This document shows, in pieces, positions 1-64,000 of a stretch of 64,000 bases of DNA. The position numbers and the translations under genes are program-made. Location of the stretch: contig JAFGCZ010000012.1 of NCBI GenBank assembly GCA_016932335.1, positions 1 through 64,000 of the forward strand, given 5' to 3'. This DNA comes from Opitutales bacterium (GTDB taxonomy: Bacteria > Verrucomicrobiota > Verrucomicrobiia > Opitutales > Oceanipulchritudinaceae). The notes below the pieces were generated by a model, which had not been told where the DNA came from, made no database searches, and saw only the letters and a list, made by a program, of their open reading frames with translations. Position 1 is the first letter of the stretch. Every line of letters begins with the position of its first letter.

Positions 1-648
1 AATATGGATAATCGTGGATACAAAGCCTATTTTACTGATAAAAGTGGTAATAAATATAACTTTGAATCGTATAATCCATTGACGAATATGGAAGTATATT
101 CTTACTTTGATGGATCGATCAACTACTATCCTGATAAGGAGAAATTTCCTAGTAGAGTGGGTTATCAATATAATAAAAGTGATAGGGTTGCTGTATTTTA
201 TGATGCAAATGAAATGAAGTGTGATGTCGATGAATGGAGGAAAATGGGAATTGCAGCTGTTGAAAAAGGTGACAGCTTTTGGAGTATCCAAAGGAAAATT
301 CTTGATTTCAATGATTTACGATCAGCATTTAGTTTTTACAATGATTTTGATATTATGATTTTTGAGGATCATGGTAGATCGACCGATGGTCGCTTAGGCA
401 TTACATGGGGAAAAGAGTCAATCAGTTATGATGATCCTCGATGGGGTAATGTTGTTTCTCGTCTTAAGCCCGGAGGTATTATCGTTTTCCATATATGTAA
501 TCTTGGTGCAGGAGAATACCCTCAGCAATTTTCTAATACATGGGATGTTAAGGTAATGGCATCCCCTAATTATTGTTATAGAAAAGTACCACATGATTTG
601 TCATCAACAGGGGTTAATAATTGGTGCTTATATGAAAAGAAGGAATGA
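1..648 (+). CDS. C-terminal part of an Rhs-type toxin; caspase-like domain (5' end outside window)
   Basis: The frame is open to the left edge, so this is read as the C-terminal end of a longer protein, probably an Rhs/YD-repeat toxin. The first in-window ATG is at 4. The visible ~215 residues are AT-rich. The second half has a hydrophobic strand ending in a His-Gly pair (DIMIFEDHGR), then about 40 residues later a second strand ending in Cys (IIVFHICNLGAGE). This His-Gly/Cys spacing is the catalytic dyad pattern of clan CD (caspase-like) peptidases. It is followed after one base by a secreted small protein and then by two clear orphan Rhs cassettes, which supports a toxin/immunity reading. 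The caspase assignment is inferred from pattern only; another alpha/beta fold is possible. Confidence 0.6.
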   Translation, partial: NMDNRGYKAYFTDKSGNKYNFESYNPLTNMEVYSYFDGSINYYPDKEKFPSRVGYQYNKSDRVAVFYDANEMKCDVDEWRKMGIAAVEKGDSFWSIQRKILDFNDLRSAFSFYNDFDIMIFEDHGRSTDGRLGITWGKESISYDDPRWGNVVSRLKPGGIIVFHICNLGAGEYPQQFSNTWDVKVMASPNYCYRKVPHDLSSTGVNNWCLYEKKE

Positions 649-649
649 T

Positions 650-1162
650 ATGAAACGTATGCTTTTTATATTTATTGTTTTTATAGTGATACATAAAATA
701 GCTGTATGTGATGATAGTTTGAGTATGGATATATCTCAGTCTTGTTATTATGATTATGTAAATGATCAGATTGTGATGAATGTTTATCCATATCTTTCAA
801 ATTGTGGCGAATCAGAAATCAGAGTTGCGAGACAACCGAAGGGCGAGTCTCGTGGTCAGTATCCGCATGGTATTAATTATAGCTATGGATTTTGGGTTCA
901 TAAATATAATGGATCTATTTTAGTAGAATCTGAGAGTGATTTTTCTATTGTTAACTTGAAGCCTGGTGATGTGACGGAGCTCCCTTCTTATGAAATCTTG
1001 ATTAATGATGAGGATGATCTTCCACCACATAGGAACATTATAGTAGATTATTTTGTAAGTCCAGAATTTGGCAATGAATTGAATGTTTGGAGTGGTGACT
1101 TGCAAATTATAGTGCCGATAAAGATTCCTGATCTATTTTATAATGAATTAAATAATAAATAG
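650..1162 (+). CDS. Secreted small protein, candidate immunity protein to the upstream toxin
   Basis: A protein of 170 residues with an N-terminal signal peptide (MKRMLFIFIVFIVIHK, ending near VCDD). The start at 650 is chosen because it lies one base after the TGA of the toxin frame and has an AAGAAGGA ribosome site just upstream; an earlier in-frame start at 593 would lie inside the toxin gene. No family was recognised. The mature part looks like an all-beta periplasmic domain. Position directly behind a toxin C-terminus, the same AT-rich composition and export to the envelope fit an immunity protein guarding the periplasm. That function is inferred from context alone. Confidence 0.6.
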   Translation: MKRMLFIFIVFIVIHKIAVCDDSLSMDISQSCYYDYVNDQIVMNVYPYLSNCGESEIRVARQPKGESRGQYPHGINYSYGFWVHKYNGSILVESESDFSIVNLKPGDVTELPSYEILINDEDDLPPHRNIIVDYFVSPEFGNELNVWSGDLQIIVPIKIPDLFYNELNNK

Positions 1163-1194
1163 TTTTCTGGTCTAGTTTCTTCACTTTTAGGGAT

Positions 1195-1597
1195 GGCTCC
1201 TTCAATTTTAGAATCAGTAGAACGAACAGGCTGATAGACAGCAACTTTTAGAATCCTAAAAAAAGAACGCTTGATTACTCAATTTGTTCTTTGATAAATA
1301 CCCCAATTCCTTAGTGCCTTCACTGCTTCGTGTGAGGCTCTCTCATGTTATTCCCATTCGTGTGAATTTGTGTGCATTCGTGGTTCACAATCCGAAGACC
1401 CCACCGGCCTGGAGAACCCCTTCGGCTACTCCGGTCAGTTTACCGACGTGGAAACCGGTCTGGTCTACTACGGGCTGCGCTATTACAACCCCGAAACCGG
1501 CCGCTTCATCAACCGCGACCCCATCGGTCTGGCAGGTGGTCACAACCCCTATGCCTTTGTGGGCAACAACCCCATGAACGCATGGGATGTCCGGGGG
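1195..1597 (+). repeat. Rhs cassette direct repeat, copy 1
   Basis: About 400 bp that recur, with small indels, at 3337-3674. Both copies begin GGCTCCTTCAATTTTAGAAT, share the motif GTTCTTTGATAAAT and a GC-rich stretch encoding the Rhs core up to the conserved NAWDVRG, then diverge completely where the toxin domains start. This is the homology expected of orphan Rhs cassettes that can recombine with a main rhs gene. Confidence 0.85.
1354..1388 (+). repeat. Short degenerate tandem repeat (ATTCGTGTG / AATTTGTGTG / CATTCGTGG)
   Basis: Three near-identical 10-11 bp units stand in a row just before the Rhs core fragment. A decayed version (CCATTTGTGCCCATGTCCCTTCGTGG) occupies the same place in the second cassette near 3485-3511. 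I recall similar ATTCGTG-type dispersed repeats in other environmental genomes but cannot check this here. Confidence 0.5.
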
Positions 1598-2590
1598 ATG
1601 AAATTAATAGATCCAGATGGTGATGGAATGCATATTGATCCAGCAAATCCAGATTTGGATCCATTCTATATGGGGGGAGATGGAGGGTGGAGTGCCTTCT
1701 TACGTTATATTCAGTATATGCCATACTCTGAATATGATGATATTCCACAAGCATACGCCGTTGGCTTCCCAATGTACATCCCTTCAGGAACTGGAAATTC
1801 AGATAATGGTAACGAAGATGATGATAGCGACAAATGCAGAGAAGCCAAAGCAGCTTTGTCTGCGGCAAAAGCAATTTTAAGCTCTAAATATAACAAATAT
1901 GATAGTTCTCATGGTTGGAATAGTTTGAATAGAAAAGAAGTTGCTGACTTAGGGTTGAACTATGATATGTTCTCAGACCCGGAAACTGGCTTTTCAGCAC
2001 ATTTGCGCACTAACTCATCAGGTCAGTATTTATTATCTTTCGACGGAACTGATTTCACAAGTAAGGCCGGTCTTGAAACTGATTTTTACCAAAATCTCGG
2101 GGTTGAGAGCTCACATATGACAGGTTATGCTTTTGCTCCAAATATAGTTAATAGAGGCCAATATGATCAAGCGGCAGAGTTAAGCAGGCGAGCATACTCA
2201 ATTTTAGGAGACCGGTTAATACTAGCTGGAAATTCACTTGGAGCTGGTTTAGCCATTGTGGGTTCATCAGTTACTGGTGCTAAAGTATATGCGTTCAATA
2301 CAGCATCTGTTAATTCTGAAACAATTAGGAGAGTTGGTGGTAGCGTTGCAAAAATAAACGCTAGCGTTTATATCCACAATGGAGAATTACTAACCCATCT
2401 TCGAGGTAGCTCAAGTAGTTATATCGATTCCTCATTAAATATGAGAACAATAGGGACAGTCGTTCCATCACTAGGAAGTAAGGATCCATTTATGAATTTT
2501 GGATACCAATTAGTGGAAGCTGTTAAAAGACATGAAATTGATTCAATAATTGAACCATTGAAAGAAGAAGTAAAAAAACAATGCAATTAA
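1370..2590 (+). CDS. Orphan Rhs cassette: Rhs core fragment fused to a lipase-like toxin domain
   Basis: 406 codons from a GTG at 1370; no convincing ribosome site is seen, as expected for a silent cassette. Residues ~5-75 are the conserved Rhs-associated core (FGYSGQF, TGLVYYGLRYYNPETGRFI, NRDPIGLAGG, NAWDVRG). The rest is a variable toxin domain with a nucleophile-elbow motif GNSLGAGLA followed by VYAFNTASVN. Both are typical of class 3 lipase-like alpha/beta hydrolases, Ser of GNSLG being the likely nucleophile. GC content drops sharply after the core. The next gene overlaps its stop codon and encodes an ankyrin lipoprotein, the likely immunity partner. The lipase reading is good at motif level; substrate is unknown. 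Confidence 0.75.
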   Translation: MCIRGSQSEDPTGLENPFGYSGQFTDVETGLVYYGLRYYNPETGRFINRDPIGLAGGHNPYAFVGNNPMNAWDVRGMKLIDPDGDGMHIDPANPDLDPFYMGGDGGWSAFLRYIQYMPYSEYDDIPQAYAVGFPMYIPSGTGNSDNGNEDDDSDKCREAKAALSAAKAILSSKYNKYDSSHGWNSLNRKEVADLGLNYDMFSDPETGFSAHLRTNSSGQYLLSFDGTDFTSKAGLETDFYQNLGVESSHMTGYAFAPNIVNRGQYDQAAELSRRAYSILGDRLILAGNSLGAGLAIVGSSVTGAKVYAFNTASVNSETIRRVGGSVAKINASVYIHNGELLTHLRGSSSSYIDSSLNMRTIGTVVPSLGSKDPFMNFGYQLVEAVKRHEIDSIIEPLKEEVKKQCN

Positions 2591-3327
2591 ATAAAACCAT
2601 TATAAATAATATAAAAACATGTTTGTTTACTATTATTCTCATGTTCTTTTTAGGATGTAATGATTCTTCCTTAAGTAGACAGATAGAAATGAATTTTTCT
2701 AATAGCCTAAACCAACATCTTGTAATGGCTGCTTTTGAAGGTAAAACTATTGAAAGTTTTTTAGAAAAAGGAGCTGATCCCAACGCTTTGGGGAAAGATG
2801 GAACAACTCCTCTTTTTTGGGCAGTATACGGGAATCAATTTAATAGCTTTAAAACACTTCTAAAATATGGAGCAAACCCTAATTTTTCTAGGCTTGAAGG
2901 TCGTTCAATTTTAGCATTATGCGCGGCTAATCCAAATAGCTCATTCTTAGAAGAAGCTTTAGATAATGGAGGTGAACCCAATACGCCTTATCATAGATCA
3001 CATATTACACCTATAAACGATGCTATTATATTTCAAAATTATAATAACTTAGAAATTTTAGTGGAGTCAGGCGCAGATATTAATCACCAGACGACTTTTA
3101 CTGAAACTCCCTTACTAGAATGTATGTATTCCGCAAACTATAAAGCCGCTGTTTATTTGTTACAAAATGGAGCAGACCCTGCCATTATTTGTAAAGGAGG
3201 ATACTCTTTTTTAGATAAAGTAAATGATAGTTTTGTTGGAGAAGACACCCCAGCATATTCATGGAAGCAAAAAACAATAAAATGGCTTATAGACCATGGT
3301 TATGAGGTTAAAGGAGTGAATAAATAA
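2581..3327 (+). CDS. Ankyrin-repeat lipoprotein, candidate immunity protein
   Basis: 248 residues. The N-terminus has a lipoprotein signal with a lipobox (MFFLGC), so the protein should be anchored in a membrane facing the periplasm. From residue ~45 there are ankyrin repeats: AAFEGKTIESFLEKGADPNA, a second ending KYGANPNF, one with LVESGADINHQ and one with LLQNGADPA. Its ATG overlaps the stop region of the lipase-toxin gene by 10 bases (ATGCAATTAA), implying translational coupling. Ankyrin-repeat proteins are known immunity partners in polymorphic toxin systems; that role here is inferred from position and export. Confidence 0.75.
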   Translation: MQLNKTIINNIKTCLFTIILMFFLGCNDSSLSRQIEMNFSNSLNQHLVMAAFEGKTIESFLEKGADPNALGKDGTTPLFWAVYGNQFNSFKTLLKYGANPNFSRLEGRSILALCAANPNSSFLEEALDNGGEPNTPYHRSHITPINDAIIFQNYNNLEILVESGADINHQTTFTETPLLECMYSANYKAAVYLLQNGADPAIICKGGYSFLDKVNDSFVGEDTPAYSWKQKTIKWLIDHGYEVKGVNK

Positions 3328-3336
3328 TTACACCCA

Positions 3337-3674
3337 GGCTCCTTCAATTTTAGAATCAGTAGAACGAACAAGCTGATTGACAGCAACTTTTAGAATCCTA
3401 AAAAAAGAAAGCTTGAATGCTCAATTAGTTCTTTGATAAATACCCCAATCCCTTAGCTGCTTCGTGTGAGCCTTCCTAGTCACTCCCATTTGTGCCCATG
3501 TCCCTTCGTGGTTCACAATCCGAAGACCCCACCGGCCTGGTCTACTACGGGCTGCGTTACTACAACCCCGAAACCGGCCGCTTCATCAACCGCGACCCCA
3601 TTGGTCTGGCAGGTGTACACAACCTCTATGCCATTGTGGGCAACAACCCCATGAACGCATGGGATGTCCGAGGG
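3337..3674 (+). repeat. Rhs cassette direct repeat, copy 2 (internal 51-bp deletion)
   Basis: Second copy of the 1195-1597 repeat. It lacks 51 bp inside the Rhs core: copy 1 runs CCGGCCTGG, 51 bases, then TCTACTACGG, while copy 2 joins CCGGCCTGG directly to TCTACTACGG. The missing segment ends in CCGGTCTGG, so the loss looks like an in-frame slip between 9-bp near-repeats. Confidence 0.85.
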
Positions 3675-4742
3675 CTTCAGAGTAATGTGGAGAATAATGG
3701 CTTCTATATTTTTAAGACAAATGATCCATCAGTTGATAATCCGTATATTGTTTGGGATGCATCTGATCTTGCTGCTTGGGGTTTAACATCTGCTCCGTCT
3801 CAAATAAATATGGGTAGGATAGGTTCAAGTGTAAATGAGGATCCCTCTGCGCTTGGTGCTATTCCATATTATTATGTCTCTTCTTATTCGGGGTCCACGA
3901 TAAGTGAATTGTTTACCGATGCAGATTACAGTTACATGAATTTTGGTAACTATGATTCTGCATATAATTGTCGGGCGCCAGATTTACAACCTCGCTGGGA
4001 TTTAATAGCGCTTCTTGCCAGCCCCTATACCACCGACGCTGATATTGAAAAATGGCTCAGGAATAACGGATTTCCTGTCGGAAATAGCTCGAAGAGTTCC
4101 GACTCTTCCAAGGAGGTCACCCAGCCCGATAAAGAAAAGGATGTTTCCCCGGAATTCTCGGATGGTTTTATTGGTGATTCTTCAAATCCTCAGATAGCTA
4201 CTAGTGATGAAGTATTTGTGGATCGTTATCAAATATCAGGGGATAGTGCTTTACATGGTTATTCTGGAATTGATGGAGATTGCCTTTATGTTGCTATTAC
4301 AGAGCTCTTGATATACAACAAAACAATAAAAATTTATGAGCCTGATGATTATAGTGTTGTTCGGAGATTACGGTTGAATATTGAAATGGGGAGGCCACCT
4401 GCAAGCCTAAATAGTAGAGGTGTTTCTAACGATAATGTTAGTTTTGTGTTTGAAGCAGCAGAAACGGAATATGGTGTCAGCTTTTTAACTAATAGCTATA
4501 ATAGTTTAACAGATGCCCTATTTGCTCAACAGAAACTAGGAAAGCCTTCGGTGTTCATTTTTAAAGGACATGCAATGGCTATTTTTTACAATGCTAAGAT
4601 GGGTTACTATGAGGTTTCGAATGCAACAGTGTCTCCTGTTGTGAAATTTACTTTAGAGGACGTCGATGAAGATGAGATTTATTTGTATAATCGTATTTTT
4701 AGATTTGATAAAACAACCCCTGTTTATTCAATTAAGGATTAA
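3492..4742 (+). CDS. Orphan Rhs cassette: short Rhs core fragment fused to a papain/OTU-like cysteine protease domain
   Basis: 416 codons from GTG 3492 (an ATG lies at 3498). Residues ~8-60 are Rhs core (TGLVYYGLRYYNPETGRF, NRDPIGLAGV, NAWDVRG), shortened by the 51-bp deletion. A long variable linker follows. The last ~170 residues hold GIDGDCLYVAI (Cys at the start of a helix), then GHAMAIFYNAKMGYYEVSNA. This Cys...His...Asn order and the DGDCLYVAI motif resemble OTU and papain-like peptidases. The downstream gene starts 3 bases after the stop and encodes an exported protein, the probable immunity factor. The catalytic reading is inferred from motifs. Confidence 0.7.
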   Translation: MPMSLRGSQSEDPTGLVYYGLRYYNPETGRFINRDPIGLAGVHNLYAIVGNNPMNAWDVRGLQSNVENNGFYIFKTNDPSVDNPYIVWDASDLAAWGLTSAPSQINMGRIGSSVNEDPSALGAIPYYYVSSYSGSTISELFTDADYSYMNFGNYDSAYNCRAPDLQPRWDLIALLASPYTTDADIEKWLRNNGFPVGNSSKSSDSSKEVTQPDKEKDVSPEFSDGFIGDSSNPQIATSDEVFVDRYQISGDSALHGYSGIDGDCLYVAITELLIYNKTIKIYEPDDYSVVRRLRLNIEMGRPPASLNSRGVSNDNVSFVFEAAETEYGVSFLTNSYNSLTDALFAQQKLGKPSVFIFKGHAMAIFYNAKMGYYEVSNATVSPVVKFTLEDVDEDEIYLYNRIFRFDKTTPVYSIKD

Positions 4743-4745
4743 TAT

Positions 4746-5387
4746 ATGAAATCTATTGTTTTTGCATCCTTTCTATTTATGTTTTGCCTAAACTCTTATT
4801 CTGATGAATTGGATGAATCCAATTATTCATATGAATCATATCGTGATCACTATGTCTCGGAAATGTTTCTAGGGAAAGTGGATTTTATCCCAGATGGATC
4901 ATGTTATCGTTTTATGTACGATACAGGGATGCAAGAAATATGTCTGAATGGCGATTTAGGTGGATTGAATCTCTTTTTATCTAATTCAATAAAGGATCCT
5001 GTTTTAGCTGCTAAATTTATTGATGATAGGTTTTTAATGATGTTGGTTTGGGTTTTTTCAAAAGATAAAATGCTAATTTATGAAGAGAATTCAGAGTCCG
5101 TTGATTTTTTCTCGAGACTTATTTATTATAAGCATATTGAGTCAGATCTAGATGATGTTACTGAAGAATCAATTCATGATGTTTTTGAAAATATAGTTAA
5201 AAATCCGGAGCTGATTATCGAAGAATCCGGAACATGGTCAGCCTCATTTTATGCTATTGATTTTCTTGGAGGGGTTGAGTATTGGGAATGCGATGGAATC
5301 GTTTTTCCGCTACAAATACTAAGTATAAAAAGAACATCGGTTATTCCTGTGGGTCGATATTATCCTGATCCTATTTCTGCAGAGTAG
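4746..5387 (+). CDS. Secreted protein, candidate immunity protein of the third toxin
   Basis: 213 residues with a clear signal peptide (MKSIVFASFLFMFCLNSYS, cleavage near SYS/DEL). No known family was recognised; the mature part is acidic and likely globular. It starts 3 bases after the stop of the papain/OTU-like toxin cassette and shares its low GC, so it is read as that toxin's immunity protein. It is the last intact gene of the Rhs region. Confidence 0.6.
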   Translation: MKSIVFASFLFMFCLNSYSDELDESNYSYESYRDHYVSEMFLGKVDFIPDGSCYRFMYDTGMQEICLNGDLGGLNLFLSNSIKDPVLAAKFIDDRFLMMLVWVFSKDKMLIYEENSESVDFFSRLIYYKHIESDLDDVTEESIHDVFENIVKNPELIIEESGTWSASFYAIDFLGGVEYWECDGIVFPLQILSIKRTSVIPVGRYYPDPISAE

Positions 5388-5446
5388 TGTTCATATAGGC
5401 TTTTTTTTAGTAGGTAGATTTTTTTGAAAATATTAGCTGTATGATT

Positions 5447-5468
5447 CCCCCCCCCCCACACACACACA
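5447..5468. repeat. Homopolymeric C tract followed by (AC)n
   Basis: Eleven consecutive C (5447-5457) run directly into five AC dinucleotides plus A. It is intergenic, between the last immunity gene and the prepilin remnant. Such tracts are prone to slippage and may mark a recombination or sequencing-sensitive point. Confidence 0.85.
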
Positions 5469-5512
5469 TTTCACCTTGCCTGTCGCGTAAAACAGCCCAA
5501 AAGTAACGGAGT

Positions 5513-5584
5513 ATGAAATCTACCCCATTCAGTAGTGCGCGCGGATTCAGCCTGATCGAAATGCTCGTGATGATCGCAGGGTAG
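5513..5584 (+). pseudogene. Truncated type IV prepilin-like N-terminus
   Basis: A 23-codon ORF with an upstream AACGGAG ribosome-like site. It encodes a charged leader followed by ARGFSLIEMLVMIAG and a TAG stop. The G-FSLIEMLV motif is the prepilin peptidase cleavage site and start of the hydrophobic N-helix of type IV pilin/pseudopilin proteins, with the conserved Glu at +5. The rest of the gene is missing: the frame stops where the hydrophobic helix should continue, and the following bases resemble the Rhs cassette boundary motif. It is therefore probably a remnant left by recombination. Confidence 0.65.
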
Positions 5585-5831
5585 AGCAGCACCTCTTTGT
5601 TCTTTGATAAATCTCTCGCCTGGTGATTTTACTTCTTGGCGTTAGGTTTTTTTGATGCTTTAATTCTGCAAATTCGTATCCGTTTTCGATTTGCATGAAT
5701 TCTCTTTTTGTCCACTTTTTTGTTTCGCGCTAGAGTGTAATTACCGGATTGCTTATTCCCTTTGAAGGCTTTGTTGATCAGTGCTTTCATTACACTTTGC
5801 GCGGGTTATTATTGCCCCATCAAGTTATCAC

Positions 5832-7409
5832 ATGAAATACAAGAAAACACTCCTTTTACTATCGGCCCTATGTTCCATTACACCTATGGGTATGGCGGTA
5901 GAATGTGCCACAAATCCCACTATCTACGCGGATATGCCCGATGCCTCCATTGTAAGGGTTGGCGATTTCTATTACATGAGCAGTACCACCATGCACATGG
6001 CTCCGGGGGTACCCATCATGAAATCGAATGATTTGGTTAACTGGAAAATCGTTTCCTATGCCTACGATACTCTGGCCGATACAGATGAACTTAATCTGCT
6101 TAATGGTAAGAACGACTATGCTCGAGGCTCTTGGGCCAGTAGCTTGCGTTACCACGATGGCGTTTTCTATGTATCTACTTTTTCCAATTCTACCGGCAAG
6201 ACACACGTCTATTCAACCAGCGATCCCGAACGCGATCCCTGGAAGGCCATCGTGTTTTCGCCCAAGCTTTACGATAATTCCTTGTTTTTTGATGACGATG
6301 GCCGTGTCTACATGATTAATGGCCACGGGATTATTAAAATCACCGAACTTCTACCCGATCTTTCTGGTGTCAAACCAGGAGGGGTGGATCAGGTGATTGT
6401 CGAAAATGCAAATGCACTGTTTGAAGAAGATCTGATTGGTCTTCCTGCTGAAGGTTCGCAATTATTCAAGATCAATGGTAAATACTACCTCTTCAACATT
6501 GCCTCTCCTGGAAGCCATTGGTCGAGAACGGTCTTTGTCCATCGTGCCGATAAGATTACAGGCCCATACGAGGGGCGCATTGCTTTTCAGGATCGTGGAA
6601 TTGCCCAAGGCGGGTTGGTGGAGACTCCATCAGGGGACTGGTATGCCTATCTTTTTCAGGATACCGGAGCTGTCGGGCGTCTTCCCTGGCTGGTTCCCGT
6701 CACATGGGAAAACGGCTGGCCGGTGATCGGGCAGGGGGGTACGGCTCCTCAGGCGCTGCCAAAACTTCCGGCTAACAAAAGTCTCATTCCCGATATTGTT
6801 AATTCTGACGAGTTCAACTATGTGCAGGAAACCTCGTCTCTTCCACTTGTCTGGCAGTGGAATCATAACCCTCAAGACAGCTATTGGAGTCTTTCCGCCC
6901 GACCCGGTTACCTGCGCCTGACTACCGACCGGGTGGATACAGATTTCCTAACTACCCACAATACGCTCACTCAACGTACCTTTGGCCCTGTATGTAGTGG
7001 CACTACTCTGCTCGATACCGCCCAGATGCAAGAGGGCGACTTTGCTGGCCTTGGTCTACTGCAGAAACTCTACGGCCTTATCGGCGTCAAAATCGAGCAC
7101 GGGCAGCCTGTCCTTCTTATGGTCAACGCCCAAGAGGAGATACCGGTGGATGTCGAGCGCGTTCCCCTGCCGGGCAATAAAGTCTACCTTAAGGTCGAAT
7201 GCGATTTTCGCGATCTGGTAGATACGGCCCATTTCTTTTATAGTCTAGACGGAGACCAATGGAAGCCTTTTGGAGACACCTTGCAGATGCAGTACACCAT
7301 GCCCCATTTTATGGGATACCGCTTTGCTCTCTTCAACTATGCTACGCTGACACCGGGTGGTTCTGCCGATTTCGACTTCTTTCATATCTCAGAACACATT
7401 ACGAAGTAA
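5832..7409 (+). CDS. Secreted GH43 glycosidase (beta-xylosidase/alpha-L-arabinofuranosidase type)
   Basis: 525 residues from ATG 5832, chosen because a signal peptide follows it (MKYKKTLLLLSALCSITPMG, cleavage near MAVECA). Residues ~30-325 form the five-bladed GH43 propeller. The candidate catalytic residues are the general-base Asp in MPDASIVRVGDFYYMS, a modulator Asp near FFDDDGRVYM and the general-acid Glu in PAEGSQLFKINGKYY. Residues ~335-525 are a beta-sandwich like the C-terminal domain of GH43 xylosidases. It probably trims arabinose or xylose side chains or oligosaccharides outside the inner membrane. It is convergent with the TonB receptor gene and part of the arabinan locus. Exact specificity cannot be told from sequence. 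Confidence 0.88.
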   Translation: MKYKKTLLLLSALCSITPMGMAVECATNPTIYADMPDASIVRVGDFYYMSSTTMHMAPGVPIMKSNDLVNWKIVSYAYDTLADTDELNLLNGKNDYARGSWASSLRYHDGVFYVSTFSNSTGKTHVYSTSDPERDPWKAIVFSPKLYDNSLFFDDDGRVYMINGHGIIKITELLPDLSGVKPGGVDQVIVENANALFEEDLIGLPAEGSQLFKINGKYYLFNIASPGSHWSRTVFVHRADKITGPYEGRIAFQDRGIAQGGLVETPSGDWYAYLFQDTGAVGRLPWLVPVTWENGWPVIGQGGTAPQALPKLPANKSLIPDIVNSDEFNYVQETSSLPLVWQWNHNPQDSYWSLSARPGYLRLTTDRVDTDFLTTHNTLTQRTFGPVCSGTTLLDTAQMQEGDFAGLGLLQKLYGLIGVKIEHGQPVLLMVNAQEEIPVDVERVPLPGNKVYLKVECDFRDLVDTAHFFYSLDGDQWKPFGDTLQMQYTMPHFMGYRFALFNYATLTPGGSADFDFFHISEHITK

Positions 7410-7435
7410 GCATTCGCTTTATTCACTTTTACTGG

Positions 7436-7468
7436 CACCGGGCAGCTTTTGCTCCCGGTGTCTTTTTA
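7436..7468 (+). terminator. Rho-independent terminator of the GH43 gene
   Basis: The stem CACCGGG/CCCGGTG, with an inner AGC/GCT pairing, is followed by TCTTTTTATT. It lies 27 bases after the GH43 stop. Confidence 0.85.
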
Positions 7469-7476
7469 TTGCACAG

Positions 7477-7501
7477 AAAAGGCCACCCTTAATGGATGGC
7501 C
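7477..7501 (-). terminator. Probable terminator of the TonB receptor gene
   Basis: Read on the minus strand, a GGCCATCC/GGGTGGCC stem (one mismatch) is followed by TTTTC, 29 bases beyond the receptor stop codon. Confidence 0.6.
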
Positions 7502-7529
7502 TTAACTATCAAACTTCTTAGCAAAAAAC

Positions 7530-10409
7530 TTAGAAGGAGTATCTCACGCCCGCTGAGAAGGTACGGCTGATGATCCAGTTCCCAAAGTTATTGGTATCTT
7601 CATATTCGTAATAACTGTGGTATTCCTCATCCGTCAGATTCGTTGCATCAAACGTAAGCATCAGATTATCCGTCAGATTGTAGGAGATCTGCAGATCTAG
7701 GCTCACCTGCTCATCGTTGTAGACTCCCAGCGGATTGGCGAATTGCGCTGCTTCATAAGAAGCCAGGAAGTCTTCGCGCCATACATAGGAGAGTCTGGCA
7801 GAGAAACGGGACTTTTCATAAGCCAGCACAACGCTGTAGGAACTGTCCGATACATTGAAGAACGGAGTCTTGGTGGTTCCAATCACTTCACCGGCATCGT
7901 TGGTTACAGGAATTTCCTGTTCCGAGTCCAGGATTGTATAGCTGGCCTGAATACCAAAACCGTGCAGCCAATCCGGCACATTTTCCGGGAACCAGACGGC
8001 TCCAAATTCCCAGCCGGTCAGTTCACCATCAGAGGCATTATCTGGAGCGGAGAGAATATAAGGATAGTTTTCACCGTAAGTGGGACTTGTGCTGTAAACA
8101 CGTTTGCGGAAATCCACCACAAGCCCTTCTACTTCACGCTTGAATGCCGTGGCATAGAACATCGTGGTTTGGGCGGCATAGTATTCAAAGGACAAGTCGT
8201 AGTTCTTCGACTCTGTCGGCTTCAGGTCGGGGTTACCGCCGCTGGCTGTTCCATATCCGATGCCGGTTACATCGTCCGAATAAGTAATCGTCGGATTTAG
8301 GGATGTAAAGCTTGGGTAGCGAATCGTTTCTCCATAGCTGGCGCGAATGCGGAACTGCTCATTGATATCATAGAGCAACATGGCACTGGGCAAGATGGTA
8401 TCATCCGTTTTAGAGTCGTTGTCGGTAATGAAGTCCAAATCTCGATCATTTCTGGCATAGCGGGCTCCAATTTGACCACTCAGTGAGGAGGCTCCTCCCA
8501 GATCGTAACGCATGTCCGACTGCAGATAGGCGGCAAAGCTCTTCTCTGTAATTGTGAAATTGCGCTTCATTTCTGGCTTGGTAATTCCCCACAAATCGCG
8601 CATCTCATCGGCATGCTCGTTGAGGTAGTCCCCGCTGATAAAGACTGCAGCATCCGGCATATCGGCACGCCCGTCGTAGAATCCGGTTACAATGGTCTGC
8701 AATTCGGGGTAGTTAGCCAGAGGCTGCCCCAGGTAGGCTTCTGCCTGGGCAGGGTAGGCCCCTTCTTCGGCATCACGGTCATCGTAACGAATCCCGAACT
8801 TAAAGTTTTCAATCAGCTTCCAGTCAGGTGTTTCATATACACCATCCAGAGTCCCCGTCATGGCCGACCCTTTGCTGTAACCGGCATTGTCGTAGAACTG
8901 GGCAATGGTCCACAGACTGGGATCAGTCAAATCACTTTCATCTGCGGTAGTATCCGGATTATCCCGGAACGAGAATCCGGGAACGCCGCTGCCATCGTTA
9001 AAATCAACATCCAGCACATAGCAGGAGCGGTCGGTTCTGGCGGCAATAAAGGTATTCTCAAATTCACTGTCCTGGTAGGAAATATCACCGGTCAGCTTTA
9101 GATTATCGCCAATCAGCCATTCGCCATTGAGGGCATATACGTAACTGTCGGTCTTTTGTACCGTTTTGTCGGCGCTCATAAAGCCGTAGGCATACGGTGT
9201 TACTCGGGAGGCCACAATGTTGGTGCCCGGGTAAAGCTCAACGGCATCATTCACGTCTACACCGACAGCATCCCAGCCATCCCACCAGTCTGCAAAGGTA
9301 AACATCAGGTTGTTGCACCAGTCCTCGCGGTAGCCGGTATAGAAGGCTTCAAAGGTGTAAACAGAGCGGTCGTTGGGGGCATACTGGAGCACGGCATTCA
9401 CTGCGGAGCGCTCGCGATGTCCATCCATATTGGAGGTAAAAACCGCGTCTCGCGACAGGTAGTAAGGCACTTCCACAGGCGTGTCGGAACCCACAGGAGT
9501 CCAGGTCAACGTAGAGCCTTCGGCGAAAGGAAGCCCGGCTTCCAACCCCGGTTGCCACAGCGGAGATTCCTCTACCAATGCGCTCGATTCAAAAATACGT
9601 TCCAAAGGAATGAAGCCGAATTCGGAGGCTCCCTCTTCGGTAATAAAAGGTACCATCGCACCGGCCGTGGCGCTGATGTCCTTCCAGTTGGTTTCTGCAT
9701 AAGAAACGTTGATCAACGCACCGAATTTTCCGTATTCCGTCTTCCATACGTCGCTGAACATGGCGCTCACATTTGGATCAAAACTGTCAGAAAGCTCTGT
9801 ATAAGTTCCGCGTAGGGCTACCATGTTGCGTTCTTCATCAAAGAAGAACGGGCGGTTCGTCTTTACATCAATTACCCCGGCAATGCCACTGCCGATTAGC
9901 GAGGCAGAACGGGTCTTGTAGATGTCCACACGGTTCAGCAGGGAGGCTGGTATATCCTGCAGCGATACGGATCTTCCAGAGGTGGTAAATATATTTCGGC
10001 CGTTCAATGTGGTGGTCACATCATCCAGCCCGCGGATATGCACGGTGCTGACTTCGCCGCGGTTGCGGCCGGTCACCTGAATTCCGGCAACGCGCTGCAA
10101 TGCTTCCACTACATTGTTATCCGGGAATTTACCGATGTTTTCTGCAACAATGGCATCCACCATTTGCAGCGATTGTTTTTTGATATCAATGGCTGCTGTC
10201 TGACTGCCTCGAATGCTTTCAACAACAAACGTATCCATGATCAGGACTTCGTCGGTTTCAGCGTTTTCGTCAAGGTCGGTTTGAGCAGTTAGGGGCGAAG
10301 CAAGGGCAGTCATCAAAACGCCAATGCATACCCCCGGCAGAAGTCGTAAAAACGGTAACCCATTATGTACGCTTGAGCGATTGCCTACTTTTTTGTAGTT
10401 CGGAGTCAT
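7530..10409 (-). CDS. TonB-dependent outer-membrane receptor
   Basis: 959 residues. A long signal peptide (hydrophobic core LPGVCIGVLMTALASPL, ending LTAQ) is followed by a possible TonB-box region (DEVLIMDTFVVES) and a plug domain at residues ~70-200. The plug motifs are FPDNNVVEALQRVAGIQV, VHIRGLDD, LNGRNIF and GVIDVKTNRP. The remaining ~750 residues are a 22-strand-type barrel rich in aromatic strands, ending in the usual terminal Phe (AGVRYSF). The domain style matches the Xanthomonas/Caulobacter-type TonB receptors used for oligosaccharide uptake. Its place among arabinan-degrading enzymes suggests import of arabino- or xylo-oligosaccharides. It is transcribed alone and divergently from the GH51 gene. 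Confidence 0.93.
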   Translation of the reverse strand: MTPNYKKVGNRSSVHNGLPFLRLLPGVCIGVLMTALASPLTAQTDLDENAETDEVLIMDTFVVESIRGSQTAAIDIKKQSLQMVDAIVAENIGKFPDNNVVEALQRVAGIQVTGRNRGEVSTVHIRGLDDVTTTLNGRNIFTTSGRSVSLQDIPASLLNRVDIYKTRSASLIGSGIAGVIDVKTNRPFFFDEERNMVALRGTYTELSDSFDPNVSAMFSDVWKTEYGKFGALINVSYAETNWKDISATAGAMVPFITEEGASEFGFIPLERIFESSALVEESPLWQPGLEAGLPFAEGSTLTWTPVGSDTPVEVPYYLSRDAVFTSNMDGHRERSAVNAVLQYAPNDRSVYTFEAFYTGYREDWCNNLMFTFADWWDGWDAVGVDVNDAVELYPGTNIVASRVTPYAYGFMSADKTVQKTDSYVYALNGEWLIGDNLKLTGDISYQDSEFENTFIAARTDRSCYVLDVDFNDGSGVPGFSFRDNPDTTADESDLTDPSLWTIAQFYDNAGYSKGSAMTGTLDGVYETPDWKLIENFKFGIRYDDRDAEEGAYPAQAEAYLGQPLANYPELQTIVTGFYDGRADMPDAAVFISGDYLNEHADEMRDLWGITKPEMKRNFTITEKSFAAYLQSDMRYDLGGASSLSGQIGARYARNDRDLDFITDNDSKTDDTILPSAMLLYDINEQFRIRASYGETIRYPSFTSLNPTITYSDDVTGIGYGTASGGNPDLKPTESKNYDLSFEYYAAQTTMFYATAFKREVEGLVVDFRKRVYSTSPTYGENYPYILSAPDNASDGELTGWEFGAVWFPENVPDWLHGFGIQASYTILDSEQEIPVTNDAGEVIGTTKTPFFNVSDSSYSVVLAYEKSRFSARLSYVWREDFLASYEAAQFANPLGVYNDEQVSLDLQISYNLTDNLMLTFDATNLTDEEYHSYYEYEDTNNFGNWIISRTFSAGVRYSF

Positions 10410-10772
10410 CTTTATTTTGGGGTGTAGGGTAATTATAGTTTAAGGAACTGTTTGGATTTCCTTATAACTCTATGCGTGTTTGCGCTGAAATTTCCGCCAA
10501 TATTTAGTTTTTTGGAGTAAACTTGTTGCATTAGTTGCTTTACTGCTGCAGAAAATCAATAGCTATTTCCTGCGTTTTCTCCCTGTTAGATGGTCCCCTT
10601 TTACGGGCCTTCAGGTGGGGAATCCCTGCCCCCGGCAAAATCTTATGATTGATTGACGGTTTAACTTTGGGAAATACGCATTGTATAGTGAAGCTATGCC
10701 CCGATCTCTTTGCAGATCCATTGCCTCATGCTTACTCACACAATCATTCAACCTCCTTCCCATCGCTTATTG
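10410..10772. other. Divergent intergenic region between the TonB receptor and GH51 genes
   Basis: 363 bases that must hold both promoters. It is AT-rich next to the receptor and GC-richer towards GH51. I found no palindrome comparable to the other operator candidates and no convincing -35/-10 pair: TTGACG at ~10656 and TGTATA at ~10683 are too far apart. Confidence 0.5.
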
Positions 10773-12749
10773 ATGAACTTCTTCAGAAAAATAGTTGCTG
10801 CAGCAATTTTACCGGTGGCGCTGAACGCCGCCCCGATTGATCTTCAAGTAGACGTCCAAAACAAAACCTATCCAGTCAACGAAATGGTCTATGGTCAATT
10901 CATTGAACACATGGGCCGGTGCATTTACGGTGGTATTTGGGCCGAAATGCTTGAAGATAGAAAATTCTATTGGGAGATTACGGAGAATTATGCTCCTTAC
11001 AAAGCATTTCTGGACTCTCCCAATCCTGCCGTTGGATCCTCTCCTTGGAAAATTACGGGAAATCCATCCGGTGTGGTTATGATTAAAGAGGATTCCTTTG
11101 TCGGCGATCAAACCCCGCTCATCAAAAAGGGCAGCGGAATCCAGCAGCTTGATTTGGCTGTTGTTGAGGATAAAACCTACGAAGGCTATATCTGGCTCAA
11201 GGCAGGCACTGAAAAAGGCGCAACTGTTGACGTTAGCATGCTTGTTGACGGTGAAAAGGTTATGTCTGAGGAGTTTGTCGTCGGGAATCGTAAATATGAA
11301 AAATTTGACTTTTTCTGGAGCAATCAAACTCCATCGGATCATGCTGTTCTGGATATCCGGGTTATTTCTGGAGACTGCCTTGTAGGCACTGTTTCTCTGA
11401 TGCCCGGAGATAACGTTAACGGTATGCGTGCCGATACTTTGACGCTGCTTAAAGAGCTCAATTCTCCGGTTTATCGCTGGCCCGGTGGTAACTTCGTCAG
11501 CGGTTATGATTGGCGCGACGGCATCGGAGATCGCGACCGTCGCCCCCCGCGTAAAAACGAGGCATGGGTCGGCATCGAGCACAACGACTTTGGCACAGAC
11601 GAATTCATCGCTTTCTGCCGCGAGATCAACACGCAACCCATGGTCGCTGTAAACACCGGTTTCGGCGATGCCTATTCCGCGGCACAGTGGGTGGAATACT
11701 GCAATGCCGCCGCCGATACCATCGGGGGTTCCTGGCGTAAAGAAAACGGCAACGAGACTCCCTACGGTGTGCGCTACTGGTGCGTTGGCAACGAGATGTG
11801 GGGAACTTGGCAGATGGGATTCATGCACCTCGACCAATACGTGATCAAACACAACATGGTGGCTAAAGCCATGTGGGAGATCGACGACTCCCTCGTGCTG
11901 GTTGCTTCAGGAGACTTTGATGCCCAAAGTAAGTCTCTTTCCAACAATCTGGAGAACAAAGGTAACCGTGTTCGGGGGTGGTCGGAAGGACTTCTCGAAG
12001 AGTCTGCCGACTACATGAATATGATATCTGAGCACTTCTATTGTGGTCGTCTTCCCTGGAACGACCAGCCCCGTCTCGATCTGCTTTCTCATGTGGCTCA
12101 AATCAAAACCATGATCAAAAAGAAAGCAGATCAGCACCGCGAATTACAGGCCGCCATGCCCAGCCTTAAAGGCAAGCGAATTCCTATTGCCTTGGATGAG
12201 TGGAACTACTGGCACAGAGACGCTGTATACGGTGAACTGGGCTGTGTTTACGACCTTGCCGATGCACTCGGTATCGCCGCAGGTATCCATGAGCTCTACC
12301 GCCAGGCTGATATTATTCCTCTGGCCACCTATGCGCAAACGGTGAACGTTATTGGTTGCATTAAAACGTCCAAAACCGATGCCGAATTCGCCACAACCGG
12401 CTTGGTGCTCTCCCTCTACCGCGATAAGTTTGGCCTTGTTCCGCTGGCAGTAGAGAACAACCACGATCCCCTCGATATTTCCGCTGCATTGGACGATAAC
12501 GGCAAAGTGCTTACCGTCAGTGTGGTCAATCCCCTGGAAAAGGACATCCCGATAGATCTTTCCGTTCTCAATGCAACGCTCGTGGAGAATGGCGAAATTT
12601 ACTGGATTACTGGAGCGGCCGAAACCGCCCATAATGCACCGGGGCAGCCACGCCAAGTCGATATTTACCATAAGGATGGTCTGAGTCCTTCCAGCTCGCT
12701 GACGGTTCCTAAACTCAGTTGTGCTATTTTTAGATTTTCTTTGGAATAG
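10773..12749 (+). CDS. Exported GH51 alpha-L-arabinofuranosidase
   Basis: 658 residues from ATG 10773, chosen because it opens a signal peptide (MNFFRKIVAAAILPVALNAA); upstream starts would add an unlikely tail. The N-terminal part includes a carbohydrate-binding-like beta domain (~65-210). The GH51 barrel follows with both catalytic glutamates visible: acid/base in WCVGNEMWG and nucleophile in IALDEWNYW. The C-terminal beta-sandwich is typical of the family. The enzyme releases terminal alpha-L-arabinose from arabinan or arabinoxylan. GH51 enzymes are often cytoplasmic; here the signal peptide places it in the periplasm or outside. Confidence 0.93.
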   Translation: MNFFRKIVAAAILPVALNAAPIDLQVDVQNKTYPVNEMVYGQFIEHMGRCIYGGIWAEMLEDRKFYWEITENYAPYKAFLDSPNPAVGSSPWKITGNPSGVVMIKEDSFVGDQTPLIKKGSGIQQLDLAVVEDKTYEGYIWLKAGTEKGATVDVSMLVDGEKVMSEEFVVGNRKYEKFDFFWSNQTPSDHAVLDIRVISGDCLVGTVSLMPGDNVNGMRADTLTLLKELNSPVYRWPGGNFVSGYDWRDGIGDRDRRPPRKNEAWVGIEHNDFGTDEFIAFCREINTQPMVAVNTGFGDAYSAAQWVEYCNAAADTIGGSWRKENGNETPYGVRYWCVGNEMWGTWQMGFMHLDQYVIKHNMVAKAMWEIDDSLVLVASGDFDAQSKSLSNNLENKGNRVRGWSEGLLEESADYMNMISEHFYCGRLPWNDQPRLDLLSHVAQIKTMIKKKADQHRELQAAMPSLKGKRIPIALDEWNYWHRDAVYGELGCVYDLADALGIAAGIHELYRQADIIPLATYAQTVNVIGCIKTSKTDAEFATTGLVLSLYRDKFGLVPLAVENNHDPLDISAALDDNGKVLTVSVVNPLEKDIPIDLSVLNATLVENGEIYWITGAAETAHNAPGQPRQVDIYHKDGLSPSSSLTVPKLSCAIFRFSLE

Positions 12750-12785
12750 GTATTTCCATTGTTGAAATAATACGCTTAGCAGAGA

Positions 12786-12818
12786 GTGCTGCCGTGTTTC
12801 ACGGCAGCACTTTTTATT
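12786..12818 (+). terminator. Rho-independent terminator of GH51 gene
   Basis: A perfect 11-bp stem GTGCTGCCGTG/CACGGCAGCAC with a TTT loop is followed by TTTTTATT, 36 bases after the GH51 stop. The downstream endo-arabinanase therefore needs its own promoter. Confidence 0.92.
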
Positions 12819-12975
12819 GTGCGGCGAATCACGTTAATTAGGCGGTCTTTTTCCGATCTCAAGGTGTTCCTGCTTTCCGGTTGGAATTCTCCAGCACCTT
12901 TTATGGCGGGTTTTCCTTCCTTACTGCGCATGTTACTATGGATACTCCAAAAAATCATTCCTCCAGCCGATAGAT

Positions 12976-14052
12976 ATGACGTATAAACTCCCCGTGATCT
13001 TACATGCCCTTGTTCTGTTAGTCTTTTTTTCTGCAGGAGCATTTGCCAATGAAGAGGAAAACGACTGGGATCCCGCACCCATTGTCCATGATCCTGTCAT
13101 TATGAAACAGGGCGACACGTATTACCTCTTCAGTACGGGGCCCGGATTATGTATTTGGTATTCTACCGATTTTCAGACCTGGAAACGTCAGGGCGTTGTC
13201 TTTGAGACCCCAGCTCCCTGGATGCTGGAAGCTGTTCCTACCTTTCGGGGGGAGTTTTGGGCGCCGGATATCAGCTTCTACGACGGTCAATACTACCTCT
13301 ATTACGCGGTATCTGCCTTTGGTAAAAATACCTCCTGCATCGGCTTGGCAACCAATACCACTCTAAATCCGAACGACCCCGATTACAAATGGGTCGACCG
13401 CGGAAAAATCCTCCAGTCCATTCCCGGCGAGGATAATTGGAACGCTATCGATCCCCAGTTGGTGGTGGACGATGACGGCATCCCCTATATGGCCTTTGGT
13501 TCCTTTTGGAGCGGGTTGCAGTTGGTTCAGTTGAGACCCGACCGCATGGCCCTCTCCACTGAAAATCCGGAAATCATTAACATTGCCAGCCGTATTCCTC
13601 AAACTGAGAAACCACTTGAAGGCTACTCTCGTGAGGCGGGAGATGGGGCCATCGAAGGTGCCTACATCTATAAACATGGTGATTATTATTATCTCTTTGC
13701 CGCCATTGATTACTGCTGCCGTGGAGCCGAAAGTAATTACAAAATGGTAGTGGGCCGTTCTGGGCAGATCAAAGGACCCTATATCGATCTTTCCGGTCGT
13801 AAAATGACAGAAGGTGGTGGTACTATCCTGATGCAGGGCAACAAAGATTGGTTCGGGTTAGGGCATAACTCCGTTTTCTTTGAAGATGGTAAATACTACC
13901 TCGTGCTCCATGGTTACGATGCTCACGGCTCCGGAAACCCGCCCCGGCTCATTATCGAGGAGTTCTTTTGGGGATGGCCAATTATTATGGCCAATAATGT
14001 TCCCCGTAGTATTGAAGAACGATGGCTCGAAGAAGCATCCCTCGAGCGATAA
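12976..14052 (+). CDS. Secreted GH43 endo-1,5-alpha-L-arabinanase
   Basis: 358 residues with a signal peptide (KLPVILHALVLLVFFSAGAF, ending FANEE). The five-bladed propeller shows the GH43 triad in arabinanase context: Asp in PIVHDPVIMKQGDTYY, Asp in WNAIDPQLVVDDDG and Glu in GAIEGAYIYKHGDYYY. GSFWSGLQLVQL and GLGHNSVF are further hallmarks of endo-arabinanases. It cuts the alpha-1,5 backbone of arabinan into oligosaccharides for the GH51 and GH43 exo-enzymes of the locus. It is followed after 158 bases by the sigma-factor gene in the same direction. Confidence 0.92.
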   Translation: MTYKLPVILHALVLLVFFSAGAFANEEENDWDPAPIVHDPVIMKQGDTYYLFSTGPGLCIWYSTDFQTWKRQGVVFETPAPWMLEAVPTFRGEFWAPDISFYDGQYYLYYAVSAFGKNTSCIGLATNTTLNPNDPDYKWVDRGKILQSIPGEDNWNAIDPQLVVDDDGIPYMAFGSFWSGLQLVQLRPDRMALSTENPEIINIASRIPQTEKPLEGYSREAGDGAIEGAYIYKHGDYYYLFAAIDYCCRGAESNYKMVVGRSGQIKGPYIDLSGRKMTEGGGTILMQGNKDWFGLGHNSVFFEDGKYYLVLHGYDAHGSGNPPRLIIEEFFWGWPIIMANNVPRSIEERWLEEASLER

Positions 14053-14210
14053 TTACTCGCTTTTGATCTTGTTTTTTTGGTGTTGGAAGATCCCACTGAA
14101 CAACGCAATACATCCTCTTTTCAAATCAAATTAGTATAGACATTACCTCTCCTTTCTCATACCTTTAATAACTGTTCGCTACTCAACTGAAACGCAACGT
14201 TTGTAGAAGA

Positions 14211-14918
14211 ATGCTGAAATCCAATACCCCTCACTTGGAACCGTTAGCAACGCGTTCCGAGAGTATTCTTGGCAATAGTAAAACCCCGCAAAAGAACCGT
14301 CCTCAAACGGTTAAGTCCAAAGCCTCCATCTTCGTTGCTGCCAGGACCTACCGCGAGGCAGCGCAGGTCGATTTTACCCGCTCGCTGAACGATCCCTCAC
14401 AAGGGGTTTTTAGCGAGGCTTTTCCTTTGATTTACGACGAACTCAGGCGCCATGCCATGTCCCAGATGTCCCGTGAGAGCCGCAATCATACCCTGCAGCC
14501 CACGGAGTTGGTCCATGAGGCTTGGCTGCGCGTTACCGATAAAGGAACAAGGAACCATTGCTGGCAAAATAGAGCCCACTTTTTTGGAGCGGCGGCCTGT
14601 GCCATGAGGCGAATTCTTGTGGAAAGTATCCGGCGTAAAAGTGCCCTTAAACGTGCCGGGGATCAGGTCCGCGTAGATATGGAGAAGATTGATCCCGTGG
14701 CCGTCGAGCCCGGAGAAAAAATCCTCCTTATCGATGAAGCCCTCAAGCAACTTGAACTGACCGATCCGGAAAAGGCAAAGGTGGTTACCCTCAAGTTTTT
14801 TGGGGGGCATTCAAATACCGAAGTTGCTGAGATCATGGGGATTGGTGTGCGTACTGCTGAGCGCCACTGGGCCTTTGCTAAGGTCAAACTCTACGAGATT
14901 ATTCGTGAACAGGCCTGA
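14211..14918 (+). CDS. ECF-type RNA polymerase sigma factor (kinase-associated group)
   Basis: 235 residues. After a ~50-residue basic, low-complexity N-terminal extension come sigma region 2 (YDELRRHAMSQMSRE, LQPTELVHEAWLRV, RAHFFGAAACAMRRILVESI) and region 4 (LKQLELTDPEKAKVVTLKFF, NTEVAEIMGIGVRTAERHWA). This matches the family of ECF sigma factors found in Verrucomicrobiota, Planctomycetes and Acidobacteria, usually encoded next to a Ser/Thr kinase. The kinase gene here starts 24 bases downstream. It likely directs transcription in response to the kinase. Its place within the arabinan locus suggests, but does not prove, those genes as targets. Confidence 0.9.
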   Translation: MLKSNTPHLEPLATRSESILGNSKTPQKNRPQTVKSKASIFVAARTYREAAQVDFTRSLNDPSQGVFSEAFPLIYDELRRHAMSQMSRESRNHTLQPTELVHEAWLRVTDKGTRNHCWQNRAHFFGAAACAMRRILVESIRRKSALKRAGDQVRVDMEKIDPVAVEPGEKILLIDEALKQLELTDPEKAKVVTLKFFGGHSNTEVAEIMGIGVRTAERHWAFAKVKLYEIIREQA

Positions 14919-14942
14919 TTCTTTAATTTCACACACTGCGGA

Positions 14943-17177
14943 ATGAACGAAAGCTCTGAGAAAAAATTGGATGAAGAGTTTATCTTTGATGAAGCTCAGA
15001 GTATCAGCGATCCCGACGAGCGATCCCGCTTTCTCGATGAGGCATGCGGCTCGGATTCGGCTCTAAAAGCAAAAATAGAACGCTTCCTTGAGTCTACCGG
15101 AGAAATCGACGCCTTTTTCTCCGATGGGGAAAAACTCATTCAACATTCCGATGAAATGAGGAAGGTGCGCGACATTGCCGACCTTTCCATGAGCAATGAT
15201 GGCGATTACTGCGGCGAGTTTGCCGGTATTCGTATCGGGCGCTACAACCTCATCGAACGCATCGGTGACGGCGGTTGCGGAGTCGTTTATCTGGCCGAGC
15301 AGAGAAGCCCCATACGCAGAATCGTGGCCATGAAGATTGTCCGTATCGGGAAAGAAAGTCGGCAGGTTATTGATCGCTTTAAATTGGAACGTCAGGCATT
15401 GGCCATGATGAACCATACCAATATCGCCCGCATTTTCGATGCCGGTAAAACTAAAATCGGGTCCCCTTATTTTGTCATGGAATATGTGCGGGGAATGCGC
15501 ATTACCGATTTTTGCGAGGAGAAGGAGCTGGGCATTAACGATCGCCTCAACCTCTTTATCAGTATTTGCCATGCGATCCAGCATGCCCATCAGAAGGGTA
15601 TCATCCACGGCGATATCAAACCGGCCAATATCCTCGTTTCTCAGCAGGATGGTGCCGCCATCCCCAAAGTTATCGACTTCGGTATTGCCCGGGCTACCAA
15701 GCCCCACCTGTTTGATAAATCGCCTTTTGAGGGCATCGAAAAGCCGATGGGCACCCCTGCCTATATGAGCCCGGAGCAAATGGAAATGAATGGCTACGAT
15801 GTAGATACCCGCAGCGATATTTACAGCCTGGGTATCCTCCTCTACGAATTGCTTACAGGGCGGACGCCTTTCGACAGTAAGGAAATGATGAAGATGAGTC
15901 CCATGGAAATGGAGGCATTTCTTCGCTACGAGATTCCCTTACTCCCTTCTCAAGCCCTTAGAAGCCTGAAAAGCTCCGAGATTTCCGAAATCGCATTTCG
16001 CCGTAATACCTCTCCCGCCGAACTGAACCACATTCTCGAACACGACCTCGATTATATTGTTCAAAAAGCTACGGAAAAGGATAGAAGCTTGCGCTATGAG
16101 ACTGCCAATGCGCTGGCCATGGATGTCCAATGCTATCTGCAGAATGAGGTCATTTTGGCGCATCCCAAAAGGTGGTCTTACAGCTTCGGGAAATTTATCC
16201 GCAGGAACAAAGGCGCTTTTGTGGCCTACGCCCTTGTTGCGTTGGCTCTGGTTATGGGAATGGGTGCCTCCACATGGATGTTCCTGCGCGAGAGAGATGC
16301 CAAACAGCACGCCATCATGGCCGAGCAGAAAGAGAAACACCTGCGCGAAATTGCCGAAAGGCGCGAGGGCATGTCGCAGGCGGCCTTACTCATCAGCCAG
16401 CAGGAGTACGCCAGAGCAGATAAACTCATCGAGAAATTCACCTTCCAGGGAACCAGTATGGACGAAGCCGCCGTCCTTCGCTCTCTGGGGGAATGGCATG
16501 CACTGAATATGCGTTGGGACGATGCTGCTGAATTGCTGCAAACACTGCTTAAAGTGAACCATTTTGAAACAGAGGATGTTTCTACGCTCGACTATCTCGA
16601 AGTAGGGGCAGCCATGATTATGGCCGGTGACTTTGACAAATATGAGGAGTTCCGCCGTACTGCCATTAAGCGCTTTCACGAAACCCAGGGTCTCTATCCG
16701 GACCGCTTCCTTAAGATCAGCCTTTTACTTCCTGCAGACGATGAGATGCTCCAGTCCCTCAGGCCAATCTCTGTCATTACCTGGGAGAACGTTGAGGATG
16801 CCGAAGAACAGGGTAATTATTTCGAGGCCGCTTGGCGTGCCATGACGGTGGCCCTCTTTGAATACCGAAGGGGGAATTATGGCGAAGCCCTGAACATCTG
16901 CGACAAGTGCCTCAACTATCCTGTTAAAAACGAGCCCAGAGACGCTGCCGTTTACGCCATAAAAGCCCTCTCACTGACCATGCTCAGAGAGCTTGACCCT
17001 GCCGGAGAAAGCTTGGCCGAGGCGGAGAGACTGCTGCAAAAAGAACGCAGTCGTAATGTTACGGACCGCGGAACCCCCGTTCACGGTTTTTGGTTCGATT
17101 GGGCCTTTGCCAAAATCATCGCAGATGAAGCCTCCAGGCAGCTGACCGATGTGAATCAGACGTATTCCGGTTATTGA
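14943..17177 (+). CDS. Transmembrane Ser/Thr protein kinase with C-terminal sensor/TPR-like domain
   Basis: 744 residues. The kinase domain (~97-385) has the glycine loop IGDGGCGVVYLAE, VAIK-type lysine in VAMKIVRIG, catalytic loop HGDIKPANIL, DFGIA and SPEQMEMNGYDVDTRSDIYS. The HRD arginine is replaced by Gly (HGD), so it is a non-RD kinase, not obviously activation-loop dependent. One membrane helix (~424-445, AYALVALALVMGMGAS) is followed by a coiled, charged stretch and ~270 residues of helical repeats, likely TPR-like and facing the periplasm. Together with the adjacent ECF sigma gene it forms a kinase-sigma signalling pair. Confidence 0.9.
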   Translation: MNESSEKKLDEEFIFDEAQSISDPDERSRFLDEACGSDSALKAKIERFLESTGEIDAFFSDGEKLIQHSDEMRKVRDIADLSMSNDGDYCGEFAGIRIGRYNLIERIGDGGCGVVYLAEQRSPIRRIVAMKIVRIGKESRQVIDRFKLERQALAMMNHTNIARIFDAGKTKIGSPYFVMEYVRGMRITDFCEEKELGINDRLNLFISICHAIQHAHQKGIIHGDIKPANILVSQQDGAAIPKVIDFGIARATKPHLFDKSPFEGIEKPMGTPAYMSPEQMEMNGYDVDTRSDIYSLGILLYELLTGRTPFDSKEMMKMSPMEMEAFLRYEIPLLPSQALRSLKSSEISEIAFRRNTSPAELNHILEHDLDYIVQKATEKDRSLRYETANALAMDVQCYLQNEVILAHPKRWSYSFGKFIRRNKGAFVAYALVALALVMGMGASTWMFLRERDAKQHAIMAEQKEKHLREIAERREGMSQAALLISQQEYARADKLIEKFTFQGTSMDEAAVLRSLGEWHALNMRWDDAAELLQTLLKVNHFETEDVSTLDYLEVGAAMIMAGDFDKYEEFRRTAIKRFHETQGLYPDRFLKISLLLPADDEMLQSLRPISVITWENVEDAEEQGNYFEAAWRAMTVALFEYRRGNYGEALNICDKCLNYPVKNEPRDAAVYAIKALSLTMLRELDPAGESLAEAERLLQKERSRNVTDRGTPVHGFWFDWAFAKIIADEASRQLTDVNQTYSGY

Positions 17178-17310
17178 TATTCTCCTGCAATAAATGAGGT
17201 CCTGTGGCGGGTTTGTTGCCCGTAAAGCGCATTATAAATATAGAGGCCGTGTGATTGGCTTTATGTATAATTGCACCCCCCTTCCACAGAAACCCTATGT
17301 CCATTGCTTG

Positions 17311-18639
17311 ATGAAATCCCCAAAACTTACTATTCTTGAAAAAGTTGGATATGGTACGGGAGATATGGCGGTAAACGTTGTTATCTCTTCCATGTTCCTC
17401 ATCATCACCTACTTCTATACGGATGTTTTTGGCATCAAAGCAAAAGATGTCGCCATGCTCTTTCTCCTTGTCCGGTTTATCGATGCCATAACGGACCCGC
17501 TGATGGGGCTCATTACCGATAAAATTACCACCAAATGGGGCCGATACCGCCACTACTTTCTCTTCCTTTCCGTGCCCTTTGGTATTTCCGTTTTCCTTAC
17601 CTTTACCACTCCGGAATTCGATTACACGGGTAAGCTGATATATGCCTACATCACCTATATTTTGGTGACGATTGTGTTCACTGCGGTAACCATTCCCTAT
17701 ATTTCACTGATCGGAGTGCTCACCAACGATCCTCAGGAACGCCTCTCGGCCAATGGTTATCGCCTCTTTTTTGCCAAGGTGGCAGCGTTTCTCGTTTCCA
17801 TTGTGGTTCCCATCATGGCCAATGCTTTCGGCAAGGATGAGATTGCCCGCGGTTATCAGTTCGCCATGGGCACCATGGCCCTGCTCGGCACATTGCTCTT
17901 TCTCTTCTGTTTCTTTACCACCCGGGAACGCATAGAGCACGTGATCGATAAAAAGCCGCTCGTGGAACAGGTTCAGCTGCTCTTTAAAAACGACCAGTGG
18001 GTCATCCTCACCATGGTCTGCTTTATAGGCACGGTGGGATATGTCATTCGTAACTCTGTGGCTATCTTTTACGCCAAGTATTACCTCGGTGGAGATGCTG
18101 GTATTCAGTCTTCTTTCATGGCCACCGGCGTTGCTGCGGCTATCCTTGCCATGCCCGCATCCACTTTTATTACCAAGCATTATTGCAAAGTTAAACTATT
18201 CAAATGGTCGCAGATCATGGTCGGAGTCATTAGCTTGGTCATGCTCTTGCTGGTGCGTCCGGGTAATGTCTTTCTCGCTTATCCCTTCTATTTTGCCCTG
18301 TCCTTCATTGTCGATCTGCAGGCCCCTGTTTTCTGGTCCTGCATTGCCGAAACCGTGGACTATGGCCATGTCAAAACCGGTAAGCGTGTCTCCGGTCTGG
18401 CCTTTGGTGGTATCTCTTTCGCCCAGAAAGCCGGTATGGGAATTGCCGGGGCCTTTGTTGGTTATCTGCTGGATTTCTTTGGCTACATTCCCGATGGCAT
18501 ACAAAGCGACTTCGCCTTATTCGGCATCGCTCTGATGCTTACCGTTATTCCCGGCGTTTTCCATACCATCATGGGCTTGCTCATGTTCCGCTATAAAATA
18601 ACTGACGCATATTACGAACAACTCGAAGCTTCTATCTGA
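17311..18639 (+). CDS. GPH-family sugar:cation symporter (MFS)
   Basis: 442 residues from ATG 17311, chosen because MKSPKLTILEKVGYGTGDMA is the usual start of this family. About twelve hydrophobic helices are visible. Signature features are GYGTGDMA in helix 1, FIDAITDPLMGLITDKITTK in loop 2-3 and TVDYGHVKTGKRVSGLAFG in the second half, all typical of glycoside-pentoside-hexuronide:cation symporters. It should carry arabinose, xylose or short oligosaccharides across the inner membrane. The next gene, a cytoplasmic GH43, starts one base after its stop, which favours oligosaccharides as cargo. Confidence 0.9.
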   Translation: MKSPKLTILEKVGYGTGDMAVNVVISSMFLIITYFYTDVFGIKAKDVAMLFLLVRFIDAITDPLMGLITDKITTKWGRYRHYFLFLSVPFGISVFLTFTTPEFDYTGKLIYAYITYILVTIVFTAVTIPYISLIGVLTNDPQERLSANGYRLFFAKVAAFLVSIVVPIMANAFGKDEIARGYQFAMGTMALLGTLLFLFCFFTTRERIEHVIDKKPLVEQVQLLFKNDQWVILTMVCFIGTVGYVIRNSVAIFYAKYYLGGDAGIQSSFMATGVAAAILAMPASTFITKHYCKVKLFKWSQIMVGVISLVMLLLVRPGNVFLAYPFYFALSFIVDLQAPVFWSCIAETVDYGHVKTGKRVSGLAFGGISFAQKAGMGIAGAFVGYLLDFFGYIPDGIQSDFALFGIALMLTVIPGVFHTIMGLLMFRYKITDAYYEQLEASI

Positions 18640-18640
18640 T

Positions 18641-19594
18641 ATGATTGCTAACGGTATAAACACCCCGCTCATCGAACAACGGGCAGATCCTTTTATCTAC
18701 CGCCACACAGACGGTTCCTACTACTTTACCGCATCTGTTCCAGCCTACGATTCCCTCGTCATCCGCCATTCCTATAGCATCGAAGGGCTTGCCCAAGCAA
18801 AGGAAACGACTGTCTGGAAAAAGCCTGAACACGGTCCCTTTTCCGATCTCATCTGGGCGCCGGAAATCCATTACAACGGGGGTGCTTGGTATATCTATTT
18901 TGCCGCGGCACCCAGCCGCGAAATAAAAGACGATCTCTTTCAGCACCGTATGTATGTCATCTCTACCACCGCGGAAAATCCCCTTACAGGGGAGTGGTCG
19001 GAACCGGTGCAGATTGATACAGGTATCGACTCCTTTTGCCTGGATGCCACCACGTTCTACCACAAGGGCCAACTCTATTATCTCTGGGCTCAAAAAGGTC
19101 CGGGTATTACCGGTAATTCCAACCTCTACCTGGCGCCGATGGAAACGCCGCTGAAGCTCGCGGCAAAACCCGTTTTGCTCAGCAAACCGGAGCTGGAGTG
19201 GGAAATCCGCGGCTTTTGGGTCAACGAGGGGCCGGCCGTGGTTACCCACGGAAACCGCATCTTCATCACTTACTCGGCCAGTGCCACCGATGAGAATTAC
19301 TGCATGGGTATGCTCTGGGCCGATCTTGATGACGACCTCATGAATCCCGCCTCCTGGAGCAAATCTTCCAACCCCGTGTTTCAGACGTGCTATGAGGATT
19401 CCGTTTTTGGCCCGGGCCATAACAGTTTTACCAAATCTGAGGATGGCACGACAGACATCCTCGTCTACCATGCCAGAACCTATACGGAAATCGTCGGAGA
19501 TCCGCTTTGGGACCCCAACCGCCATACCTACGTCAAGGCCCTTCAGTGGGACTCCGAAGGCTTCCCTGTCTTTGGCACGCCTTCGCAAAAATAG
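18641..19594 (+). CDS. Cytoplasmic GH43 exo-alpha-L-arabinofuranosidase-like enzyme
   Basis: 317 residues, no signal peptide. It has the GH43 propeller with the base Asp in RADPFIYRHTDGSYYFT, a modulator Asp in FCLDATTFYHKGQLYYL and the acid Glu in WVNEGPAVVTHGNRIF. It resembles the GH43 groups of exo-alpha-1,5-arabinofuranosidases rather than the longer xylosidases. It is coupled to the symporter gene (ATG one base after the TGA), so it probably hydrolyses imported arabino-oligosaccharides to arabinose, which then feeds AraA. A beta-xylosidase role cannot be excluded. Confidence 0.85.
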   Translation: MIANGINTPLIEQRADPFIYRHTDGSYYFTASVPAYDSLVIRHSYSIEGLAQAKETTVWKKPEHGPFSDLIWAPEIHYNGGAWYIYFAAAPSREIKDDLFQHRMYVISTTAENPLTGEWSEPVQIDTGIDSFCLDATTFYHKGQLYYLWAQKGPGITGNSNLYLAPMETPLKLAAKPVLLSKPELEWEIRGFWVNEGPAVVTHGNRIFITYSASATDENYCMGMLWADLDDDLMNPASWSKSSNPVFQTCYEDSVFGPGHNSFTKSEDGTTDILVYHARTYTEIVGDPLWDPNRHTYVKALQWDSEGFPVFGTPSQK

Positions 19595-19667
19595 CCCTCT
19601 GTTTAGGATCATCTACCACATCTCTTTTCATTCGGACCGGATATAGGGACTTGAAATACACAAGTAA

Positions 19668-19697
19668 AAAGCACGCTTGATTCCTCAAGCGTGCTTT
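19668..19697. terminator. Bidirectional terminator between GH43 and araD
   Basis: A 13-bp perfect stem AAAGCACGCTTGA/TCAAGCGTGCTTT with a TTCC loop. On the minus strand it is followed by a T run (TTTTTAC), so it best serves the araBAD transcript; on the plus strand the tail is GTGTGTTTTG. Confidence 0.85.
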
Positions 19698-19722
19698 GTG
19701 TGTTTTGTGCAAGTGTGTTGCG

Positions 19723-20421
19723 TTAAGCTTGCCCGTAATAAGCATCTTTGCCGTGTTTACGGCTGTAGTGCTTGTTCAGAAGGTAATCCGGCGCAGTGGG
19801 AGCCTGCGGATTCAGCAGGCGGGTCTTCCAGCCCATTTCGGCCACAATTTCCAGCGCAAACGCTGTTTCCAGCGCTTTTTCCGGAGTTGGGCCCCAGGCA
19901 AATGGACCGTGGTTGCGCACCAGTACGGCGGGCACTTCCATCGGGCTGATCTTTTTGTAGCACTCCGCAATTACTTTTCCCGTTTCCCATTCATACTCGC
20001 CTTCAACTTCCTCCTGTGTCATGGTCCGGGTTACCGGAACGGGACCGTTGAAGTAGTCGCAATGGGTGGTTCCGTAATGGGGAATGCTCATCGCCGCCTG
20101 GGCAAAGGCTACTGCGGTGCGCGAGTGGGTGTGCACCACGGCACGTACTCCCTGTTCACCGAATGCACGGTAAAGATACCGGTGCGTAGGTGTATCCGAA
20201 GACGGGCGCAGTTTCCCGCTGACGATTTCGCCCTCAAGATCGAGCACCACGATGTCTTTGGCGGTAAGCACATCATAGTCTACACCGCTTGGCTTGATGG
20301 CAAAGACGCCCTCCTCGGGATCGTAAACGCTTACGTTCCCGAAGGTGATGTCTACCAGGCCGGTGGCCGGCAATTGCTTGTTGGCCAGAGCGCAACTCTC
20401 TCTTAATGCTTCGTATTTCAT
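19723..20421 (-). CDS. araD: L-ribulose-5-phosphate 4-epimerase
   Basis: 232 residues of the class II aldolase/epimerase fold. Visible motifs are TFGNVSVYD, IKPSGVDYD, SSDTPTHRYLYRAF, the zinc-binding VVHTHSRTAVAFAQA, a third ligand region GTTHCDYFNG and RNHGPFAWG near the end. It converts L-ribulose-5-phosphate to D-xylulose-5-phosphate, the last step of arabinose entry into the pentose phosphate pathway. Its ATG overlaps the araA stop by one base (TGATG), showing tight coupling. Length is that of typical AraD (~231). Confidence 0.96.
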   Translation of the reverse strand: MKYEALRESCALANKQLPATGLVDITFGNVSVYDPEEGVFAIKPSGVDYDVLTAKDIVVLDLEGEIVSGKLRPSSDTPTHRYLYRAFGEQGVRAVVHTHSRTAVAFAQAAMSIPHYGTTHCDYFNGPVPVTRTMTQEEVEGEYEWETGKVIAECYKKISPMEVPAVLVRNHGPFAWGPTPEKALETAFALEIVAEMGWKTRLLNPQAPTAPDYLLNKHYSRKHGKDAYYGQA

Positions 20422-21929
20422 CAGAGAGCCCGGATTCCGTAATAAACTTCGTTGCAGCGCAGGGTTTCTTTGAGGCGGGGCAGGGTGGTCTGTTCGTCGA
20501 TCACCACGCTCTCCACATTGGCCATTTCTGCAAAATCAACCATAGCCTCAACCGGCACGCTGTAGCTGAAACAGGTGTGGTGGGCACCGCCGGCCTGAAT
20601 CCAGCAGGCAACGCCTTCCTTGAGGCTGGGTTTTACATCCCAGAGCACGCGGGCTACGGGTAGCTTTGGCAGGTCAGCTTCAGGTTCCACTGCTTCTACC
20701 TGATTAATCAGCAGGCGGAAACGGTTCCCCATATCAACCAGCGATGCGTTGATTGCCGAGCCGGCTTTGCCGTTGAAGACCAGACGCACCGGATCTTCCT
20801 TGCCGCCGATTCCCAGCGGGTGGATTTCGCAGGTGGGTTGCGCATCGGCGATAGACGGGCAGATCTCCAGCATATGGGCGCCGAGGCAGCGCATGCCCTT
20901 CGGGCTGAAATGGTAGGTGTAGTCCTCCATAAAGCTGGTTCCCTTGTCCACTCCGCTGGCCATTACCTTCATCGCGCGGGTCAGGGCAGAGTGCTTCCAG
21001 TCGCCTTCGGCACCAAATCCGTAGCCGTCGGCCATCAGTCGTTGAGCGGGCAGGCCGGGCAGTTGTTTCAACCCGTGCAAGTCTTCAAAGGAATCAACAA
21101 AGGCATGGAAACCACCTTCCTTCATAAAGGAACGCAGCCCCAGCTCAATGGCGGCGGCATCCTGCAGCGAGGCGTAGCGGGCGCCTCCCTTGAGCAGTTC
21201 AGGAGCCATCTTGTAGCTCTGGGCATAAACATCGCACAGGGCTTCCACATCGGCGGCGCTGGCGGCACGGATATGTTCCACCAGATCTCCGATTCCATGG
21301 GAGTTTACCGACATCCCGAATTGAATCTGGGCTTCAACCTTGTCGCCTTCAGTTACGGCTACCTGGCGCATGTTGTCGCCGAAGCGTACCACCTTGAGGT
21401 GCTTGAAATCATCCCAGGCAGCAGCTACGCGCGACCATTGGGCCAGCTCGGCCACCACTTCCGGGTCTTCCCAGTGCCCTACGATAATCTTGCGGTTGAT
21501 GCGCAGGCGGGAAACCATGAATCCGAACTCGCGGCCTCCGTGGGCGGACTGATTCAGGTTCATAAAGTCCATGTCCATCGTGGCCCAGGGAATATCGCGG
21601 TTAAACTGCGTATGCAGGTGGCAGATGGGCTTTTTCAGGGTCGTCAGACCACCGATCCACATCTTTGCCGGAGAGAAGGTGTGCATCCAGCAGATCAACC
21701 CGATACAGTTCGGGTCGATGTTAGCTTCCAGTGCCGTTTGCGTAATGGCTTCCGATGTCGTCAGCACGGGCTTAAAGACCACCTTTACCGGAATATCGGA
21801 TGCGCTGTTCAGAGCATCCGCGATGATCTTGGAGTGGGCGTCTACTTCCTTGAGTGTTTCCGGGCCATACAGGTGTTGGCTTCCGGTTACGAACCAGAGT
21901 TCTTTTTCGGGGGAAATTAAAGAGGTCAT
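20421..21929 (-). CDS. araA: L-arabinose isomerase
   Basis: 502 residues, the usual length for AraA. Family motifs include [13 protein letters not shown] at the N-terminus, [49 protein letters not shown] and [12 protein letters not shown]. It isomerises L-arabinose to L-ribulose in the cytoplasm using a divalent metal; the conserved Glu and His of [11 protein letters not shown] and the downstream LGAHMLEI region are consistent with the active site. It is the middle gene of the araB-araA-araD operon, 4 bases after araB. Confidence 0.97.
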
Positions 21930-21933
21930 AAAA

Positions 21934-23610
21934 TTAGTTCAGTTGGGTTTCTTTGATGTCCAGGAGTTCTTTCATCACATGGCCCAGATCATTGGTGCAG
22001 ACACCTCCGAATGCGTCATGGACGTCCTTGTAAAGTTTGAAGAGCCGGTTGTATACGGCGTGGTTCTCTTCGATCGGAGTGTAGACCATATCCTTCAGCC
22101 CGGTCATGGCCGCTTGGGCGCTGTCGTAATCATCGTAACCGCCGTTGCCGCTGCCGGCGACCACTGCCGCACCGATGGCTGCACCCAGTGCGCATGTCTG
22201 CGCAGATCGCGATACCCGCATTGTCCGGCCGGTTACATCGGCATAGATTTGCATGGTTAAGGGATCCTTTTCGGCAATGCCTCCGCAGCAGACTATTGTC
22301 TGAATCGGCACTCCGTAAGCCTCCAGGCGCTCGATAATCATGCGCGCACCGTAAGCCGTGGCCTCGATCAGGGCTCTGTAGATTTCTGCCTGAGAGGTGT
22401 GCAGCGTCTGCCCCAGAATCAGCCCGGTCAGGCGCTGGTCCACCAGCACTGTGCGGTTTCCGTTGTTCCAGTCCAGTGCCAGCAAACCGGCCGCACCGGG
22501 CTTGGCTTGTTGCACTGTTTCACGGAATTCTTTGTGGGTTTTGCCTTCGCCTTTGCAGACGACTTCCACCCACCACTTGAAGAGGTCGCCCACGGCCGAC
22601 TGGCCGGCTTCCACTCCGTAAAAACCGGGCAAAATGGATTCTTTAACAATCCCGCAGATGCCGGGGATGTCGGCGATATCATCGGACAGCTTGACGACGG
22701 AACAGTCGCAGGTGGATGTGCCCATAGCCTTGACCAGTGTGCCTTCCTTAATGCCCGAGCCAATGGCTCCATAATGCACGTCAAATTCACCGATAGCCAG
22801 CGGAATACCGGCCTTCAGACCCAGCTTGGCCGCCCATTTTTCACAGAGGTAGCCGGCGGTTTCCGAGGCGTTGTAGGCCTTGGTGTAGAGTCGTTCTTTC
22901 AGTGCAGCCAATTTGGGGTCCAGCATAGAGAGAAACTCCTCGTCGGGGAGGCCCCCCCACTCATCCGCATAAAAAGCTTTGTGCCCGGCGGCGCACACCC
23001 CGCGCTTGACTTCCAGAGGGTTCTTAACCCCGGCCAGCACAGCCGGTACCCAGTCTGCCAGCTCCACCCAGGAGTAGGCCGCATCAAAAACTTCAGGAGT
23101 ACTGTTCAGGCAGTGCCACAGCTTGCTCCACCACCATTCGGAGGAGTAGGTATTTCCGCATTTGGCCACATATTGGGGGCGCTCTTTGCGGGCAATCTCT
23201 GTAATCTGTGCGGCTTCCTTGTAGCTGGTATGGTCTTTCCACAACCAGCAATGGGCTGCCGGGTTATCCTTAAAAGCGTCTAGGCAGGCCAGCGCCGTGT
23301 TTTCCGCATTTACCGGAATGGGGCTGGAGCCCGTGGAATCCACGCCGATGCCGATCACATCCGCCGGGTTAAAGCCGGGAATTGCCTTCTCTGCTTCGCT
23401 CAACGCGGTGGTAATGGTGTATTCGATTCCTTCCAGATAATCCGCAGGATTCTGACGTGCCAAGTGAGAGTTTTTGGGGTCAGTAAGGATGCCTTGATGG
23501 CCGGAGGGGTAATCGAACACACTCGTTGCCAGTTCTTCACCGTTTCGGCAATCCACGAGCAACGCCCGAACCGAATTGGTACCAAAATCTAGTCCTATGG
23601 TGCATTTCAT
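21934..23610 (-). CDS. araB: Ribulokinase
   Basis: 558 residues of the FGGY carbohydrate-kinase family. N-terminal [36 protein letters not shown] and [13 protein letters not shown] match ribulokinase. The C-terminal half has [23 protein letters not shown] and [19 protein letters not shown]. It phosphorylates L-ribulose with ATP. It is the first gene of araBAD and diverges from the LacI-type regulator across only 64 bases, which implies regulation by that protein. Confidence 0.96.
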
Positions 23611-23658
23611 TAACTACTCAAAATGGACAAAAAAAAGATTTCTAAAATACTCACTATC

Positions 23659-23671
23659 CTTTACAGTAAAG
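23659..23671. promoter_or_regulatory. Candidate operator between araB and the lacI-type gene
   Basis: The 13-bp odd-centred palindrome CTTTACAGTAAAG lies in the 64-bp divergent region and ends 3 bases before the regulator ATG. Its position suits autoregulation and control of araBAD, but it lacks the central CpG usual for LacI-family sites, so confidence is low. Confidence 0.35.
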
Positions 23672-23674
23672 TGG

Positions 23675-24718
23675 ATGGCAAAACTCCCCTCCATGAAGGA
23701 CATCGCGGACCGCTTAGGCGTCAGTAAAATGACGGTTTCTCTGGCCTTGCGTAACGATCCTCAGGTTTCCGAAAGCAGAAAGAAAGAGATTCTCGAAACC
23801 GCCAAGGCCATGGGCTATGTCCGCAATGCCAAGTTTGGTGAACTTATGTCGCAGATGAGGGCAGGGCAGGGAAGTTCCGGTCGGGGCAATATCGCCCTCA
23901 TTAACTGCAATCAGGATCCCAAGGCCCTTTCCCGTCACCCGACCATTCCCAGCTATGTCGCCGGCATCAGGCGGCGTGCTCAAAGTCTGGGTTACTCCAC
24001 CGATAACTTCTGGCTTTTTGAACCCGGTCTCTCCGACAAGCGCTGGATTCGCATCCTTAATTCGCGGGGTATTGTCGGCATCATCCTCACCGGGATGATG
24101 AAACAGAACCGCATCCCCGATTTCTTCATCCCCGTGGTCAGCAAATTCCCCACCGTAGTCACCGGGGTTCGCACCAAAAAGCCCGCCCTGTCCTTCAGTT
24201 GTGTTGATCACCACGTACTCACCCTCAGAGCTTTTGAAAAAGCCATCGACTTGGGGGCTCGAAAACCGGCCCTTGTTTTGGATCAGGAAATTGATGTGCT
24301 CGTTGAGCACCGCTTCTCCGCCGCATTTCGGGCGGCCCAACACCTCTACCTGAAAAAAAACGCCCACATTCCGCCCTTCCATCAGGTCACGCAAGCCAAA
24401 GAGAATGACAACCTCTTCAAAGAATGGTTCACGCGCTATCGCCCCGATACCATCCTCACCCTCCACGGCTCTGTGGCCACCTGGTTGGAGTCTCTGGGCT
24501 GCCGTATCCCTCAGGACATCGGCCTCATCCAGTTGGAACGGCGGAACACCGGCCAGAACTGGGCCGGAATGGATCAGCACAACGACCTCTGCGGCGAAGC
24601 TTCCGTAGATATGCTCATCAACAGCATCTACAACGGCGATATCGGCCTCCCCGAATTTCCCCGCGCCACCCTTATCGGCCCCACCTGGCGCGACGGCCAA
24701 ACCATCATACAGAGATAA
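23675..24718 (+). CDS. LacI-family transcriptional regulator (probably of arabinose genes)
   Basis: 347 residues from ATG 23675, the start that places the DNA-binding domain at the N-terminus; earlier in-frame codons run into araB. The HTH and hinge are clear: SMKDIADRLGVSKMTVSLAL, then QVSESRKKEILETAKAMGY. The C-terminal ~270 residues are a periplasmic-binding-protein-like effector domain (SYVAGIRRRAQSLGYSTDNF, RGIVGIILTGMM). It diverges from araBAD, so L-arabinose or a derivative is the likely inducer. This is inference from position. Confidence 0.9.
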   Translation: MAKLPSMKDIADRLGVSKMTVSLALRNDPQVSESRKKEILETAKAMGYVRNAKFGELMSQMRAGQGSSGRGNIALINCNQDPKALSRHPTIPSYVAGIRRRAQSLGYSTDNFWLFEPGLSDKRWIRILNSRGIVGIILTGMMKQNRIPDFFIPVVSKFPTVVTGVRTKKPALSFSCVDHHVLTLRAFEKAIDLGARKPALVLDQEIDVLVEHRFSAAFRAAQHLYLKKNAHIPPFHQVTQAKENDNLFKEWFTRYRPDTILTLHGSVATWLESLGCRIPQDIGLIQLERRNTGQNWAGMDQHNDLCGEASVDMLINSIYNGDIGLPEFPRATLIGPTWRDGQTIIQR

Positions 24719-24785
24719 GTCTTTTTTTCTTCTCTATAAATATTCCTCACGTGAAGGACTTATTCTAGAATAGGATGTTGACATA

Positions 24786-26006
24786 ATGATTCACGAAGAA
24801 AAGGTTCTCGTTATGGGTAAGCAGGCTGCTTTTTTTTTCGGATCAGGAATTTCATATGCATCGGGGTCACCATCGGTTGATGATATCACTATTGCTGCAC
24901 TCAAAGAGCATTGGCATTTTTGCACTGAAGGTATTTTTCTAAGGGGGGTAAATTCAAACCATTGTATTCCTGATCAGGTTACGCCACTAGTTCAGGCATT
25001 TCTCCAAAGACTATTTAAAATTGCGGCTGATTGCAAAGCAGAGGTTACTAGGATAACTCCGGCCTTGCCTCCTCACTATGAAGAACTATTTAGTTTGTCT
25101 GCGCAGATTGTAAATGTTGAGCAAGATCATATTCCAAATCTAGCGATAGTGGACTATCTTCGAAGAGTTCGTTCAGATACTGCGGATCTTTATATTGGAT
25201 ACAAGGGAGGTCCGTCTGGTTTGTCCGATCTTGGTGGGCTTGCGGAGGATACCTGTATTTTTCTTCATTGGGTGGTAGACTCAATGCTAAGGTCTATTGG
25301 TGAAAATAGGAAAGGTCTGGGACTTATTTCAGAAGTGGCCAACTCAGTTGATAATCTTGATGTCTTCACACTTAATCATGATCTTCTTGTTGAGAAACAG
25401 CTGGAGTCCAATGGGATTTTTCCGCAAATGGGATTCGATGATTATGATCATGGTGATTTTAGGGTTTACCAAACTTACTGGTGGAAGAACACCTCTAAAC
25501 CTCGGTCTAAAGTGAGGATGCTTAAATTACACGGATCACTTAATTGGTGGTTCTATGATTTTCCTGACTGGGCACGCCAATATGCAATTCCAAATAAAGA
25601 TCCCCGTCGTTGCTGTGACCAAAATCAAAGAACTGTTAATCCTGTCGATGGGAGATCTGCGTTCCTTTCGGGTACAATTGTTAAGGAACTGCATTATGGA
25701 TTGGCTTTTTGGGGAGAACAACTGGAAGCTTTTCGCGATCACCTTTCGAACCATCATCGACTGATATGCTGTGGCTACGGTTTTGGCGACAGAGGTATAA
25801 ATGTAAGAATCGATCAATGGATGCATAATGACCTCAATGGTAGAAATCGTCTTGTCATCCTAACCCCACAATCAAAAGATATCTTTGTTAGGAATAAACC
25901 TTACTGGTTGATTCGGCATATACAAAACAACCGCGTAGATTTTGTGGAAAATTATCTAGAGAATTGCACACTTAGTGATTTGGAACCTTATTTTGATGTT
26001 GTGTAA
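24786..26006 (+). CDS. SIR2-like domain protein, candidate NAD-degrading defence effector
   Basis: 406 residues in an AT-rich patch unlike the flanking genes. SIR2-fold motifs are present in order: the nucleotide loop FFFGSGISYASGSPS near the N-terminus, FTLNHDLLVE (TxNxD-type), LKLHGSLNWWF (catalytic His followed by GS) and ICCGYGFGDRGIN near residue 330. The zinc-finger Cys pairs of true deacetylases are not seen, matching the SIR2_2 type found as NADase modules in anti-phage proteins. No fused effector or TM segment is visible. A shorter start at 24813 is possible. Defence is inferred from domain type and composition; it could also be a stress NADase. Confidence 0.8.
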   Translation: MIHEEKVLVMGKQAAFFFGSGISYASGSPSVDDITIAALKEHWHFCTEGIFLRGVNSNHCIPDQVTPLVQAFLQRLFKIAADCKAEVTRITPALPPHYEELFSLSAQIVNVEQDHIPNLAIVDYLRRVRSDTADLYIGYKGGPSGLSDLGGLAEDTCIFLHWVVDSMLRSIGENRKGLGLISEVANSVDNLDVFTLNHDLLVEKQLESNGIFPQMGFDDYDHGDFRVYQTYWWKNTSKPRSKVRMLKLHGSLNWWFYDFPDWARQYAIPNKDPRRCCDQNQRTVNPVDGRSAFLSGTIVKELHYGLAFWGEQLEAFRDHLSNHHRLICCGYGFGDRGINVRIDQWMHNDLNGRNRLVILTPQSKDIFVRNKPYWLIRHIQNNRVDFVENYLENCTLSDLEPYFDVV

Positions 26007-26200
26007 AAAAAAATATTTCTTCGCCTTTTGATCTCTTGCTTAGTGGTTACAGATGAGATTATATCTTCTGCTGATCTTAATAAGAAGTGATCTTATCTCT
26101 GGTTGTTCGAGATTGGGTTGTTAAAAAGCGTGACGCGGATTGCTTTTTTTTGTTGTAATGATATATCGTTTTTTTTGTATTACCAAATCTCATAAAGATT

Positions 26201-26731
26201 ATGTCCGCAGAACCTTCAAACGACTTCATAGCAAAACTTCCACTGATAGTTCCTTGGATTGATGATCTACTTGCCCGTTACGAGAATCAGGCTCGCTCAG
26301 TATCATCTTATGGTTTCCCAAAATTACCTCTTTACTATCCACAAGATTTACTCGAGTTTGCAAAGGCTGTCGTTGTTCCAAATGTTCCAATCCCACCCCT
26401 TTTGGAAATGGGGTTAGGAGGGCTAGGAGACTTTGATCAGAACGAATACTCCGGGATCACATTCAAAAACTTTTACTTCGTTAGAGAGTCAGAAGCATCT
26501 ATCGAGTCTCTCCATTTTCATGAACTGATACATGTTATTCAATGGAATCGTCTTGGAGTTAATGGCTTTCTTTTGACTTATGCACAGGGTTTAGCCCATT
26601 TTGGTTATCGCAATAGTCCACTAGAAAAGATGGCTTATCAACTTCAAGAAAGTTTTGAATCTTCGGATGAGCCATTCAACGTGGTCACAGAAGTAGATCG
26701 CCTTTTATCGAAGTTACAGTTAAATCCCTAA
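26201..26731 (+). CDS. Small zincin-like protein with HExxH motif
   Basis: 176 residues, no signal peptide or membrane helix. The central motif is HFHELIHVIQW, a classic HExxH zinc site in a helix. About 30 residues later NSPLEKMAYQLQ supplies a plausible third ligand Glu, the gluzincin-like arrangement also seen in DUF4157-type proteins. The gene shares the low GC of the SIR2-like gene 194 bases upstream and may have arrived with it, but the gap argues against a tight operon. Substrate and role are unknown. Confidence 0.65.
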   Translation: MSAEPSNDFIAKLPLIVPWIDDLLARYENQARSVSSYGFPKLPLYYPQDLLEFAKAVVVPNVPIPPLLEMGLGGLGDFDQNEYSGITFKNFYFVRESEASIESLHFHELIHVIQWNRLGVNGFLLTYAQGLAHFGYRNSPLEKMAYQLQESFESSDEPFNVVTEVDRLLSKLQLNP

Positions 26732-26930
26732 GTGTTAGGTGGACAATAGGCTACTCGATCAACTGTCTCTTACTCTCAGATTGTAATAAATGGTAGCTTT
26801 TGTGTGAAGTAGATCCGATATAATTTCGAGTTATTATGCTTAATTTGCAGGTCGGTTTCATGTCTTTTCTACCTCCTTAATGCTTATAGGCATCTTTGTC
26901 ACATTTCCCGTTTATGCGCACCCGCCCCGT

Positions 26931-27224
26931 TCAGCGTTTCAGTAATGCGTGCATGGCATCGAGAATCGCTTTTGTGTCTTCTTCTCGCACCCAATAGAAA
27001 CAATCGCGGCACTTCTTTGTGTAGGAGACCACTCCCGCCTGGCGCAGAATGCGCAGGTGGTGGGAGAGTGTAGGCTGGGAGAGCCCCAGTTCCTCTGCCA
27101 GTTTGGATACATTCCAGTCGCAGCAGTCCTCAGCGGTGCGTGGCAAACGCTGCAAAATGCGCAAACGCACTGCATCTCCCAATGCCCATAATTGCCGGGC
27201 CAACTGCTCTTCCGCTGGATTCAT
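26931..27224 (-). CDS. ArsR-family winged-helix regulator
   Basis: 97 residues, the normal ArsR length. The wHTH reads LGDAVRLRILQRL, VSKLAEELGLSQPTLSHHLR, ILRQAGVVSYTKK. Two Cys pairs (EDCCDW and KCRDCFYW) could bind a metal or respond to redox state, but they are not in the standard ArsR CxC position. It is divergent from kamA with 119 bases between, so regulation of kamA or of itself is possible. Confidence 0.88.
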   Translation of the reverse strand: MNPAEEQLARQLWALGDAVRLRILQRLPRTAEDCCDWNVSKLAEELGLSQPTLSHHLRILRQAGVVSYTKKCRDCFYWVREEDTKAILDAMHALLKR

Positions 27225-27343
27225 AAAAAAATACGACTATCTATTGAATATTTTAAATATATAAATAACCTCTTTACTGAAAGACGCAACCTTTCCTCAG
27301 CCTCATTTTTACTTTTTTCAGAGATACCCACACTAACCGACTC

Positions 27344-28519
27344 ATGTTTCCACAGGATCACTCCAAAAACTGGCACTCAGGGCAGGGCCACTGGGCCCAC
27401 ATACCACCTCAGGAATGGAATCGCTGGGTTTGGCAGCTACAGCACCGGCTCAAAACGGTCGACGAAATCGAGCACTACATGCACCTCACGCCTGAGGAAA
27501 AGGCCGGGTGCTATTTTGCCGACAAAAAACTGGCGCTGGCCATCACGCCCTACTTCTTCAACCTCATCGACGTCAACGATCCTGACGATCCAGTACGCCG
27601 CCAGGTCATTCCCCGGATTGAGGAAACCCACACCTCACCTGAGGAATTACTCGATCCTGTGGGGGAGGACAGCAGCTCGCCCACCGAGGGAATCGTGCAC
27701 CGCTACCCGGACCGCGTCCTCTTTCTCGTAACCGACCGCTGCGCCTCTTACTGTCGCTACTGTACCCGCAGCCGCCTCGTTTCCAATGCTCAGGACTACA
27801 ATTTTCACCCTGAGTTCGAGAATGGCCTGCGCTACATAGAGAACCATCCCGAAGTGCGCGATGTGCTCCTCAGCGGGGGTGACCCCTTACTCCTCTCCGA
27901 CCACAAGCTCGACTACCTTCTGGGGCGCCTGCGGGCCATTCCCCATGTGGAGTTTATCCGCATCGGTTCCCGCATACCTGTGTTTCTGCCTCAGCGCATC
28001 ACCGAGTCCCTCTGCAATGTCTTCCGTAAGCACGGTCCCATTTGGATGAGCATCCATGTCAACCACCCCAACGAGTGCACCCAGGACCTCCGGGCCGCCT
28101 GCGAACGCCTCGCCTTTGCGGGGGTGCCCTTGGGCAACCAGTCCGTCCTCCTGCGCGGAGTCAACGACGATCCCGAAACCATGCGGCGCCTCGTGCACCG
28201 CCTTCTCATGATGCGGGTGCGCCCATATTACCTTTACCAGTGCGATTTAATCACCGGCAGTGCGCACCTGCGTGCTCACCCGCAGAAAGGGCTGGAGATT
28301 ATCCGTGCTCTTCGCGGTCACACCACCGGCTATGCCCTGCCTCAGTTTGTGATCGATGCACCGGGTGGGGGAGGCAAGGTGCCCCTCAATCCCGACTACG
28401 TTACCGGCATTACCGAAACGGAAGTCATCATGCGCAATTTTGAAGGCAAGGAATACCGCTATCCCATCAATTCAGCCATTCCCGAGGAAGCCTTTTCCGG
28501 TGCTCAGTGTATCTACTGA
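27344..28519 (+). CDS. kamA: Lysine 2,3-aminomutase-family radical SAM enzyme
   Basis: 391 residues. The radical SAM cluster motif CASYCRYCTR (CxxxCxxC) is at ~132-139, followed by LLSGGDPLLLSD. The PLP-binding Lys is in PGGGGKVPLNPDY near residue 345. Zinc-site-like residues of true KamA (CxxxC plus late Cys) are only partly visible (final AQCIY). The enzyme would convert L-lysine to L-beta-lysine; EpmB, a shorter relative that modifies elongation factor P, lacks this long C-terminus. No acetyltransferase (ablB) or lysine fermentation genes are nearby, so its pathway is unclear here. It is followed by a metallo-hydrolase gene and the pot operon. Confidence 0.88.
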   Translation: MFPQDHSKNWHSGQGHWAHIPPQEWNRWVWQLQHRLKTVDEIEHYMHLTPEEKAGCYFADKKLALAITPYFFNLIDVNDPDDPVRRQVIPRIEETHTSPEELLDPVGEDSSSPTEGIVHRYPDRVLFLVTDRCASYCRYCTRSRLVSNAQDYNFHPEFENGLRYIENHPEVRDVLLSGGDPLLLSDHKLDYLLGRLRAIPHVEFIRIGSRIPVFLPQRITESLCNVFRKHGPIWMSIHVNHPNECTQDLRAACERLAFAGVPLGNQSVLLRGVNDDPETMRRLVHRLLMMRVRPYYLYQCDLITGSAHLRAHPQKGLEIIRALRGHTTGYALPQFVIDAPGGGGKVPLNPDYVTGITETEVIMRNFEGKEYRYPINSAIPEEAFSGAQCIY

Positions 28520-28578
28520 TATAGATTCCCGACGCTCAAAAATAGAGTTTCCATCTTCGTGAATCTTTTCTATAGTCG

Positions 28579-29301
28579 ATGCTCATGGTGAATCCGTTGC
28601 TTGGACTCTATCACATTCGTGCCTTCGGTTATTCCTGCTACCTGTTGGTGGATGGTGATGAAGCTGTGCTCATCGATACGGGCATGTGGGGCTGTGTGCG
28701 AAAGATTGAGGCGCTGCTCGAATTGCTCGACTTCGAATGGCTCAACCTCAAGGCCATCCTTCTGACCCACGGGCATATCGACCACGCCGGCAATGCCCAC
28801 ACCATTGCATCCCTTTCCGAGGGCAAGGTCTATATCCACCGCTTGGAGCATGCTCACCTGCGGGGAGAATACCACTATTCAAAGGCCAACCGCTGGTGCG
28901 CCCGCGGCGAGGCCCTCCTGCGTCGCTTTACCCATTATACACCAGCAACCCCCGATATCTATTTTCAGGATCAGGACCACCTCCCTTTTTGGGGCGGTCT
29001 GCGCGTTATCCACCTGCCCGGCCATACTACAGGCCACTGCGGGTTTTACTCGGAAAAGCACGACATCCTCTTTGCCGGAGACCTCTTTACCTACTTCCTC
29101 CGCCCAAGCCTCCCTCCGCGCTCCTTCTGCACCGCTCCCTGGTTCCTGCGCGAGTCCTTCGACAAAGTAGCCGCGCTCGATCCCTCCGGCATTCTCTGTT
29201 CCCACTCCTGGCATCCCGATCCGGGGCAAACCCGCAATGGCTTCGACCGTCTCTACCGGCGTATTTGCCGGGGCTCTATCTGCTTACCTGAAAACAAATA
29301 A
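28579..29301 (+). CDS. Metallo-beta-lactamase-fold hydrolase
   Basis: 240 residues of the MBL fold. Metal ligands: THGHIDHAGN (HxHxDH), the His in LPGHTTGHCGFY and the Asp in LFAGDLFTYFL, then a final His in CSHSWHPDP. N-terminal YSCYLLVDGDEAVLIDTGMW is typical. It resembles glyoxalase II-like or general MBL hydrolases; no specific substrate can be named. It lies 59 bases after kamA in the same direction and is closed by a terminator. Confidence 0.88.
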   Translation: MLMVNPLLGLYHIRAFGYSCYLLVDGDEAVLIDTGMWGCVRKIEALLELLDFEWLNLKAILLTHGHIDHAGNAHTIASLSEGKVYIHRLEHAHLRGEYHYSKANRWCARGEALLRRFTHYTPATPDIYFQDQDHLPFWGGLRVIHLPGHTTGHCGFYSEKHDILFAGDLFTYFLRPSLPPRSFCTAPWFLRESFDKVAALDPSGILCSHSWHPDPGQTRNGFDRLYRRICRGSICLPENK

Positions 29302-29315
29302 TCAAGCTGCCGGAA

Positions 29316-29340
29316 CCCCTTGGTTTAAGGGGATCTTTTC
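29316..29340 (+). terminator. Terminator after the MBL hydrolase gene
   Basis: The stem CCCCTT/AAGGGG with a 5-base loop is followed by ATCTTTTC and a further T run, ending the kamA-MBL transcript before potA. Confidence 0.75.
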
Positions 29341-29502
29341 CGCTTTTTTTGTTGTAGAGGCAGGCGAAACCCTCTAATTCACTCACCCATCACCACGGAC
29401 TAATCCTCCGTCATATTACATGAAATTCCTGAGTCCCAGAAACGCTGTCGGTTAGCTTGTTTTTTTAGAAACAGGTATCGTGCCTGATGGGAATATACGA
29501 GG

Positions 29503-30669
29503 ATGGAACATTTTATTGAATTACGCGATATCTGCAAAAGTTACGGGCAACAAGCTGCTGTCTGCAACGCCACTCTGGAGCTGAAAAAAGGCGAGGTCTT
29601 TTCTCTGCTCGGCCCCAGCGGTTGCGGCAAGACAACGCTCCTGCGCATTTTGGGTGGGTTTCAATATCCGGACTCCGGCAGAGTCATTGTCAACGGTCAG
29701 GATATTACCGATCTCCCCGCCAATAAGCGCCCGATCAATACCGTGTTTCAAAATTATGCGCTGTTCCCCAATATGACGGTTTGGGACAACATCGCTTTCG
29801 GTCTCAGAGTCGCCCGAATGACCCGCAAGGAGATCAATGTCGAGGTAGACCGCATGCTCGAGCTCATCGACATGCAGGACCACGCCCGGAAAAAGCCCGG
29901 CGAAATCAGTGGTGGCCAGAAACAGCGAGTGGCGATTGCCCGTGCTCTCGTCAACAAGCCGCAGTTGCTCCTGCTCGACGAACCCCTCGCTGCACTCGAT
30001 CTCAAACTGCGCCAGCGCATGCTCATCGAGCTCGATAACATCCACGACGAAGTCGGCATTACCTTCCTCTATGTAACGCACGACCAGGGGGAAGCCATGA
30101 GCCTTTCCGACCGTATTGCCGTCATGAACAACGGCAGCATTGAGCAAATCGGTAGCCCGGTGGAGATCTACGAGGCTCCCGGCTCCAGCTTTGTCGCCGC
30201 CTTTATCGGAGACACCAATTTTATCAACGGTCAGGTTAAAGAGAAAATCGACCACGACTACATCCGTATTGAGCTGGAAGAGTTTAACTCTGTACTTGCC
30301 TGGAACGACAAACAGCTCAACCCCGGAGAGCGGGTGGACTTGAGCATCCGACCGGAGAAATTCCGCCTTTTCCGCAACAAACCCGAGGCCACGCCCTACA
30401 TGAACGCCGTGGAAGGGACCGTGGAGGACATCATTTACCTCGGCGCTCAAACCAAATACTGGATTCGTGTCGGCGAAAAACTCGTCTCCGTGCAGCAACA
30501 GCACGGCCGTTTCCTCCTCGACGAAACCCCCATCACCTGGGGCGAAAACGTCTGGGTTTGCTGGCACGCCAACGACGGCTACATGCTGCAGCGCTTCGAC
30601 GAAGAAGACGCCAGCATGCTTCCTCTACCTCCTGAAGAAGATTTGGAAGACGATGAAGAAGCACAATAA
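29503..30669 (+). CDS. potA: Spermidine/putrescine ABC transporter ATPase
   Basis: 388 residues. Walker A GPSGCGKTT, Q-loop VFQNYALFPNMTV, signature ISGGQKQRVAIARA, Walker B LLLLDEPLAALD and the switch His (YVTHDQGEAM) are intact. The C-terminal ~130 residues form a TOBE domain (DLSIRPEKFRLF), with a long acidic tail (PPEEDLEDDEEAQ). It energises polyamine uptake with PotB, PotC and PotD encoded directly downstream; potB begins inside its last codons. Confidence 0.94.
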   Translation: MEHFIELRDICKSYGQQAAVCNATLELKKGEVFSLLGPSGCGKTTLLRILGGFQYPDSGRVIVNGQDITDLPANKRPINTVFQNYALFPNMTVWDNIAFGLRVARMTRKEINVEVDRMLELIDMQDHARKKPGEISGGQKQRVAIARALVNKPQLLLLDEPLAALDLKLRQRMLIELDNIHDEVGITFLYVTHDQGEAMSLSDRIAVMNNGSIEQIGSPVEIYEAPGSSFVAAFIGDTNFINGQVKEKIDHDYIRIELEEFNSVLAWNDKQLNPGERVDLSIRPEKFRLFRNKPEATPYMNAVEGTVEDIIYLGAQTKYWIRVGEKLVSVQQQHGRFLLDETPITWGENVWVCWHANDGYMLQRFDEEDASMLPLPPEEDLEDDEEAQ

Positions 30670-31525
30670 ACCCTACGTGGAATGGTTGCTCACCCTTCCC
30701 AGTTTGGGGTGGCTTACACTCTTTTTCATCATTCCCACCATCATCGTCTTTGCCATTGCCTTTAAACCGGCTGGCGTCAACGGCGGTATCGGCGAAGGGT
30801 GGACTCTGGAGAGCATCCGTAATCTGGCTCAACCCAGTTATCCGGAAATCATCTTCCGCACCATTTGGATCAGTGTTGTCGCCACTGCGGTCTGTCTCTT
30901 CCTGAGCACTCCTGTGGCTTATTGGCTGGCCCTTCAACCTCCCCAGCGCCGCCAGTGGCTCATGCTGCTCATTATTCTGCCTTTTTGGACCAATTTCCTC
31001 ATCCGCATCTTTGCCTGGAAAACCCTGCTGCATTCCGAGGGCTGGCTCAAATACGCACTTGTCTCGCTGGGTCTGGTTTCTCCCGATGCCATCCTCCTCT
31101 ACAATTCCGGAGCCATTCTTGTGGTCCTGATCTATACCTATCTGCCCTTTGCCATCCTGCCCATCTATGCCGCAGCAGAGAAGTTTGATTTCAGTCTCAT
31201 CGATGCTGCCCACGACCTCGGCGCTTCCAGAATACACGCCTTTTTCAGCATCTTTGTTCCGGGCATTCGCACCGGGCTCTTTACCGCCCTCATGGTGGTG
31301 CTCATCCCCGCCCTGGGCTCCTATGCAATTCCCGATATTGTAGGTGGTGCCTCCAGCGAAATGATCGGTAATAAAATCGCCCAGAGAACCTTTGTGGATC
31401 GCAATCTGCCCCATGCCAGTGCGCTGTCAGCCTGTCTGGCCCTCGCCGTCCTTATTCCCATGATGATTTCCCTCATTGGCAGAGACCGCCGCTTTACCAA
31501 AAAAACGGGAGGCAAAAAAGCATGA
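30653..31525 (+). CDS. potB: Spermidine/putrescine ABC transporter permease
   Basis: 290 residues from ATG 30653 (MKKHNKPYVEWLL), overlapping the potA stop by 17 bases; the longer frame upstream lies out of phase inside potA and has no homology. Six membrane helices are visible, with the permease EAA-like loop in DAAHDLGASRIHAFFSIFVP. N-terminal LTLPSLGWLTLFFIIPTIIV is typical for PotB. It pairs with PotC as the inner-membrane channel. Confidence 0.93.
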   Translation: MKKHNKPYVEWLLTLPSLGWLTLFFIIPTIIVFAIAFKPAGVNGGIGEGWTLESIRNLAQPSYPEIIFRTIWISVVATAVCLFLSTPVAYWLALQPPQRRQWLMLLIILPFWTNFLIRIFAWKTLLHSEGWLKYALVSLGLVSPDAILLYNSGAILVVLIYTYLPFAILPIYAAAEKFDFSLIDAAHDLGASRIHAFFSIFVPGIRTGLFTALMVVLIPALGSYAIPDIVGGASSEMIGNKIAQRTFVDRNLPHASALSACLALAVLIPMMISLIGRDRRFTKKTGGKKA

Positions 31526-32313
31526 AACGGTCCCGTTTCCCTCTACTTATTTCTGTGGGTGTCATGCTCTTTTTCTACCTGCCCATCTTTTTGTTGGTTG
31601 TCGGCTCCTTTAACGACTCGCGCTACGGTGGCCCCTGGAGAGGATTCACCCTCAAATGGTACGAGCGCCTCTTGACGGAACGCGATATTTGGGCGGCTAC
31701 CGAAAACACCCTCATCATTGCACTGGTTTCCACCGTGGTGGCTACCTGCCTTGGTACCATCGCCGCTTGGGTGCTCCACCGCTATCACGGCGCGCTTCAG
31801 CGTACGCATTACCTCTTCATGTACATGCCGCTGGTGGTTCCGGATATCCTCATGGGCATCAGCCTGCTTCTGCTCTTTGTCAATTTTTCTGCAAAACTGG
31901 GGCTGACCACCATCACCCTGGCCCACATTACATTCTGCACCAGCTATGTTACGCTGGTGGTTTTGGGGCGCCTTCAGGATTTCGACAATAATGTGGTGGA
32001 CGCCGCCCTTGACCTCGGCGCGCGCTGGCCCCGCATTATCTGGAATGTTATCCTCCCCATGCTCGGGCCGGGGATCGCTTCCGGTGCCTTGCTTGCCTTT
32101 ACGCTTTCGGTGGACGATTTTATTATCACCTTCTTCGTCTGTGGGCCCGGCAGCACCACGCTTCCGCTCTATGTTTACAGCTCTATGAAGCATGGCTCGC
32201 CCACCATCATCAATGCCCTCTGCACTATTTTTATGGCGGTTACAGCCATCATTGTAATCACCGGACAGTTTCTCATGAATCGACGTCAACCTGTACAACA
32301 ACTCCGTTCATAG
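31522..32313 (+). CDS. potC: Spermidine/putrescine ABC transporter permease
   Basis: 263 residues, six predicted helices. Motifs are FFYLPIFLLVVGSFNDSRYG at the start and the EAA-like loop DAALDLGARWPRIIWNVILP, followed by ALLAFTLSVDDFIITFFVCG, the last being a PotC signature. Start and potB stop overlap as ATGA. It forms the channel with PotB. Confidence 0.94.
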   Translation: MKRSRFPLLISVGVMLFFYLPIFLLVVGSFNDSRYGGPWRGFTLKWYERLLTERDIWAATENTLIIALVSTVVATCLGTIAAWVLHRYHGALQRTHYLFMYMPLVVPDILMGISLLLLFVNFSAKLGLTTITLAHITFCTSYVTLVVLGRLQDFDNNVVDAALDLGARWPRIIWNVILPMLGPGIASGALLAFTLSVDDFIITFFVCGPGSTTLPLYVYSSMKHGSPTIINALCTIFMAVTAIIVITGQFLMNRRQPVQQLRS

Positions 32314-33360
32314 ATGAAAAAATACATCAGCCTCCTCGTCGCCGTTTGTGGCGCGCTCTTCTTGTTCTCGGGGTGTTCCGAAAAAAAACCGGAACTTCAC
32401 CTCTATAACTGGGTGGATTATATCAACCCTGAGTCTATTCAACGTTTTGAAGAAAAATACAACTGTAAGGTTGTCGTTGATTACTTCGATTCAAACGAAG
32501 CCATGTATGCAAAACTCAAGGCCGGTGCCACCGGTTTCGACGTGGTCTTCCCCTCCAGCTATCAGTCCGGCATTATGAATCAGGAGGGAATGCTCCTGCC
32601 TATGGACGCATCTAAGATGCCCAACCTGCAGCTCGTCGATAAAGAGTTTCTTAAGTATACTGCTGTCGATAAAACCATGAGCTACTCTGTCCCTTATATG
32701 ACAGGGGCTACTGTTCTGGCTTATCGCGAGAGCAAAGTGCCCGATTTTGTTCCCAGCTGGAATGTTTTTCTGCGTGAAGATCTTAAGGGTCGCATGACTT
32801 TGCTCAACGACATGCGCGAAACCATTGGTGCCGCCCTCATTACTCTCGGCTATTCTGTTAACACTACAGACGAAGCTCAGCTTGCTCAGGCCGAGGAGAT
32901 TGTTCGCGGCTGGAAGGCCAACATTGCCAAGTTTGAGAACGAAGGTTATAAGGCCGGAATCGGCTCCGGAGAATTTGTTGTCGTTCACGGTTATGCCGGC
33001 GACCTCATGCAGGTCATCGAAGAAAACGAAGACTACGACATCAAGCTGGCCTTGCCCAAAGAAGGCACCACGGTTTGGGTCGACGATATGGTTATCCTCA
33101 AGAATGCCCCGGATGTTGAGCTCGCCTACGCATTCGTTAACTTCATGCACGATCCAGAAATCGCCAAACTCAACATGGAGTTCAACTACATCCAGTGCCC
33201 CAACGTTGAAGGCTACAAAATCGTGGATCCCGAACTCAAAGAAGATCCCATCCTCTTCCTTCCGGACGAAATGCGCTCCAAAGCCGAACAAATTCTCGAC
33301 CTCGGCGAAGACCTTCCCAAATACACCAAGGTTTGGGACCGCATCAAATCCACTAATTGA
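32314..33360 (+). CDS. potD: Spermidine/putrescine-binding lipoprotein
   Basis: 348 residues. A lipoprotein signal (LVAVCGALFLFSGC, lipobox FSGC) anchors it in the periplasm. LHLYNWVDYINPESIQRFEE is the hallmark start of PotD/PotF binding proteins, followed by YDIKLALPKEGTTVWVDDMV. It captures polyamine and delivers it to PotBC. Its ATG directly follows the potC stop, completing potABCD. Confidence 0.94.
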   Translation: MKKYISLLVAVCGALFLFSGCSEKKPELHLYNWVDYINPESIQRFEEKYNCKVVVDYFDSNEAMYAKLKAGATGFDVVFPSSYQSGIMNQEGMLLPMDASKMPNLQLVDKEFLKYTAVDKTMSYSVPYMTGATVLAYRESKVPDFVPSWNVFLREDLKGRMTLLNDMRETIGAALITLGYSVNTTDEAQLAQAEEIVRGWKANIAKFENEGYKAGIGSGEFVVVHGYAGDLMQVIEENEDYDIKLALPKEGTTVWVDDMVILKNAPDVELAYAFVNFMHDPEIAKLNMEFNYIQCPNVEGYKIVDPELKEDPILFLPDEMRSKAEQILDLGEDLPKYTKVWDRIKSTN

Positions 33361-33384
33361 GAAAACTCTCTTTACACAAAAAAA

Positions 33385-33409
33385 GCGGCAGGATTCTGCC
33401 GCTTTTTTT
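33385..33409. terminator. Bidirectional terminator after potD
   Basis: The stem GCGGCAG/CTGCCGC with a GATT loop is flanked by A7 on the left and T7 on the right. It closes potABCD on the plus strand and the small convergent gene on the minus strand. Confidence 0.9.
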
Positions 33410-33417
33410 ATGTGTGT

Positions 33418-33903
33418 TTAGAAAATGTCCTCGGCATTTTCGCCCTTTAACCCATCTGTGTTTTCTGTTGGAATCTTGTTGTTGGTCTTCAATACAAAAA
33501 CAGGTTCCTTGGTTTTTACCCAGATGTTTTGCTCTTTCAGAATGCGCGTGGAAACCACTTCGCACACTTCAGCGATAGACTTTACGGGCATTTTTCGACC
33601 CTTTGGAGTCACATTAAATTCGTAAGCGCTGCGCTGCAGCTTCTCTTCGGCGATATAGGGGCTTTCTTCTTCCGGGATTTGCAGCACCCAGCCGGTAAAA
33701 TCCCTGTCGGGGAGCTCTTCGTTGGGGTCGGAGATCATAAAGACAAATTGCTTCTTCACCGGAGGTGCCTTGGGCACATCTTCTTCAGATGCTTTCGCCT
33801 CGGTTTCAATATCTTCTATAATCTGCGAGACCATGCGCACATCCAGCTCATTGCGCTGCAGGATCATCTTTACCAATTCTAAATCCACTTTCGCCATAAT
33901 CAC
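33418..33903 (-). CDS. Conserved-looking hypothetical cytoplasmic protein
   Basis: 161 residues, no signal or membrane segment; family not recognised. An N-terminal helical part (LELVKMILQRNELDVRMVSQ) leads to a linker (KAPPVKKQ) and an alpha/beta part (QFVFMISDPNEELPDRDFTG) that ends in a disordered acidic tail. The start may be the ATG at 33903 or the third codon (33897). Coding character is supported by codon-like composition and by its place between a terminator and alr, on the same strand as the alr-tsaB-rpoN-kinase genes. No function can be assigned. Confidence 0.7.
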   Translation of the reverse strand: MIMAKVDLELVKMILQRNELDVRMVSQIIEDIETEAKASEEDVPKAPPVKKQFVFMISDPNEELPDRDFTGWVLQIPEEESPYIAEEKLQRSAYEFNVTPKGRKMPVKSIAEVCEVVSTRILKEQNIWVKTKEPVFVLKTNNKIPTENTDGLKGENAEDIF

Positions 33904-33953
33904 TTATCCCTAATGAAAGCCTTTCCAAACATCAAGTGTGGATGCTGAAAATC

Positions 33954-35096
33954 CTAAAATCCGGTATCGGTTTTGTAGATACGCTGCACCCGCTTGCTGA
34001 TCGAAACAAAGCTTTCCCAGGGAATTTCTCCGGCTTTGCTGCTGAACTCGTTTACGGAGATGCGCTCACCCTCCTGAGTTCCAATGAGCGTGGCTATATC
34101 TCCGCATTCTACCCCGGGAATATCACTGATGTCCACTATCGTCTGATCCATGGTCACGCGTCCCAATACCCGGCAACGCTTCCCGTGAATCAGCACCTCG
34201 GCCTCGTTGCTCAATGCTGTGGGAATTCCATCAGCGTATCCCGCGGTCAGAACGGCTATTTTTGATCGCTTCTTCAATTGATACGTTTTCCCGTAACTGA
34301 TGTAGCAACCTTCCGGCAGTTCCTTAATCAGTCCCACTCGGGTGTGGAAACTCAATACGGGTTCCACGCACACATCGGCCAGCAGAGAGTCGGGGTAGGG
34401 CAGCACTCCGAATTGCAGCAGTCCGATGCGCACGCCATTCAACGGTCCATTGCTGGGAAGGGATTCCAATCCAGCGCTGTTGTCACAGTGTATCAGCAGT
34501 TTACGGTCTGTCGGCAGGGGCAGCGTCTTCAGCAGATCCAGAAAGCGGTTGCGTTGTAATTGGGTAAACGCGGCATCGCAGTCAGCCGAACTGAAATGTG
34601 TAAAGATGCCGTCCAGTTGTAAGTCGGCGCATTTCAGAATCTTCAGGCAGAGCGCTTTGGCATCTTCATACCAGACCCCGATGCGCCCCATTCCCGTATC
34701 CACTTTCATGTGCACGGAAATACGCTTGCCTGCCTCTTGTGCTGCCTTCTGGAAGCGTCTCAGCTCCTCTTCGCAGGAGATCGTTGGAATGACCTGCAGC
34801 TTGGCAATGTGCTTATCCTCTTCCGGCAAAATAGCACTCAGAATAAGGATGGGCCAGCCCGAACCGATTTCCCGGATTTCTTCGGCTTCCCTCAGGTTGG
34901 CTACGGCAAAGAGATCTGCCCCGCAGTGCATCAGGCGCGAGACGGTCTGCTTCATCCCATGCCCGTAGGCATCGGCTTTGACCACCGCCACATATTGAAT
35001 GTAATCCGGCAATCCGCTTCGGATACGTTTCAGGTTTCTCTCCAGAGTCCCCAGATCAATTTCTACCCAGCAACGTGGTTTATCATGCAGTCTCAC
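33954..35096 (-). CDS. alr: Alanine racemase
   Basis: About 380 residues from a GTG at 35096. The only in-frame ATG (35216) would overlap tsaB by 59 bases and add 40 residues without homology, so the GTG is preferred, though no strong ribosome site backs either. Motifs: RCWVEIDLGTLERNLKRI, PLP Lys in AVVKADAYGHGM, MKVDTGMGRIG, second catalytic region AVLTAGYADGIPTAL and VTMDQTIVDIS. It interconverts L- and D-alanine for peptidoglycan. It is the last gene of the kinase-rpoN-tsaB-alr run. Confidence 0.92.
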   Translation of the reverse strand: MRLHDKPRCWVEIDLGTLERNLKRIRSGLPDYIQYVAVVKADAYGHGMKQTVSRLMHCGADLFAVANLREAEEIREIGSGWPILILSAILPEEDKHIAKLQVIPTISCEEELRRFQKAAQEAGKRISVHMKVDTGMGRIGVWYEDAKALCLKILKCADLQLDGIFTHFSSADCDAAFTQLQRNRFLDLLKTLPLPTDRKLLIHCDNSAGLESLPSNGPLNGVRIGLLQFGVLPYPDSLLADVCVEPVLSFHTRVGLIKELPEGCYISYGKTYQLKKRSKIAVLTAGYADGIPTALSNEAEVLIHGKRCRVLGRVTMDQTIVDISDIPGVECGDIATLIGTQEGERISVNEFSSKAGEIPWESFVSISKRVQRIYKTDTGF

Positions 35097-35157
35097 AGGG
35101 GAAACTCTAACCGATTCCGCTTTCCGTAAAAGGAGAAAATTTAAACTTAAACAAAAA

Positions 35158-35793
35158 TCAACTGTGGCGGGTTTGAGTCCAGCGCACGTATTCTGTTTCT
35201 TCCGGTACCCAGGCATCTGCTAGGTCTACCGTTCTGAGAAAGGCTTCGCTTTGACAAATTTTGGGGAATGCCTTTGGGCTGTAGTCGGCGGGCGTCCATT
35301 GCTCGGGTATTTCCTGCTTGAGCCGGCGTTGTTGCAAATAGAGCACGCTTCCCTCCAACTGCTTTGCGGTGTCCGCATCTATCAAGTTCAATTCGCCGCG
35401 TTTCACACTGTAGCAGTTGTAATTTTCTCTGCGAAATGGGGAAATAATGTAATCTGCCTGAGGGTTGCTCAAGCCTGCCGCGGTTAAGCTTTTGTAGGCA
35501 TAAAGTGCCACCGGTTTATCCCTCCCCAGTAACACGTGCCAGGCATTAACCGCCATGGCGGATAGGCGTAACCCCAGCAGGGTTCCCGGCCCTTCGCAAT
35601 AGCAGATACCGTCGACATCTTTCAGTGCTACATCTGCTTGCTTCAACGTTCTATTGGTCAAAGGCATGAGTTGTTCCAGCGTGTCTCCATCGCAGGAACA
35701 CAGCGCCGCCCAGTTGCCGTCCTTCAGGATTCCTGTGTATAGGGTAGGGCTGCTGGCGTCCACCAGCAGATAAATGCGGTTGGGCTCAATCAT
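35158..35793 (-). CDS. tsaB: tRNA t6A biosynthesis protein TsaB-like
   Basis: 211 residues from ATG 35793, which overlaps the rpoN stop as ATGATTGA; longer starts lie within rpoN. The N-terminus YLLVDASSPTLYTGIL is the ASKHA-fold beta-hairpin, and YCEGPGTLLGLRLSAMAVNA corresponds to the TsaB motif GPGSFTGLRIG. TsaB partners TsaD and TsaE in adding threonylcarbamoyl to A37 of tRNAs. The protein is divergent in its second half, so family membership is good but not certain. Confidence 0.85.
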   Translation of the reverse strand: MIEPNRIYLLVDASSPTLYTGILKDGNWAALCSCDGDTLEQLMPLTNRTLKQADVALKDVDGICYCEGPGTLLGLRLSAMAVNAWHVLLGRDKPVALYAYKSLTAAGLSNPQADYIISPFRRENYNCYSVKRGELNLIDADTAKQLEGSVLYLQQRRLKQEIPEQWTPADYSPKAFPKICQSEAFLRTVDLADAWVPEETEYVRWTQTRHS

Positions 35794-37246
35794 AGCGACG
35801 GCGCAGGTTGGTCGGCAGAATGCCCAGCTCTTCGCGATACTTGGCAACTGTTCTGCGGGCTATGTTGACTCCTTCTTCCTTCAGAATATCCACGATCTTC
35901 TGGTCAGAGTAAGGTTTCATGCTGTTTTCGCTTTCGATTATCTTGGCAATCCGTTCCTTCACCGAAGTATTCGACATTGTATCCCCGGAATCGTTCTGAT
36001 AACCGGTGGTAAAGAAATATTTGAAATCAAAGACTCCGTGTGGTGTACGAATGTATTTATTGGCAATAGCACGGGATACTGTGGTCTCGTGTACACCCAC
36101 CTGCTCAGCCACTTTGTTCATTGTCAAGGGCTTCAACTTGGAGGGGCCTTCATCAAAAAATTCCTTTTGGAATTCCAGTAGCTGCCGGGTGATGCGCTCA
36201 ATCGTCTGCTGTCTCTGCTCTATGGAGGAAATCAGGAATTTGCTGGAGCGCACTTTATCCTGCAGATAATCCTTTTCCTTTTTCTGCAAGGTACCCTTGG
36301 CCATCATCTCCTTGTAGGCCGGGTTGATCCGTAGCCTTGGAATAAAGTCGTTGTTTAGGGTAACCAGCCATTCGCCGGTGTCGTCCTGTTCCACCGTTAC
36401 ATCCGGTATCACCACCCGATTGTTGTCGTCACTGAACTGTCTGCCCGGAGCCGGATCAAGGGTTCCAATCACTTCGATGGCATCCTGGATGTCTTCCGGG
36501 CTCAGCCCCATGCGGCGGGCCAGCTCAGGAATGCGGCGGCGCAACAGCAGCTCAAAATACTTTTTGATAATCTCGTAGGCAGGGGAGTCTTTCTCTCCGC
36601 GCTGCTCCAGCTGTGTGAGGAGACAGTCCTTTAAATCAGTGCTGCCAATACCCACGGGCTCGAGTCGTTTAAGCAATCGCTGCGCTTCCTGCACGGTCTT
36701 TAGCGGCAAGCCGGCCAGCAGGGCAATGTCGGAAATATTTGACCCCAGAAAGCCGCTGTCGTTGAGGCTGCCCACAAGGTATTCCATCGCCTTGAGCACC
36801 TCTGTCGAGGCGTCTGATAATTCTGCCTGCCGCATCAGGTTCTCCTGCAGCGAAACATCTGAGGTAATTGAATCAAAGAAATGCTTCCGGCGTTCCTCAT
36901 CTTCCGCGGAATAGGAGAAACTGCCATTTTCGTCGGCATAATAGTCGCGGTAATCCTCCTGCATCCGGCTGAAGGTTTCGTAACTTTTTCCGAATTCCAG
37001 CTCTTCTTTGTGTGAGGCCACATCACCCTCATCAAAACTGCTCTCGGACTTTTGTTCTTTGGCATCAATGCTGATACCGTCCATGGGGAGCTCTTCCAGA
37101 GTGGGATTGGACTGCAACTCTTCCAGGATTACATTTCTCAGGTCAAGCGCGGCCACCTGCAGAATCTTCAGAGACTGACGTAGCTGAGGCGCCAGTACCA
37201 GAGACTGGGTTTGTTTTTGTACCTGCTGAAATCCTTGTGTCGGCAT
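35786..37246 (-). CDS. rpoN: RNA polymerase sigma-54 factor
   Basis: 486 residues. Region I is Gln/Leu-rich (QKQTQSLVLAPQLRQSLKIL, LRNVILEELQSNPTLEELP), followed by an acidic region II. The core-binding domain includes GLSPEDIQDAIEVIGTLDPA. The C-terminal DNA-binding part has MNKVAEQVGVHETTVSRAIA and the RpoN box ARRTVAKYREEL. It needs enhancer-binding AAA+ activators. It sits 3 bases after a Ser/Thr kinase gene and overlaps tsaB, an unusual neighbourhood. Confidence 0.96.
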   Translation of the reverse strand: MPTQGFQQVQKQTQSLVLAPQLRQSLKILQVAALDLRNVILEELQSNPTLEELPMDGISIDAKEQKSESSFDEGDVASHKEELEFGKSYETFSRMQEDYRDYYADENGSFSYSAEDEERRKHFFDSITSDVSLQENLMRQAELSDASTEVLKAMEYLVGSLNDSGFLGSNISDIALLAGLPLKTVQEAQRLLKRLEPVGIGSTDLKDCLLTQLEQRGEKDSPAYEIIKKYFELLLRRRIPELARRMGLSPEDIQDAIEVIGTLDPAPGRQFSDDNNRVVIPDVTVEQDDTGEWLVTLNNDFIPRLRINPAYKEMMAKGTLQKKEKDYLQDKVRSSKFLISSIEQRQQTIERITRQLLEFQKEFFDEGPSKLKPLTMNKVAEQVGVHETTVSRAIANKYIRTPHGVFDFKYFFTTGYQNDSGDTMSNTSVKERIAKIIESENSMKPYSDQKIVDILKEEGVNIARRTVAKYREELGILPTNLRRRYD

Positions 37247-37249
37247 AGC

Positions 37250-38269
37250 TTATGAAATCATCTCCTTCAGATTGTCGTGCGAGGTGATGGGAATGCCGAA
37301 TGAGCCGCGTTGTTCGGACTCGCGAGGGAATGCACTTCCATTGATAAACAGCTCGATCATGTAGTCGGACAGTTTTTCATTGGTTGGTCCGAAACGGTCG
37401 CGGTAAAGATACTTTTCCAGTTCCATCAGCAAATCTTTGGCCGACTGGAAACGCCACTTTCGCTCACGTTGCAGTAATGCCCGGATAATGGTATACAGAT
37501 CCTCGTCCAGATCGTCCCGGATCGAGCGAAAATCCACATAGGGCTTCTTCAAAATATTTTCCCGACTTTCCTCAGGTGTATCTCCCTCAAAAAAATTGTA
37601 TCCCAGAACCATTTCCAGCAATACCACTCCACAAGAGAACAGATCCGATCGCGGATCGGTGATTTCCCGATTGGCCGCCTCGGGGCTGATATATTCATCC
37701 ATCCCCGGAATCACTTCACCTTCTTCATTGTACATCAGGTCAAATGCCTTGGCGATGCCGAAGTCGCTCAACTTAATGTTACCTTCACGGCAAATCATGA
37801 TATTGCGCGGGTTGATGTCGCGGTGCACAATGCCCAATGGTTTCCCATTAGAATTACTCTTATTATGAGCATAATCCAGTCCTCGACAGATACGGCTTAT
37901 GATGAACGCGGCGATTTCTACGGGAATCTGCCGTCCCAAAAACTGATGCTGGTAGATGAATTCATCCAGCGTAAAGCCATCGACATATTCCATCACCATA
38001 AAATACTGATTGTCGAAAATCCCCAGGTGATAGGTCTGCACAATATTGGTGTGAATCAGGTCGGCCACTACTCGAGCTTCTCCCACAAAATTGGCCCGAA
38101 ATTCTGGAATGCTGGAATATTCTTCGCGAATGATTTTGATAGCCACCAGCTTGGAGAAGTTGTCCACTCCGAGCTGTCTCGCGCGGTAAACTTCCCCCAT
38201 TCCTCCTTCAGCTATTTTTTCCAGTAGTTGATAGTGGATGGAGCTTTCCAGATTCCTGCAGTGGGTCAT
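37250..38269 (-). CDS. Soluble Ser/Thr protein kinase upstream of rpoN
   Basis: 339 residues from ATG 38269 (MTHCRNLESSIHYQLLEKIA); the longer frame adds an unlikely leader. Canonical kinase motifs: IAEGGMGEVYRAR, Lys in VAIKIIREEY, IVHRDINPRNIMI (HRD present; Asn instead of the usual Lys two residues later, as in many bacterial kinases), DFGIAKAF and DPRSDLFSCG. It has no membrane helix and only a ~60-residue tail, so it is cytoplasmic. Three bases separate it from rpoN, suggesting co-transcription and perhaps control of sigma-54 or its partners (inference). Confidence 0.9.
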   Translation of the reverse strand: MTHCRNLESSIHYQLLEKIAEGGMGEVYRARQLGVDNFSKLVAIKIIREEYSSIPEFRANFVGEARVVADLIHTNIVQTYHLGIFDNQYFMVMEYVDGFTLDEFIYQHQFLGRQIPVEIAAFIISRICRGLDYAHNKSNSNGKPLGIVHRDINPRNIMICREGNIKLSDFGIAKAFDLMYNEEGEVIPGMDEYISPEAANREITDPRSDLFSCGVVLLEMVLGYNFFEGDTPEESRENILKKPYVDFRSIRDDLDEDLYTIIRALLQRERKWRFQSAKDLLMELEKYLYRDRFGPTNEKLSDYMIELFINGSAFPRESEQRGSFGIPITSHDNLKEMIS

Positions 38270-38494
38270 ATCAATATAAACTGTTGAAATAAATCCGTCT
38301 CTTTGCAAGTGAAATACGAAATGAGCACGAAATATGCTCACGCTTGTTCACCTCTGTTTTGCTCCTCTTTCCGCCTGACTTTCCCCGGTCAGCCCTACCT
38401 GTTTTCGGAAATGCTATAACAACAACCACTTGAAGCCCTTTTCTTTCTTTTTCTGTAATCTTTAGTAATAAGGGCAAAATAATCATAATTAGAC

Positions 38495-38522
38495 TTTACA
38501 TCTGTCCTTTTTTCTCCATAGT
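38495..38522 (+). promoter_or_regulatory. Candidate promoter of the sulfur operon leader
   Basis: TTTACA (38495-38500), a 16-base spacer and CATAGT (38517-38522) resemble sigma-70 -35 and -10 boxes. Transcription would start near 38529, about 17 bases before the leader ORF. Assigned by eye only. Confidence 0.4.
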
Positions 38523-38545
38523 TTTGCCATATCGAGAGAAACCTA

Positions 38546-38647
38546 ATGAAGAATACCATCAACAAAACTTGTCTTATGAATGCCATGATGTGCATGCCTA
38601 CCGGCAATGCGCTCGTTTTGGTTCGTGGCCTCCTGAGACTTCGTTGA
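38546..38647 (+). CDS. Met/Cys-rich leader peptide (candidate attenuator uORF)
   Basis: A 33-codon ORF, too short for usual gene finders. It has a GAGAGAAA ribosome-like site 6-13 bases upstream. The peptide contains TCLMNAMMCM, four Met and two Cys in ten residues, then PTGNALVLVRGLLRLR. Its stop lies 29 bases before a 15-bp terminator hairpin, and the downstream operon contains O-acetylhomoserine sulfhydrylase, which makes homocysteine/methionine, and a sulfonate-type importer. This is the layout of a transcription attenuator sensing charged tRNA-Met or tRNA-Cys. No convincing antiterminator pairing was found by eye, so the mechanism remains inferred. Confidence 0.55.
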   Translation: MKNTINKTCLMNAMMCMPTGNALVLVRGLLRLR

Positions 38648-38675
38648 TGCAGTAAACAACACACTCAGATTCCTC

Positions 38676-38713
38676 AAAAAGCCCGCGGATCAAAACATCC
38701 GCGGGCTTTTTGC
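38676..38713 (+). terminator. Strong hairpin terminator upstream of the sulfur operon (candidate attenuator)
   Basis: A perfect 15-bp stem AAAAAGCCCGCGGAT/ATCCGCGGGCTTTTT with a CAAAAC loop and a T5 end. It stands between the leader ORF and the first transporter gene, about 200 bases ahead of it, so it must be bypassed or be conditional if the leader promoter drives the operon. Confidence 0.85.
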
Positions 38714-38796
38714 ATTCTCAGGCCCGCGTTTTCCGCTCTTCACCTTCACCTGTAAAAACTTTTGGTAAATGGAATATAAACAACATGTAATCACTC

Positions 38797-38827
38797 CTCC
38801 GGCCGGTCCGCTCATTACCGGCCGGAG
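38797..38827 (+). other. GC-rich hairpin before the ABC ATPase gene
   Basis: An 11-bp perfect stem CTCCGGCCGGT/ACCGGCCGGAG with a 9-base loop. No T run follows, so it is not a simple terminator. It lies 82 bases before the ATPase start and could be part of the leader's folding or a transcript stabiliser. Confidence 0.55.
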
Positions 38828-38908
38828 CGGGTTGCCTGCCCGGAAACTTCGCACCTTTCCCGCATGGTTGGAAACCCACTGGTTTTTCCGGGCTGTGGAG
38901 GTCTCTTC

Positions 38909-39790
38909 ATGACTGCCGCCGCCCTCGAACCCAAGGCCTTGGTCAAACCGAAGCTGCCAATCATTGCGGATCAGAGCCTGCAGGGGCTGGAGGTTTCCGG
39001 CGTTCACTTTGCCTACTCGGGAAACCCTGTTTTGCAGGACATTTCTCTACAAATCAAAGAAGGAGAATTTGTCGCGCTTCTGGGGCCCAGTGGCAGTGGC
39101 AAAAGTACCTTGCTGCGCCTCTTGGCCGGTTTGGCATTTCCTCAATACGGATCCATTTCATGGCGTGGGCAGCCGGTCTCCGGGCCTTCTCTTGAGCGCG
39201 GTGTCGTTTTTCAGGACTATTCTCTCTTCCCCTGGATGAATCTATCCCAGAATGTGGAATTGGCCATTTCTAAAGCGCATAAGCGCTCTTCACGTAAATG
39301 GCGGCGAGAGCTTGCCAAAGAATACCTCGATCTTGTTGGGCTTGGGAGCCAGACCACAAAATATCCTCACGAGCTTTCCGGAGGTATGCGTCAGCGTAGC
39401 GCCATTGCCCGGACACTTGCTCTTGGCTCTCCGGTATTGCTCATGGATGAGCCCTTTGGCGCCTTGGATCCGGTGAACCGCAGCAAACTTCAGGATTTAC
39501 TCATAGAGGTCTGGAGAGATGCCCAACCGAGAAAAACCGTAGTTTTTGTTACTCACGATATCGACGAGGCCCTTTATTTGGCCGATCGCATCATCGTTCT
39601 GGGTTCCAATCCGGGGCGTATTATCGACGAGATTGAACTCTCTGCCGAAACGCCGAGAAGCCATGCCTCCATCGCCGGATCTACCGTTTTTGCCGAACTG
39701 CGCAGCCGTATTCGCAAGCGCTTTCAGGAGGATATCCTGAACCATATCCACGCCACTTCTGTTATTCACTCACCGGCTGAAGGGATCTAA
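38909..39790 (+). CDS. ABC transporter ATPase, nitrate/sulfonate/taurine type
   Basis: 293 residues from ATG 38909, which has GGAGG 7 bases upstream; the longer frame from 38864 lacks this. Walker A GPSGSGKSTLLRLLAG, Q-loop FQDYSLFPWMNLSQNVELA, signature ELSGGMRQRSAIARTLA, Walker B VLLMDEPFGALDPVNR and VTHDIDEALYLADRIIV match the SsuB/TauB group. It drives the adjacent permease and the binding protein encoded five genes on. It is the first structural gene after the leader/terminator. Confidence 0.9.
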   Translation: MTAAALEPKALVKPKLPIIADQSLQGLEVSGVHFAYSGNPVLQDISLQIKEGEFVALLGPSGSGKSTLLRLLAGLAFPQYGSISWRGQPVSGPSLERGVVFQDYSLFPWMNLSQNVELAISKAHKRSSRKWRRELAKEYLDLVGLGSQTTKYPHELSGGMRQRSAIARTLALGSPVLLMDEPFGALDPVNRSKLQDLLIEVWRDAQPRKTVVFVTHDIDEALYLADRIIVLGSNPGRIIDEIELSAETPRSHASIAGSTVFAELRSRIRKRFQEDILNHIHATSVIHSPAEGI

Positions 39791-39792
39791 CC

Positions 39793-40578
39793 ATGAACGA
39801 ACATAAACACAAATCCGTTCCATCTGGAGCCGTCAGACTTCCTTTATCAGGCTACGAAGGGATCTCCTTTCTTATAGCACTACTCGGTGCCTGGCAAATT
39901 ATCAGCGTGCTTCCATTCTCTGCCAATTATCTCTTTCCCGGGCCGCTGCAAACGTTCGCTGCTTTAAGAAATGCCCTTCCCGAACTTATCAAAGGCACTG
40001 TCTCATCCTTTCTTATTCTTCTGCCTGGTTTTTTCCTTGCCGCACTGGTCGGAATTCTCTGGGGCCTTTGGGTTGGTGTTACGCCCGCCTTACACCGCAT
40101 GTTTTCTCCCTTTTCCCGCTTGGCGGCACCCATTCCTCCCACCATCTACATTCCCTATGCCATTGCCTTGCTCCCTACTTTTCATTCAGCAGCCGGGTTC
40201 ATTGTTTTTGCCGGAGCTTTTTGGCCTATTTTCCTGAACACTGCGACCGGTGCTGCTTCCGTTCCCGGGCATTTTAGGGATAACGCCCGCATTCTCGGGC
40301 TTGGTCGTCTGGAGTATATTCGCCGCATCGTTTTCCCGGCGTCTCTTCCCCACATCTTTTCCGGTCTTTCCGTCAGTCTTGTGTTCTCCTTCATCATGCT
40401 CACCGTAGCAGAGCTTTTTGGGGCTCAAAATGGTTTGGGGCGCTTTATCCAGCTTTACGCCGACTATGCTGATTATCCCAAAATGGCGGCCGGCATTCTC
40501 TATGTGGGATCTGTTGTCTTCCTTTCAACAGCAGCCCTTGAACTCATCCGTAAACGTACCCTCTTCTGGGTGCGCTGA
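39793..40578 (+). CDS. ABC transporter permease, sulfonate/taurine type
   Basis: 261 residues with about six membrane helices. The EAA loop is recognisable (DNARILGLGRLEYIRRIVFP followed by ASLPHIFSG), as is FSFIMLTVAELFGAQNGLGR, typical of SsuC/TauC permeases. It starts two bases after the ATPase stop. It forms the inner-membrane channel for the substrate captured by the binding protein at 43232-44293. Confidence 0.88.
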   Translation: MNEHKHKSVPSGAVRLPLSGYEGISFLIALLGAWQIISVLPFSANYLFPGPLQTFAALRNALPELIKGTVSSFLILLPGFFLAALVGILWGLWVGVTPALHRMFSPFSRLAAPIPPTIYIPYAIALLPTFHSAAGFIVFAGAFWPIFLNTATGAASVPGHFRDNARILGLGRLEYIRRIVFPASLPHIFSGLSVSLVFSFIMLTVAELFGAQNGLGRFIQLYADYADYPKMAAGILYVGSVVFLSTAALELIRKRTLFWVR

Positions 40579-40593
40579 AATACAGGTCTTACG

Positions 40594-41604
40594 ATGTCTG
40601 CAACGCTCTCCAAAAGAAAGAACAAACTCATCAGTCTTTCCGATGCGGTTTCCCGATATGTTTCCGACGGTATTCAATACGCGCCCGGCAGTGGTTTGCC
40701 TGTTGGAGCCGAGTCTGTGGCCTTCGGACGGGAAATCATCCGGCAAAAGCGCAAGCACCTGCATGTGGTGGCCAATTGCTCCTCTCAGCAACTCAACCTG
40801 CTTTGTGCTGCCGGTGCCGTAGATAAAGCCGAACTGGGTTTTTCCGGGCTGGAGGTCTATGGCTTTGCCAATGGTCTGCGCCGCGCGGTGGAATCAGGAA
40901 AAACGATTCTCGAAGACTATTCCAACTTGTCCATGACGCTGCGCTTTCTTGGGGGAGCTCTCAATTGGCCGTTCGTCCCTGCTACTGTTAATATCGGTTC
41001 GGATATTCAGTGGTACCAGGCTTCAGCTCCTGAGCTATACCCATCAACTACAAAAATACCGGAGATCACCGATCCTTTTTCCGGTCGCCGACTCGGGGCC
41101 TTGAGCCCTCTGCGCCCGGACGTGGCTGCCATCCATGTCACGTTTGCCGATCCATCGGGAAATGCGGTTATGCTGGGGACTGAGTGGAGCCGTTTCGAAC
41201 TCTCTCGCGCAGCCAAAAAAGTCATTCTGGTTGCCGACCATATCGTCTCTCCGGCCTTGGCCAGACAGTTCCCAAACCTGATCCGCATACCTGATCTGGT
41301 GGTTGATGCGGTTGTCTACGCACCTTTTGCCGCCTGGCCGCAGAGCTCTCCAGGGCTTTACGATTCTGACGAGACTCACATGAAACTGCTCAACGAGGCC
41401 CTGAAAACCGAAGCGGGTTACCTGGACTACAAGCAGCGTTTTATTGACCCGGTGGAAACCCCTGAGGACCTTCTGCATCTTATCGGTGAGGAAAAAATTG
41501 AAACCCTGACCCGCGGGCCGACGTCCTTTTTGGCCGATCCCTTCCGTAAGTGGATTCTCTCCCCTGCGGCTGTCTCGGAAATCAAAGGAGACAATCATGA
41601 GTGA
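40594..41604 (+). CDS. CoA-transferase family I, subunit A (GctA/IpdA-like)
   Basis: 336 residues. Family features: AVSRYVSDGIQYAPGSGLPV at the start, ELGFSGLEVYGFANGLRRAV, then NIGSDI, DPFSGRRLGALSPLRPDVAA and HVTFADPSGNAVMLGTEW. These fit the alpha subunit of glutaconate-type CoA-transferases and the related IpdA ring-cleaving hydrolases of steroid catabolism; the two cannot be separated by eye. It pairs with the next gene, which overlaps its end by 8 bases. Within this operon it may activate an imported acid with CoA. Confidence 0.82.
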   Translation: MSATLSKRKNKLISLSDAVSRYVSDGIQYAPGSGLPVGAESVAFGREIIRQKRKHLHVVANCSSQQLNLLCAAGAVDKAELGFSGLEVYGFANGLRRAVESGKTILEDYSNLSMTLRFLGGALNWPFVPATVNIGSDIQWYQASAPELYPSTTKIPEITDPFSGRRLGALSPLRPDVAAIHVTFADPSGNAVMLGTEWSRFELSRAAKKVILVADHIVSPALARQFPNLIRIPDLVVDAVVYAPFAAWPQSSPGLYDSDETHMKLLNEALKTEAGYLDYKQRFIDPVETPEDLLHLIGEEKIETLTRGPTSFLADPFRKWILSPAAVSEIKGDNHE

Positions 41605-42382
41605 ATACACACGTCAGGAAATGATGGCGATTGCCACCGGTAGGGAAATTCGCGATGGAGAATTGGCCATTTTCGGGGTAGGGCTCAGTATGTTGGCCGG
41701 CTTTTTTGCTCAGGCACACCATGCACCCAACATTCGCTCGCTCACCGAAGGAGGCGTCTACGGGGCCACACCCGTTGGCGGTCTTCCTTGGGGCATCGAA
41801 TGTAACCGCATTTCAGCTAATGCCACATCGTTTACCGGAGCACTTGATGCCCTGGGATTCCTCGTCGGTTCAGGCCGCTGTGATGTGGGTATTATCGGTG
41901 CCGCTCAAGTCGATAAATTTGGCAACGTCAACACCACCGCTATTTGGGGCGATCCGCTGTCGTCCGTGGCCGGCCTTCCCCGCACCAGGCTTGCCGGGGC
42001 CGGCGGAGCCAACGATATCGCTTCTTCCTGCGGGCGGGTGGTCATCATGGCCGCGCACGAGAAGAAACGTTTTGTCGATCGGGTCGATTACATCAGCTCT
42101 CCGGGCTTTCTTGACGGCCCGGGCTCTCGCAGGCGTTATGGCCTGATCGGTGGAGGGCCTTCCGTTATTGTCACTACATTGGGCATCCTGCGGCCCAACC
42201 CAAAGACACTCGAATTTGAAATCAGTGCCTATTTTGCATTTTCCAGCATCGAAGAAATTCTCAGTAGCACCGGGTGGAACCTTCAGGTCAGCCCGCATGT
42301 TCATGTAGTTCCTCCGCCGTCTCCGGCTGAACTGAAGGCGCTGCGCAGCGTTGATACCACCGGAATGCTCCAACGCAAATAA
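41597..42382 (+). CDS. CoA-transferase family I, subunit B (GctB/IpdB-like)
   Basis: 261 residues. The segment IRSLTEGGVYGATPVGGLPW holds the Glu in the position of the catalytic glutamate of beta subunits; RCDVGIIGAAQVDKFGNVNT and RLAGAGGANDIASSC are further family hallmarks. It completes a two-subunit enzyme with the preceding gene (8-base overlap). The catalytic Glu favours a true transferase, but IpdB-like hydrolase activity remains possible. Confidence 0.82.
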   Translation: MSEYTRQEMMAIATGREIRDGELAIFGVGLSMLAGFFAQAHHAPNIRSLTEGGVYGATPVGGLPWGIECNRISANATSFTGALDALGFLVGSGRCDVGIIGAAQVDKFGNVNTTAIWGDPLSSVAGLPRTRLAGAGGANDIASSCGRVVIMAAHEKKRFVDRVDYISSPGFLDGPGSRRRYGLIGGGPSVIVTTLGILRPNPKTLEFEISAYFAFSSIEEILSSTGWNLQVSPHVHVVPPPSPAELKALRSVDTTGMLQRK

Positions 42383-42404
42383 CCCTTTTAAAGAAAACAT
42401 CCAT

Positions 42405-43199
42405 ATGTCCAACGTATTTCAATCCACACAGGATGTCCTGCTTCACATCGAAGAAGGCATCGCTACCGTCACCCTGAATAAGCCGCAGTCTCGCAACAGT
42501 CTCTCTTTGCAAACTCTTAGGGAGCTGCATGCGGCGTTTACTGCTCTTGACGGAGATTCCTGCGTGCGTGTGGTCGTCCTGACCGCAAATGGGCCTGCTT
42601 TTTCCGCCGGTCACGATCTCAAGGAGGTCTACGCCCATAGTGGCGATGCCGTCTTTTATCAGGAGCTTTTTCACGCCTGTGCCGAGACCATGAAAGCCAT
42701 TGTCCGCCTACCCAAACCGGTGATAGCCAAAATTCGCGGTGTGGCCACGGCTGCCGGGGCGCAACTGGTGGCCAGTGCAGATCTGGCCTATGCTGCAGAG
42801 TCCGCCCGTTTCGCCACTCCCGGCGTCAATATCGGCCTCTTTTGCTCTACTCCCATGGTCGCACTTTCCCGTAACGTAGCCCATAAGCATGCGCTGGAGC
42901 TGCTCCTTTCCGGCGATTTGTTTACGGCTCAGCACGCGGCCCGTATCGGGTTGATCAACCGTGCCTTGCCTGAGGATGAACTGGATGCCGCGGTAGATCA
43001 GTTGGCCTGTAAAATTGCTGCCAAGTCCTCAGTCACCCTGGCTATCGGTAAAGAGGCGTTCTACCGCCAAGCGGAACTCCCGCTGGATGATGCCTATGCC
43101 TATGCCGCCCACATTATGGTGCAAAACCTCAAGCATGAGGATGCCTCGGAGGGCATTTGCGCCTTTCTCGAAAAGCGGACTCCCGTTTGGAGAAACTGA
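42405..43199 (+). CDS. Enoyl-CoA hydratase/isomerase (crotonase) family protein
   Basis: 264 residues from ATG 42405 (MSNVFQSTQDVLLHIEEGIA). Crotonase motifs: TVTLNKPQSRNSLSLQTL, oxyanion-hole region FSAGHDLKEVY and second site RGVATAAGAQLVASADLAYA. The HDL region resembles ECHDC3-type members; the two classical catalytic Glu are not both evident (GAQLVA/PGVNIGL), so it may catalyse a different reaction such as beta-elimination or thioester hydrolysis. It follows the CoA-transferase pair and precedes the binding protein, in one operon. Confidence 0.85.
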   Translation: MSNVFQSTQDVLLHIEEGIATVTLNKPQSRNSLSLQTLRELHAAFTALDGDSCVRVVVLTANGPAFSAGHDLKEVYAHSGDAVFYQELFHACAETMKAIVRLPKPVIAKIRGVATAAGAQLVASADLAYAAESARFATPGVNIGLFCSTPMVALSRNVAHKHALELLLSGDLFTAQHAARIGLINRALPEDELDAAVDQLACKIAAKSSVTLAIGKEAFYRQAELPLDDAYAYAAHIMVQNLKHEDASEGICAFLEKRTPVWRN

Positions 43200-43231
43200 A
43201 CCTTTAACCTTTGTCACAACAAATTACACTT

Positions 43232-44293
43232 ATGAATCGTAAAAACTTCTCTATCAGATCTGCTTTGTCTGCGGTTTTCGCGCTGGCAGTCTCTTTAACT
43301 CCCGTTCATCACCTGTCTGCCGCCTCCGGCACAGAAAAAGGCATCCCTTTAACTGCTGGGTATTTGCCGACTACCGGTCATGCTAAATACTTTGTGGCCT
43401 ATGAAGAAGGGTTCTTTGCCGAAGAGGGGTTAGATGTAAAACTTGTCGAGTTCCTCAATTCTGCGGATGGCTTGGCCGCCTTGAGGGCACATAAACTGGA
43501 TGTTGCCGCTTTTGGAACCTCGGCACCGCTCCTGCATATTTCCAAAGGAGCGGATTTGCGCATCATTGGCGGGGTCATGGGAGAAGATGCGTCTGTCTTC
43601 ACCACCAAAGACAAAGCGCATTCCATAAACTCGATCGCCGACCTTAAGGGGAAGAAAATCGCCACTGTGCGTCTGGCATCAGGTGATGCCATTTTACGGG
43701 GAGCACTTGCCGACGCCGGTATTGACTGGCAGAAGGATGTGCAACTTTTTGAGCTGAAGAACCCACCGGCTGTTCAAGAAGCCGTGCTCTCCGGGCAGGT
43801 GGATGCCGGTGTTACCTGGGGGCCGTTTGATATCCGCGCCGAACAGGCCGGTCTGGAAGTCGTCATTCGCAGCCGCAACCTCTACCCTGGGCATCCCTGC
43901 TGCAGACTTACCGTCAATAACGACGACCGCTACCGGAAAACGCCCGAGGTATGGGTTAAATTCCTCCGTGCTTTCCTTAAGGCCGAAAAGTTTACTCAGG
44001 AATACCGCGAGCAGACAGTTGAGGACATCCATAAATATTTCCCCATCGATAAAGAGACCATCTATCAAGGCTACTACGAGGGCTTTCTCGACCAGAGCAC
44101 CGATCCCAACCTGACCGGATTGCAGAATTTCTGGCACATTATCCTCAGCAGCGGCTTTGCCGAAAGCGACAAAGACATTGCCGGCTATGTCGATGTAAAC
44201 CTTTACCGTGAGGCTTTGCAGAGCCTCATCACAGAACAGCCCGATGAGTTGTTTTGGCAGCAAAAATTGATACAATATCAGTCGAGAAACTGA
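43232..44293 (+). CDS. ABC transporter substrate-binding protein, SsuA/NMT1 type
   Basis: 353 residues from ATG 43232, chosen for the signal peptide that follows (SIRSALSAVFALAVSLTPVH, cleavage near LSAASG). The mature protein has the periplasmic binding fold: AGYLPTTGHAKYFVAYEEGF, GLDVKLVEFLNSADGLAALR, LKGKKIATVRLASGDAILRG. It belongs to the sulfonate/taurine/nitrate-type binders. It is separated from its ATPase and permease by CoA-enzyme genes, so the three functions appear to share one substrate. Confidence 0.88.
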   Translation: MNRKNFSIRSALSAVFALAVSLTPVHHLSAASGTEKGIPLTAGYLPTTGHAKYFVAYEEGFFAEEGLDVKLVEFLNSADGLAALRAHKLDVAAFGTSAPLLHISKGADLRIIGGVMGEDASVFTTKDKAHSINSIADLKGKKIATVRLASGDAILRGALADAGIDWQKDVQLFELKNPPAVQEAVLSGQVDAGVTWGPFDIRAEQAGLEVVIRSRNLYPGHPCCRLTVNNDDRYRKTPEVWVKFLRAFLKAEKFTQEYREQTVEDIHKYFPIDKETIYQGYYEGFLDQSTDPNLTGLQNFWHIILSSGFAESDKDIAGYVDVNLYREALQSLITEQPDELFWQQKLIQYQSRN

Positions 44294-44357
44294 TTGAAAC
44301 GAATAAACCTCCTGTCCTCCGGATAACCCGTCGGACGCTTATTTAGAAATTACCGAT

Positions 44358-45650
44358 ATGTCAGATCAAGAACACTTTTTTGGCTTCGATACCCGGATGA
44401 TTCATGCCGGGCAGGTTCCCAATTCAGAAAATGGAGCTCGGGCAGTTCCCATTTATCAGACCACATCCTACGTTTTCGAGAATGCCGACCATGCGGCCAA
44501 GCTTTTTGCCCTTAAAGAATACGGGCACCTGTATTCTCGTATCAGCAATCCCACTGTAGCAGTGCTCGAAGAGCGGCTGGCCTCTCTGGATGGGGCCACC
44601 GGTGCGGTTGCGGTTTCCAGCGGCATGGCCGCCCAGTTTCTGGTCTTTGTTACGCTCCTCCAGCCGGGAGATCACATTGTTGCCTCCAGTCACCTTTATG
44701 GAGGTACCGTTACGCAAATTTCTCAAACACTGAAAAAGCTTTCCGTGGATGTCACCTTTGTTGATCCTCACGATCTGGACGCTTGGAAAGAGGCCGTAAA
44801 CGGGCGCACCCGCCTTTTCTATGGTGAGACGATCGGTAACCCTCTCGGTTCTGTATTTGATATTGAAGCGGTTGCCGATATTGCCCATTCCCGTGGGTTG
44901 CCTTTGGTTATCGACAACACCTTGGCCACTCCCTGGCTATCCCGTCCGATTGATTACGGAGCCGATATCGTTGTCTATTCTGCCACGAAGTTCCTCGCCG
45001 GACATGGAAATTCTCTGGTCGGTGCCATCCTTGATTCAGGAAAGTTTGATTTCTCAGGTTTTGAGACGATCTCCGCTCCGGAACCTGCCTACCACGATTT
45101 GAATTTTTACGATACCTTTGGCCATTACGCCTTTCTCACCAAGGTGAGGGCTGTATCCTTGAGGGATATCGGGGCAAGCCTCTCTCCCTTCAATGCCTTT
45201 CTCGCATTGCAGGGAATCGAAACGCTCTCTCTGCGCATGGACCGCCATGTATCCAATGCATTGGCTGTGGCCCGGTTCCTGGAACAACACCCCAAGGTGT
45301 CCTGGGTCTCCTATGCCGGCCTGCCTTCGCATGCCCATTATGAACTGGGGCAAAAGTATTTACCCAAGGGTGCCGGCGCCGTGTTTTCCTTTGGACTGAA
45401 GGCGGCGCCGGAACAGGCCAGAGAGGCTGGGGCCCGCTTCATTGCCGGGCTGGATCTCTTCTCCCATTTGGCCAATATTGGCGATGTGAGAAGTCTTGTC
45501 ATCCATCCGGCATCCACCACGCATCAGCAGCTCAGCGATGAGCAATTGGCCGCCGGTGGTATTGGACCGGAATTGATTCGACTTTCGGTTGGGTTGGAAA
45601 ACAAGGAGGATTTGATATGGGATTTGGAGAAGGCACTGCTTGCGATATAG
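44358..45650 (+). CDS. metY: O-acetylhomoserine sulfhydrylase
   Basis: 430 residues, PLP-dependent Cys/Met-metabolism family. Motifs: TRMIHAGQVPNSENGARAVP, IYQTTSYVFENADHAA, SRISNPTVAVLEERLASLDG, PLP Lys in YSATKFLAGHGNSLVG and the C-terminal SLVIHPASTTHQQLSDEQLA. It condenses O-acetylhomoserine with sulfide (or methanethiol) to homocysteine (or methionine). As the last enzyme of this operon it would capture sulfur released from the imported compound. The next gene starts inside its 3' end. Confidence 0.94.
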   Translation: MSDQEHFFGFDTRMIHAGQVPNSENGARAVPIYQTTSYVFENADHAAKLFALKEYGHLYSRISNPTVAVLEERLASLDGATGAVAVSSGMAAQFLVFVTLLQPGDHIVASSHLYGGTVTQISQTLKKLSVDVTFVDPHDLDAWKEAVNGRTRLFYGETIGNPLGSVFDIEAVADIAHSRGLPLVIDNTLATPWLSRPIDYGADIVVYSATKFLAGHGNSLVGAILDSGKFDFSGFETISAPEPAYHDLNFYDTFGHYAFLTKVRAVSLRDIGASLSPFNAFLALQGIETLSLRMDRHVSNALAVARFLEQHPKVSWVSYAGLPSHAHYELGQKYLPKGAGAVFSFGLKAAPEQAREAGARFIAGLDLFSHLANIGDVRSLVIHPASTTHQQLSDEQLAAGGIGPELIRLSVGLENKEDLIWDLEKALLAI

Positions 45651-46150
45651 GCTGGATGTCTCCCCTCAATGCAGATCAGAGGAAACGCTTTCAGGAACCG
45701 CAAGTCATTCGTCGGATTATTGCTCAACCGGGTACTGTGGCTGTTGTTGGGCTTTCTTCAAATCCGCAGAAAGCCAGTTACTTTGTGGCCGATTATCTTC
45801 AGAAACGGGGCTGGAAGATTATCCCCGTAACACCCAAATCGGGCACCATTTTGGGGGAGCCATCCTTTGCTTCTCTTGAGGATGTGCCTGTTCCCATAGA
45901 TCTGGTTGATGTTTTTCGTCCGCCTTCTGAAATGCCTGCTCTGGTGGAACAGGCCATCCGCATACGGGCTAGGGCCTTTTGGATGCAGCTCAAGCTTGCC
46001 CACCTCGATGCCGCGGAAACCGCCGCCGCAGCGGGACTGCTTGTTGTGGCCGATAAATGTATTAAAATGGAATACGCACGCTATAACGGTGGACTGAACA
46101 GTTCCGGGATGAATTCAGGAGTGATTTCGTCTAAAAAAAACAAGGCATGA
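45617..46150 (+). CDS. CoA-binding domain protein (YccU-type)
   Basis: 177 residues. The start at 45617 is supported by a perfect AAGGAGG 8 bases upstream and makes a 34-base overlap with metY; ATG 45656 is an alternative. The Rossmann-like CoA_binding_2 domain shows AVVGLSSNPQKASYFVADYL, IIPVTPKSG, DLVDVFRPPSEMPALVEQAI and VVADKCIKMEYAR. The family binds CoA and is often found beside O-acetylhomoserine sulfhydrylase; its role is unclear. The stop codon lies inside the following hairpin. Confidence 0.87.
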   Translation: MGFGEGTACDIGWMSPLNADQRKRFQEPQVIRRIIAQPGTVAVVGLSSNPQKASYFVADYLQKRGWKIIPVTPKSGTILGEPSFASLEDVPVPIDLVDVFRPPSEMPALVEQAIRIRARAFWMQLKLAHLDAAETAAAAGLLVVADKCIKMEYARYNGGLNSSGMNSGVISSKKNKA

Positions 46151-46170
46151 GGAACTCCTCATGCCTTGTT
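46139..46170. terminator. Bidirectional hairpin between the sulfur operon and the GH39 gene
   Basis: A perfect 14-bp stem AACAAGGCATGAGG/CCTCATGCCTTGTT with a 4-base loop. On the minus strand a T8 run follows, a good terminator for the GH39 gene. On the plus strand the tail is weak, and the stem includes the stop codon of the CoA-binding gene. Confidence 0.8.
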
Positions 46171-46193
46171 GCAAAGCGTGCTTTTTTTACGGC

Positions 46194-47801
46194 TTATTGC
46201 TTTTCGTAGGTAACCAGAATCACGTCGTTTTCCTTCATGGGAAAATTTCCACTGAGCAATCCGTCTTCACCCACCTGAATCAGTTGAACCGATTCCGGTG
46301 CGCCTGTACTTAAGGCTTTCAGTGTTTTCTCCTGGGCCTTACTCAACTGCTGCGGTTCACCCATGTCCAGATAAGCGGTATAGGCATCGTTGGAGCGGTA
46401 ACCGACACGGTAAACTTTCATGGTATAGGTTCCCGGAGCCACGTGAGCTACCTTCAGTTTCACTGGTTCTGCCGCTTTTGCGGGAAGATCTGTGTTGTAG
46501 TAATCCTGATTGTTTACGCCCTCACCGGGGTGGGTGATGGTAAAGTCCCAGAACAGTGCCTGAATGTTTCCTGAGCCGTCTGTGCACACCCAGGAGTCTT
46601 CATCGGCGTTGTTGAGCTCGGTGGAACCCAGTTCGTTAAAGAACTTGTAGGCAAAATATGCGGGCTTATGAATCCCCTGATAATTGCTCAATCCAAAACC
46701 GCCGTGGAAGGGTGTGTAGCGTGGGCCGGCTTCTTCAAAAATATCCGTAAAGGTCCAGTAGGACATCCCCTGTACCGCATCGCCCACACCTTTTACTTTG
46801 TTCAGGATAAATGCCGGGCTGTGGTAGCTGTCGTGGATAGGGTCCGATGGAGTGTAGGAGGCGCTCCATTCTGTGTAATAGAGAGGAATCCCTGCCATAT
46901 CACTCTCTTCTATTTGTTGCCTTACATCCTTGACTTCACGAATCATAGCATCGCGGTTGGGGCAAAATACGGTTCCCGCATTTCCCTTTTCATCGAGATA
47001 CCCGGCCATCACGGCATAGTTGTGGGTGGAGGCAAAATCCATGGGGACATTGTTGGTCTTACAGTATTCAATGAGTTCAGGCACCCAGGCATTGCCGGCA
47101 GTTGCCGGACCACCTACCGGATAACGCGGATTTACCGCCTTTACCGCACGTGCGGTTACCTCATACAATTTAAAGTACTCTTCCTTGGCATAAGCCTGGA
47201 ATTCCTCTTCGTCCATTCCCTTGGTGTCGCCGATCCAAAATCCGGAAAGGTTTGGTTCGTTCCACACTTCAAAGAACCATTGAGCCACTTCCTCTTCGCC
47301 ATAGCGTTCAGTCCAGTGTGTCACCAGTGCAGAGATAAAGTCAGCCCATTTTTCCGGGTCATTGGGAGGGGTTACATTGCCTTTCCACCAGAAAATGGTG
47401 GAGGGACCGCTGGAAAGCCCTGATGGCATAAAGCCAAGTTCCACGAAGGGGCGAACTCCCATGTCCAGCATAGCGTCAAACAACGCGTCGATGTATTGCC
47501 AATTATAGACGGGATTTCCGTGCTTGTCGAAAAAGTATACCCCCATGTCATCGCAAAGCAGACCGTGGAAGCGCAGGTATTTAAATCCGCATTCCTTCTG
47601 GGCGGTGGCCAACTGCTTTTGCCAGTCTGCTCGCAACCCTTCATTGGCGCGGCCGGCTCCTACGCAGAAATTCGGCATTTCTGTTAATGGTCCTTTTACC
47701 GCCTTCAAGTCGGTTGAGATTTCACGCGATTCTCCTATTTGAGCCGTTAGGGCAAGTCCGGAAAAGAGAAGAGTTTTAAGTAGTTTATTCATAAGGAACA
47801 T
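46194..47801 (-). CDS. Secreted GH39 glycosidase (beta-xylosidase type)
   Basis: 535 residues; start ATG 47801 or 47792 (MNKLLKTLLFSGLALTAQ), both giving the signal peptide. The TIM barrel has LRFHGLLCDDMGVYF, NWQYIDALFDAMLDMGVRPF, the acid/base Glu in FFEVWNEPNLSGFW and the nucleophile Glu in PLYYTEWSASYTPSD, followed by GMSYWTFTDIFEE. These are GH39 hallmarks, a family of beta-xylosidases and alpha-L-iduronidases. A C-terminal beta domain completes it. A CpG-centred palindrome at 47841 may be its operator. Confidence 0.9.
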   Translation of the reverse strand: MFLMNKLLKTLLFSGLALTAQIGESREISTDLKAVKGPLTEMPNFCVGAGRANEGLRADWQKQLATAQKECGFKYLRFHGLLCDDMGVYFFDKHGNPVYNWQYIDALFDAMLDMGVRPFVELGFMPSGLSSGPSTIFWWKGNVTPPNDPEKWADFISALVTHWTERYGEEEVAQWFFEVWNEPNLSGFWIGDTKGMDEEEFQAYAKEEYFKLYEVTARAVKAVNPRYPVGGPATAGNAWVPELIEYCKTNNVPMDFASTHNYAVMAGYLDEKGNAGTVFCPNRDAMIREVKDVRQQIEESDMAGIPLYYTEWSASYTPSDPIHDSYHSPAFILNKVKGVGDAVQGMSYWTFTDIFEEAGPRYTPFHGGFGLSNYQGIHKPAYFAYKFFNELGSTELNNADEDSWVCTDGSGNIQALFWDFTITHPGEGVNNQDYYNTDLPAKAAEPVKLKVAHVAPGTYTMKVYRVGYRSNDAYTAYLDMGEPQQLSKAQEKTLKALSTGAPESVQLIQVGEDGLLSGNFPMKENDVILVTYEKQ

Positions 47802-47840
47802 TGGTTAAGTGTTATAAAGTAAGGGGCTTCCTATTACCGT

Positions 47841-47848
47841 AAACGTTT
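47841..47848. promoter_or_regulatory. Candidate LacI-type operator upstream of the GH39 gene
   Basis: AAACGTTT, a CpG-centred 8-bp palindrome inside ACCGTAAACGTTTTTTT, about 40 bases before the GH39 start. Short, but it resembles the longer CpG palindromes before the GH2 and GH5 genes. Confidence 0.4.
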
Positions 47849-47868
47849 TTTTGAGGTAAGTATAACAA

Positions 47869-47895
47869 AAAAACTCCGCAGTCTGCGGAGTTTTT
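47869..47895 (-). terminator. Terminator of the GH2 gene
   Basis: The stem AAAAACTCCGCA/TGCGGAGTTTTT with a 3-base loop, about 20 bases beyond the GH2 stop on the minus strand, with T-rich tail. Confidence 0.88.
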
Positions 47896-47915
47896 AGTCG
47901 AGTCATAGCATTCGC

Positions 47916-50753
47916 TTACAAACCAAGTTTCTTGAGTTGTTCCAGAGTCATTGCAAATTCCGGTGCAAAAGCCTTCGAAGAGGTATAGCTCAACAGGCTT
48001 CTGTAAAACTGGCGCACTTCCGGGTATTCCATATGGTCAGGGAGGCGGGAGGTACAGACCAGCAACTTGCCGTTTCCAACTTTGAACTCACAAACCAGCC
48101 CCAATTTGTGCAGGCGAGAAATACAATCGATTACCTGGATCGTTGGGCGGTATTCCGCGGGGAGATCATCCAGAATCAGTGCCCGGCTATAGGTTACAAT
48201 GGGCCACCACTGGTAGTTGGTGTGGAATTCTGTAGGGAATTCCGCCACGGCCTCACTACGGGGATCCAGCAACAGCCCCATGGTTCCGGCAGAAATAGGC
48301 TTGTTTTGCTGTTTGGCAAAGCCGGTGAACATCTGCCAGTTCCAGAACTCGGAGATAAACTGGTTGGCAGTGGAATGGTCTTTGATGGCCGCTTCTGTAG
48401 GGAACAGCAGCACATTGCCGCCTTGTTCCAGCACTTTGAGCGTTGCCTCATCTAGCCTTTCTGCAACGGTTACGTTCTTCGGGATTTCCACCGTGTTCTC
48501 TGCCGGGTAAACCCACACCGGATAGCTGGTTTTTACGCCGCTGTCTTTGAGGAAGAGATCCAGATCTAGGCGCAACGGAGTGTTGATGCCGGACAATGAG
48601 AAGCGGATAGCTCCTTGAGCATGCTTTAGCCCTCCGTAAGCAGGAGCCTCAATAGATACGGCTCCTCTTTTCAGCACATGGCGGCCGTCTTTCAGTTCCC
48701 ATTCAATCACACCGTCGGTATAATCGTCCTTGCTGAAGTTGCTCAAGCTGACGTTGGCTTCATAGGTTTCAGCATCGGTCCAGCTGAACTTTTTCTGCTC
48801 CAGGAGGATTACCGTTTCGCTGCAGAACTGGCGGAACTCATCCGGGCGAATCAGGCCTTTGCTGTCCATGAACGCATCCAGAATGCCCACCAGCGCTGTT
48901 CCCTGGCCTGGATAGTCCTGCAGGTCCAGCAGATCAAATCCGGCATAGCGCTCGGTCCTCAACATCGCCTCTATATCAGCGCGGTAGCACAATACGGAAA
49001 GTGCTCCCGATGCTAGGAAAAAGTCTTCCGCCTGATCCAGCATCCCGGCTTTTTTCAGGCGTTCGCGGTAAAGCTCCAGGTTATAGGGCTTAAGCACTCC
49101 AGTATATTTGCTCAGCTCGCTGAAATTTGGGAATACCTGATATTGCCCAACCTCAAAACCAAGGAAGGGTACCGGAGAGCGTTCCAGCGCTTTATTGAAA
49201 TTGATTGTGGTGGAGGGGTAGCGAGAGTTCAGCAAACCTCCCTCACCGTTGGAGTCGATGTAAGACATGGACAGGCGGGCATCAGTGGAGCCGTTTTCCT
49301 GATAAGGGCCGGTGCGGAAAGAACGCCAGTAATCATCGCCTTCGGCATAGAAGGGATCCCAGAGACGATTGTTAGACCCCTGGGCATAAAGCGGGCGGGC
49401 ATCATGGGCGCGCAGCACATCAACCATTTCCTTCAGAACTGATCTTTCCTGAGACAGCTCATTGCCCAGTGAGAACATCACAAACGAGGCATGGTTGGCG
49501 TAAGCATCGGTGATTTCTTTACCCATACTTACCAGATAGGAAACTTGCGCTTTATTCTCTGCCCTGAATCCCCACCACATCGGCAGTTCTGGCTGCAGGT
49601 AAACTCCCATGCGGTCAGCGGCTTCAAAGGCGGCTTCCGGGGGAGTGAATGTGTGGAAACGGTAGTGATTGATTCCATAACTCTTGGCTATGCCGAATTC
49701 CCGCATCCACTCTTCCACCGTCATTGCCGGGTAACCGGTCAGGGGGAATACGCAGGCATCGTGCTTCCCACGCAGAAAGGTTCTGTTTCCGTTGATCGTA
49801 AAACCGTTCGGTGTGGGTTTAAACTCACGCAATCCCGCGGTCAGCGTTTGGGTGTCGATGACTTTGTCTCCATCGACCAGTTCCACTTCAATCGTATACA
49901 GATTCGGGGTCATATCGCTCCAGGTTTTGGCATCTTCACCAAGGTAAACACTTACCGAAGCATTTTTATCCGTAACATCGACTTCGTTGTAATCGCCCCA
50001 TCCGTCCGTGCTTCCTTCCGGTTTGGCACGTGCTCTCAGGGTAAGCCCTGCTTCCGATGCTGCATCGGAAAGGATGGTGGTGATGTCTATGGTTTTTTCG
50101 GCTACATGGGGTGTTGCTTTTACCGCCTCAATATGCTCCGGATCCATTGCCGTCAGATGGATTTTACCGATGATACCATTCCAGTTGGTCTGGGTATCTG
50201 GCGAGTAGGCGTGCGAACCTTCCACCGGCACCAGCGCAAGTGTATTGTCTACTTCGATGGTAATGGTGTTTTCTTTGCCCGGTCGGATGAACTGGCTGAC
50301 ATCCAGTGTCTGAGGTGCGTAGACTAGACTGCTTCCTCCCACAAATTGATCGTTGATCCAAACCTGAGTCACCTTAGTCCGCTCCAGGAGGAGTTCGACA
50401 TACTCTCCGGCAAAAGACTCTGGCACCAAAAATGTTCTCTGATACCAGGCTGGACCTTCGAATTGCAGCGGTTTGTCCAAATGCAGATCGGTCTTTTCAC
50501 CGATAGGGTTACCCATTTTGTTGGTGTCCAGCGATCCGGGAAGTATTACCGGACGAATCTCACCGGTGAGTAGGGCTTGCCCCTGTTCATTCTCTGAGGC
50601 ACTCAGTGAACATTCCCATTCTCCTTTTAGGCTCAGAACCTGTCGTTGAGCATTCAGTGTGGAGAGTGGTAACAGGCAAAACAGAGCCGCTGCGTAAATG
50701 GGTGTCAGGCGTACAGAGCGAACAGCGTTCGTCTTAAGAGTAGGTTTTTTCAT
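47916..50753 (-). CDS. Secreted GH2 family glycosidase
   Basis: 945 residues with a long signal peptide (LTPIYAAALFCLLPLSTLNA). GH2 layout: sugar-binding jelly roll (~35-205, with GPAWYQRTFLVPESFAG), Ig-like domain (~210-315), TIM barrel from ~320 (GFTINGNRTFLRGKHDACVF). The acid/base Glu is in FVMFSLGNELSQE and the nucleophile probably in PFLGFEVGQYQVFP. The final ~300 residues contain extra beta domains. The FEVGQYQV region differs from classical beta-galactosidases, so specificity is open (galactosidase, glucuronidase or other). A 14-bp palindrome lies 31 bases before its start. Confidence 0.87.
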   Translation of the reverse strand: MKKPTLKTNAVRSVRLTPIYAAALFCLLPLSTLNAQRQVLSLKGEWECSLSASENEQGQALLTGEIRPVILPGSLDTNKMGNPIGEKTDLHLDKPLQFEGPAWYQRTFLVPESFAGEYVELLLERTKVTQVWINDQFVGGSSLVYAPQTLDVSQFIRPGKENTITIEVDNTLALVPVEGSHAYSPDTQTNWNGIIGKIHLTAMDPEHIEAVKATPHVAEKTIDITTILSDAASEAGLTLRARAKPEGSTDGWGDYNEVDVTDKNASVSVYLGEDAKTWSDMTPNLYTIEVELVDGDKVIDTQTLTAGLREFKPTPNGFTINGNRTFLRGKHDACVFPLTGYPAMTVEEWMREFGIAKSYGINHYRFHTFTPPEAAFEAADRMGVYLQPELPMWWGFRAENKAQVSYLVSMGKEITDAYANHASFVMFSLGNELSQERSVLKEMVDVLRAHDARPLYAQGSNNRLWDPFYAEGDDYWRSFRTGPYQENGSTDARLSMSYIDSNGEGGLLNSRYPSTTINFNKALERSPVPFLGFEVGQYQVFPNFSELSKYTGVLKPYNLELYRERLKKAGMLDQAEDFFLASGALSVLCYRADIEAMLRTERYAGFDLLDLQDYPGQGTALVGILDAFMDSKGLIRPDEFRQFCSETVILLEQKKFSWTDAETYEANVSLSNFSKDDYTDGVIEWELKDGRHVLKRGAVSIEAPAYGGLKHAQGAIRFSLSGINTPLRLDLDLFLKDSGVKTSYPVWVYPAENTVEIPKNVTVAERLDEATLKVLEQGGNVLLFPTEAAIKDHSTANQFISEFWNWQMFTGFAKQQNKPISAGTMGLLLDPRSEAVAEFPTEFHTNYQWWPIVTYSRALILDDLPAEYRPTIQVIDCISRLHKLGLVCEFKVGNGKLLVCTSRLPDHMEYPEVRQFYRSLLSYTSSKAFAPEFAMTLEQLKKLGL

Positions 50754-50784
50754 CGACTAAGGGGTTAAGTTACAGGAGTTAAAG

Positions 50785-50798
50785 ATTTAACGTTAAAT
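50785..50798. promoter_or_regulatory. Candidate LacI-type operator upstream of the GH2 gene
   Basis: A perfect 14-bp palindrome ATTTAACGTTAAAT with central CpG, 31 bases upstream of the GH2 ATG. A second AACGTT follows at 50835. Confidence 0.5.
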
Positions 50799-50892
50799 TA
50801 GTACAGAAGAATTCCTCTCAAAAGCAAGTGTATAACGTTTTTTTCGAGGATTCTGGTGTGTATAATTTAAATCTGCAAATATCTCCACTCCG

Positions 50893-51615
50893 CTACTGTT
50901 TCTTTGCGTCTATACTTAATAACAAACGCCCGAGAGATAAGTGATGAATTTCGGCCTTTGCCTGGGGGAGTGCTTGATTCGTCAGAAGGCTGAGTTCATC
51001 CTTTTTGAACCCTTTTCTGATAGATAGCAATCCGTCATAACGTGCGAAACTTCGCGGATAAAAGAGAGAAAGCAGCGCATAACCCCAATACGGAGCAGGC
51101 GCTCGGTGCAAATCGCTGAAAACCATCCTCCGGCGGACTGCGGGAAACCATTGCTTCAGTAATTCAATGATCTGTTCTTCTGCCAGATGATGCAGAAAGT
51201 GATTGCCGAAAACATAGTCTACGGGGGCCTTGGGGGGCTCTTTTAATAAATCGGTCTGCTTGATCTCAAGCCCGGGAACTTTTCCGTAGACTTCGCGGGC
51301 ATGGGCCACGATGTTTGCATCGTAATCGCAGGCTGTTATGTGCAGCTTCAATCCGTGCTTCTCTGCTGCTTTCAGTAGCCATACATCTATGTCGCATCCA
51401 CCGGCTCCCATATCCACCAGATGTCTGGATTCTTGAGGCCTTTCCTGCATATCATCGAGCACCCATTTGCTTAGGATGAATTTGTAGCGGGAAACCAGCC
51501 GGTTAATGGACTTAAACTGGTCGACTGTTCGCAGCAGCTTGCGGGGATCACAGTCGGGATCATCCATCAGTTCATGTTCGCTGGATCGTATGGAAAAGTC
51601 TGGAATCAAGGACAT
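50893..51615 (-). CDS. Class I SAM-dependent methyltransferase (last gene of the PKS operon)
   Basis: 240 residues from ATG 51615 (MSLIPDFSIRSSEHELMDDP); a TTG at 51639 would overlap the previous gene. SAM-binding motif I is VDMGAGGCDIDVWLL, with CDYDANIVAHAREV (motif II region) and VDYVFGNHFLHHL. N-terminal DDPDCDPRKLLRTVDQFKSI resembles methyltransferases found next to type III PKS genes. It lies 10 bases after the UbiE-like gene, so it probably modifies the same phenolic lipid product. The acceptor is unknown. Confidence 0.82.
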   Translation of the reverse strand: MSLIPDFSIRSSEHELMDDPDCDPRKLLRTVDQFKSINRLVSRYKFILSKWVLDDMQERPQESRHLVDMGAGGCDIDVWLLKAAEKHGLKLHITACDYDANIVAHAREVYGKVPGLEIKQTDLLKEPPKAPVDYVFGNHFLHHLAEEQIIELLKQWFPAVRRRMVFSDLHRAPAPYWGYALLSLFYPRSFARYDGLLSIRKGFKKDELSLLTNQALPQAKAEIHHLSLGRLLLSIDAKKQ

Positions 51616-51625
51616 GGTGGAACGT

Positions 51626-52357
51626 TTATTTTTCAACAATCAGGATTTCCAGAATACCACCGAAACACTTTTTACTCTGGATGAGTTTCAGTTGTCTTTC
51701 TGTCAGTAATCTGCGGATAGATGGTCTGTCCGGAAAGCGTTTTAAGCTGTCGGCTATGTAGCCGTAAACATCGGCATTTCTATGCAGCAAGATTCCCCAG
51801 AAGCCTCCCCAGAATTTAAGTAATCCGTGAGTGATGCCTTGGCCAATTTTGTTTTTTGGCTTGGAGAAATCCAAAAATGCGGCAATGCCTCCGGGTTTTA
51901 AGATTCGGTAGATTTCTTCCAGAGTGTGTCCCAGTTCCGGGGTATTCCTCAGCGCATAACTCCCGGTGACGATATCAATGCTTTCGTCGCTGTAGGGCAG
52001 TTCGTTCATGTTTCCCTGCACAAACAAAATTCGTTGATCTTCCGTTCGAGTTCGGGCGATTTCCAGCATTCCCGGAGTTAAGTCTAATCCCTCAATTTTT
52101 GCGTCGGGAAAGCGTGCACCCAATAAACGCGTCAAATCGCCGGTCCCACAAGCCAAATCTAAACAGCTGGCATTTCGTTTTTCAGGCAATATGCGTATCA
52201 ACGCTCGCTTCCAGGCAGAATCCCGTCCCAAAGACAACGCTTTGGTAATAAAATCATATTTGGGTGCAACTTCATCAAACAGCTTCCGGTTCAGTTCCAG
52301 CTTATCCGATGGGGCGTCTAAATGTTCTGTTGGTTTTAAATTAAATCGTGGTGTCAT
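51626..52357 (-). CDS. UbiE/MenG-like C-methyltransferase
   Basis: 243 residues. UbiE/COQ5 family motifs: FDEVAPKYDFITKALSLGRD, CLDLACGTGDLTRLLG, GLDLTPGMLEIA, VTGSYALRNTPELGHTLEEI and ILKPGGIAAFLDFSKP. The family C-methylates benzoquinol or naphthoquinol rings. Here it overlaps the FAD-monooxygenase fusion gene by 17 bases in a type III PKS operon, so a resorcinol-derived quinone ring is a likelier substrate than ubiquinone or menaquinone. It could still serve the respiratory quinone if no other copy exists. Confidence 0.87.
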   Translation of the reverse strand: MTPRFNLKPTEHLDAPSDKLELNRKLFDEVAPKYDFITKALSLGRDSAWKRALIRILPEKRNASCLDLACGTGDLTRLLGARFPDAKIEGLDLTPGMLEIARTRTEDQRILFVQGNMNELPYSDESIDIVTGSYALRNTPELGHTLEEIYRILKPGGIAAFLDFSKPKNKIGQGITHGLLKFWGGFWGILLHRNADVYGYIADSLKRFPDRPSIRRLLTERQLKLIQSKKCFGGILEILIVEK

Positions 52358-54320
52358 TCAGTTTCTCCTCTAAGAGCGCTTTATTTCCGGGAATGGTTAA
52401 CATGGCAAAATAGGGCGCCAGCTTCCTGCGTATGTTTGCCCTCAATAGGACTTTTTGAATTAACTTCCTTCTCACCGATGAGGCCACAAAGCCGCGTCGG
52501 GTCCCCAGCCACATGCCGTAACAGGCACGCGAGGCGGCCACCGAAAAGGCTTTCCGGCGAAGGTTATTATACGGCTGTGCCTGAAGCCTTTTTTCTACAT
52601 CCCTGTTTAACATTGGAATTAATAGCTTGGAAAGTGCCACGGCATCGGCAAATCCGGTGTTCATTCCCTGGCCTCCAATGGGGCTCATGACATGCGCGGC
52701 ATCTCCGCAGAGATACACATTCCCGCGATTGTAGACCGATGCGATCCCCCGTTGTGGGCGAAACATGCTTTCAAAGTAGATTTTGCAATGTCCCAGCTCC
52801 ATGCCGGTGCGTTTTCTTACGTGCTCTATAATTGATTGGGCAATTTCCTTTGTGGCATCCTCATGCTTTGGTCTCTGTATAATCCAACGTCGTTGATGAT
52901 GAGGCAGGGGGAACGATTCTACTGAACCGTGAGGCCCAAAATACAAGTGGGCTTCGCTTCCGAAGTCGGTCAGGTCCTCAAAGTCGGCCATCAGAAATTC
53001 GGTACTGTAGTTTTTCCGGGAGAACCCGATGTGTGCCTGTTTGCGGACTCGGCTCCGATTTCCGTCGCAACCGATTAGTTTCCTGGCGGAATAGTGGGTA
53101 GTGGAGCCTGTCTTCTGGTCTCTAACGCAAACGGTTACTCCATTGGAAAAGGATTCATGCTTCAGATAATCTACTTCCGTAATAAGGCGCACATTTCCAT
53201 AACTTAGGGCTTTCTCCTGCAGTATGGCCATGGTTTCCGATTGATGGAGCGAGAGAATAAAGGGGTGTTCCGTCGGCAGTTGATCAAAGTCCAATGCTCC
53301 TACAAAGCTACCGTTTTCAAACACTTTTGCTGTGTTGATCCGAACTCCGCGTTCCACAAAGAATTGGTCCACACCAAGTTCTTTGAGCACATGCAACGAT
53401 GGCGGTGTGATGCCTATGGCCATAGAGCCTTTGGGGAGTTCCTTGCGCCGTTCAACCAAAATTACATGGATGTTCATCCTTCCCAACAAGCTGGCCAGTA
53501 GTAAACCGATGGGGCCGGCCCCGACGATCAACACATCGGCATCAAACCGGTCGATATGCCCCCTGTCATTCCCATTTCGTTTCGGAATCCAAAATGGAAC
53601 AGCCTTTTGATAGTTGCGGAAAGATTCACCGAACAGTTTCACAAAACGTTTTTCTTTCAACACTGATCCCACTATACAGTAGAGGGTCCAGCCAATTGCC
53701 AAAAAGAGTTGATCGGGCGTCCAGATAGCGCTGAACCAGAGTATCAGGGCAAAAGAAATGTATATCGGCTGTCTTACATGCCGGTAAAGCCCCTCTGTGG
53801 CAAATCGCTTATATTTGGGCTTTTGCTTGCGGAAGACCGCAAACCACCCCAACAACCCCAGTTGAAAACTCAGTTGGGCATCATACATGGATTTTCCCAA
53901 CAATAGCCAGGCACTTCCAGCCATGCCTGCTATAGCCCATGTTTGCCAACCCTGTGCCTGCCACCAAATTATACCCGAAGGAGACCAGAGCAAAAAAACG
54001 CTCAACAATTGAAGGGAGGCAATGGCGGCAAAGGTGGTGGTGCTGAGTTCTTTGCCGATTCCCAAAGGAACGAGTTTTGCCATCAAACTCCGTCCTTTTC
54101 CGGTCAATAACCAGGAATGAATCAGAGGAAAGGACAGCAGAAGAAGGGTGTTGCCGGGCACAGCTGCCCAACCGCTCAAGGGCCCGAAGCCCAATTGCAT
54201 TCCCCAAAACAGGTTGGAGGCCATTGCGGCAATTGCACTGAGAAACAAAAAGTGACAGGTCAGCCCCCAGAAAAGGGCAAATCCGCGTTGGCTCAAAGTG
54301 TATTCAGGTTCCGGGTTCAT
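52341..54320 (-). CDS. Fusion: ICMT-like membrane methyltransferase + FAD-dependent aromatic monooxygenase
   Basis: 659 residues. Residues ~1-250 are a membrane domain with about six helices, ending in GLYRHVRQPIYISFALILW and EKRFVKLFGESFRNYQKAVP, the signature of isoprenylcysteine carboxyl methyltransferase-like enzymes. From ~263 a complete FAD monooxygenase follows: DADVLIVGAGPIGLLLASLL, middle DG motif LIGCDGNRSRVRK, and VYLCGDAAHVMSPIGGQGMN. In the known srsABC pathway, SrsB (ICMT-type O-methyltransferase) and SrsC (flavin hydroxylase) are separate proteins acting on alkylresorcinols made by SrsA. This protein looks like SrsB-SrsC in one chain. It overlaps both neighbours (4 and 17 bases). 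Confidence 0.87.
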   Translation of the reverse strand: MNPEPEYTLSQRGFALFWGLTCHFLFLSAIAAMASNLFWGMQLGFGPLSGWAAVPGNTLLLLSFPLIHSWLLTGKGRSLMAKLVPLGIGKELSTTTFAAIASLQLLSVFLLWSPSGIIWWQAQGWQTWAIAGMAGSAWLLLGKSMYDAQLSFQLGLLGWFAVFRKQKPKYKRFATEGLYRHVRQPIYISFALILWFSAIWTPDQLFLAIGWTLYCIVGSVLKEKRFVKLFGESFRNYQKAVPFWIPKRNGNDRGHIDRFDADVLIVGAGPIGLLLASLLGRMNIHVILVERRKELPKGSMAIGITPPSLHVLKELGVDQFFVERGVRINTAKVFENGSFVGALDFDQLPTEHPFILSLHQSETMAILQEKALSYGNVRLITEVDYLKHESFSNGVTVCVRDQKTGSTTHYSARKLIGCDGNRSRVRKQAHIGFSRKNYSTEFLMADFEDLTDFGSEAHLYFGPHGSVESFPLPHHQRRWIIQRPKHEDATKEIAQSIIEHVRKRTGMELGHCKIYFESMFRPQRGIASVYNRGNVYLCGDAAHVMSPIGGQGMNTGFADAVALSKLLIPMLNRDVEKRLQAQPYNNLRRKAFSVAASRACYGMWLGTRRGFVASSVRRKLIQKVLLRANIRRKLAPYFAMLTIPGNKALLEEKLNDTTI

Positions 54321-54826
54321 GGGTGGCCTTCCTTATTCAACTGCTCAATCAAAGTCTCGGCTGTTTGGCCGAATGCATCCCGGAGAATATATTCCTGATT
54401 ATTTCGAATGTAATTGCTGCTCAGGAAAAGGCTCTCCCTGAGCTCTCCGTTTAGCTTAAAATCAATGCGGTCTCCGGATGAATACCGGCAGAAATCAACT
54501 ACGAGGAGTGCTTGTTTGTTCATTCTTCGCTCATCCTTGTAGTCAATGAAAGCTGCCTCAAGAGTCTCGACATATGTTTGCATGTCCTTGTTGTCTCCCC
54601 AGTTGCTTTCCTCGCTTCCACGGATCTTTTTCAAAACTTTATCGGGAAAACGGGTGTCGATGATCGAGCGGACAATAAAACCGTCTTCTGTTTCCACCAG
54701 TTGAATTTCACTCTGCGGGAAAATTCTGTTCGGCATCTGGGCTGACGCCAGAACGGTTTCTGTTGCCTGTAAATGGATCAACGCCAGCAGAAGAAAATAA
54801 CAATAAAGCCATGTTCTTTTGACCAT
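54317..54826 (-). CDS. Unknown secreted protein of the PKS operon
   Basis: 169 residues with a signal peptide (MVKRTWLYCYFLLLALIHLQ, cleavage near ATETVLA). The family was not recognised. The mature part is rich in charged residues, with the strand-like segments EDGFIVRSIIDTRF and ALLVVDFCRYSS. It may be a lipid-binding or chalcone-isomerase-like domain, but the key motifs of those families are not visible. It starts 5 bases after the PKS stop, and its stop overlaps the fusion gene as ATGA, so it belongs to the pathway or to export of its product. Confidence 0.7.
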   Translation of the reverse strand: MVKRTWLYCYFLLLALIHLQATETVLASAQMPNRIFPQSEIQLVETEDGFIVRSIIDTRFPDKVLKKIRGSEESNWGDNKDMQTYVETLEAAFIDYKDERRMNKQALLVVDFCRYSSGDRIDFKLNGELRESLFLSSNYIRNNQEYILRDAFGQTAETLIEQLNKEGHP

Positions 54827-54831
54827 CGAAT

Positions 54832-55935
54832 TTATGCTGGTTGATATTCAAATAAACCGCTGTCAATCGTCAGCCCTGGTCCGAAGGCCATGGCACAAAC
54901 AGGGTGCGGATCATCTTTTCGCTCCAGAATTCGCTTGAGCACAAAAAGAACCGTGGCACTGCTCATGTTTCCATAATCACCCAGCACGCTGCGTGAGTCT
55001 CCAATCTGCTCTTCACGCAGACTCAGCTCAGATTCTATACGGTCCAGAATCGCTCGACCGCCCGGATGAATGGCCCAATTCTTGACTTGCCCAATTGCTA
55101 CAGAGGAATCCTTGAGCACATGATCGACGATTTGGTGAATGCTGCCTCCAATAATTTTGGGAATGTAAGTGGACAAGCGAATGTCAAAACCGTGATCTCC
55201 AATTTCCCATGCCATATCACCGACGCCTTCCGGTGCCAGCGCAGAGTGGAACGAGGCTATTTTCAACGCTGCTTGCCCGCTTTCCGGTTTGCGGGCACTG
55301 ACGATTACGGCAGCCGCTCCGTCGGCAAACAGTGCGTTGGCCAGCATGCTGTCTGTTTCCTCGCGAAACTGCACGTGTAGCGTGCACAATTCCAGACAGA
55401 TGACCAAAACAACCGCATCCGGGTTGGCCTGGCAAAACTGATGTGCCATCCGCAGTCCGGGGAATGCCGCATAGCATCCCATAAATCCTATGTTGTAGCG
55501 TTCCGTTGAATCAGGCAGCTCCAGCCCTTGGACAACATCATAATCCGGCCCTGGATTATAGAAGCCGGTGCACGACACCGTCACTACATGAGTTACGTCT
55601 TCTTTTTTGAACCCGGGCGTATTGTCTATGACTTTGCGGGCTGCCTCAATATACATGGGCCTTGCGTGTTCCCTGAATACCCTGTTACGTTTACCGGTGG
55701 ATGGTTCAATGATTTTGCCGTTCTCGTCCTCGCGGAAAAGGAGGGGCGTCTCCTCGGGTATAAAGTCGGGCAATACGCTGTAGCGGGTGTGAATGCTGGA
55801 TTGGTCGTAAATACCTGTCAGCAGCCTCTGATTGCGCTTTCCCGGGAGCCAGTGAATCATGCGATCCCGGGAGTAGTCTTGTTTGTAGGCAAAAGGTGGA
55901 ACCAGAGTTTCTATATTGTGGATGTATATGCTCAT
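54832..55935 (-). CDS. Type III polyketide synthase (chalcone/alkylresorcinol synthase family)
   Basis: 367 residues, the usual length. The Cys-His-Asn triad is intact: Cys ~153 in IGFMGCYAAFPGLRMA, His ~289 in NWAIHPGGRAILD and Asn ~322 in LGDYGNMSSATVLF. Further motifs are VVTVSCTGFYNPGPDYDVVQ and the C-terminal AMAFGPGLTIDSGLF (GFGPG-type loop). It extends an acyl starter with malonyl units to alkylresorcinols or alkylpyrones. Its start overlaps the YceI-like gene stop (ATGA). The methyltransferase and monooxygenase genes downstream suggest a modified phenolic lipid or quinone product. Confidence 0.93.
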   Translation of the reverse strand: MSIYIHNIETLVPPFAYKQDYSRDRMIHWLPGKRNQRLLTGIYDQSSIHTRYSVLPDFIPEETPLLFREDENGKIIEPSTGKRNRVFREHARPMYIEAARKVIDNTPGFKKEDVTHVVTVSCTGFYNPGPDYDVVQGLELPDSTERYNIGFMGCYAAFPGLRMAHQFCQANPDAVVLVICLELCTLHVQFREETDSMLANALFADGAAAVIVSARKPESGQAALKIASFHSALAPEGVGDMAWEIGDHGFDIRLSTYIPKIIGGSIHQIVDHVLKDSSVAIGQVKNWAIHPGGRAILDRIESELSLREEQIGDSRSVLGDYGNMSSATVLFVLKRILERKDDPHPVCAMAFGPGLTIDSGLFEYQPA

Positions 55936-56522
55936 AGGTTTTTTGGAAATTCGCTTTTAAGTAATTTGCTGTTGATGTTGCATTCGACATGGACTGTATC
56001 TGCTACGTTGATCAACCCCATTACCGAGGGTGCCTCCAGTCCAAAGGTTTCCAGTGATATGTTAAATTGGAGGGTGCAGGAGATCTCCTCGCTGTTTTGC
56101 CTCCACTCCGAAATAGTGGCATATACAGGTTCTTCTACACTGCGAATCGTTACCAATAGGGTGGTTTCTGTTTCTGCTTCCTTGAGAATCGGTGTTGGTG
56201 GTAGTATCACGCGAACGAGAGGGAAGTTTTCCTGATCAAACATGCGGAGCATTTTCCGATCGCGTTTTTTATTGTCGGTATCCATCTCCGCTACCTGAAC
56301 GGTTGCCGTTGCCGAAACGATGCTAGTCTCGCCGTCTTCTTTCCAATGAATGGTAAAGGGTTCTGCTGAGACCTGACCTTCAAAATCGTGTAGTGTTGAT
56401 GTCCCCGAGAAATGAACAGAGGCAAAGCCGGTCAATTCTTCTGCACTGCAATATGCTGAGAGAAGCAGGCTGATTAGAATAAGAATTCCATGAACTTGAA
56501 TTTTCATAAACGAATGATTCAT
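55932..56522 (-). CDS. YceI-like secreted lipid-binding protein
   Basis: 196 residues (or 191 from ATG 56507) with a signal peptide (GILILISLLLSAYCSAEE). The YceI signature is visible: HFSGTSTLHDFEGQVS near the N-terminus and KRDRKMLRMFDQENFPLVRV in the middle, then SLETFGLEAPSVMGL near the end. YceI proteins are lipocalin-like barrels that bind polyisoprenoid or amphiphilic lipids in the periplasm. As first gene of the PKS operon it may carry the phenolic lipid product. It is divergent from the two-component system genes. Confidence 0.87.
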   Translation of the reverse strand: MNHSFMKIQVHGILILISLLLSAYCSAEELTGFASVHFSGTSTLHDFEGQVSAEPFTIHWKEDGETSIVSATATVQVAEMDTDNKKRDRKMLRMFDQENFPLVRVILPPTPILKEAETETTLLVTIRSVEEPVYATISEWRQNSEEISCTLQFNISLETFGLEAPSVMGLINVADTVHVECNINSKLLKSEFPKNL

Positions 56523-56565
56523 TTACATCATAGTTGAACACTCTCGGTTGCTTTTCAAACGGTAC

Positions 56566-56587
56566 AACCTTAAAATATCGTAAGGTT
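56566..56587. promoter_or_regulatory. Inverted repeat between the YceI-PKS operon and the two-component genes
   Basis: AACCTTA, 8 bases, TAAGGTT: a perfect 7-bp inverted repeat, overlapping a direct repeat TTAAAATA (56570 and 56586, 16 bp apart). It sits in the 108-bp divergent region, a natural site for the adjacent OmpR-type regulator. Function inferred from position. Confidence 0.5.
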
Positions 56588-56630
56588 AAAATAATGGTTT
56601 TTTTGCTTTCCCTCTGCATAAAGAGAAACA

Positions 56631-57302
56631 ATGATTTTAGTGGTTGAAGACGACAGAACTCTTTCGGAATCCCTCTGCAAAGGGCTTTCAGAAGCCGGAT
56701 ACAGTTGTCGTACGGTTCATTCGAGAAAGGAGGCCGCCGACGCTATGGAGTTGTTGCCGGATTTGATCATTCTGGACTTGGGATTACCCGATGGTGATGG
56801 CATTGCTGTGCTCAAGATGGTTCGCAACAGGTCTGCGGAGCTTCCTGTTATCATCACCACCGCGCGCTCTGAGCTTTCCAGCAGGTTAAAAGGCCTTTCT
56901 TCCGGTGCGGATGATTACATGGTCAAGCCATACTCTTTTGACGAACTTTTGGCCCGTATCCGCATTCAACTGCGTCATTTTGAGCGGACACAAACCCGGT
57001 GGGAGATCGGTGATCTGGTCATCGATCTTCCCTCCAGAACTGCCTCCAGATCGGGGCAGGTGCTTGATTTAACCCCGCGTGAATTTGACCTGTTGGCTTA
57101 TATGGCATCGTTGCATGGAGAGGTTGCCACACGGCAGATGCTTCAGGAATCTATCTGGAAGGTTCGTTCCAATATGACATCAATGGACAATGTCATCGAT
57201 GTGCATGCCTCTCGGTTGCGACAGAAACTGGGTGAGTTTGGAGGAGTGCCTCTCTTGCACACCGTCCGTGGGGTGGGGCTGGTTCTCAAGGAGGGTAAAT
57301 GA
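56631..57302 (+). CDS. OmpR-family response regulator
   Basis: 223 residues. Receiver domain: VEDDRTLSESLCKGLSEAGY, phospho-acceptor Asp (~49) in IILDLGLPDGDGIAVL, Thr in IITTARSE and Lys in DYMVKPYSFDELLARI. Winged-helix output domain from ~125: LTPREFDLLAYMASLHGEVA, SMDNVIDVHASRLRQKLGE, HTVRGVGLVLKEG. The gene ends in an ATGA overlap with the histidine kinase gene. It probably controls the divergent YceI-PKS operon. Confidence 0.95.
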   Translation: MILVVEDDRTLSESLCKGLSEAGYSCRTVHSRKEAADAMELLPDLIILDLGLPDGDGIAVLKMVRNRSAELPVIITTARSELSSRLKGLSSGADDYMVKPYSFDELLARIRIQLRHFERTQTRWEIGDLVIDLPSRTASRSGQVLDLTPREFDLLAYMASLHGEVATRQMLQESIWKVRSNMTSMDNVIDVHASRLRQKLGEFGGVPLLHTVRGVGLVLKEGK

Positions 57303-58345
57303 AATCTACCATTCGTCTCAAATTCTTTTATTTGCTTTCCGTTTACACTTTTCTGGTGTTCTGTCTGATCGGGGTATTGCTCTTTGCCTTCAATATTCAT
57401 GAGCAGCTGGAGCACCCTGCTCAAAGCGCTGAGGAAGCGGAGGAATTCTTCATCATTGTTGGCTTCATGGCCTTGCTCTTTCCCGTTACCCTGATGCTTG
57501 CCTGGTATGTTGCATCCCGCCTTTTACGTCCCTGGAGAAGTTTACTTCATCAGGCGGAGCAAATAGGTAACGGAGCATTGGAGGAACGCATCATTACACA
57601 TAATCCCGCGGATGAAGTAGGACGATTGGCCACCACGCTGAATCAGGCGTTTGATCGTTACCGGATGCTTGTGGAGCGTATGGAACGCTATAATTATGAT
57701 GCATCACATCAATTAAGAAACCCTTTGGCTGCCATACGTACTGCCGGAGAGGTTTGCCTGAAGCATCCGCGAACGGAAGAGGAATACCGAGAGGTTATCA
57801 GTGACGTTTTAGAGGAAACCAACCGTTTGAGTGCCACGGTGAATCAGCTTCTATTGTTGGCCCGATGTACCACCGATGCGGTTCTCGAACAGATGCGAAG
57901 GGTTGATCTCAAGACCGTGCTTTCCGATGTGGTAGCAGAAGCGGAAACCATTGGCGAGTTACGTTCCCTCTCGGTGTCCTTACAGTGCCCTTATCCGTCG
58001 GTCGAAATCACCGCAGTTCCTGAGTTGTTGCGCGAGTCTTTTGCCAATTTGCTGGATAATGCGCTGAAATACTCTCCCGATAACGCATCAATTGAATGTT
58101 CTATTCGCCTTCTTGAAGATGGCTTTGCCCGGATTGAAATCTGTGATAGCGGCCCGGGGCTTACTCTGGAGCAGAAAGCCACTGTGTTCCGGCCATTTGT
58201 GCGCAGCCGTCAGGATGAGCGTGGAACCGGTATTGGTCTGGCCATCGTTGCCGATGTATGCCAAATACATCATGCCCGCTTTGGCGTTGAAAATGTCCCT
58301 GAAGGTGGATCCTGCTTCTGGATTGAGTTTCCCATGCATCGCTAA
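57299..58345 (+). CDS. Sensor histidine kinase
   Basis: 348 residues. Two membrane helices (~7-29 and ~52-74) enclose a very short periplasmic loop of ~20 residues, followed by a HAMP domain (SRLLRPWRSLLHQAEQIGNG). The H-box is YDASHQLRNPLAAIRTAGEV (His ~137), the N-box ESFANLLDNALKYSPDNASI, then EICDSGPGLT and GTGIGLAIVADVCQ. The small loop suggests sensing within the membrane or by a partner, for example membrane lipid state. It is coupled to the response regulator upstream. Confidence 0.94.
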   Translation: MKSTIRLKFFYLLSVYTFLVFCLIGVLLFAFNIHEQLEHPAQSAEEAEEFFIIVGFMALLFPVTLMLAWYVASRLLRPWRSLLHQAEQIGNGALEERIITHNPADEVGRLATTLNQAFDRYRMLVERMERYNYDASHQLRNPLAAIRTAGEVCLKHPRTEEEYREVISDVLEETNRLSATVNQLLLLARCTTDAVLEQMRRVDLKTVLSDVVAEAETIGELRSLSVSLQCPYPSVEITAVPELLRESFANLLDNALKYSPDNASIECSIRLLEDGFARIEICDSGPGLTLEQKATVFRPFVRSRQDERGTGIGLAIVADVCQIHHARFGVENVPEGGSCFWIEFPMHR

Positions 58346-58452
58346 GTTAGGTTTGTTCCACTGATTGAGGTAGAAAATGCCGTATATTCTTTTTCAAGAA
58401 TAAGTCAGTGCTGGTCATGGAATGTGTTTTTGTTTACTAACGACACGTTTTC

Positions 58453-58466
58453 TAAAAGCGCTTTTA
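58453..58466. promoter_or_regulatory. Candidate LacI-type operator upstream of the GH5 gene
   Basis: TAAAAGCGCTTTTA, a perfect 14-bp palindrome with central GCGC, 30 bases before the GH5 start. It closely resembles LacI/CcpA-family operators. Confidence 0.55.
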
Positions 58467-58496
58467 TTCCGTTTATAGCTACCCAACCCCGTTTGT

Positions 58497-59636
58497 ATGA
58501 AAATTAAAACCACACTATACCTTTGTACCCTTGGTTTGCTTCTGGCTCTCACTCCCGGCTGCAATATCGAAAATAAAACTGAAACCCTGCCGGTTGCCGG
58601 AACAGAATTTGTCCTCGGATCTGGGGTTAATGCCAGTCACTGGTTGGCTCAGCATTTTGAGGGGATTCCACCAAAAGATATCTTTTTTACTCAGGAAGAC
58701 GTTCAATTGCTGAAAGATGCCGGGTTTCAGCACCTGCGCATTCCAGTAGAAGAAGTCGAAATGTGGAACGAAGACGGTTCTCCCAACGAAGAGTCTTTCC
58801 GTTATCTCGATCAGGCCCTACACTGGGCTCAAGATGCCGGCTTAAACGCAATTCTCGATTTACACATCATCAAGGCTCACCACTTCAATTCCGAGCATGG
58901 CGATGGAAAGAATGTGCTCTTTACCAGTGAAGAAGCTCAGCAGCATCTCGTAGGGCTTTGGCAGCAGCTCTCGGATCGCTGTCATGAATGGCCCAATGAT
59001 TTCTTGGCCTATGAGATCCTCAATGAGGCGGTGGCCGAAAATCATGAAGACTGGAATAAACTGGTCGCCAAATGCGTTGCCGCTATCCGCGAAAAAGAAC
59101 CAGAGCGTTTTTTGGTTATTGGTTCCAACCGCTGGCAACAGACTCAGTTTTTCCCGTTCCTGAAAATTCCTGAAGGAGATCGTCGCATAATTCTCAGCTT
59201 CCATTTCTATAACCCGTTCCCATTCACCCATTATCAGGCCGGCTGGGTTGGCGCTTATTCCGATTACCGCGGTCCCATCAACTACCCCGGAAATATCGTA
59301 CCCGAGGACTATCTGGAAAGCCTTGCTGAGGGAGAAATCAGAGATATGCTCACCGAGTCGTTCTATAACGATAAAGAAACACTTCGCGCCATGATGAAAC
59401 CGGCCATTGACTATGCCGCAGAACACAACCTGGCCCTTTACTGCGGAGAGTGGGGCACAATGCCCACTATGCCCCGCGAAGACCGCTTGCAGTGGTACCG
59501 CGATATGAGTCAGGTTTTCCGGGAAGAGGGTATCGAGAATGCCATTTGGTCCTACAAAGTAGAATTTGGAATCCGCAGCAACGACAACTCGTTCACGGAT
59601 TACGAACTCATTCACTCCATTCTGACTGGGGAATAA
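58497..59636 (+). CDS. GH5 family glycosidase lipoprotein (endoglucanase/mannanase type)
   Basis: 379 residues with a lipoprotein signal (LGLLLALTPGC, lipobox TPGC). The GH5 TIM barrel shows GSGVNASHWLAQHF, FQHLRIPVEEVEMW, NAILDLHIIKAHHFN, the acid/base Glu in LAYEILNEAVAENH and the nucleophile Glu in LALYCGEWGTMP. It is anchored to a membrane facing the periplasm or surface. GH5 covers cellulases, mannanases and others, and the subfamily cannot be fixed by eye. It is a single-gene unit with its own palindromic operator candidate and terminator. Confidence 0.9.
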   Translation: MKIKTTLYLCTLGLLLALTPGCNIENKTETLPVAGTEFVLGSGVNASHWLAQHFEGIPPKDIFFTQEDVQLLKDAGFQHLRIPVEEVEMWNEDGSPNEESFRYLDQALHWAQDAGLNAILDLHIIKAHHFNSEHGDGKNVLFTSEEAQQHLVGLWQQLSDRCHEWPNDFLAYEILNEAVAENHEDWNKLVAKCVAAIREKEPERFLVIGSNRWQQTQFFPFLKIPEGDRRIILSFHFYNPFPFTHYQAGWVGAYSDYRGPINYPGNIVPEDYLESLAEGEIRDMLTESFYNDKETLRAMMKPAIDYAAEHNLALYCGEWGTMPTMPREDRLQWYRDMSQVFREEGIENAIWSYKVEFGIRSNDNSFTDYELIHSILTGE

Positions 59637-59654
59637 GTCAGACTAATCAAACTC

Positions 59655-59731
59655 GTGAAGCACTGCTTCACCTATAATTCATAGGATAAACAAGCCCGCC
59701 TGAAATTAACTCAGGCGGGCTTTCTTTTTTC
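59655..59731 (+). terminator. Terminator region after the GH5 gene (bidirectional)
   Basis: A small hairpin GTGAAGC/GCTTCAC (59655-59671) precedes a strong stem AAGCCCGCCTGA/TCAGGCGGGCTT (59692-59722) followed by TCTTTTTTC. It lies between the convergent GH5 and GT61-like genes and probably serves both. Confidence 0.88.
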
Positions 59732-59739
59732 TACGAAAC

Positions 59740-60759
59740 TTATCGTCCGGATTCTCGAATCGCTTTTTCAATATGTTCGAGTTCGTATGTGGCTACCTTG
59801 TTTACGGGGCGATCATCACCGGCTGTATTTGCGTCGCCGGCTTTTCCTACGACCCGAATATAATTGTGTCCCAGAAGAACACTTGAATGAGCAAACCAGG
59901 TTTTGTCATCATATTTGCGATGGTGCTCGTCATTCACCAATTCTATAATGCAGGTACCTGGTTGAGCTGCTACCGTATTGGCCAGCGCCGCACCGTGTAC
60001 CGTTAGAATGACCTTGGCCTCATTAAACATTTCTAGCTGATCCTTAACATTCATACCGTCGGTATCATGGATTTCAAAGCCATGTTTTCTGACTAAATCC
60101 ATGACTTCATCTTCATTTTGAATTCGCCTTCTTTCGGGTGCATTCAATCCTCGGGTGATGTATAGCAGGCGCGCTTTGGGTCCGTTCTTGAGTGGTAACT
60201 GTGCACGCAGCCATTGTAGTTGTTCCTTGTTGCGTATAGGAAGGCCGAAACGCTGATCTGTCCGCACCGATGAGTAAACTGCCTGCATACAGATGGCACT
60301 CGAAGGATAGGGCAAGCCGATGATTTGAGTGGAAGTCACTCCTAAAAGTTCCAGCCACTCTTTATAAAAACCGGCTTTTTGTTCATCTGTCAAAATTGGC
60401 AGCTTGCCCAGCTCTTCATTGGCTTTCCATGCTTGAAGGCGCGGCAATACATCCATTACCCAATGTGCATAATTATTGGTTCCACCCAAAACATAAATTG
60501 GCTTTTCCAGTACGAATTGGGCTTCCGGTAATAACATTTCCTGATGTCCGTTTTTGCGATAGGGGCCCATGTAAACAGAATTTCTGCCGTCCAGAGTTGA
60601 AACAAAAGAATCCGGTAACAATATATTGTCGTCGGTCACGGCGAACCATTCCTGACTGAATACGCGGAGATAGGGCTCCACATTGATCACGTAACTGCTC
60701 TCAGCGTGTTTTTTCAGTCGTTGGCGGAACCATTGGGGTCTTGGGAGAATGGAGGGCAT
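59740..60759 (-). CDS. GT61/DUF563-like glycosyltransferase
   Basis: 339 residues, no signal peptide. Family features: YVLGGTNNYAHWVMDVLPRL, LLYITRGLNAPERRRIQNED and the conserved VHGAALANTVAAQPGTCIIE. GT61-type enzymes transfer pentoses or GlcNAc to glycans; the bacterial members are mostly uncharacterised. It lies 14 bases after the UDP-galactopyranose mutase-like gene in the same operon, so it may add a sugar to a cell-surface polysaccharide. Confidence 0.82.
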   Translation of the reverse strand: MPSILPRPQWFRQRLKKHAESSYVINVEPYLRVFSQEWFAVTDDNILLPDSFVSTLDGRNSVYMGPYRKNGHQEMLLPEAQFVLEKPIYVLGGTNNYAHWVMDVLPRLQAWKANEELGKLPILTDEQKAGFYKEWLELLGVTSTQIIGLPYPSSAICMQAVYSSVRTDQRFGLPIRNKEQLQWLRAQLPLKNGPKARLLYITRGLNAPERRRIQNEDEVMDLVRKHGFEIHDTDGMNVKDQLEMFNEAKVILTVHGAALANTVAAQPGTCIIELVNDEHHRKYDDKTWFAHSSVLLGHNYIRVVGKAGDANTAGDDRPVNKVATYELEHIEKAIRESGR

Positions 60760-60773
60760 GGCGTATAGTCTGT

Positions 60774-61940
60774 TTATAAAGGTTTACCTGTTACCGTTTC
60801 AGCGGTATTCAACGCCTGTGTTACTACTTGATCCATGTTATAGTAACGATATGTTCCAAGGCGTCCTAGAAAGGTTACATCGGTGTCTTTTTCGGATAAG
60901 TTTTTGTAGCGCTTATAAAGAGCTTTAGATTCATCACTGGGAATTGGATAATATGGGTCTTCTCCCATTTGCCAGTCTCTGGGATATTCGCGAACGATAG
61001 TGCTTCCCGTATGGTTTTGCCCGGTTATGTGCTTTAATTCCACGATGCGGGTAAACTCATAGTCATTGGGATAATTTACCTGTAGTTCAGGTTGCCAAAA
61101 TCCTTGTTTTCCACTGATTGTTGCACGTTCGAGAAGCTGTTCTTCTTTGTAATGCTCCTGTTCAAACCTGAGCGACCGGTAGGGCAAAGCTCCAAAACAG
61201 TAACCGTAATAAGCATCTATTGGGCCGGTGAAAAAAGTATGCTTCCTTTCCACGGTATCTTTGACCTCAGTATAATCTGTATTCAGAATTACCTGTAATT
61301 TATCTCCGCAGCTTTCAATCAGATTTGCAAATAGAGCGTGATAGCCGTTTTTAGGAAGACACTGGAACTTTTCTTTCAAATAGGCATCGTTATAGGTTGT
61401 CCGTATGGGAATTCGCCCGCAAACTGATACATCCAGGTCCTTGGGATCTCGTTTCCATTGTTTGCGTGTATAGCCCTTGAAAAATAACTCGTATAGAGTG
61501 GGGCCCATTTGCGAAAGGATGACTTCCTCGCTGTTTTGAGGCGTATCTATGGCTATTCTTTCTTGTTCCAGCCACTTAATAAATTCGGCTTCGCTGGCCT
61601 TATGCCCAACTATTTGCTCAAATGTTTTCAGGTTTACCGGGAAAGACCAATAGCGGCCATTCGTCCAGGATTGTACTCGGTATGTGCAGGGGAGCCAGTC
61701 AGTGAAACGGCTCAAATACTCCAAAATAGCTGGGGCATCGGTTCTGAAATAGTGGGGCCCATAAGGATGTATGAGGACGCCATGTGCATCGTAGGTGTCG
61801 TGTGAATTTCCTCCTGTGTGAGATCTCTTGTCTACTACAATACAGTGGAATCCGGCGGCGCATAGTCGCTCAGCTAGAACGAGTCCGGCAAAGCCCGCAC
61901 CGGCAATCAGATAGTCGGTTTTTAGGTTCCTTATTTTCAA
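60774..61940 (-). CDS. glf: UDP-galactopyranose mutase
   Basis: 388 residues. FAD-binding start YLIAGAGFAGLVLAERLCAA, then KRSHTGGNSHDTYDAHGVLI and HPYGPHYFRTDAPAILEYLS, the hallmark of Glf. Later motifs are FKGYTRKQWKRDPKDLDVSV, NGYHALFANLIESC and GPIDAYYGYCFGALPYRSLR. The enzyme interconverts UDP-Galp and UDP-Galf, supplying galactofuranose for surface glycans. The GT61-like gene follows after 14 bases, suggesting a Galf-containing polysaccharide. Confidence 0.93.
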   Translation of the reverse strand: MKIRNLKTDYLIAGAGFAGLVLAERLCAAGFHCIVVDKRSHTGGNSHDTYDAHGVLIHPYGPHYFRTDAPAILEYLSRFTDWLPCTYRVQSWTNGRYWSFPVNLKTFEQIVGHKASEAEFIKWLEQERIAIDTPQNSEEVILSQMGPTLYELFFKGYTRKQWKRDPKDLDVSVCGRIPIRTTYNDAYLKEKFQCLPKNGYHALFANLIESCGDKLQVILNTDYTEVKDTVERKHTFFTGPIDAYYGYCFGALPYRSLRFEQEHYKEEQLLERATISGKQGFWQPELQVNYPNDYEFTRIVELKHITGQNHTGSTIVREYPRDWQMGEDPYYPIPSDESKALYKRYKNLSEKDTDVTFLGRLGTYRYYNMDQVVTQALNTAETVTGKPL

Positions 61941-62002
61941 CAGAGGCTTCCATACCAGAGAATAACGAGAGTGTAAAATTCAAAAATCGGAAGCTGATCT
62001 GC

Positions 62003-62041
62003 GTTTGCAGGATGTGCTCGTCGAGCAGGCATCCTGCAAAC
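62003..62041. repeat. Long near-perfect hairpin
   Basis: The outer 12-bp stem GTTTGCAGGATG/CATCCTGCAAAC and inner stem TGCTCG/CGAGCA (1-base loop) are separated only by a GG bulge. It lies between glf and the alcohol dehydrogenase gene. No T run follows on either strand, so it is not a standard terminator; it may be a REP-like palindrome or Rho-linked 3' end. Confidence 0.7.
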
Positions 62042-62056
62042 AGTGTTTGATGAAAA

Positions 62057-63187
62057 TTAACCTTCGTAAGCTTCGCGGTAAATGCGGCGCGCGTCGTCCA
62101 GCGTGATTCCGTTGGGGTTGACGTTTAAAAGCCGGGTTACCGTCATGACGCTGACCGACATTGCTTCCAAATCGCTTTCAGGAATCCCCGCATCCTGCAA
62201 ATTCATGGGCATCCCCACGTCTGCTTTCAGTTGCTGCACGGCGGGAATCAGGGCATTGCAGTCATGCTTGCCGCACATGGCTTCCGCAAGGTCTGCCATG
62301 CGTTCCTCATGCCCTGCGATATTGTGCTGGAAAACCGGCGCAAACATCAGCGAATTGGCCATCCCGTGCGGTATGTGGTGCATCCCGCCCAGAGGGTAGG
62401 CAAAGGCGTGTACGGCGGTAGTGCTGGAGTTGTTAAAGGAAAGTCCCGCAAAGAGGCTGGCCATCAGCATATTTTCTCTGGCTTTCAAATTGTCAGGTTC
62501 ATTGTAGGCTGTTCGAAGGTTTTTCGAAATCAGCCGGACAGCCTTAAGTGCCATTACATCACTGTAGGCATTGCGGCGTTTTGAGACATATGCTTCAGTC
62601 GCGTGGCACAGTGCATCGATGCCGGTTGCTGCGGTGACAGATTTCGGCATGGAAACGGTCATTTCGGGTATGAGAAATGCATAATCCGGTATGATCTCTC
62701 TGGAGCACACTGCTTTTTTGATCTGCTCCTCGGTGTCGGTTAGAATCGAGTAAATGGTGACCTCACTGGCGGTGCCTGCGGTGGTAGGAATCAGTAGAAG
62801 CGGAATTTCCCGCTTGGGGCATACATCGGTGCCGACGAGTGTTTCCGGCTTCACCTCATGCGTCAGCAAAATAGACACGATTTTGGACGCATCCAACGGA
62901 CTGCCGCCTCCCACTCCAAGCACACAGTCGGCCTTAAACGCTCTGGCCTGTGCGCTCATCTCTTCAACCAGCAGGAGACTTGGGTCCGCACTGGTGTTGG
63001 AAAATATGTCAACACGGCGTCCATCCGCTTCGGCAATAGCTTTCAGTGCGGCAAAACCTTCGCTCTTGCTGACGTGAGGCCCCGTGACAATAAAGATGCG
63101 TTTTACGCCAAGCGTGCTCAGCACTTTGCCTAAGGCCGGTGCGGCATCTACTCCTGAGAAAATTTCGGGCATTCGGTAAAGATTCAT
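62057..63187 (-). CDS. Iron-containing (group III) alcohol dehydrogenase
   Basis: 376 residues. Nucleotide-binding GVGGGSPLDASKIVSIL and PLLLIPTTAGTASEVTIYSI are typical. Metal-ligand region: TGIDALCHATEAYVSK (Asp, His), TTAVHAFAYPLGGMHHIPHG (two His). Such enzymes reduce aldehydes (lactaldehyde, butyraldehyde and others) or oxidise alcohols with NAD(P). It starts 24 bases after the aldehyde dehydrogenase gene, so the pair probably processes one aldehyde; the specific substrate is unknown. Confidence 0.92.
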   Translation of the reverse strand: MNLYRMPEIFSGVDAAPALGKVLSTLGVKRIFIVTGPHVSKSEGFAALKAIAEADGRRVDIFSNTSADPSLLLVEEMSAQARAFKADCVLGVGGGSPLDASKIVSILLTHEVKPETLVGTDVCPKREIPLLLIPTTAGTASEVTIYSILTDTEEQIKKAVCSREIIPDYAFLIPEMTVSMPKSVTAATGIDALCHATEAYVSKRRNAYSDVMALKAVRLISKNLRTAYNEPDNLKARENMLMASLFAGLSFNNSSTTAVHAFAYPLGGMHHIPHGMANSLMFAPVFQHNIAGHEERMADLAEAMCGKHDCNALIPAVQQLKADVGMPMNLQDAGIPESDLEAMSVSVMTVTRLLNVNPNGITLDDARRIYREAYEG

Positions 63188-63211
63188 GATCTGAAAGTGG
63201 TTAAGATTTGT

Positions 63212-64000
63212 TCAGATTCCCTGGCCGAACTGAACGGCCTGTTCGTCTGTGGTGTAGCGGATGAATCCGCGGCCGGCCGGTTTTCCGTTCCCGGAAAGAC
63301 CGCAGCCCCCAAAGGGGAGAATACTCGGCGAAAAAGTAGTTGGTATGTTTGCGTAAAGATTGCCTACGTCAAGATCAGAGCCGATAGTCTCAAAGCGTTC
63401 TCGGGATGATGTGTAGATACTGGCGGCCAGACCAAACGGTGCGGCGTTGTGCAATGTCAGCATTTCTGCGTCGCTTTCGGTCACGAAAATATCCAGCAAC
63501 GGAGCGAAAATCTCTTTGTCGATAATCGGGCACTTCAGGCCTTCCGCGGCAGTCCTCCAAATACGTGCAGCTGGCTTTACATAATAGCCGGGACGCCCTT
63601 CGTAGGTATTCATGGCAGCACCTTCAACGATCCACTCTCCTCCACTTGCCAGATGTTCTGCGTAGCGCTTGTGGGCGGCCTCATTGACCAACACTCCCAG
63701 TGTTGTTTCTGCTTTGCAGGGGTCTCCCGGCACATAATGCTTAAAGGCTTCTTTGATTCCTTTACAAAAGGCATTCACATGGGAACGGTGGATAATCGCC
63801 CGACTGGTGTCATTACAGCGTTGGCCTGCCGTTGCGCAAATGCCGTCTACGGCAGCTTTGGCCGCTGCTGCTGCATCACCGTCCTCCAGGAGGATCAACG
63901 CATTCTTCCCGCCCATTTCCAGTGCTACACTTTTACTGAAATCACCGGCAACAGCCTGCGCAATGGAGCGCCCAACGTCTACGGATCCGGTAAAACAAAT
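63212..64000 (-). CDS. NAD(P)-dependent aldehyde dehydrogenase (5' end outside window)
   Basis: C-terminal ~262 residues; the frame is open to the right edge, so an N-terminal part of roughly 200 residues is missing. Visible motifs: FTGSVDVGRSIAQAVAGDF, VALEMGGKNALILLEDGD (conserved Glu), catalytic Cys in GICATAGQRCNDTSRAI, and the end motif ILPFGGCGLSGNGKPAG. The pattern is closest to succinylglutamate-semialdehyde dehydrogenase-like members (AstD), but no other arginine genes are seen. It shares an operon with the iron-type alcohol dehydrogenase downstream. Confidence 0.9.
   Translation of the reverse strand: MCFTGSVDVGRSIAQAVAGDFSKSVALEMGGKNALILLEDGDAAAAAKAAVDGICATAGQRCNDTSRAIIHRSHVNAFCKGIKEAFKHYVPGDPCKAETTLGVLVNEAAHKRYAEHLASGGEWIVEGAAMNTYEGRPGYYVKPAARIWRTAAEGLKCPIIDKEIFAPLLDIFVTESDAEMLTLHNAAPFGLAASIYTSSRERFETIGSDLDVGNLYANIPTTFSPSILPFGGCGLSGNGKPAGRGFIRYTTDEQAVQFGQGI

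Follow-up and report, generated by a model that had tools for sequence, protein, structure and literature searches.

Which signal decides whether the importer, CoA-transferase, crotonase and O-acetylhomoserine sulfhydrylase (MetY) genes that stand together on a contig of an Opitutales bacterium are transcribed? Bacterial control of methionine is usually credited to riboswitches, T-boxes or repressors, and SAM riboswitches and T-boxes act on methionine genes by premature termination. Classical attenuators (trpL, hisL, leuL, ilvL, thrL) combine a leader ORF with codons for the product, a 1:2 protector, a 2:3 antiterminator and a 3:4 intrinsic terminator in front of a biosynthetic operon. In the window, being the whole stretch of 64,000 nucleotides analysed here (contig JAFGCZ010000012.1, positions 1 to 64,000), a Met/Cys-rich leader peptide followed by a terminator had been predicted to form the attenuator of a sulfur operon. 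Our analysis supports this prediction and refines it, with Met as the main residue and an antiterminator as an additional part: the element is very probably a ribosome-mediated transcription attenuator, sensing mainly charged Met-tRNA with a possible contribution of Cys. For the window, the ORF, its codon block, the terminator, the 2:3 pairing and the recurrence before the same operon were computed; the features are listed in Table 1.

Table 1. Position of the leader elements and operon genes in the window
Feature	Position	Strand	Remark
Promoter-like site TTTACA-16-CATAGT for the leader transcript	38495..38522	+	9/12 consensus
Leader ORF MKNTINKTCLMNAMMCMPTGNALVLVRGLLRLR	38546..38647	+	33 codons; Met/Cys count rare among small ORFs
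Region 1, Met/Cys control-codon block (C L M N A M M C M)	38570..38596	+	place similar to MMMSMC / MTMSMC / MMMPM in seven related leaders
Region 1 segment GCCATGA, putative 1:2 protector hairpin with 38623-38629 (TCGTGGC)	38582..38588	+	MFE folds; weaker than the hairpins of relatives
Region 2, antiterminator strand GTTTTGGTTCGTGG	38615..38628	+	inside codons V L V R G, just past the Met/Cys block
Intrinsic terminator	38676..38711	+	15-bp perfect stem, loop CAAAAC, U-tract within 3' arm
Region 3, GC core of terminator 5' arm plus loop (CCGCGGATCAAAAC)	38683..38696	+	target of region 2
ABC transporter ATPase (nitrate/sulfonate/taurine type), first operon gene	38909..39790	+	SD GGAGG, anti-SD -10.0 kcal/mol
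ABC transporter permease (nitrate/sulfonate/taurine type)	39793..40578	+	sequence family
CoA-transferase family subunit A, glutaconate CoA-transferase-like	40594..41604	+	sequence family and solved structures
CoA-transferase family subunit B	41597..42382	+	sequence family and solved structures
Enoyl-CoA hydratase / crotonase family	42396..43199	+	sequence family
SsuA/NMT1-type substrate-binding protein	43211..44293	+	sequence family
O-acetylhomoserine sulfhydrylase (MetY)	44358..45650	+	TIGR01326 above cut-off
CoA-binding protein (CoA_binding_2)	45617..46150	+	sequence family

The leader ORF starts with ATG and, as originally predicted, encodes the stretch TCLMNAMMCM with four Met and two Cys in ten residues. 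Among the 878 ORFs of 15-60 aa in the window this ORF alone reaches six Met/Cys per ten residues, and in about 0.8 Mb of related loci the same count is reached by two of 8360 unique small ORFs, a set that includes the window leader ORF itself (via L001). The ribosome site predicted in front of it was found but is weak (anti-SD pairing -3.0 kcal/mol). The promoter-like site came from a scan in which the number of sites was not above chance expectation; the relatives described below have a TTGAC(G/T) element at a similar distance ahead of their leader ATG. Beyond the stop codon, after a gap of 28 nt and not the 29 bases originally counted, follows the perfect 15-bp terminator that had been proposed (AAAAAGCCCGCGGAT / ATCCGCGGGCTTTTT, 38676-38690 with 38697-38711), which places an intrinsic terminator between the leader ORF and the first gene. 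Folding of 38524-38715 gave z = -5.3 against dinucleotide shuffles. This hairpin is missing from the output of a simple terminator scan of the window, probably because the T-run forms part of the stem.

An alternative pairing, which the original prediction had proposed to look for but had not identified, was found in the window and in all four relatives. When the stretch from the Met/Cys block to the terminator was matched to the 5' arm of the latter, region 2 of the window was found to pair over 14 contiguous bp with region 3 (-20.4 kcal/mol), which takes in the entire loop and the GC core of the arm. This pairing was equalled in 2 of 2000 dinucleotide shuffles and in 147 of 2000 synonymous-codon randomisations, the latter null being beaten only moderately. 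Antiterminator and terminator are mutually exclusive in the window and the four relatives, and more weakly so in the second copies described below. In equilibrium folding of the complete leader the terminator always wins and the antiterminator does not appear, and antitermination was therefore judged on transcripts ending before the terminator 3' arm. On such transcripts of the window the 2:3 pairing was favoured with or without a placed ribosome (P 0.85-0.89), and the 1:2 protector, just 7 bp plus local hairpins, was not favoured at equilibrium once region 3 exists. Since 2:3 is favoured in every equilibrium state, a switch in the window would have to be kinetic, with GCCATGA holding TCGTGGC before region 3 is made; as modelled, this kinetic switch is the weakest part of the case for an attenuator.

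The operon behind the leader has the content claimed for it, including MetY and a sulfonate-type importer. Its best ATPase start (38909, behind GGAGG) lies about 195 nt from the terminator. Among solved structures, glutaconate CoA-transferase most resembles both CoA-transferase subunits, and the closest named record for subunit A is titled Verrucomicrobia (75% identical). Judged by sequence family only, MetY and the SsuA/NMT1-type importer would let the operon serve the supply of the amino acid sensed. The operon would fit a route that takes up an organosulfur acid, converts it to a CoA ester and cleaves this ester, MetY capturing the sulfide. The glutaconate-CoA-transferase-like pair and the crotonase (40594-43199), beside MetY and the SsuA-type importer, form a candidate sulfide-releasing organosulfur-acid pathway.

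Of 273 genomes of the order, five have CoA-transferase A, and among the 246 examined for the binding protein it was again these five that have it. Besides the genome of the window these are G053, G067, G113 and G161, all from one genus (g43) in another family of the same order, where the operon starts with the binding protein gene. In these four genomes a Met/Cys codon block and a terminator recur before the same operon, a recurrence that had been proposed as a check. Their leaders count 32 codons with a Met-rich block MMMSMC or MTMSMC before the terminator, the peptides being MTKTKQFFATKAEMMMSMCEENLRASTVFCRK (L046), MTKTKQFFAVNAGMTMSMCGENLRASAMFCRK (L047) and MTKRTFKFLANAKMMMSMCEIKIRASATFCCV (L048), with that of L049 equal to the last but ending in A. 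The antiterminator occupies leader nt 67-79 (69-84 in the window) and forms 10-11 bp with the 5' arm of the terminator (-18.6 to -21.7 kcal/mol), being equalled by 9, 2, 16 and 3 of 2000 shuffles. The terminator arms differ (GGGGCGCGGA, GAGGTGCGA and, in the window, CCGCGGATCAAAAC), and each is matched by the region 2 of its own leader.

In a survey of 373 genomes of the order, strong matches to a leader profile were confined to the five operon genomes, including second copies in three of them; a profile including the window peptide finds that peptide by construction, and a separate profile leaves it out. Weak profile matches in G012, G048 and G675 proved on inspection not to be leader-terminator units, and one in G408 (E 0.001) lies inside a 309-residue open frame. 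A leader search in a further 255 genomes of the phylum gave nothing convincing, a direct search with the window peptide in 54 relatives gave noise only (E 0.3-1.2), and no convincing Met/Cys leader with terminator was found upstream of MetY orthologues elsewhere in the order, of the second MetY of the window genome or of the close MetY of G008. Beside the TTGAC element that precedes the leader ATG of L046-L049, a nearly palindromic promoter-region motif was observed (TACCATTTTGGTA or similar), which is possibly a repressor operator.

Three of the four relatives carry a second leader copy (MNKNKAVLFAAAKMMMPMRDVKILASATLCCV or close variants, with the block MMMPM), again with a terminator; these copies precede a Porin_O_P-type porin by about 260 nt (L118, L119 and L120; reverse complement, about 850-1300). 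One of them is shorter by exactly one codon, through an in-frame 3-nt indel. The second copies keep the hairpins, and their antiterminators are weaker (67-72 of 2000 shuffles as good). Because the blocks of these second copies are without Cys, the conserved control residue, as read from the codons, is mainly Met. The orthologous porin of G113 has no leader, its spacer (L124) measuring about 90 nt, and the genus has therefore seen a gain or a loss of the element; in five further g43 genomes the porin orthologues are likewise without the leader. In L119 and L120, an S-adenosylmethionine synthetase-like ORF lies further downstream of the second copy.

Short ORFs with clustered codons for the amino acid of the operon were found in the window and in seven further leaders. 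In these seven, a strong 1:2 hairpin, compared with 7 bp in the window, joins the control codons (TCGATGTGT or CCGATGCGT) with region 2; its 12 bp were paired in 96% of cells versus 29-48% when slid. It shows one double change (C-G against U-A), and a covariation shuffle control on the hairpin was not significant (289 of 500, with just seven related sequences). When a ribosome was modelled as sitting on the Met/Cys codons, P(2:3) was 0.69-0.81, against 0.00-0.29 without a ribosome; with the ribosome at the stop codon it was low in five of the seven leaders and about 0.75 in L048 and L049.

Failing conservation of the ORF or the hairpin in relatives had been named as what would contradict the attenuator. 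The block, the terminator and the pairing do recur, but the window peptide shares no conserved sequence with the peptides of the other family: against a profile from which it was left out, the window leader scored E = 3.2, no better than other small ORFs. Kept across the leaders are the open frame, of 31-33 codons, the Met-rich block, the position of the antiterminator and the terminator, and so are ATG codons that precede the hairpin and take no part in the 1:2 helix; no third-position codon bias was seen. What persists on these comparisons is architecture and codon content, not sequence. Persisting codons without a conserved peptide are what codon-based sensing predicts; a trans-acting peptide or a plain RNA element would account for them less easily.

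In the mechanism that we infer, which comprises leader translation, stalling, the amino acid sensed, the direction of regulation and the pathway, a ribosome would translate the leader ORF. With ample methionine it would clear the Met/Cys block, region 1 behind it would hold region 2, and with region 2 held the terminator would form and end transcription before the operon. With scarce Met-tRNA it would stall in the block and cover region 1, upon which region 2 would pair with the loop and 5' arm of the terminator, and RNA polymerase would read into the importer, CoA-transferase, crotonase and MetY genes, whose products would supply sulfide and homocysteine for methionine. A broader reading, to which we give slightly less than an even chance, is that Verrucomicrobiota have a lineage-specific class of Met-sensing attenuators whose antiterminator strand is coded in the leader ORF right after the Met codons, 1:2 re-forming behind the moving ribosome. 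This class would have been copied within genomes to the porin gene, and would have kept its codon content and pairing logic through an almost complete turnover of peptide and RNA sequence.

If the operon were transcribed from a promoter of its own in 38712-38909, the terminator would be the end of a small stand-alone transcript or an insulator and the leader ORF incidental; such a second promoter had also been named as grounds for abandoning the attenuator. The spacer of about 195 nt does hold a weak candidate, a TATAAA at 38775-38780, as well as a perfect 11-bp inverted repeat without T-run (CTCCGGCCGGT / ACCGGCCGGAG, 38797-38827), but the best -35 for this TATAAA scores 3/6, the same leader-terminator order stands just about 60 nt from the first gene in the four relatives, and the antiterminator pairing would be pointless, which makes an own promoter improbable. 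The leader ORFs without a strong Shine-Dalgarno, and an RNA pairing conserved at least as well as the peptide, would agree with a leader that binds a protein or a metabolite (riboswitch-like, or antitermination by an RNA-binding protein) and leaves the small ORF untranslated. We consider this very improbable, as the Met/Cys codons stay at a similar place though the window sequence is otherwise unalignable, the ATG codons outside the 1:2 helix are kept, the indel is exactly 3 nt, and no Rfam family reached its gathering score anywhere in the window; on this last ground a SAM riboswitch or T-box was rejected as well. Translation-coupled or Rho-dependent control through a Met-rich leader, as proposed for mycobacterial Cys-rich leaders, draws on known Cys-rich leaders without intrinsic terminators (PMC1262725), but is hardly credible where every case has an intrinsic terminator with a matched antiterminator.

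The ribosome-mediated attenuator preferred here is classical in its mechanism: like the classical attenuators it has a leader ORF with clustered codons for the product, a 2:3 antiterminator and an intrinsic terminator before the operon, together with a 1:2 protector that is putative in the window. It differs by its Met (and Cys) codons and by an antiterminator strand that lies within the leader ORF, ahead of the stop codon. Unlike in SAM riboswitches and T-boxes, sensing is proposed to occur via the ribosome. A 2010 listing of leader-peptide attenuators covers Proteobacteria, Actinobacteria and a histidine case in Firmicutes (PMC2965389), and the present element lies outside these phyla. Streptomyces lividans metL (MSTTSDRTPATEATTTPGARCMCRRMCAF), upstream of the sulfur amino-acid importer metNIQ, is likewise a Met/Cys-rich leader peptide before sulfur-related importer genes; it is leaderless-transcribed and without a typical intrinsic terminator (PMC8079986), in a different phylum, and no alternative pairing is described in the passages on it, whereas one is present here. 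Mycobacterial cys operons also have sulfur amino-acid codons in a small ORF before sulfur genes, namely Cys-rich leader peptides with a Cys run near the stop codon and no terminator (PMC1262725), later described as translation attenuation (cited in PMC13236596). The 5'UTR of the Xanthomonas met operon provides a mainly translational methionine feedback in a Gram-negative (PMC6230763), in a text from which the terms leader peptide and terminator are absent. Open-licence papers yielded no description of methionine attenuators or of attenuators in Verrucomicrobia, and in that literature a Met-type attenuator that has both terminator and antiterminator complete seems not to have been described for phyla other than Proteobacteria, Actinobacteria and Firmicutes. 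If true, it would give bacteria one more way to sense sulfur amino acids, take ribosome-mediated attenuation into a further phylum and tie the importer/CoA-transferase/crotonase/MetY operon to methionine supply, its organosulfur substrate becoming testable.

A related operon in a record titled Verrucomicrobia (L013/G600) starts with a porin and has no Met/Cys leader. In L013, L094 and L095 an outer-membrane porin-like gene and a binding protein come first, then CoA-transferase and crotonase genes, and the operon continues with cysteine-synthase-like and cysteine-desulfurase-like ORFs.

What the first reader, a model, noticed from the sequence alone, without database searches (positions are those of the whole stretch)
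50893..56522. Six-gene type III PKS operon resembling srsABC, with SrsB- and SrsC-like enzymes fused
YceI-like protein, type III PKS, unknown secreted protein, ICMT-like methyltransferase/FAD monooxygenase fusion, UbiE-like and a second methyltransferase are joined by 4-17 base overlaps or gaps of at most 10 bases. In the known srs pathway a type III PKS makes alkylresorcinols, an ICMT-type enzyme O-methylates and a flavin enzyme hydroxylates the ring. Here the last two are one polypeptide, and C-methylation plus a periplasmic lipid-binding protein are added. The predicted product is a methoxylated, methylated alkyl-benzoquinone or phenolic lipid, perhaps a membrane or redox lipid.
Basis: partly seen in the sequence, partly recalled or inferred. 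Interest (0 to 1): 0.82.

Follow-up and report, generated by a model that had tools for sequence, protein, structure and literature searches.

The report
Operon for a ubiquinone-like polyketide lipid
A tightly packed, recurrent set of bacterial genes probably builds a ubiquinone-like fatty quinone from a polyketide instead of the usual prenylated precursor, using a membrane enzyme fused to an oxygen-inserting enzyme; the fusion and extra genes are new variations on a known type of pathway, and the product itself has not been observed.

Summary
Six genes at 50893-56522 (- strand) are co-linear, and the membrane-methyltransferase/FAD-hydroxylase fusion is real: intact in 18 non-redundant Verrucomicrobiota clusters (Pontiellaceae, Prosthecobacter and others), monophyletic (0.93), with unfused sister versions. 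The unit is larger than reported: a divergent two-component system (56631-58345) and a 10-bp direct repeat in the shared promoter recur beside it. Some relatives add an MMPL/HAE3 lipid pump. The PKS-FAD-methyltransferase core occurs in many phyla. Elsewhere the same FAD enzyme is fused to the UbiE-like or the other methyltransferase, so these enzymes probably modify one substrate. Corrections: the membrane domain is nearest MddA (below cut-off), not demonstrably SrsB, and reads RQPIY instead of RHPxY; similar clusters are published (srs, pkq, hid, the planctomycete trio, the five-gene 'S. ferox' operon). Best reading: O-methylation plus para-hydroxylation of an alkylresorcinol gives 2-methoxy-6-alkyl-benzoquinol, the alkyl analogue of UbiE's own substrate, which the operon's dedicated UbiE paralogue then C-methylates. 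Product, redox role and export are inferred. New variant of a known kind.

The parts
55932..56522 (-). YceI-like protein with signal peptide (by eye); periplasmic isoprenoid/lipid-binding family
   Evidence: Pfam PF04264 1.7e-10; with every membrane-domain cluster, 20 of 20
54832..55935 (-). Type III polyketide synthase; triad C154, H290, N323; W243 at the resorcinol-marker position
54317..54826 (-). Secreted 169-aa protein of a new small family; weak chalcone-isomerase-like fold match
   Evidence: no Pfam; homologues in 9 non-redundant clusters; model pLDDT 89; Foldseek 9wbe_C prob 0.92, TM 0.47, E 0.065; profile test against Chalcone_3 negative
52341..54320 (-). Fusion protein, 659 aa: MddA/ICMT-like membrane domain plus FAD-dependent aromatic hydroxylase
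53571..54320 (-). Membrane domain (residues 1-250) with RQPIY and KEKR motifs
   Evidence: NF045656 E 2.5e-24, below cut-off; 4a2n by profile 2.9e-4; motifs
52383..53543 (-). FAD hydroxylase domain (residues 260-646), class A flavoprotein
   Evidence: FAD_binding_3 8e-54; Foldseek best PnpA 6ain, E 5e-26
51626..52357 (-). UbiE-family methyltransferase, dedicated paralogue
   Evidence: TIGR01934 173.9 bits, over cut-off 158; host has a second, higher-scoring copy at G000:C2:330057
50893..51639 (-). PRK06202-like class I methyltransferase (ATG start possibly at 51615)
   Evidence: NF004851 6.8e-45, below equivalog cut-off; same family as the Deinococcus and planctomycete PKS-cluster enzymes
56631..57302 (+). 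OmpR-family response regulator, divergent from the operon
   Evidence: Pfam; same place in 11 non-redundant related loci
57299..58345 (+). Sensor histidine kinase partner
   Evidence: Pfam; conserved next to the response regulator
56569..56583 (+). Putative regulator site: direct repeat CTTAA-N5-CGTAA, 10-bp period, in the divergent promoter
   Evidence: 11 of 12 divergent promoters against 0.06 in shuffles; pattern chosen on these sequences

Best explanation
A two-component-regulated operon that makes and handles a methylated, hydroxylated alkylresorcinol, most likely a ubiquinone-like alkylbenzoquinone. Proposed steps: (1) the type III PKS turns a fatty acyl-CoA and three malonyl-CoA into a 5-alkylresorcinol. 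(2) In the fused membrane enzyme the MddA/ICMT-like domain O-methylates one hydroxyl at the membrane surface. (3) The attached FAD domain hydroxylates para to the free hydroxyl, giving 2-methoxy-6-alkyl-1,4-benzoquinol, the ring pattern of UbiE's known substrate with an alkyl in place of a polyprenyl tail. (4) The operon's own UbiE paralogue C-methylates this quinol. (5) The PRK06202-like enzyme adds another methyl, on O or C. (6) YceI and the secreted protein (plus an MMPL/HAE3 pump in some relatives) bind or move the lipid in the periplasm. Fusing steps 2 and 3 would pass a bilayer-anchored intermediate between two sites. Shown here: domain identities, intact PKS triad and FAD motifs, conservation of fusion, gene set and regulator, alternative fusions. 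Inferred: all substrates, the order of steps, the quinone and its role.
For: PKS triad intact, and Trp where PKS11 also has Trp while the pyrone synthase PKS18 and THN synthase have Leu and Tyr (marker from PMC5916927 and PMC9927152). FAD domain closest to PnpA, a para-hydroxylating phenol monooxygenase, and to PHBH-type enzymes. The FAD family is fused to each of three methyltransferases in different lineages: membrane domain, UbiE, PRK06202-like. UbiE in the operon is an extra copy; all ten genomes tested keep a canonical MenG. O2-using oxidases in all ten genomes. Homologous planctomycete PKS operons make alkylresorcinols and, with their methyltransferase and oxidoreductase, C-methylated ones (PMC10896814). 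Related operons make polyketide quinones used as electron carriers (PMC9927152). Membrane domain always with YceI; lipid-type pump in some clusters.
Against: No product known. The membrane domain is only remotely related to tested O-methyltransferases and has Gln for the motif His. Many related clusters lack it or UbiE, so the pathway is modular. PKS11 is also annotated as an alpha-pyrone synthase in the PDB, so the Trp is not decisive. Pump and secreted protein would also fit a non-redox surface lipid.
Confidence: 0.6

Rival explanations
1. The operon makes an exported phenolic lipid (methoxylated alkylphenol) for the outer membrane or cell surface, acting as a structural or protective lipid and not as a redox carrier. 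The FAD step adds a hydroxyl, further methylation blocks quinone formation as in hierridin, and YceI, the secreted protein and in relatives the MMPL pump deliver it outwards.
For: YceI with every membrane-domain cluster; HAE3/MMPL pump with similarity to hopanoid HpnN in Pontiellaceae and Desulfuromonadales clusters; secreted protein in several; hierridin is an O-methylated, hydroxylated alkylresorcinol (PMC10896814).
Against: UbiE-type C-methylation fits a quinol best; the window itself has no pump gene in the operon; YceI could equally carry a quinone.
Confidence: 0.25
2. The membrane domain is no longer a methyltransferase but anchors the FAD hydroxylase in the membrane and presents the lipid to it; methylations are done only by the UbiE-like and PRK06202-like enzymes.
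For: The motif His is Gln in all fused members and in the unfused sister L065; many related clusters work without this domain.
Against: The R, P, Y and E of the motifs are invariant in the 11 sequences aligned, MddA included; the domain profile still reaches a true ICMT; the Gln itself is strictly kept in the fused group.
Confidence: 0.25
3. The PKS makes alkyl-alpha-pyrones and not resorcinols, and the other enzymes decorate a pyrone.
For: Type III PKS products are hard to predict; related PKS18 makes pyrones and PKS11, which shares the Trp, is labelled a pyrone enzyme in the PDB; ICMT-type enzymes methylate pyrones in Bacillus (BpsB, from my own knowledge).
Against: Trp at the resorcinol position; class A hydroxylases and UbiE act on phenols and quinols; related planctomycete PKSs gave resorcinols (PMC10896814).
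Confidence: 0.12
4. The fusion is a sequencing or assembly artefact.
For: The window comes from a draft assembly of 15 contigs, 80% complete.
Against: 18 independent intact fused frames in isolates and MAGs.
Confidence: 0.01

Closest known systems
'Saltatorellus ferox' five-gene type III PKS operon (PMC10896814)
   Same: Lipid/isoprenoid-binding protein, lipoprotein, two methyltransferases and PKS in one operon; the PKS makes alkylresorcinols
   Different: No FAD gene or fusion described, another phylum; role of its methyltransferases not found. Sequence not compared here
srsABC of Streptomyces griseus and pkqABC of Mycobacterium smegmatis (polyketide quinones; PMC9927152)
   Same: Type III PKS, O-methyltransferase and flavin hydroxylase acting on an alkylresorcinol
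   Different: Three separate genes; no YceI, UbiE or second methyltransferase described; the window's membrane domain is not shown to be SrsB-like
Planctomycete methyltransferase-oxidoreductase-PKS trio and cyanobacterial hidABC (PMC10896814)
   Same: PRK06202-family methyltransferase and alkylresorcinol-forming PKS (PKS 39% identical to the Paludisphaera one)
   Different: In the Paludisphaera trio the oxidoreductase is of the geranylgeranyl-reductase type and not the class A hydroxylase type of the window
Deinococcus radiodurans type III PKS-methyltransferase-FAD trio (L173)
   Same: All three proteins are homologous to the window's: PKS 49%, methyltransferase 35%, FAD 34% identical
   Different: No membrane domain, UbiE, YceI or regulator next to it; product unknown to me
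Ubiquinone biosynthesis (UbiE, UbiG, UbiH-type steps)
   Same: C-methylation by a UbiE-family enzyme, flavin hydroxylation and O-methylation on a lipid-tailed phenol
   Different: Ring from a polyketide and not from 4-hydroxybenzoate; alkyl tail; a different O-methyltransferase superfamily in the fusion
MddA methanethiol S-methyltransferase
   Same: Nearest curated family of the membrane domain, similar over its full length
   Different: 85.9 bits against a cut-off of 270; RQPIY/KEKR instead of RHPLY/EERD; fused to a hydroxylase

Membership tests
srsABC/pkq polyketide-quinone operons | Type III PKS with intact Cys-His-Asn triad and resorcinol-marker Trp | tested here: met
   C154, H290, N323, W243
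srsABC/pkq polyketide-quinone operons | ICMT-type O-methyltransferase orthologous to SrsB | tested here: inconclusive
   Same superfamily (4a2n by profile) but nearest MddA; only motif-level similarity to a PKS-linked ICMT from Sulfitobacter; SrsB itself not available
srsABC/pkq polyketide-quinone operons | Flavin aromatic hydroxylase | tested here: met
   FAD_binding_3 8e-54 and PnpA/PHBH fold; SrsC itself not compared
srsABC/pkq polyketide-quinone operons | Alkylbenzoquinone product | not testable with these tools
   Needs lipid mass spectrometry
hidABC/planctomycete trio | Geranylgeranyl-reductase-type oxidoreductase | tested here: not met
   Paludisphaera enzyme TIGR02032 2e-33, no BLAST match to the window FAD domain
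hidABC/planctomycete trio | PRK06202-family methyltransferase | tested here: met
   33% identity to the Paludisphaera enzyme; both hit NF004851, both below its equivalog cut-off
MddA | Score over the NF045656 cut-off | tested here: not met
   85.9 against 270 bits; a true MddA scores 338
UbiE/MenG family | Score over the TIGR01934 subfamily cut-off | tested here: met
   173.9 against 158.35 bits; below the narrower equivalog PRK00216.1-5 (184.3 against 216)
UbiE/MenG family | The genome's menaquinone methyltransferase | tested here: not met
   A separate copy scores 241 bits at G000:C2:330057
Chalcone isomerase-like proteins (secreted protein) | Profile similarity to Chalcone_3 | tested here: not met
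   hhalign probability 0.3%; only a weak fold match
'S. ferox' five-gene operon | Orthology of the lipid-binding protein, lipoprotein and methyltransferases | not tested
   Sequences not obtained; description only (PMC10896814)

The most novel reading that the evidence does not exclude
A second route to ubiquinone-type chemistry: a polyketide-derived alkylresorcinol is converted by a fused membrane O-methyltransferase/hydroxylase into the alkyl analogue of UbiE's substrate and finished by a captured UbiE paralogue, giving a ubiquinone-like redox lipid in menaquinone-type Verrucomicrobiota and relatives, made on demand by a dedicated two-component system and moved through the periplasm by YceI, a secreted protein and, in some, an MMPL pump.
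Probability: 0.3. Interest if true: 0.85.

Novelty: new variant of a known kind. Interest (0 to 1): 0.62.

Why it matters
Polyketide quinones are reported electron carriers in Actinobacteria, but in most other phyla type III PKS clusters have no assigned product or role. This cluster gives a concrete, mass-predictable product hypothesis, a dedicated regulator to follow, and natural gene fusions that suggest which enzymes share a substrate. It would also be a case in which a UbiE paralogue has been recruited to a polyketide ring. Named isolates (Brevifollis gellanilyticus, Pontiellaceae bacterium B1224) carry fused versions, so the idea can be tested.

Tried and rejected
Frameshift artefact: rejected (18 intact fused frames). 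Operon UbiE as the host's only MenG: rejected. Membrane domain as a true MddA: rejected by score. Secreted protein as a Chalcone_3 homologue by profile: negative; no Pfam or PDB sequence family. A search on plasmids for an srsABC-like actinobacterial cluster as comparator failed: the Streptomyces and Embleya PKS loci fetched had other neighbours or no matching genes, so SrsB and SrsC were never compared directly. Satou 2013 (ArsB/ArsC) is not held; the Trp rule was taken from two other papers. No paper held combines YceI with type III polyketide synthase. Anaerobic host as an objection to an O2-using hydroxylase: weakened, since the host has cytochrome bd and all ten genomes tested have a bd and/or heme-copper oxidase.
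Full report
OBSERVATION. Family searches give YceI, type III PKS, no family for the 169-aa secreted protein, FAD_binding_3 for the C-terminal part of the fusion, UbiE, and a PRK06202-like class I methyltransferase. The window is part of a 2.1 Mb, 80% complete assembly.

THE MEMBRANE DOMAIN. The N-terminal 250 residues of the window protein hit no ICMT Pfam model. The best curated model is MddA (85.9 bits against a cut-off of 270), PEMT is just below its cut-off, and DUF1295 is over its cut-off for the isolated domain. A profile of the cluster versions with one MddA reaches the Methanosarcina ICMT structure 4a2n at 2.9e-4. So 'ICMT-like' holds at superfamily level; 'SrsB-like' is not shown. A PKS-linked ICMT from Sulfitobacter shares only the motif region. 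All fused members read RQPIY, and the unfused sister L065 reads RQPMY; unfused L068, L072 and L135 and a true MddA read RHPxY. The His-to-Gln change therefore probably predates the fusion and leaves the catalytic status open.

THE FUSION. One stop-free frame joins both domains in 18 non-redundant clusters, in Pontiellaceae, Prosthecobacter, Brevifollis, other Verrucomicrobiota and the window; four clusters have separate genes (L065, L068, L072, L135). On the domain tree the fused members form one group (support 0.93), consistent with a single fusion. AlphaFold2 gives a confident model of both domains with a low-confidence linker. The FAD domain is closest to p-nitrophenol 4-monooxygenase PnpA and to PHBH-type hydroxylases. 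Two other fusions of the same FAD family exist: FAD-UbiE (L105, titled Zixiibacteriota; L112; L163, titled Lentisphaeria) and FAD-PRK06202-type methyltransferase (L073, L128). Three different methyltransferases joined to one hydroxylase in different lineages suggest that they work on one substrate.

DISTRIBUTION. The PKS has a clade of 43-67% identical relatives in the phylum, but within the window's own family and order nothing is above about a third identity. On the PKS tree the window sits in the Pontiellaceae-type group (support 0.99), next to L090/L200. That suggests transfer between classes or repeated loss; composition shows no sharp boundary. The PKS-FAD core, usually with the PRK06202-like enzyme, reaches Deinococcus, Balneolaceae, Spirochaetes, Desulfuromonadales, Planctomycetes and Psychrobacter. 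Among 91 non-redundant PKS+FAD loci the membrane domain occurs in 20, always with YceI (20 of 20 against 17 of 71 without it). These loci are related to one another, so the formal P value of 2e-10 overstates independence.

ENVELOPE GENES. Pontiellaceae clusters carry an HAE3/MMPL-family RND pump, with some similarity to hopanoid HpnN, between PKS and fusion. Delta-proteobacterial loci L104 and L129 have YceI-PKS-FAD-MMPL-secreted protein-UbiE. The secreted protein is thus a recurrent member, in 9 non-redundant clusters plus the window. Its model is confident (pLDDT 89); the most probable fold match is a plant chalcone isomerase-like protein (prob 0.92, TM 0.47, but E 0.065), and a profile test against bacterial Chalcone_3 proteins is negative. 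I treat that as a lead only.

REGULATION. A response regulator and a histidine kinase (56631-58345) diverge from the operon, and homologues sit in the same place in 11 non-redundant related loci. Eleven of twelve divergent promoters hold CTKAA-N5-SKTMA, a direct repeat with 10-bp period of the kind OmpR-family regulators bind; dinucleotide shuffles gave 0.06 on average and at most 2. The pattern was chosen on these sequences, and some of them are close relatives. In the window it lies at 56569-56583; there are four other matches in 64 kb, near chance level.

MECHANISM. PKS triad and the resorcinol-associated Trp are present. O-methylation of a 5-alkylresorcinol and hydroxylation para to the remaining hydroxyl gives 2-methoxy-6-alkyl-1,4-benzoquinol. 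This is UbiE's substrate pattern with an alkyl tail (substrate name as in the NCBIfam title; ring numbering is my own derivation). The operon carries a UbiE paralogue, while all ten genomes tested keep a separate canonical MenG and a UbiA-family prenyltransferase, and all have a bd and/or heme-copper oxidase. The simplest reading is a ubiquinone-like alkylquinone made next to menaquinone. What the last enzyme methylates is open: the planctomycete methyltransferase gave C-methylation and HidA O-methylation (PMC10896814).

KNOWN CONTEXT. Alkylresorcinols from planctomycete PKS operons, including a five-gene operon with a lipid/isoprenoid-binding protein, a lipoprotein and two methyltransferases, are published (PMC10896814). 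Polyketide quinones are alternate electron carriers in mycobacteria and probably Streptomyces (PMC9927152). Hence this is a new variant and not a new kind of system. New here, as far as the papers I could search show, are the membrane-methyltransferase/FAD fusion and its alternative fusions, the UbiE-substrate logic, and the conserved regulator and pump.

LIMITS. No product is known; srs and 'S. ferox' proteins were not compared directly; the catalytic status of the membrane domain is uncertain; the regulator-site motif was tested on the sequences it was chosen from.

Noticed in passing
L105:338-2338, L112:7080-9080, L163:1340-3661: The same FAD hydroxylase family fused to a UbiE-like methyltransferase in one frame (Zixiibacteriota, an unnamed bacterium, Lentisphaeria).
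   Followed up: partly
L073:7200-8954, L128:3403-5160: The same FAD family fused to the PRK06202-like methyltransferase.
   Followed up: partly
L089:7995-9995; L104:11205-13499: HAE3/MMPL-type RND pump gene inside the PKS clusters of Pontiellaceae and delta-proteobacteria.
   Followed up: partly
window 53760-53774 (fusion residues 183-187): RQPIY replaces the RHPxY motif of the ICMT/MddA superfamily in every fused member.
   Followed up: partly
L183:2715-3893: The planctomycete trio (Paludisphaera) uses a geranylgeranyl-reductase-type oxidoreductase, unlike the class A hydroxylase of the window and Deinococcus, so similar-looking trios differ in their redox enzyme.
   Followed up: partly
G000 whole genome: Cytochrome bd present (C1:257705) and no COX1-type oxidase found, in an 80% complete assembly.
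   Followed up: no
window 46194-50753 and 58497-59636: Glycoside hydrolase genes (GH2 and GH5 by Pfam, and a probable further glycosidase at 46194-47801) flank the operon and its regulator, as in a polysaccharide degrader.
   Followed up: no
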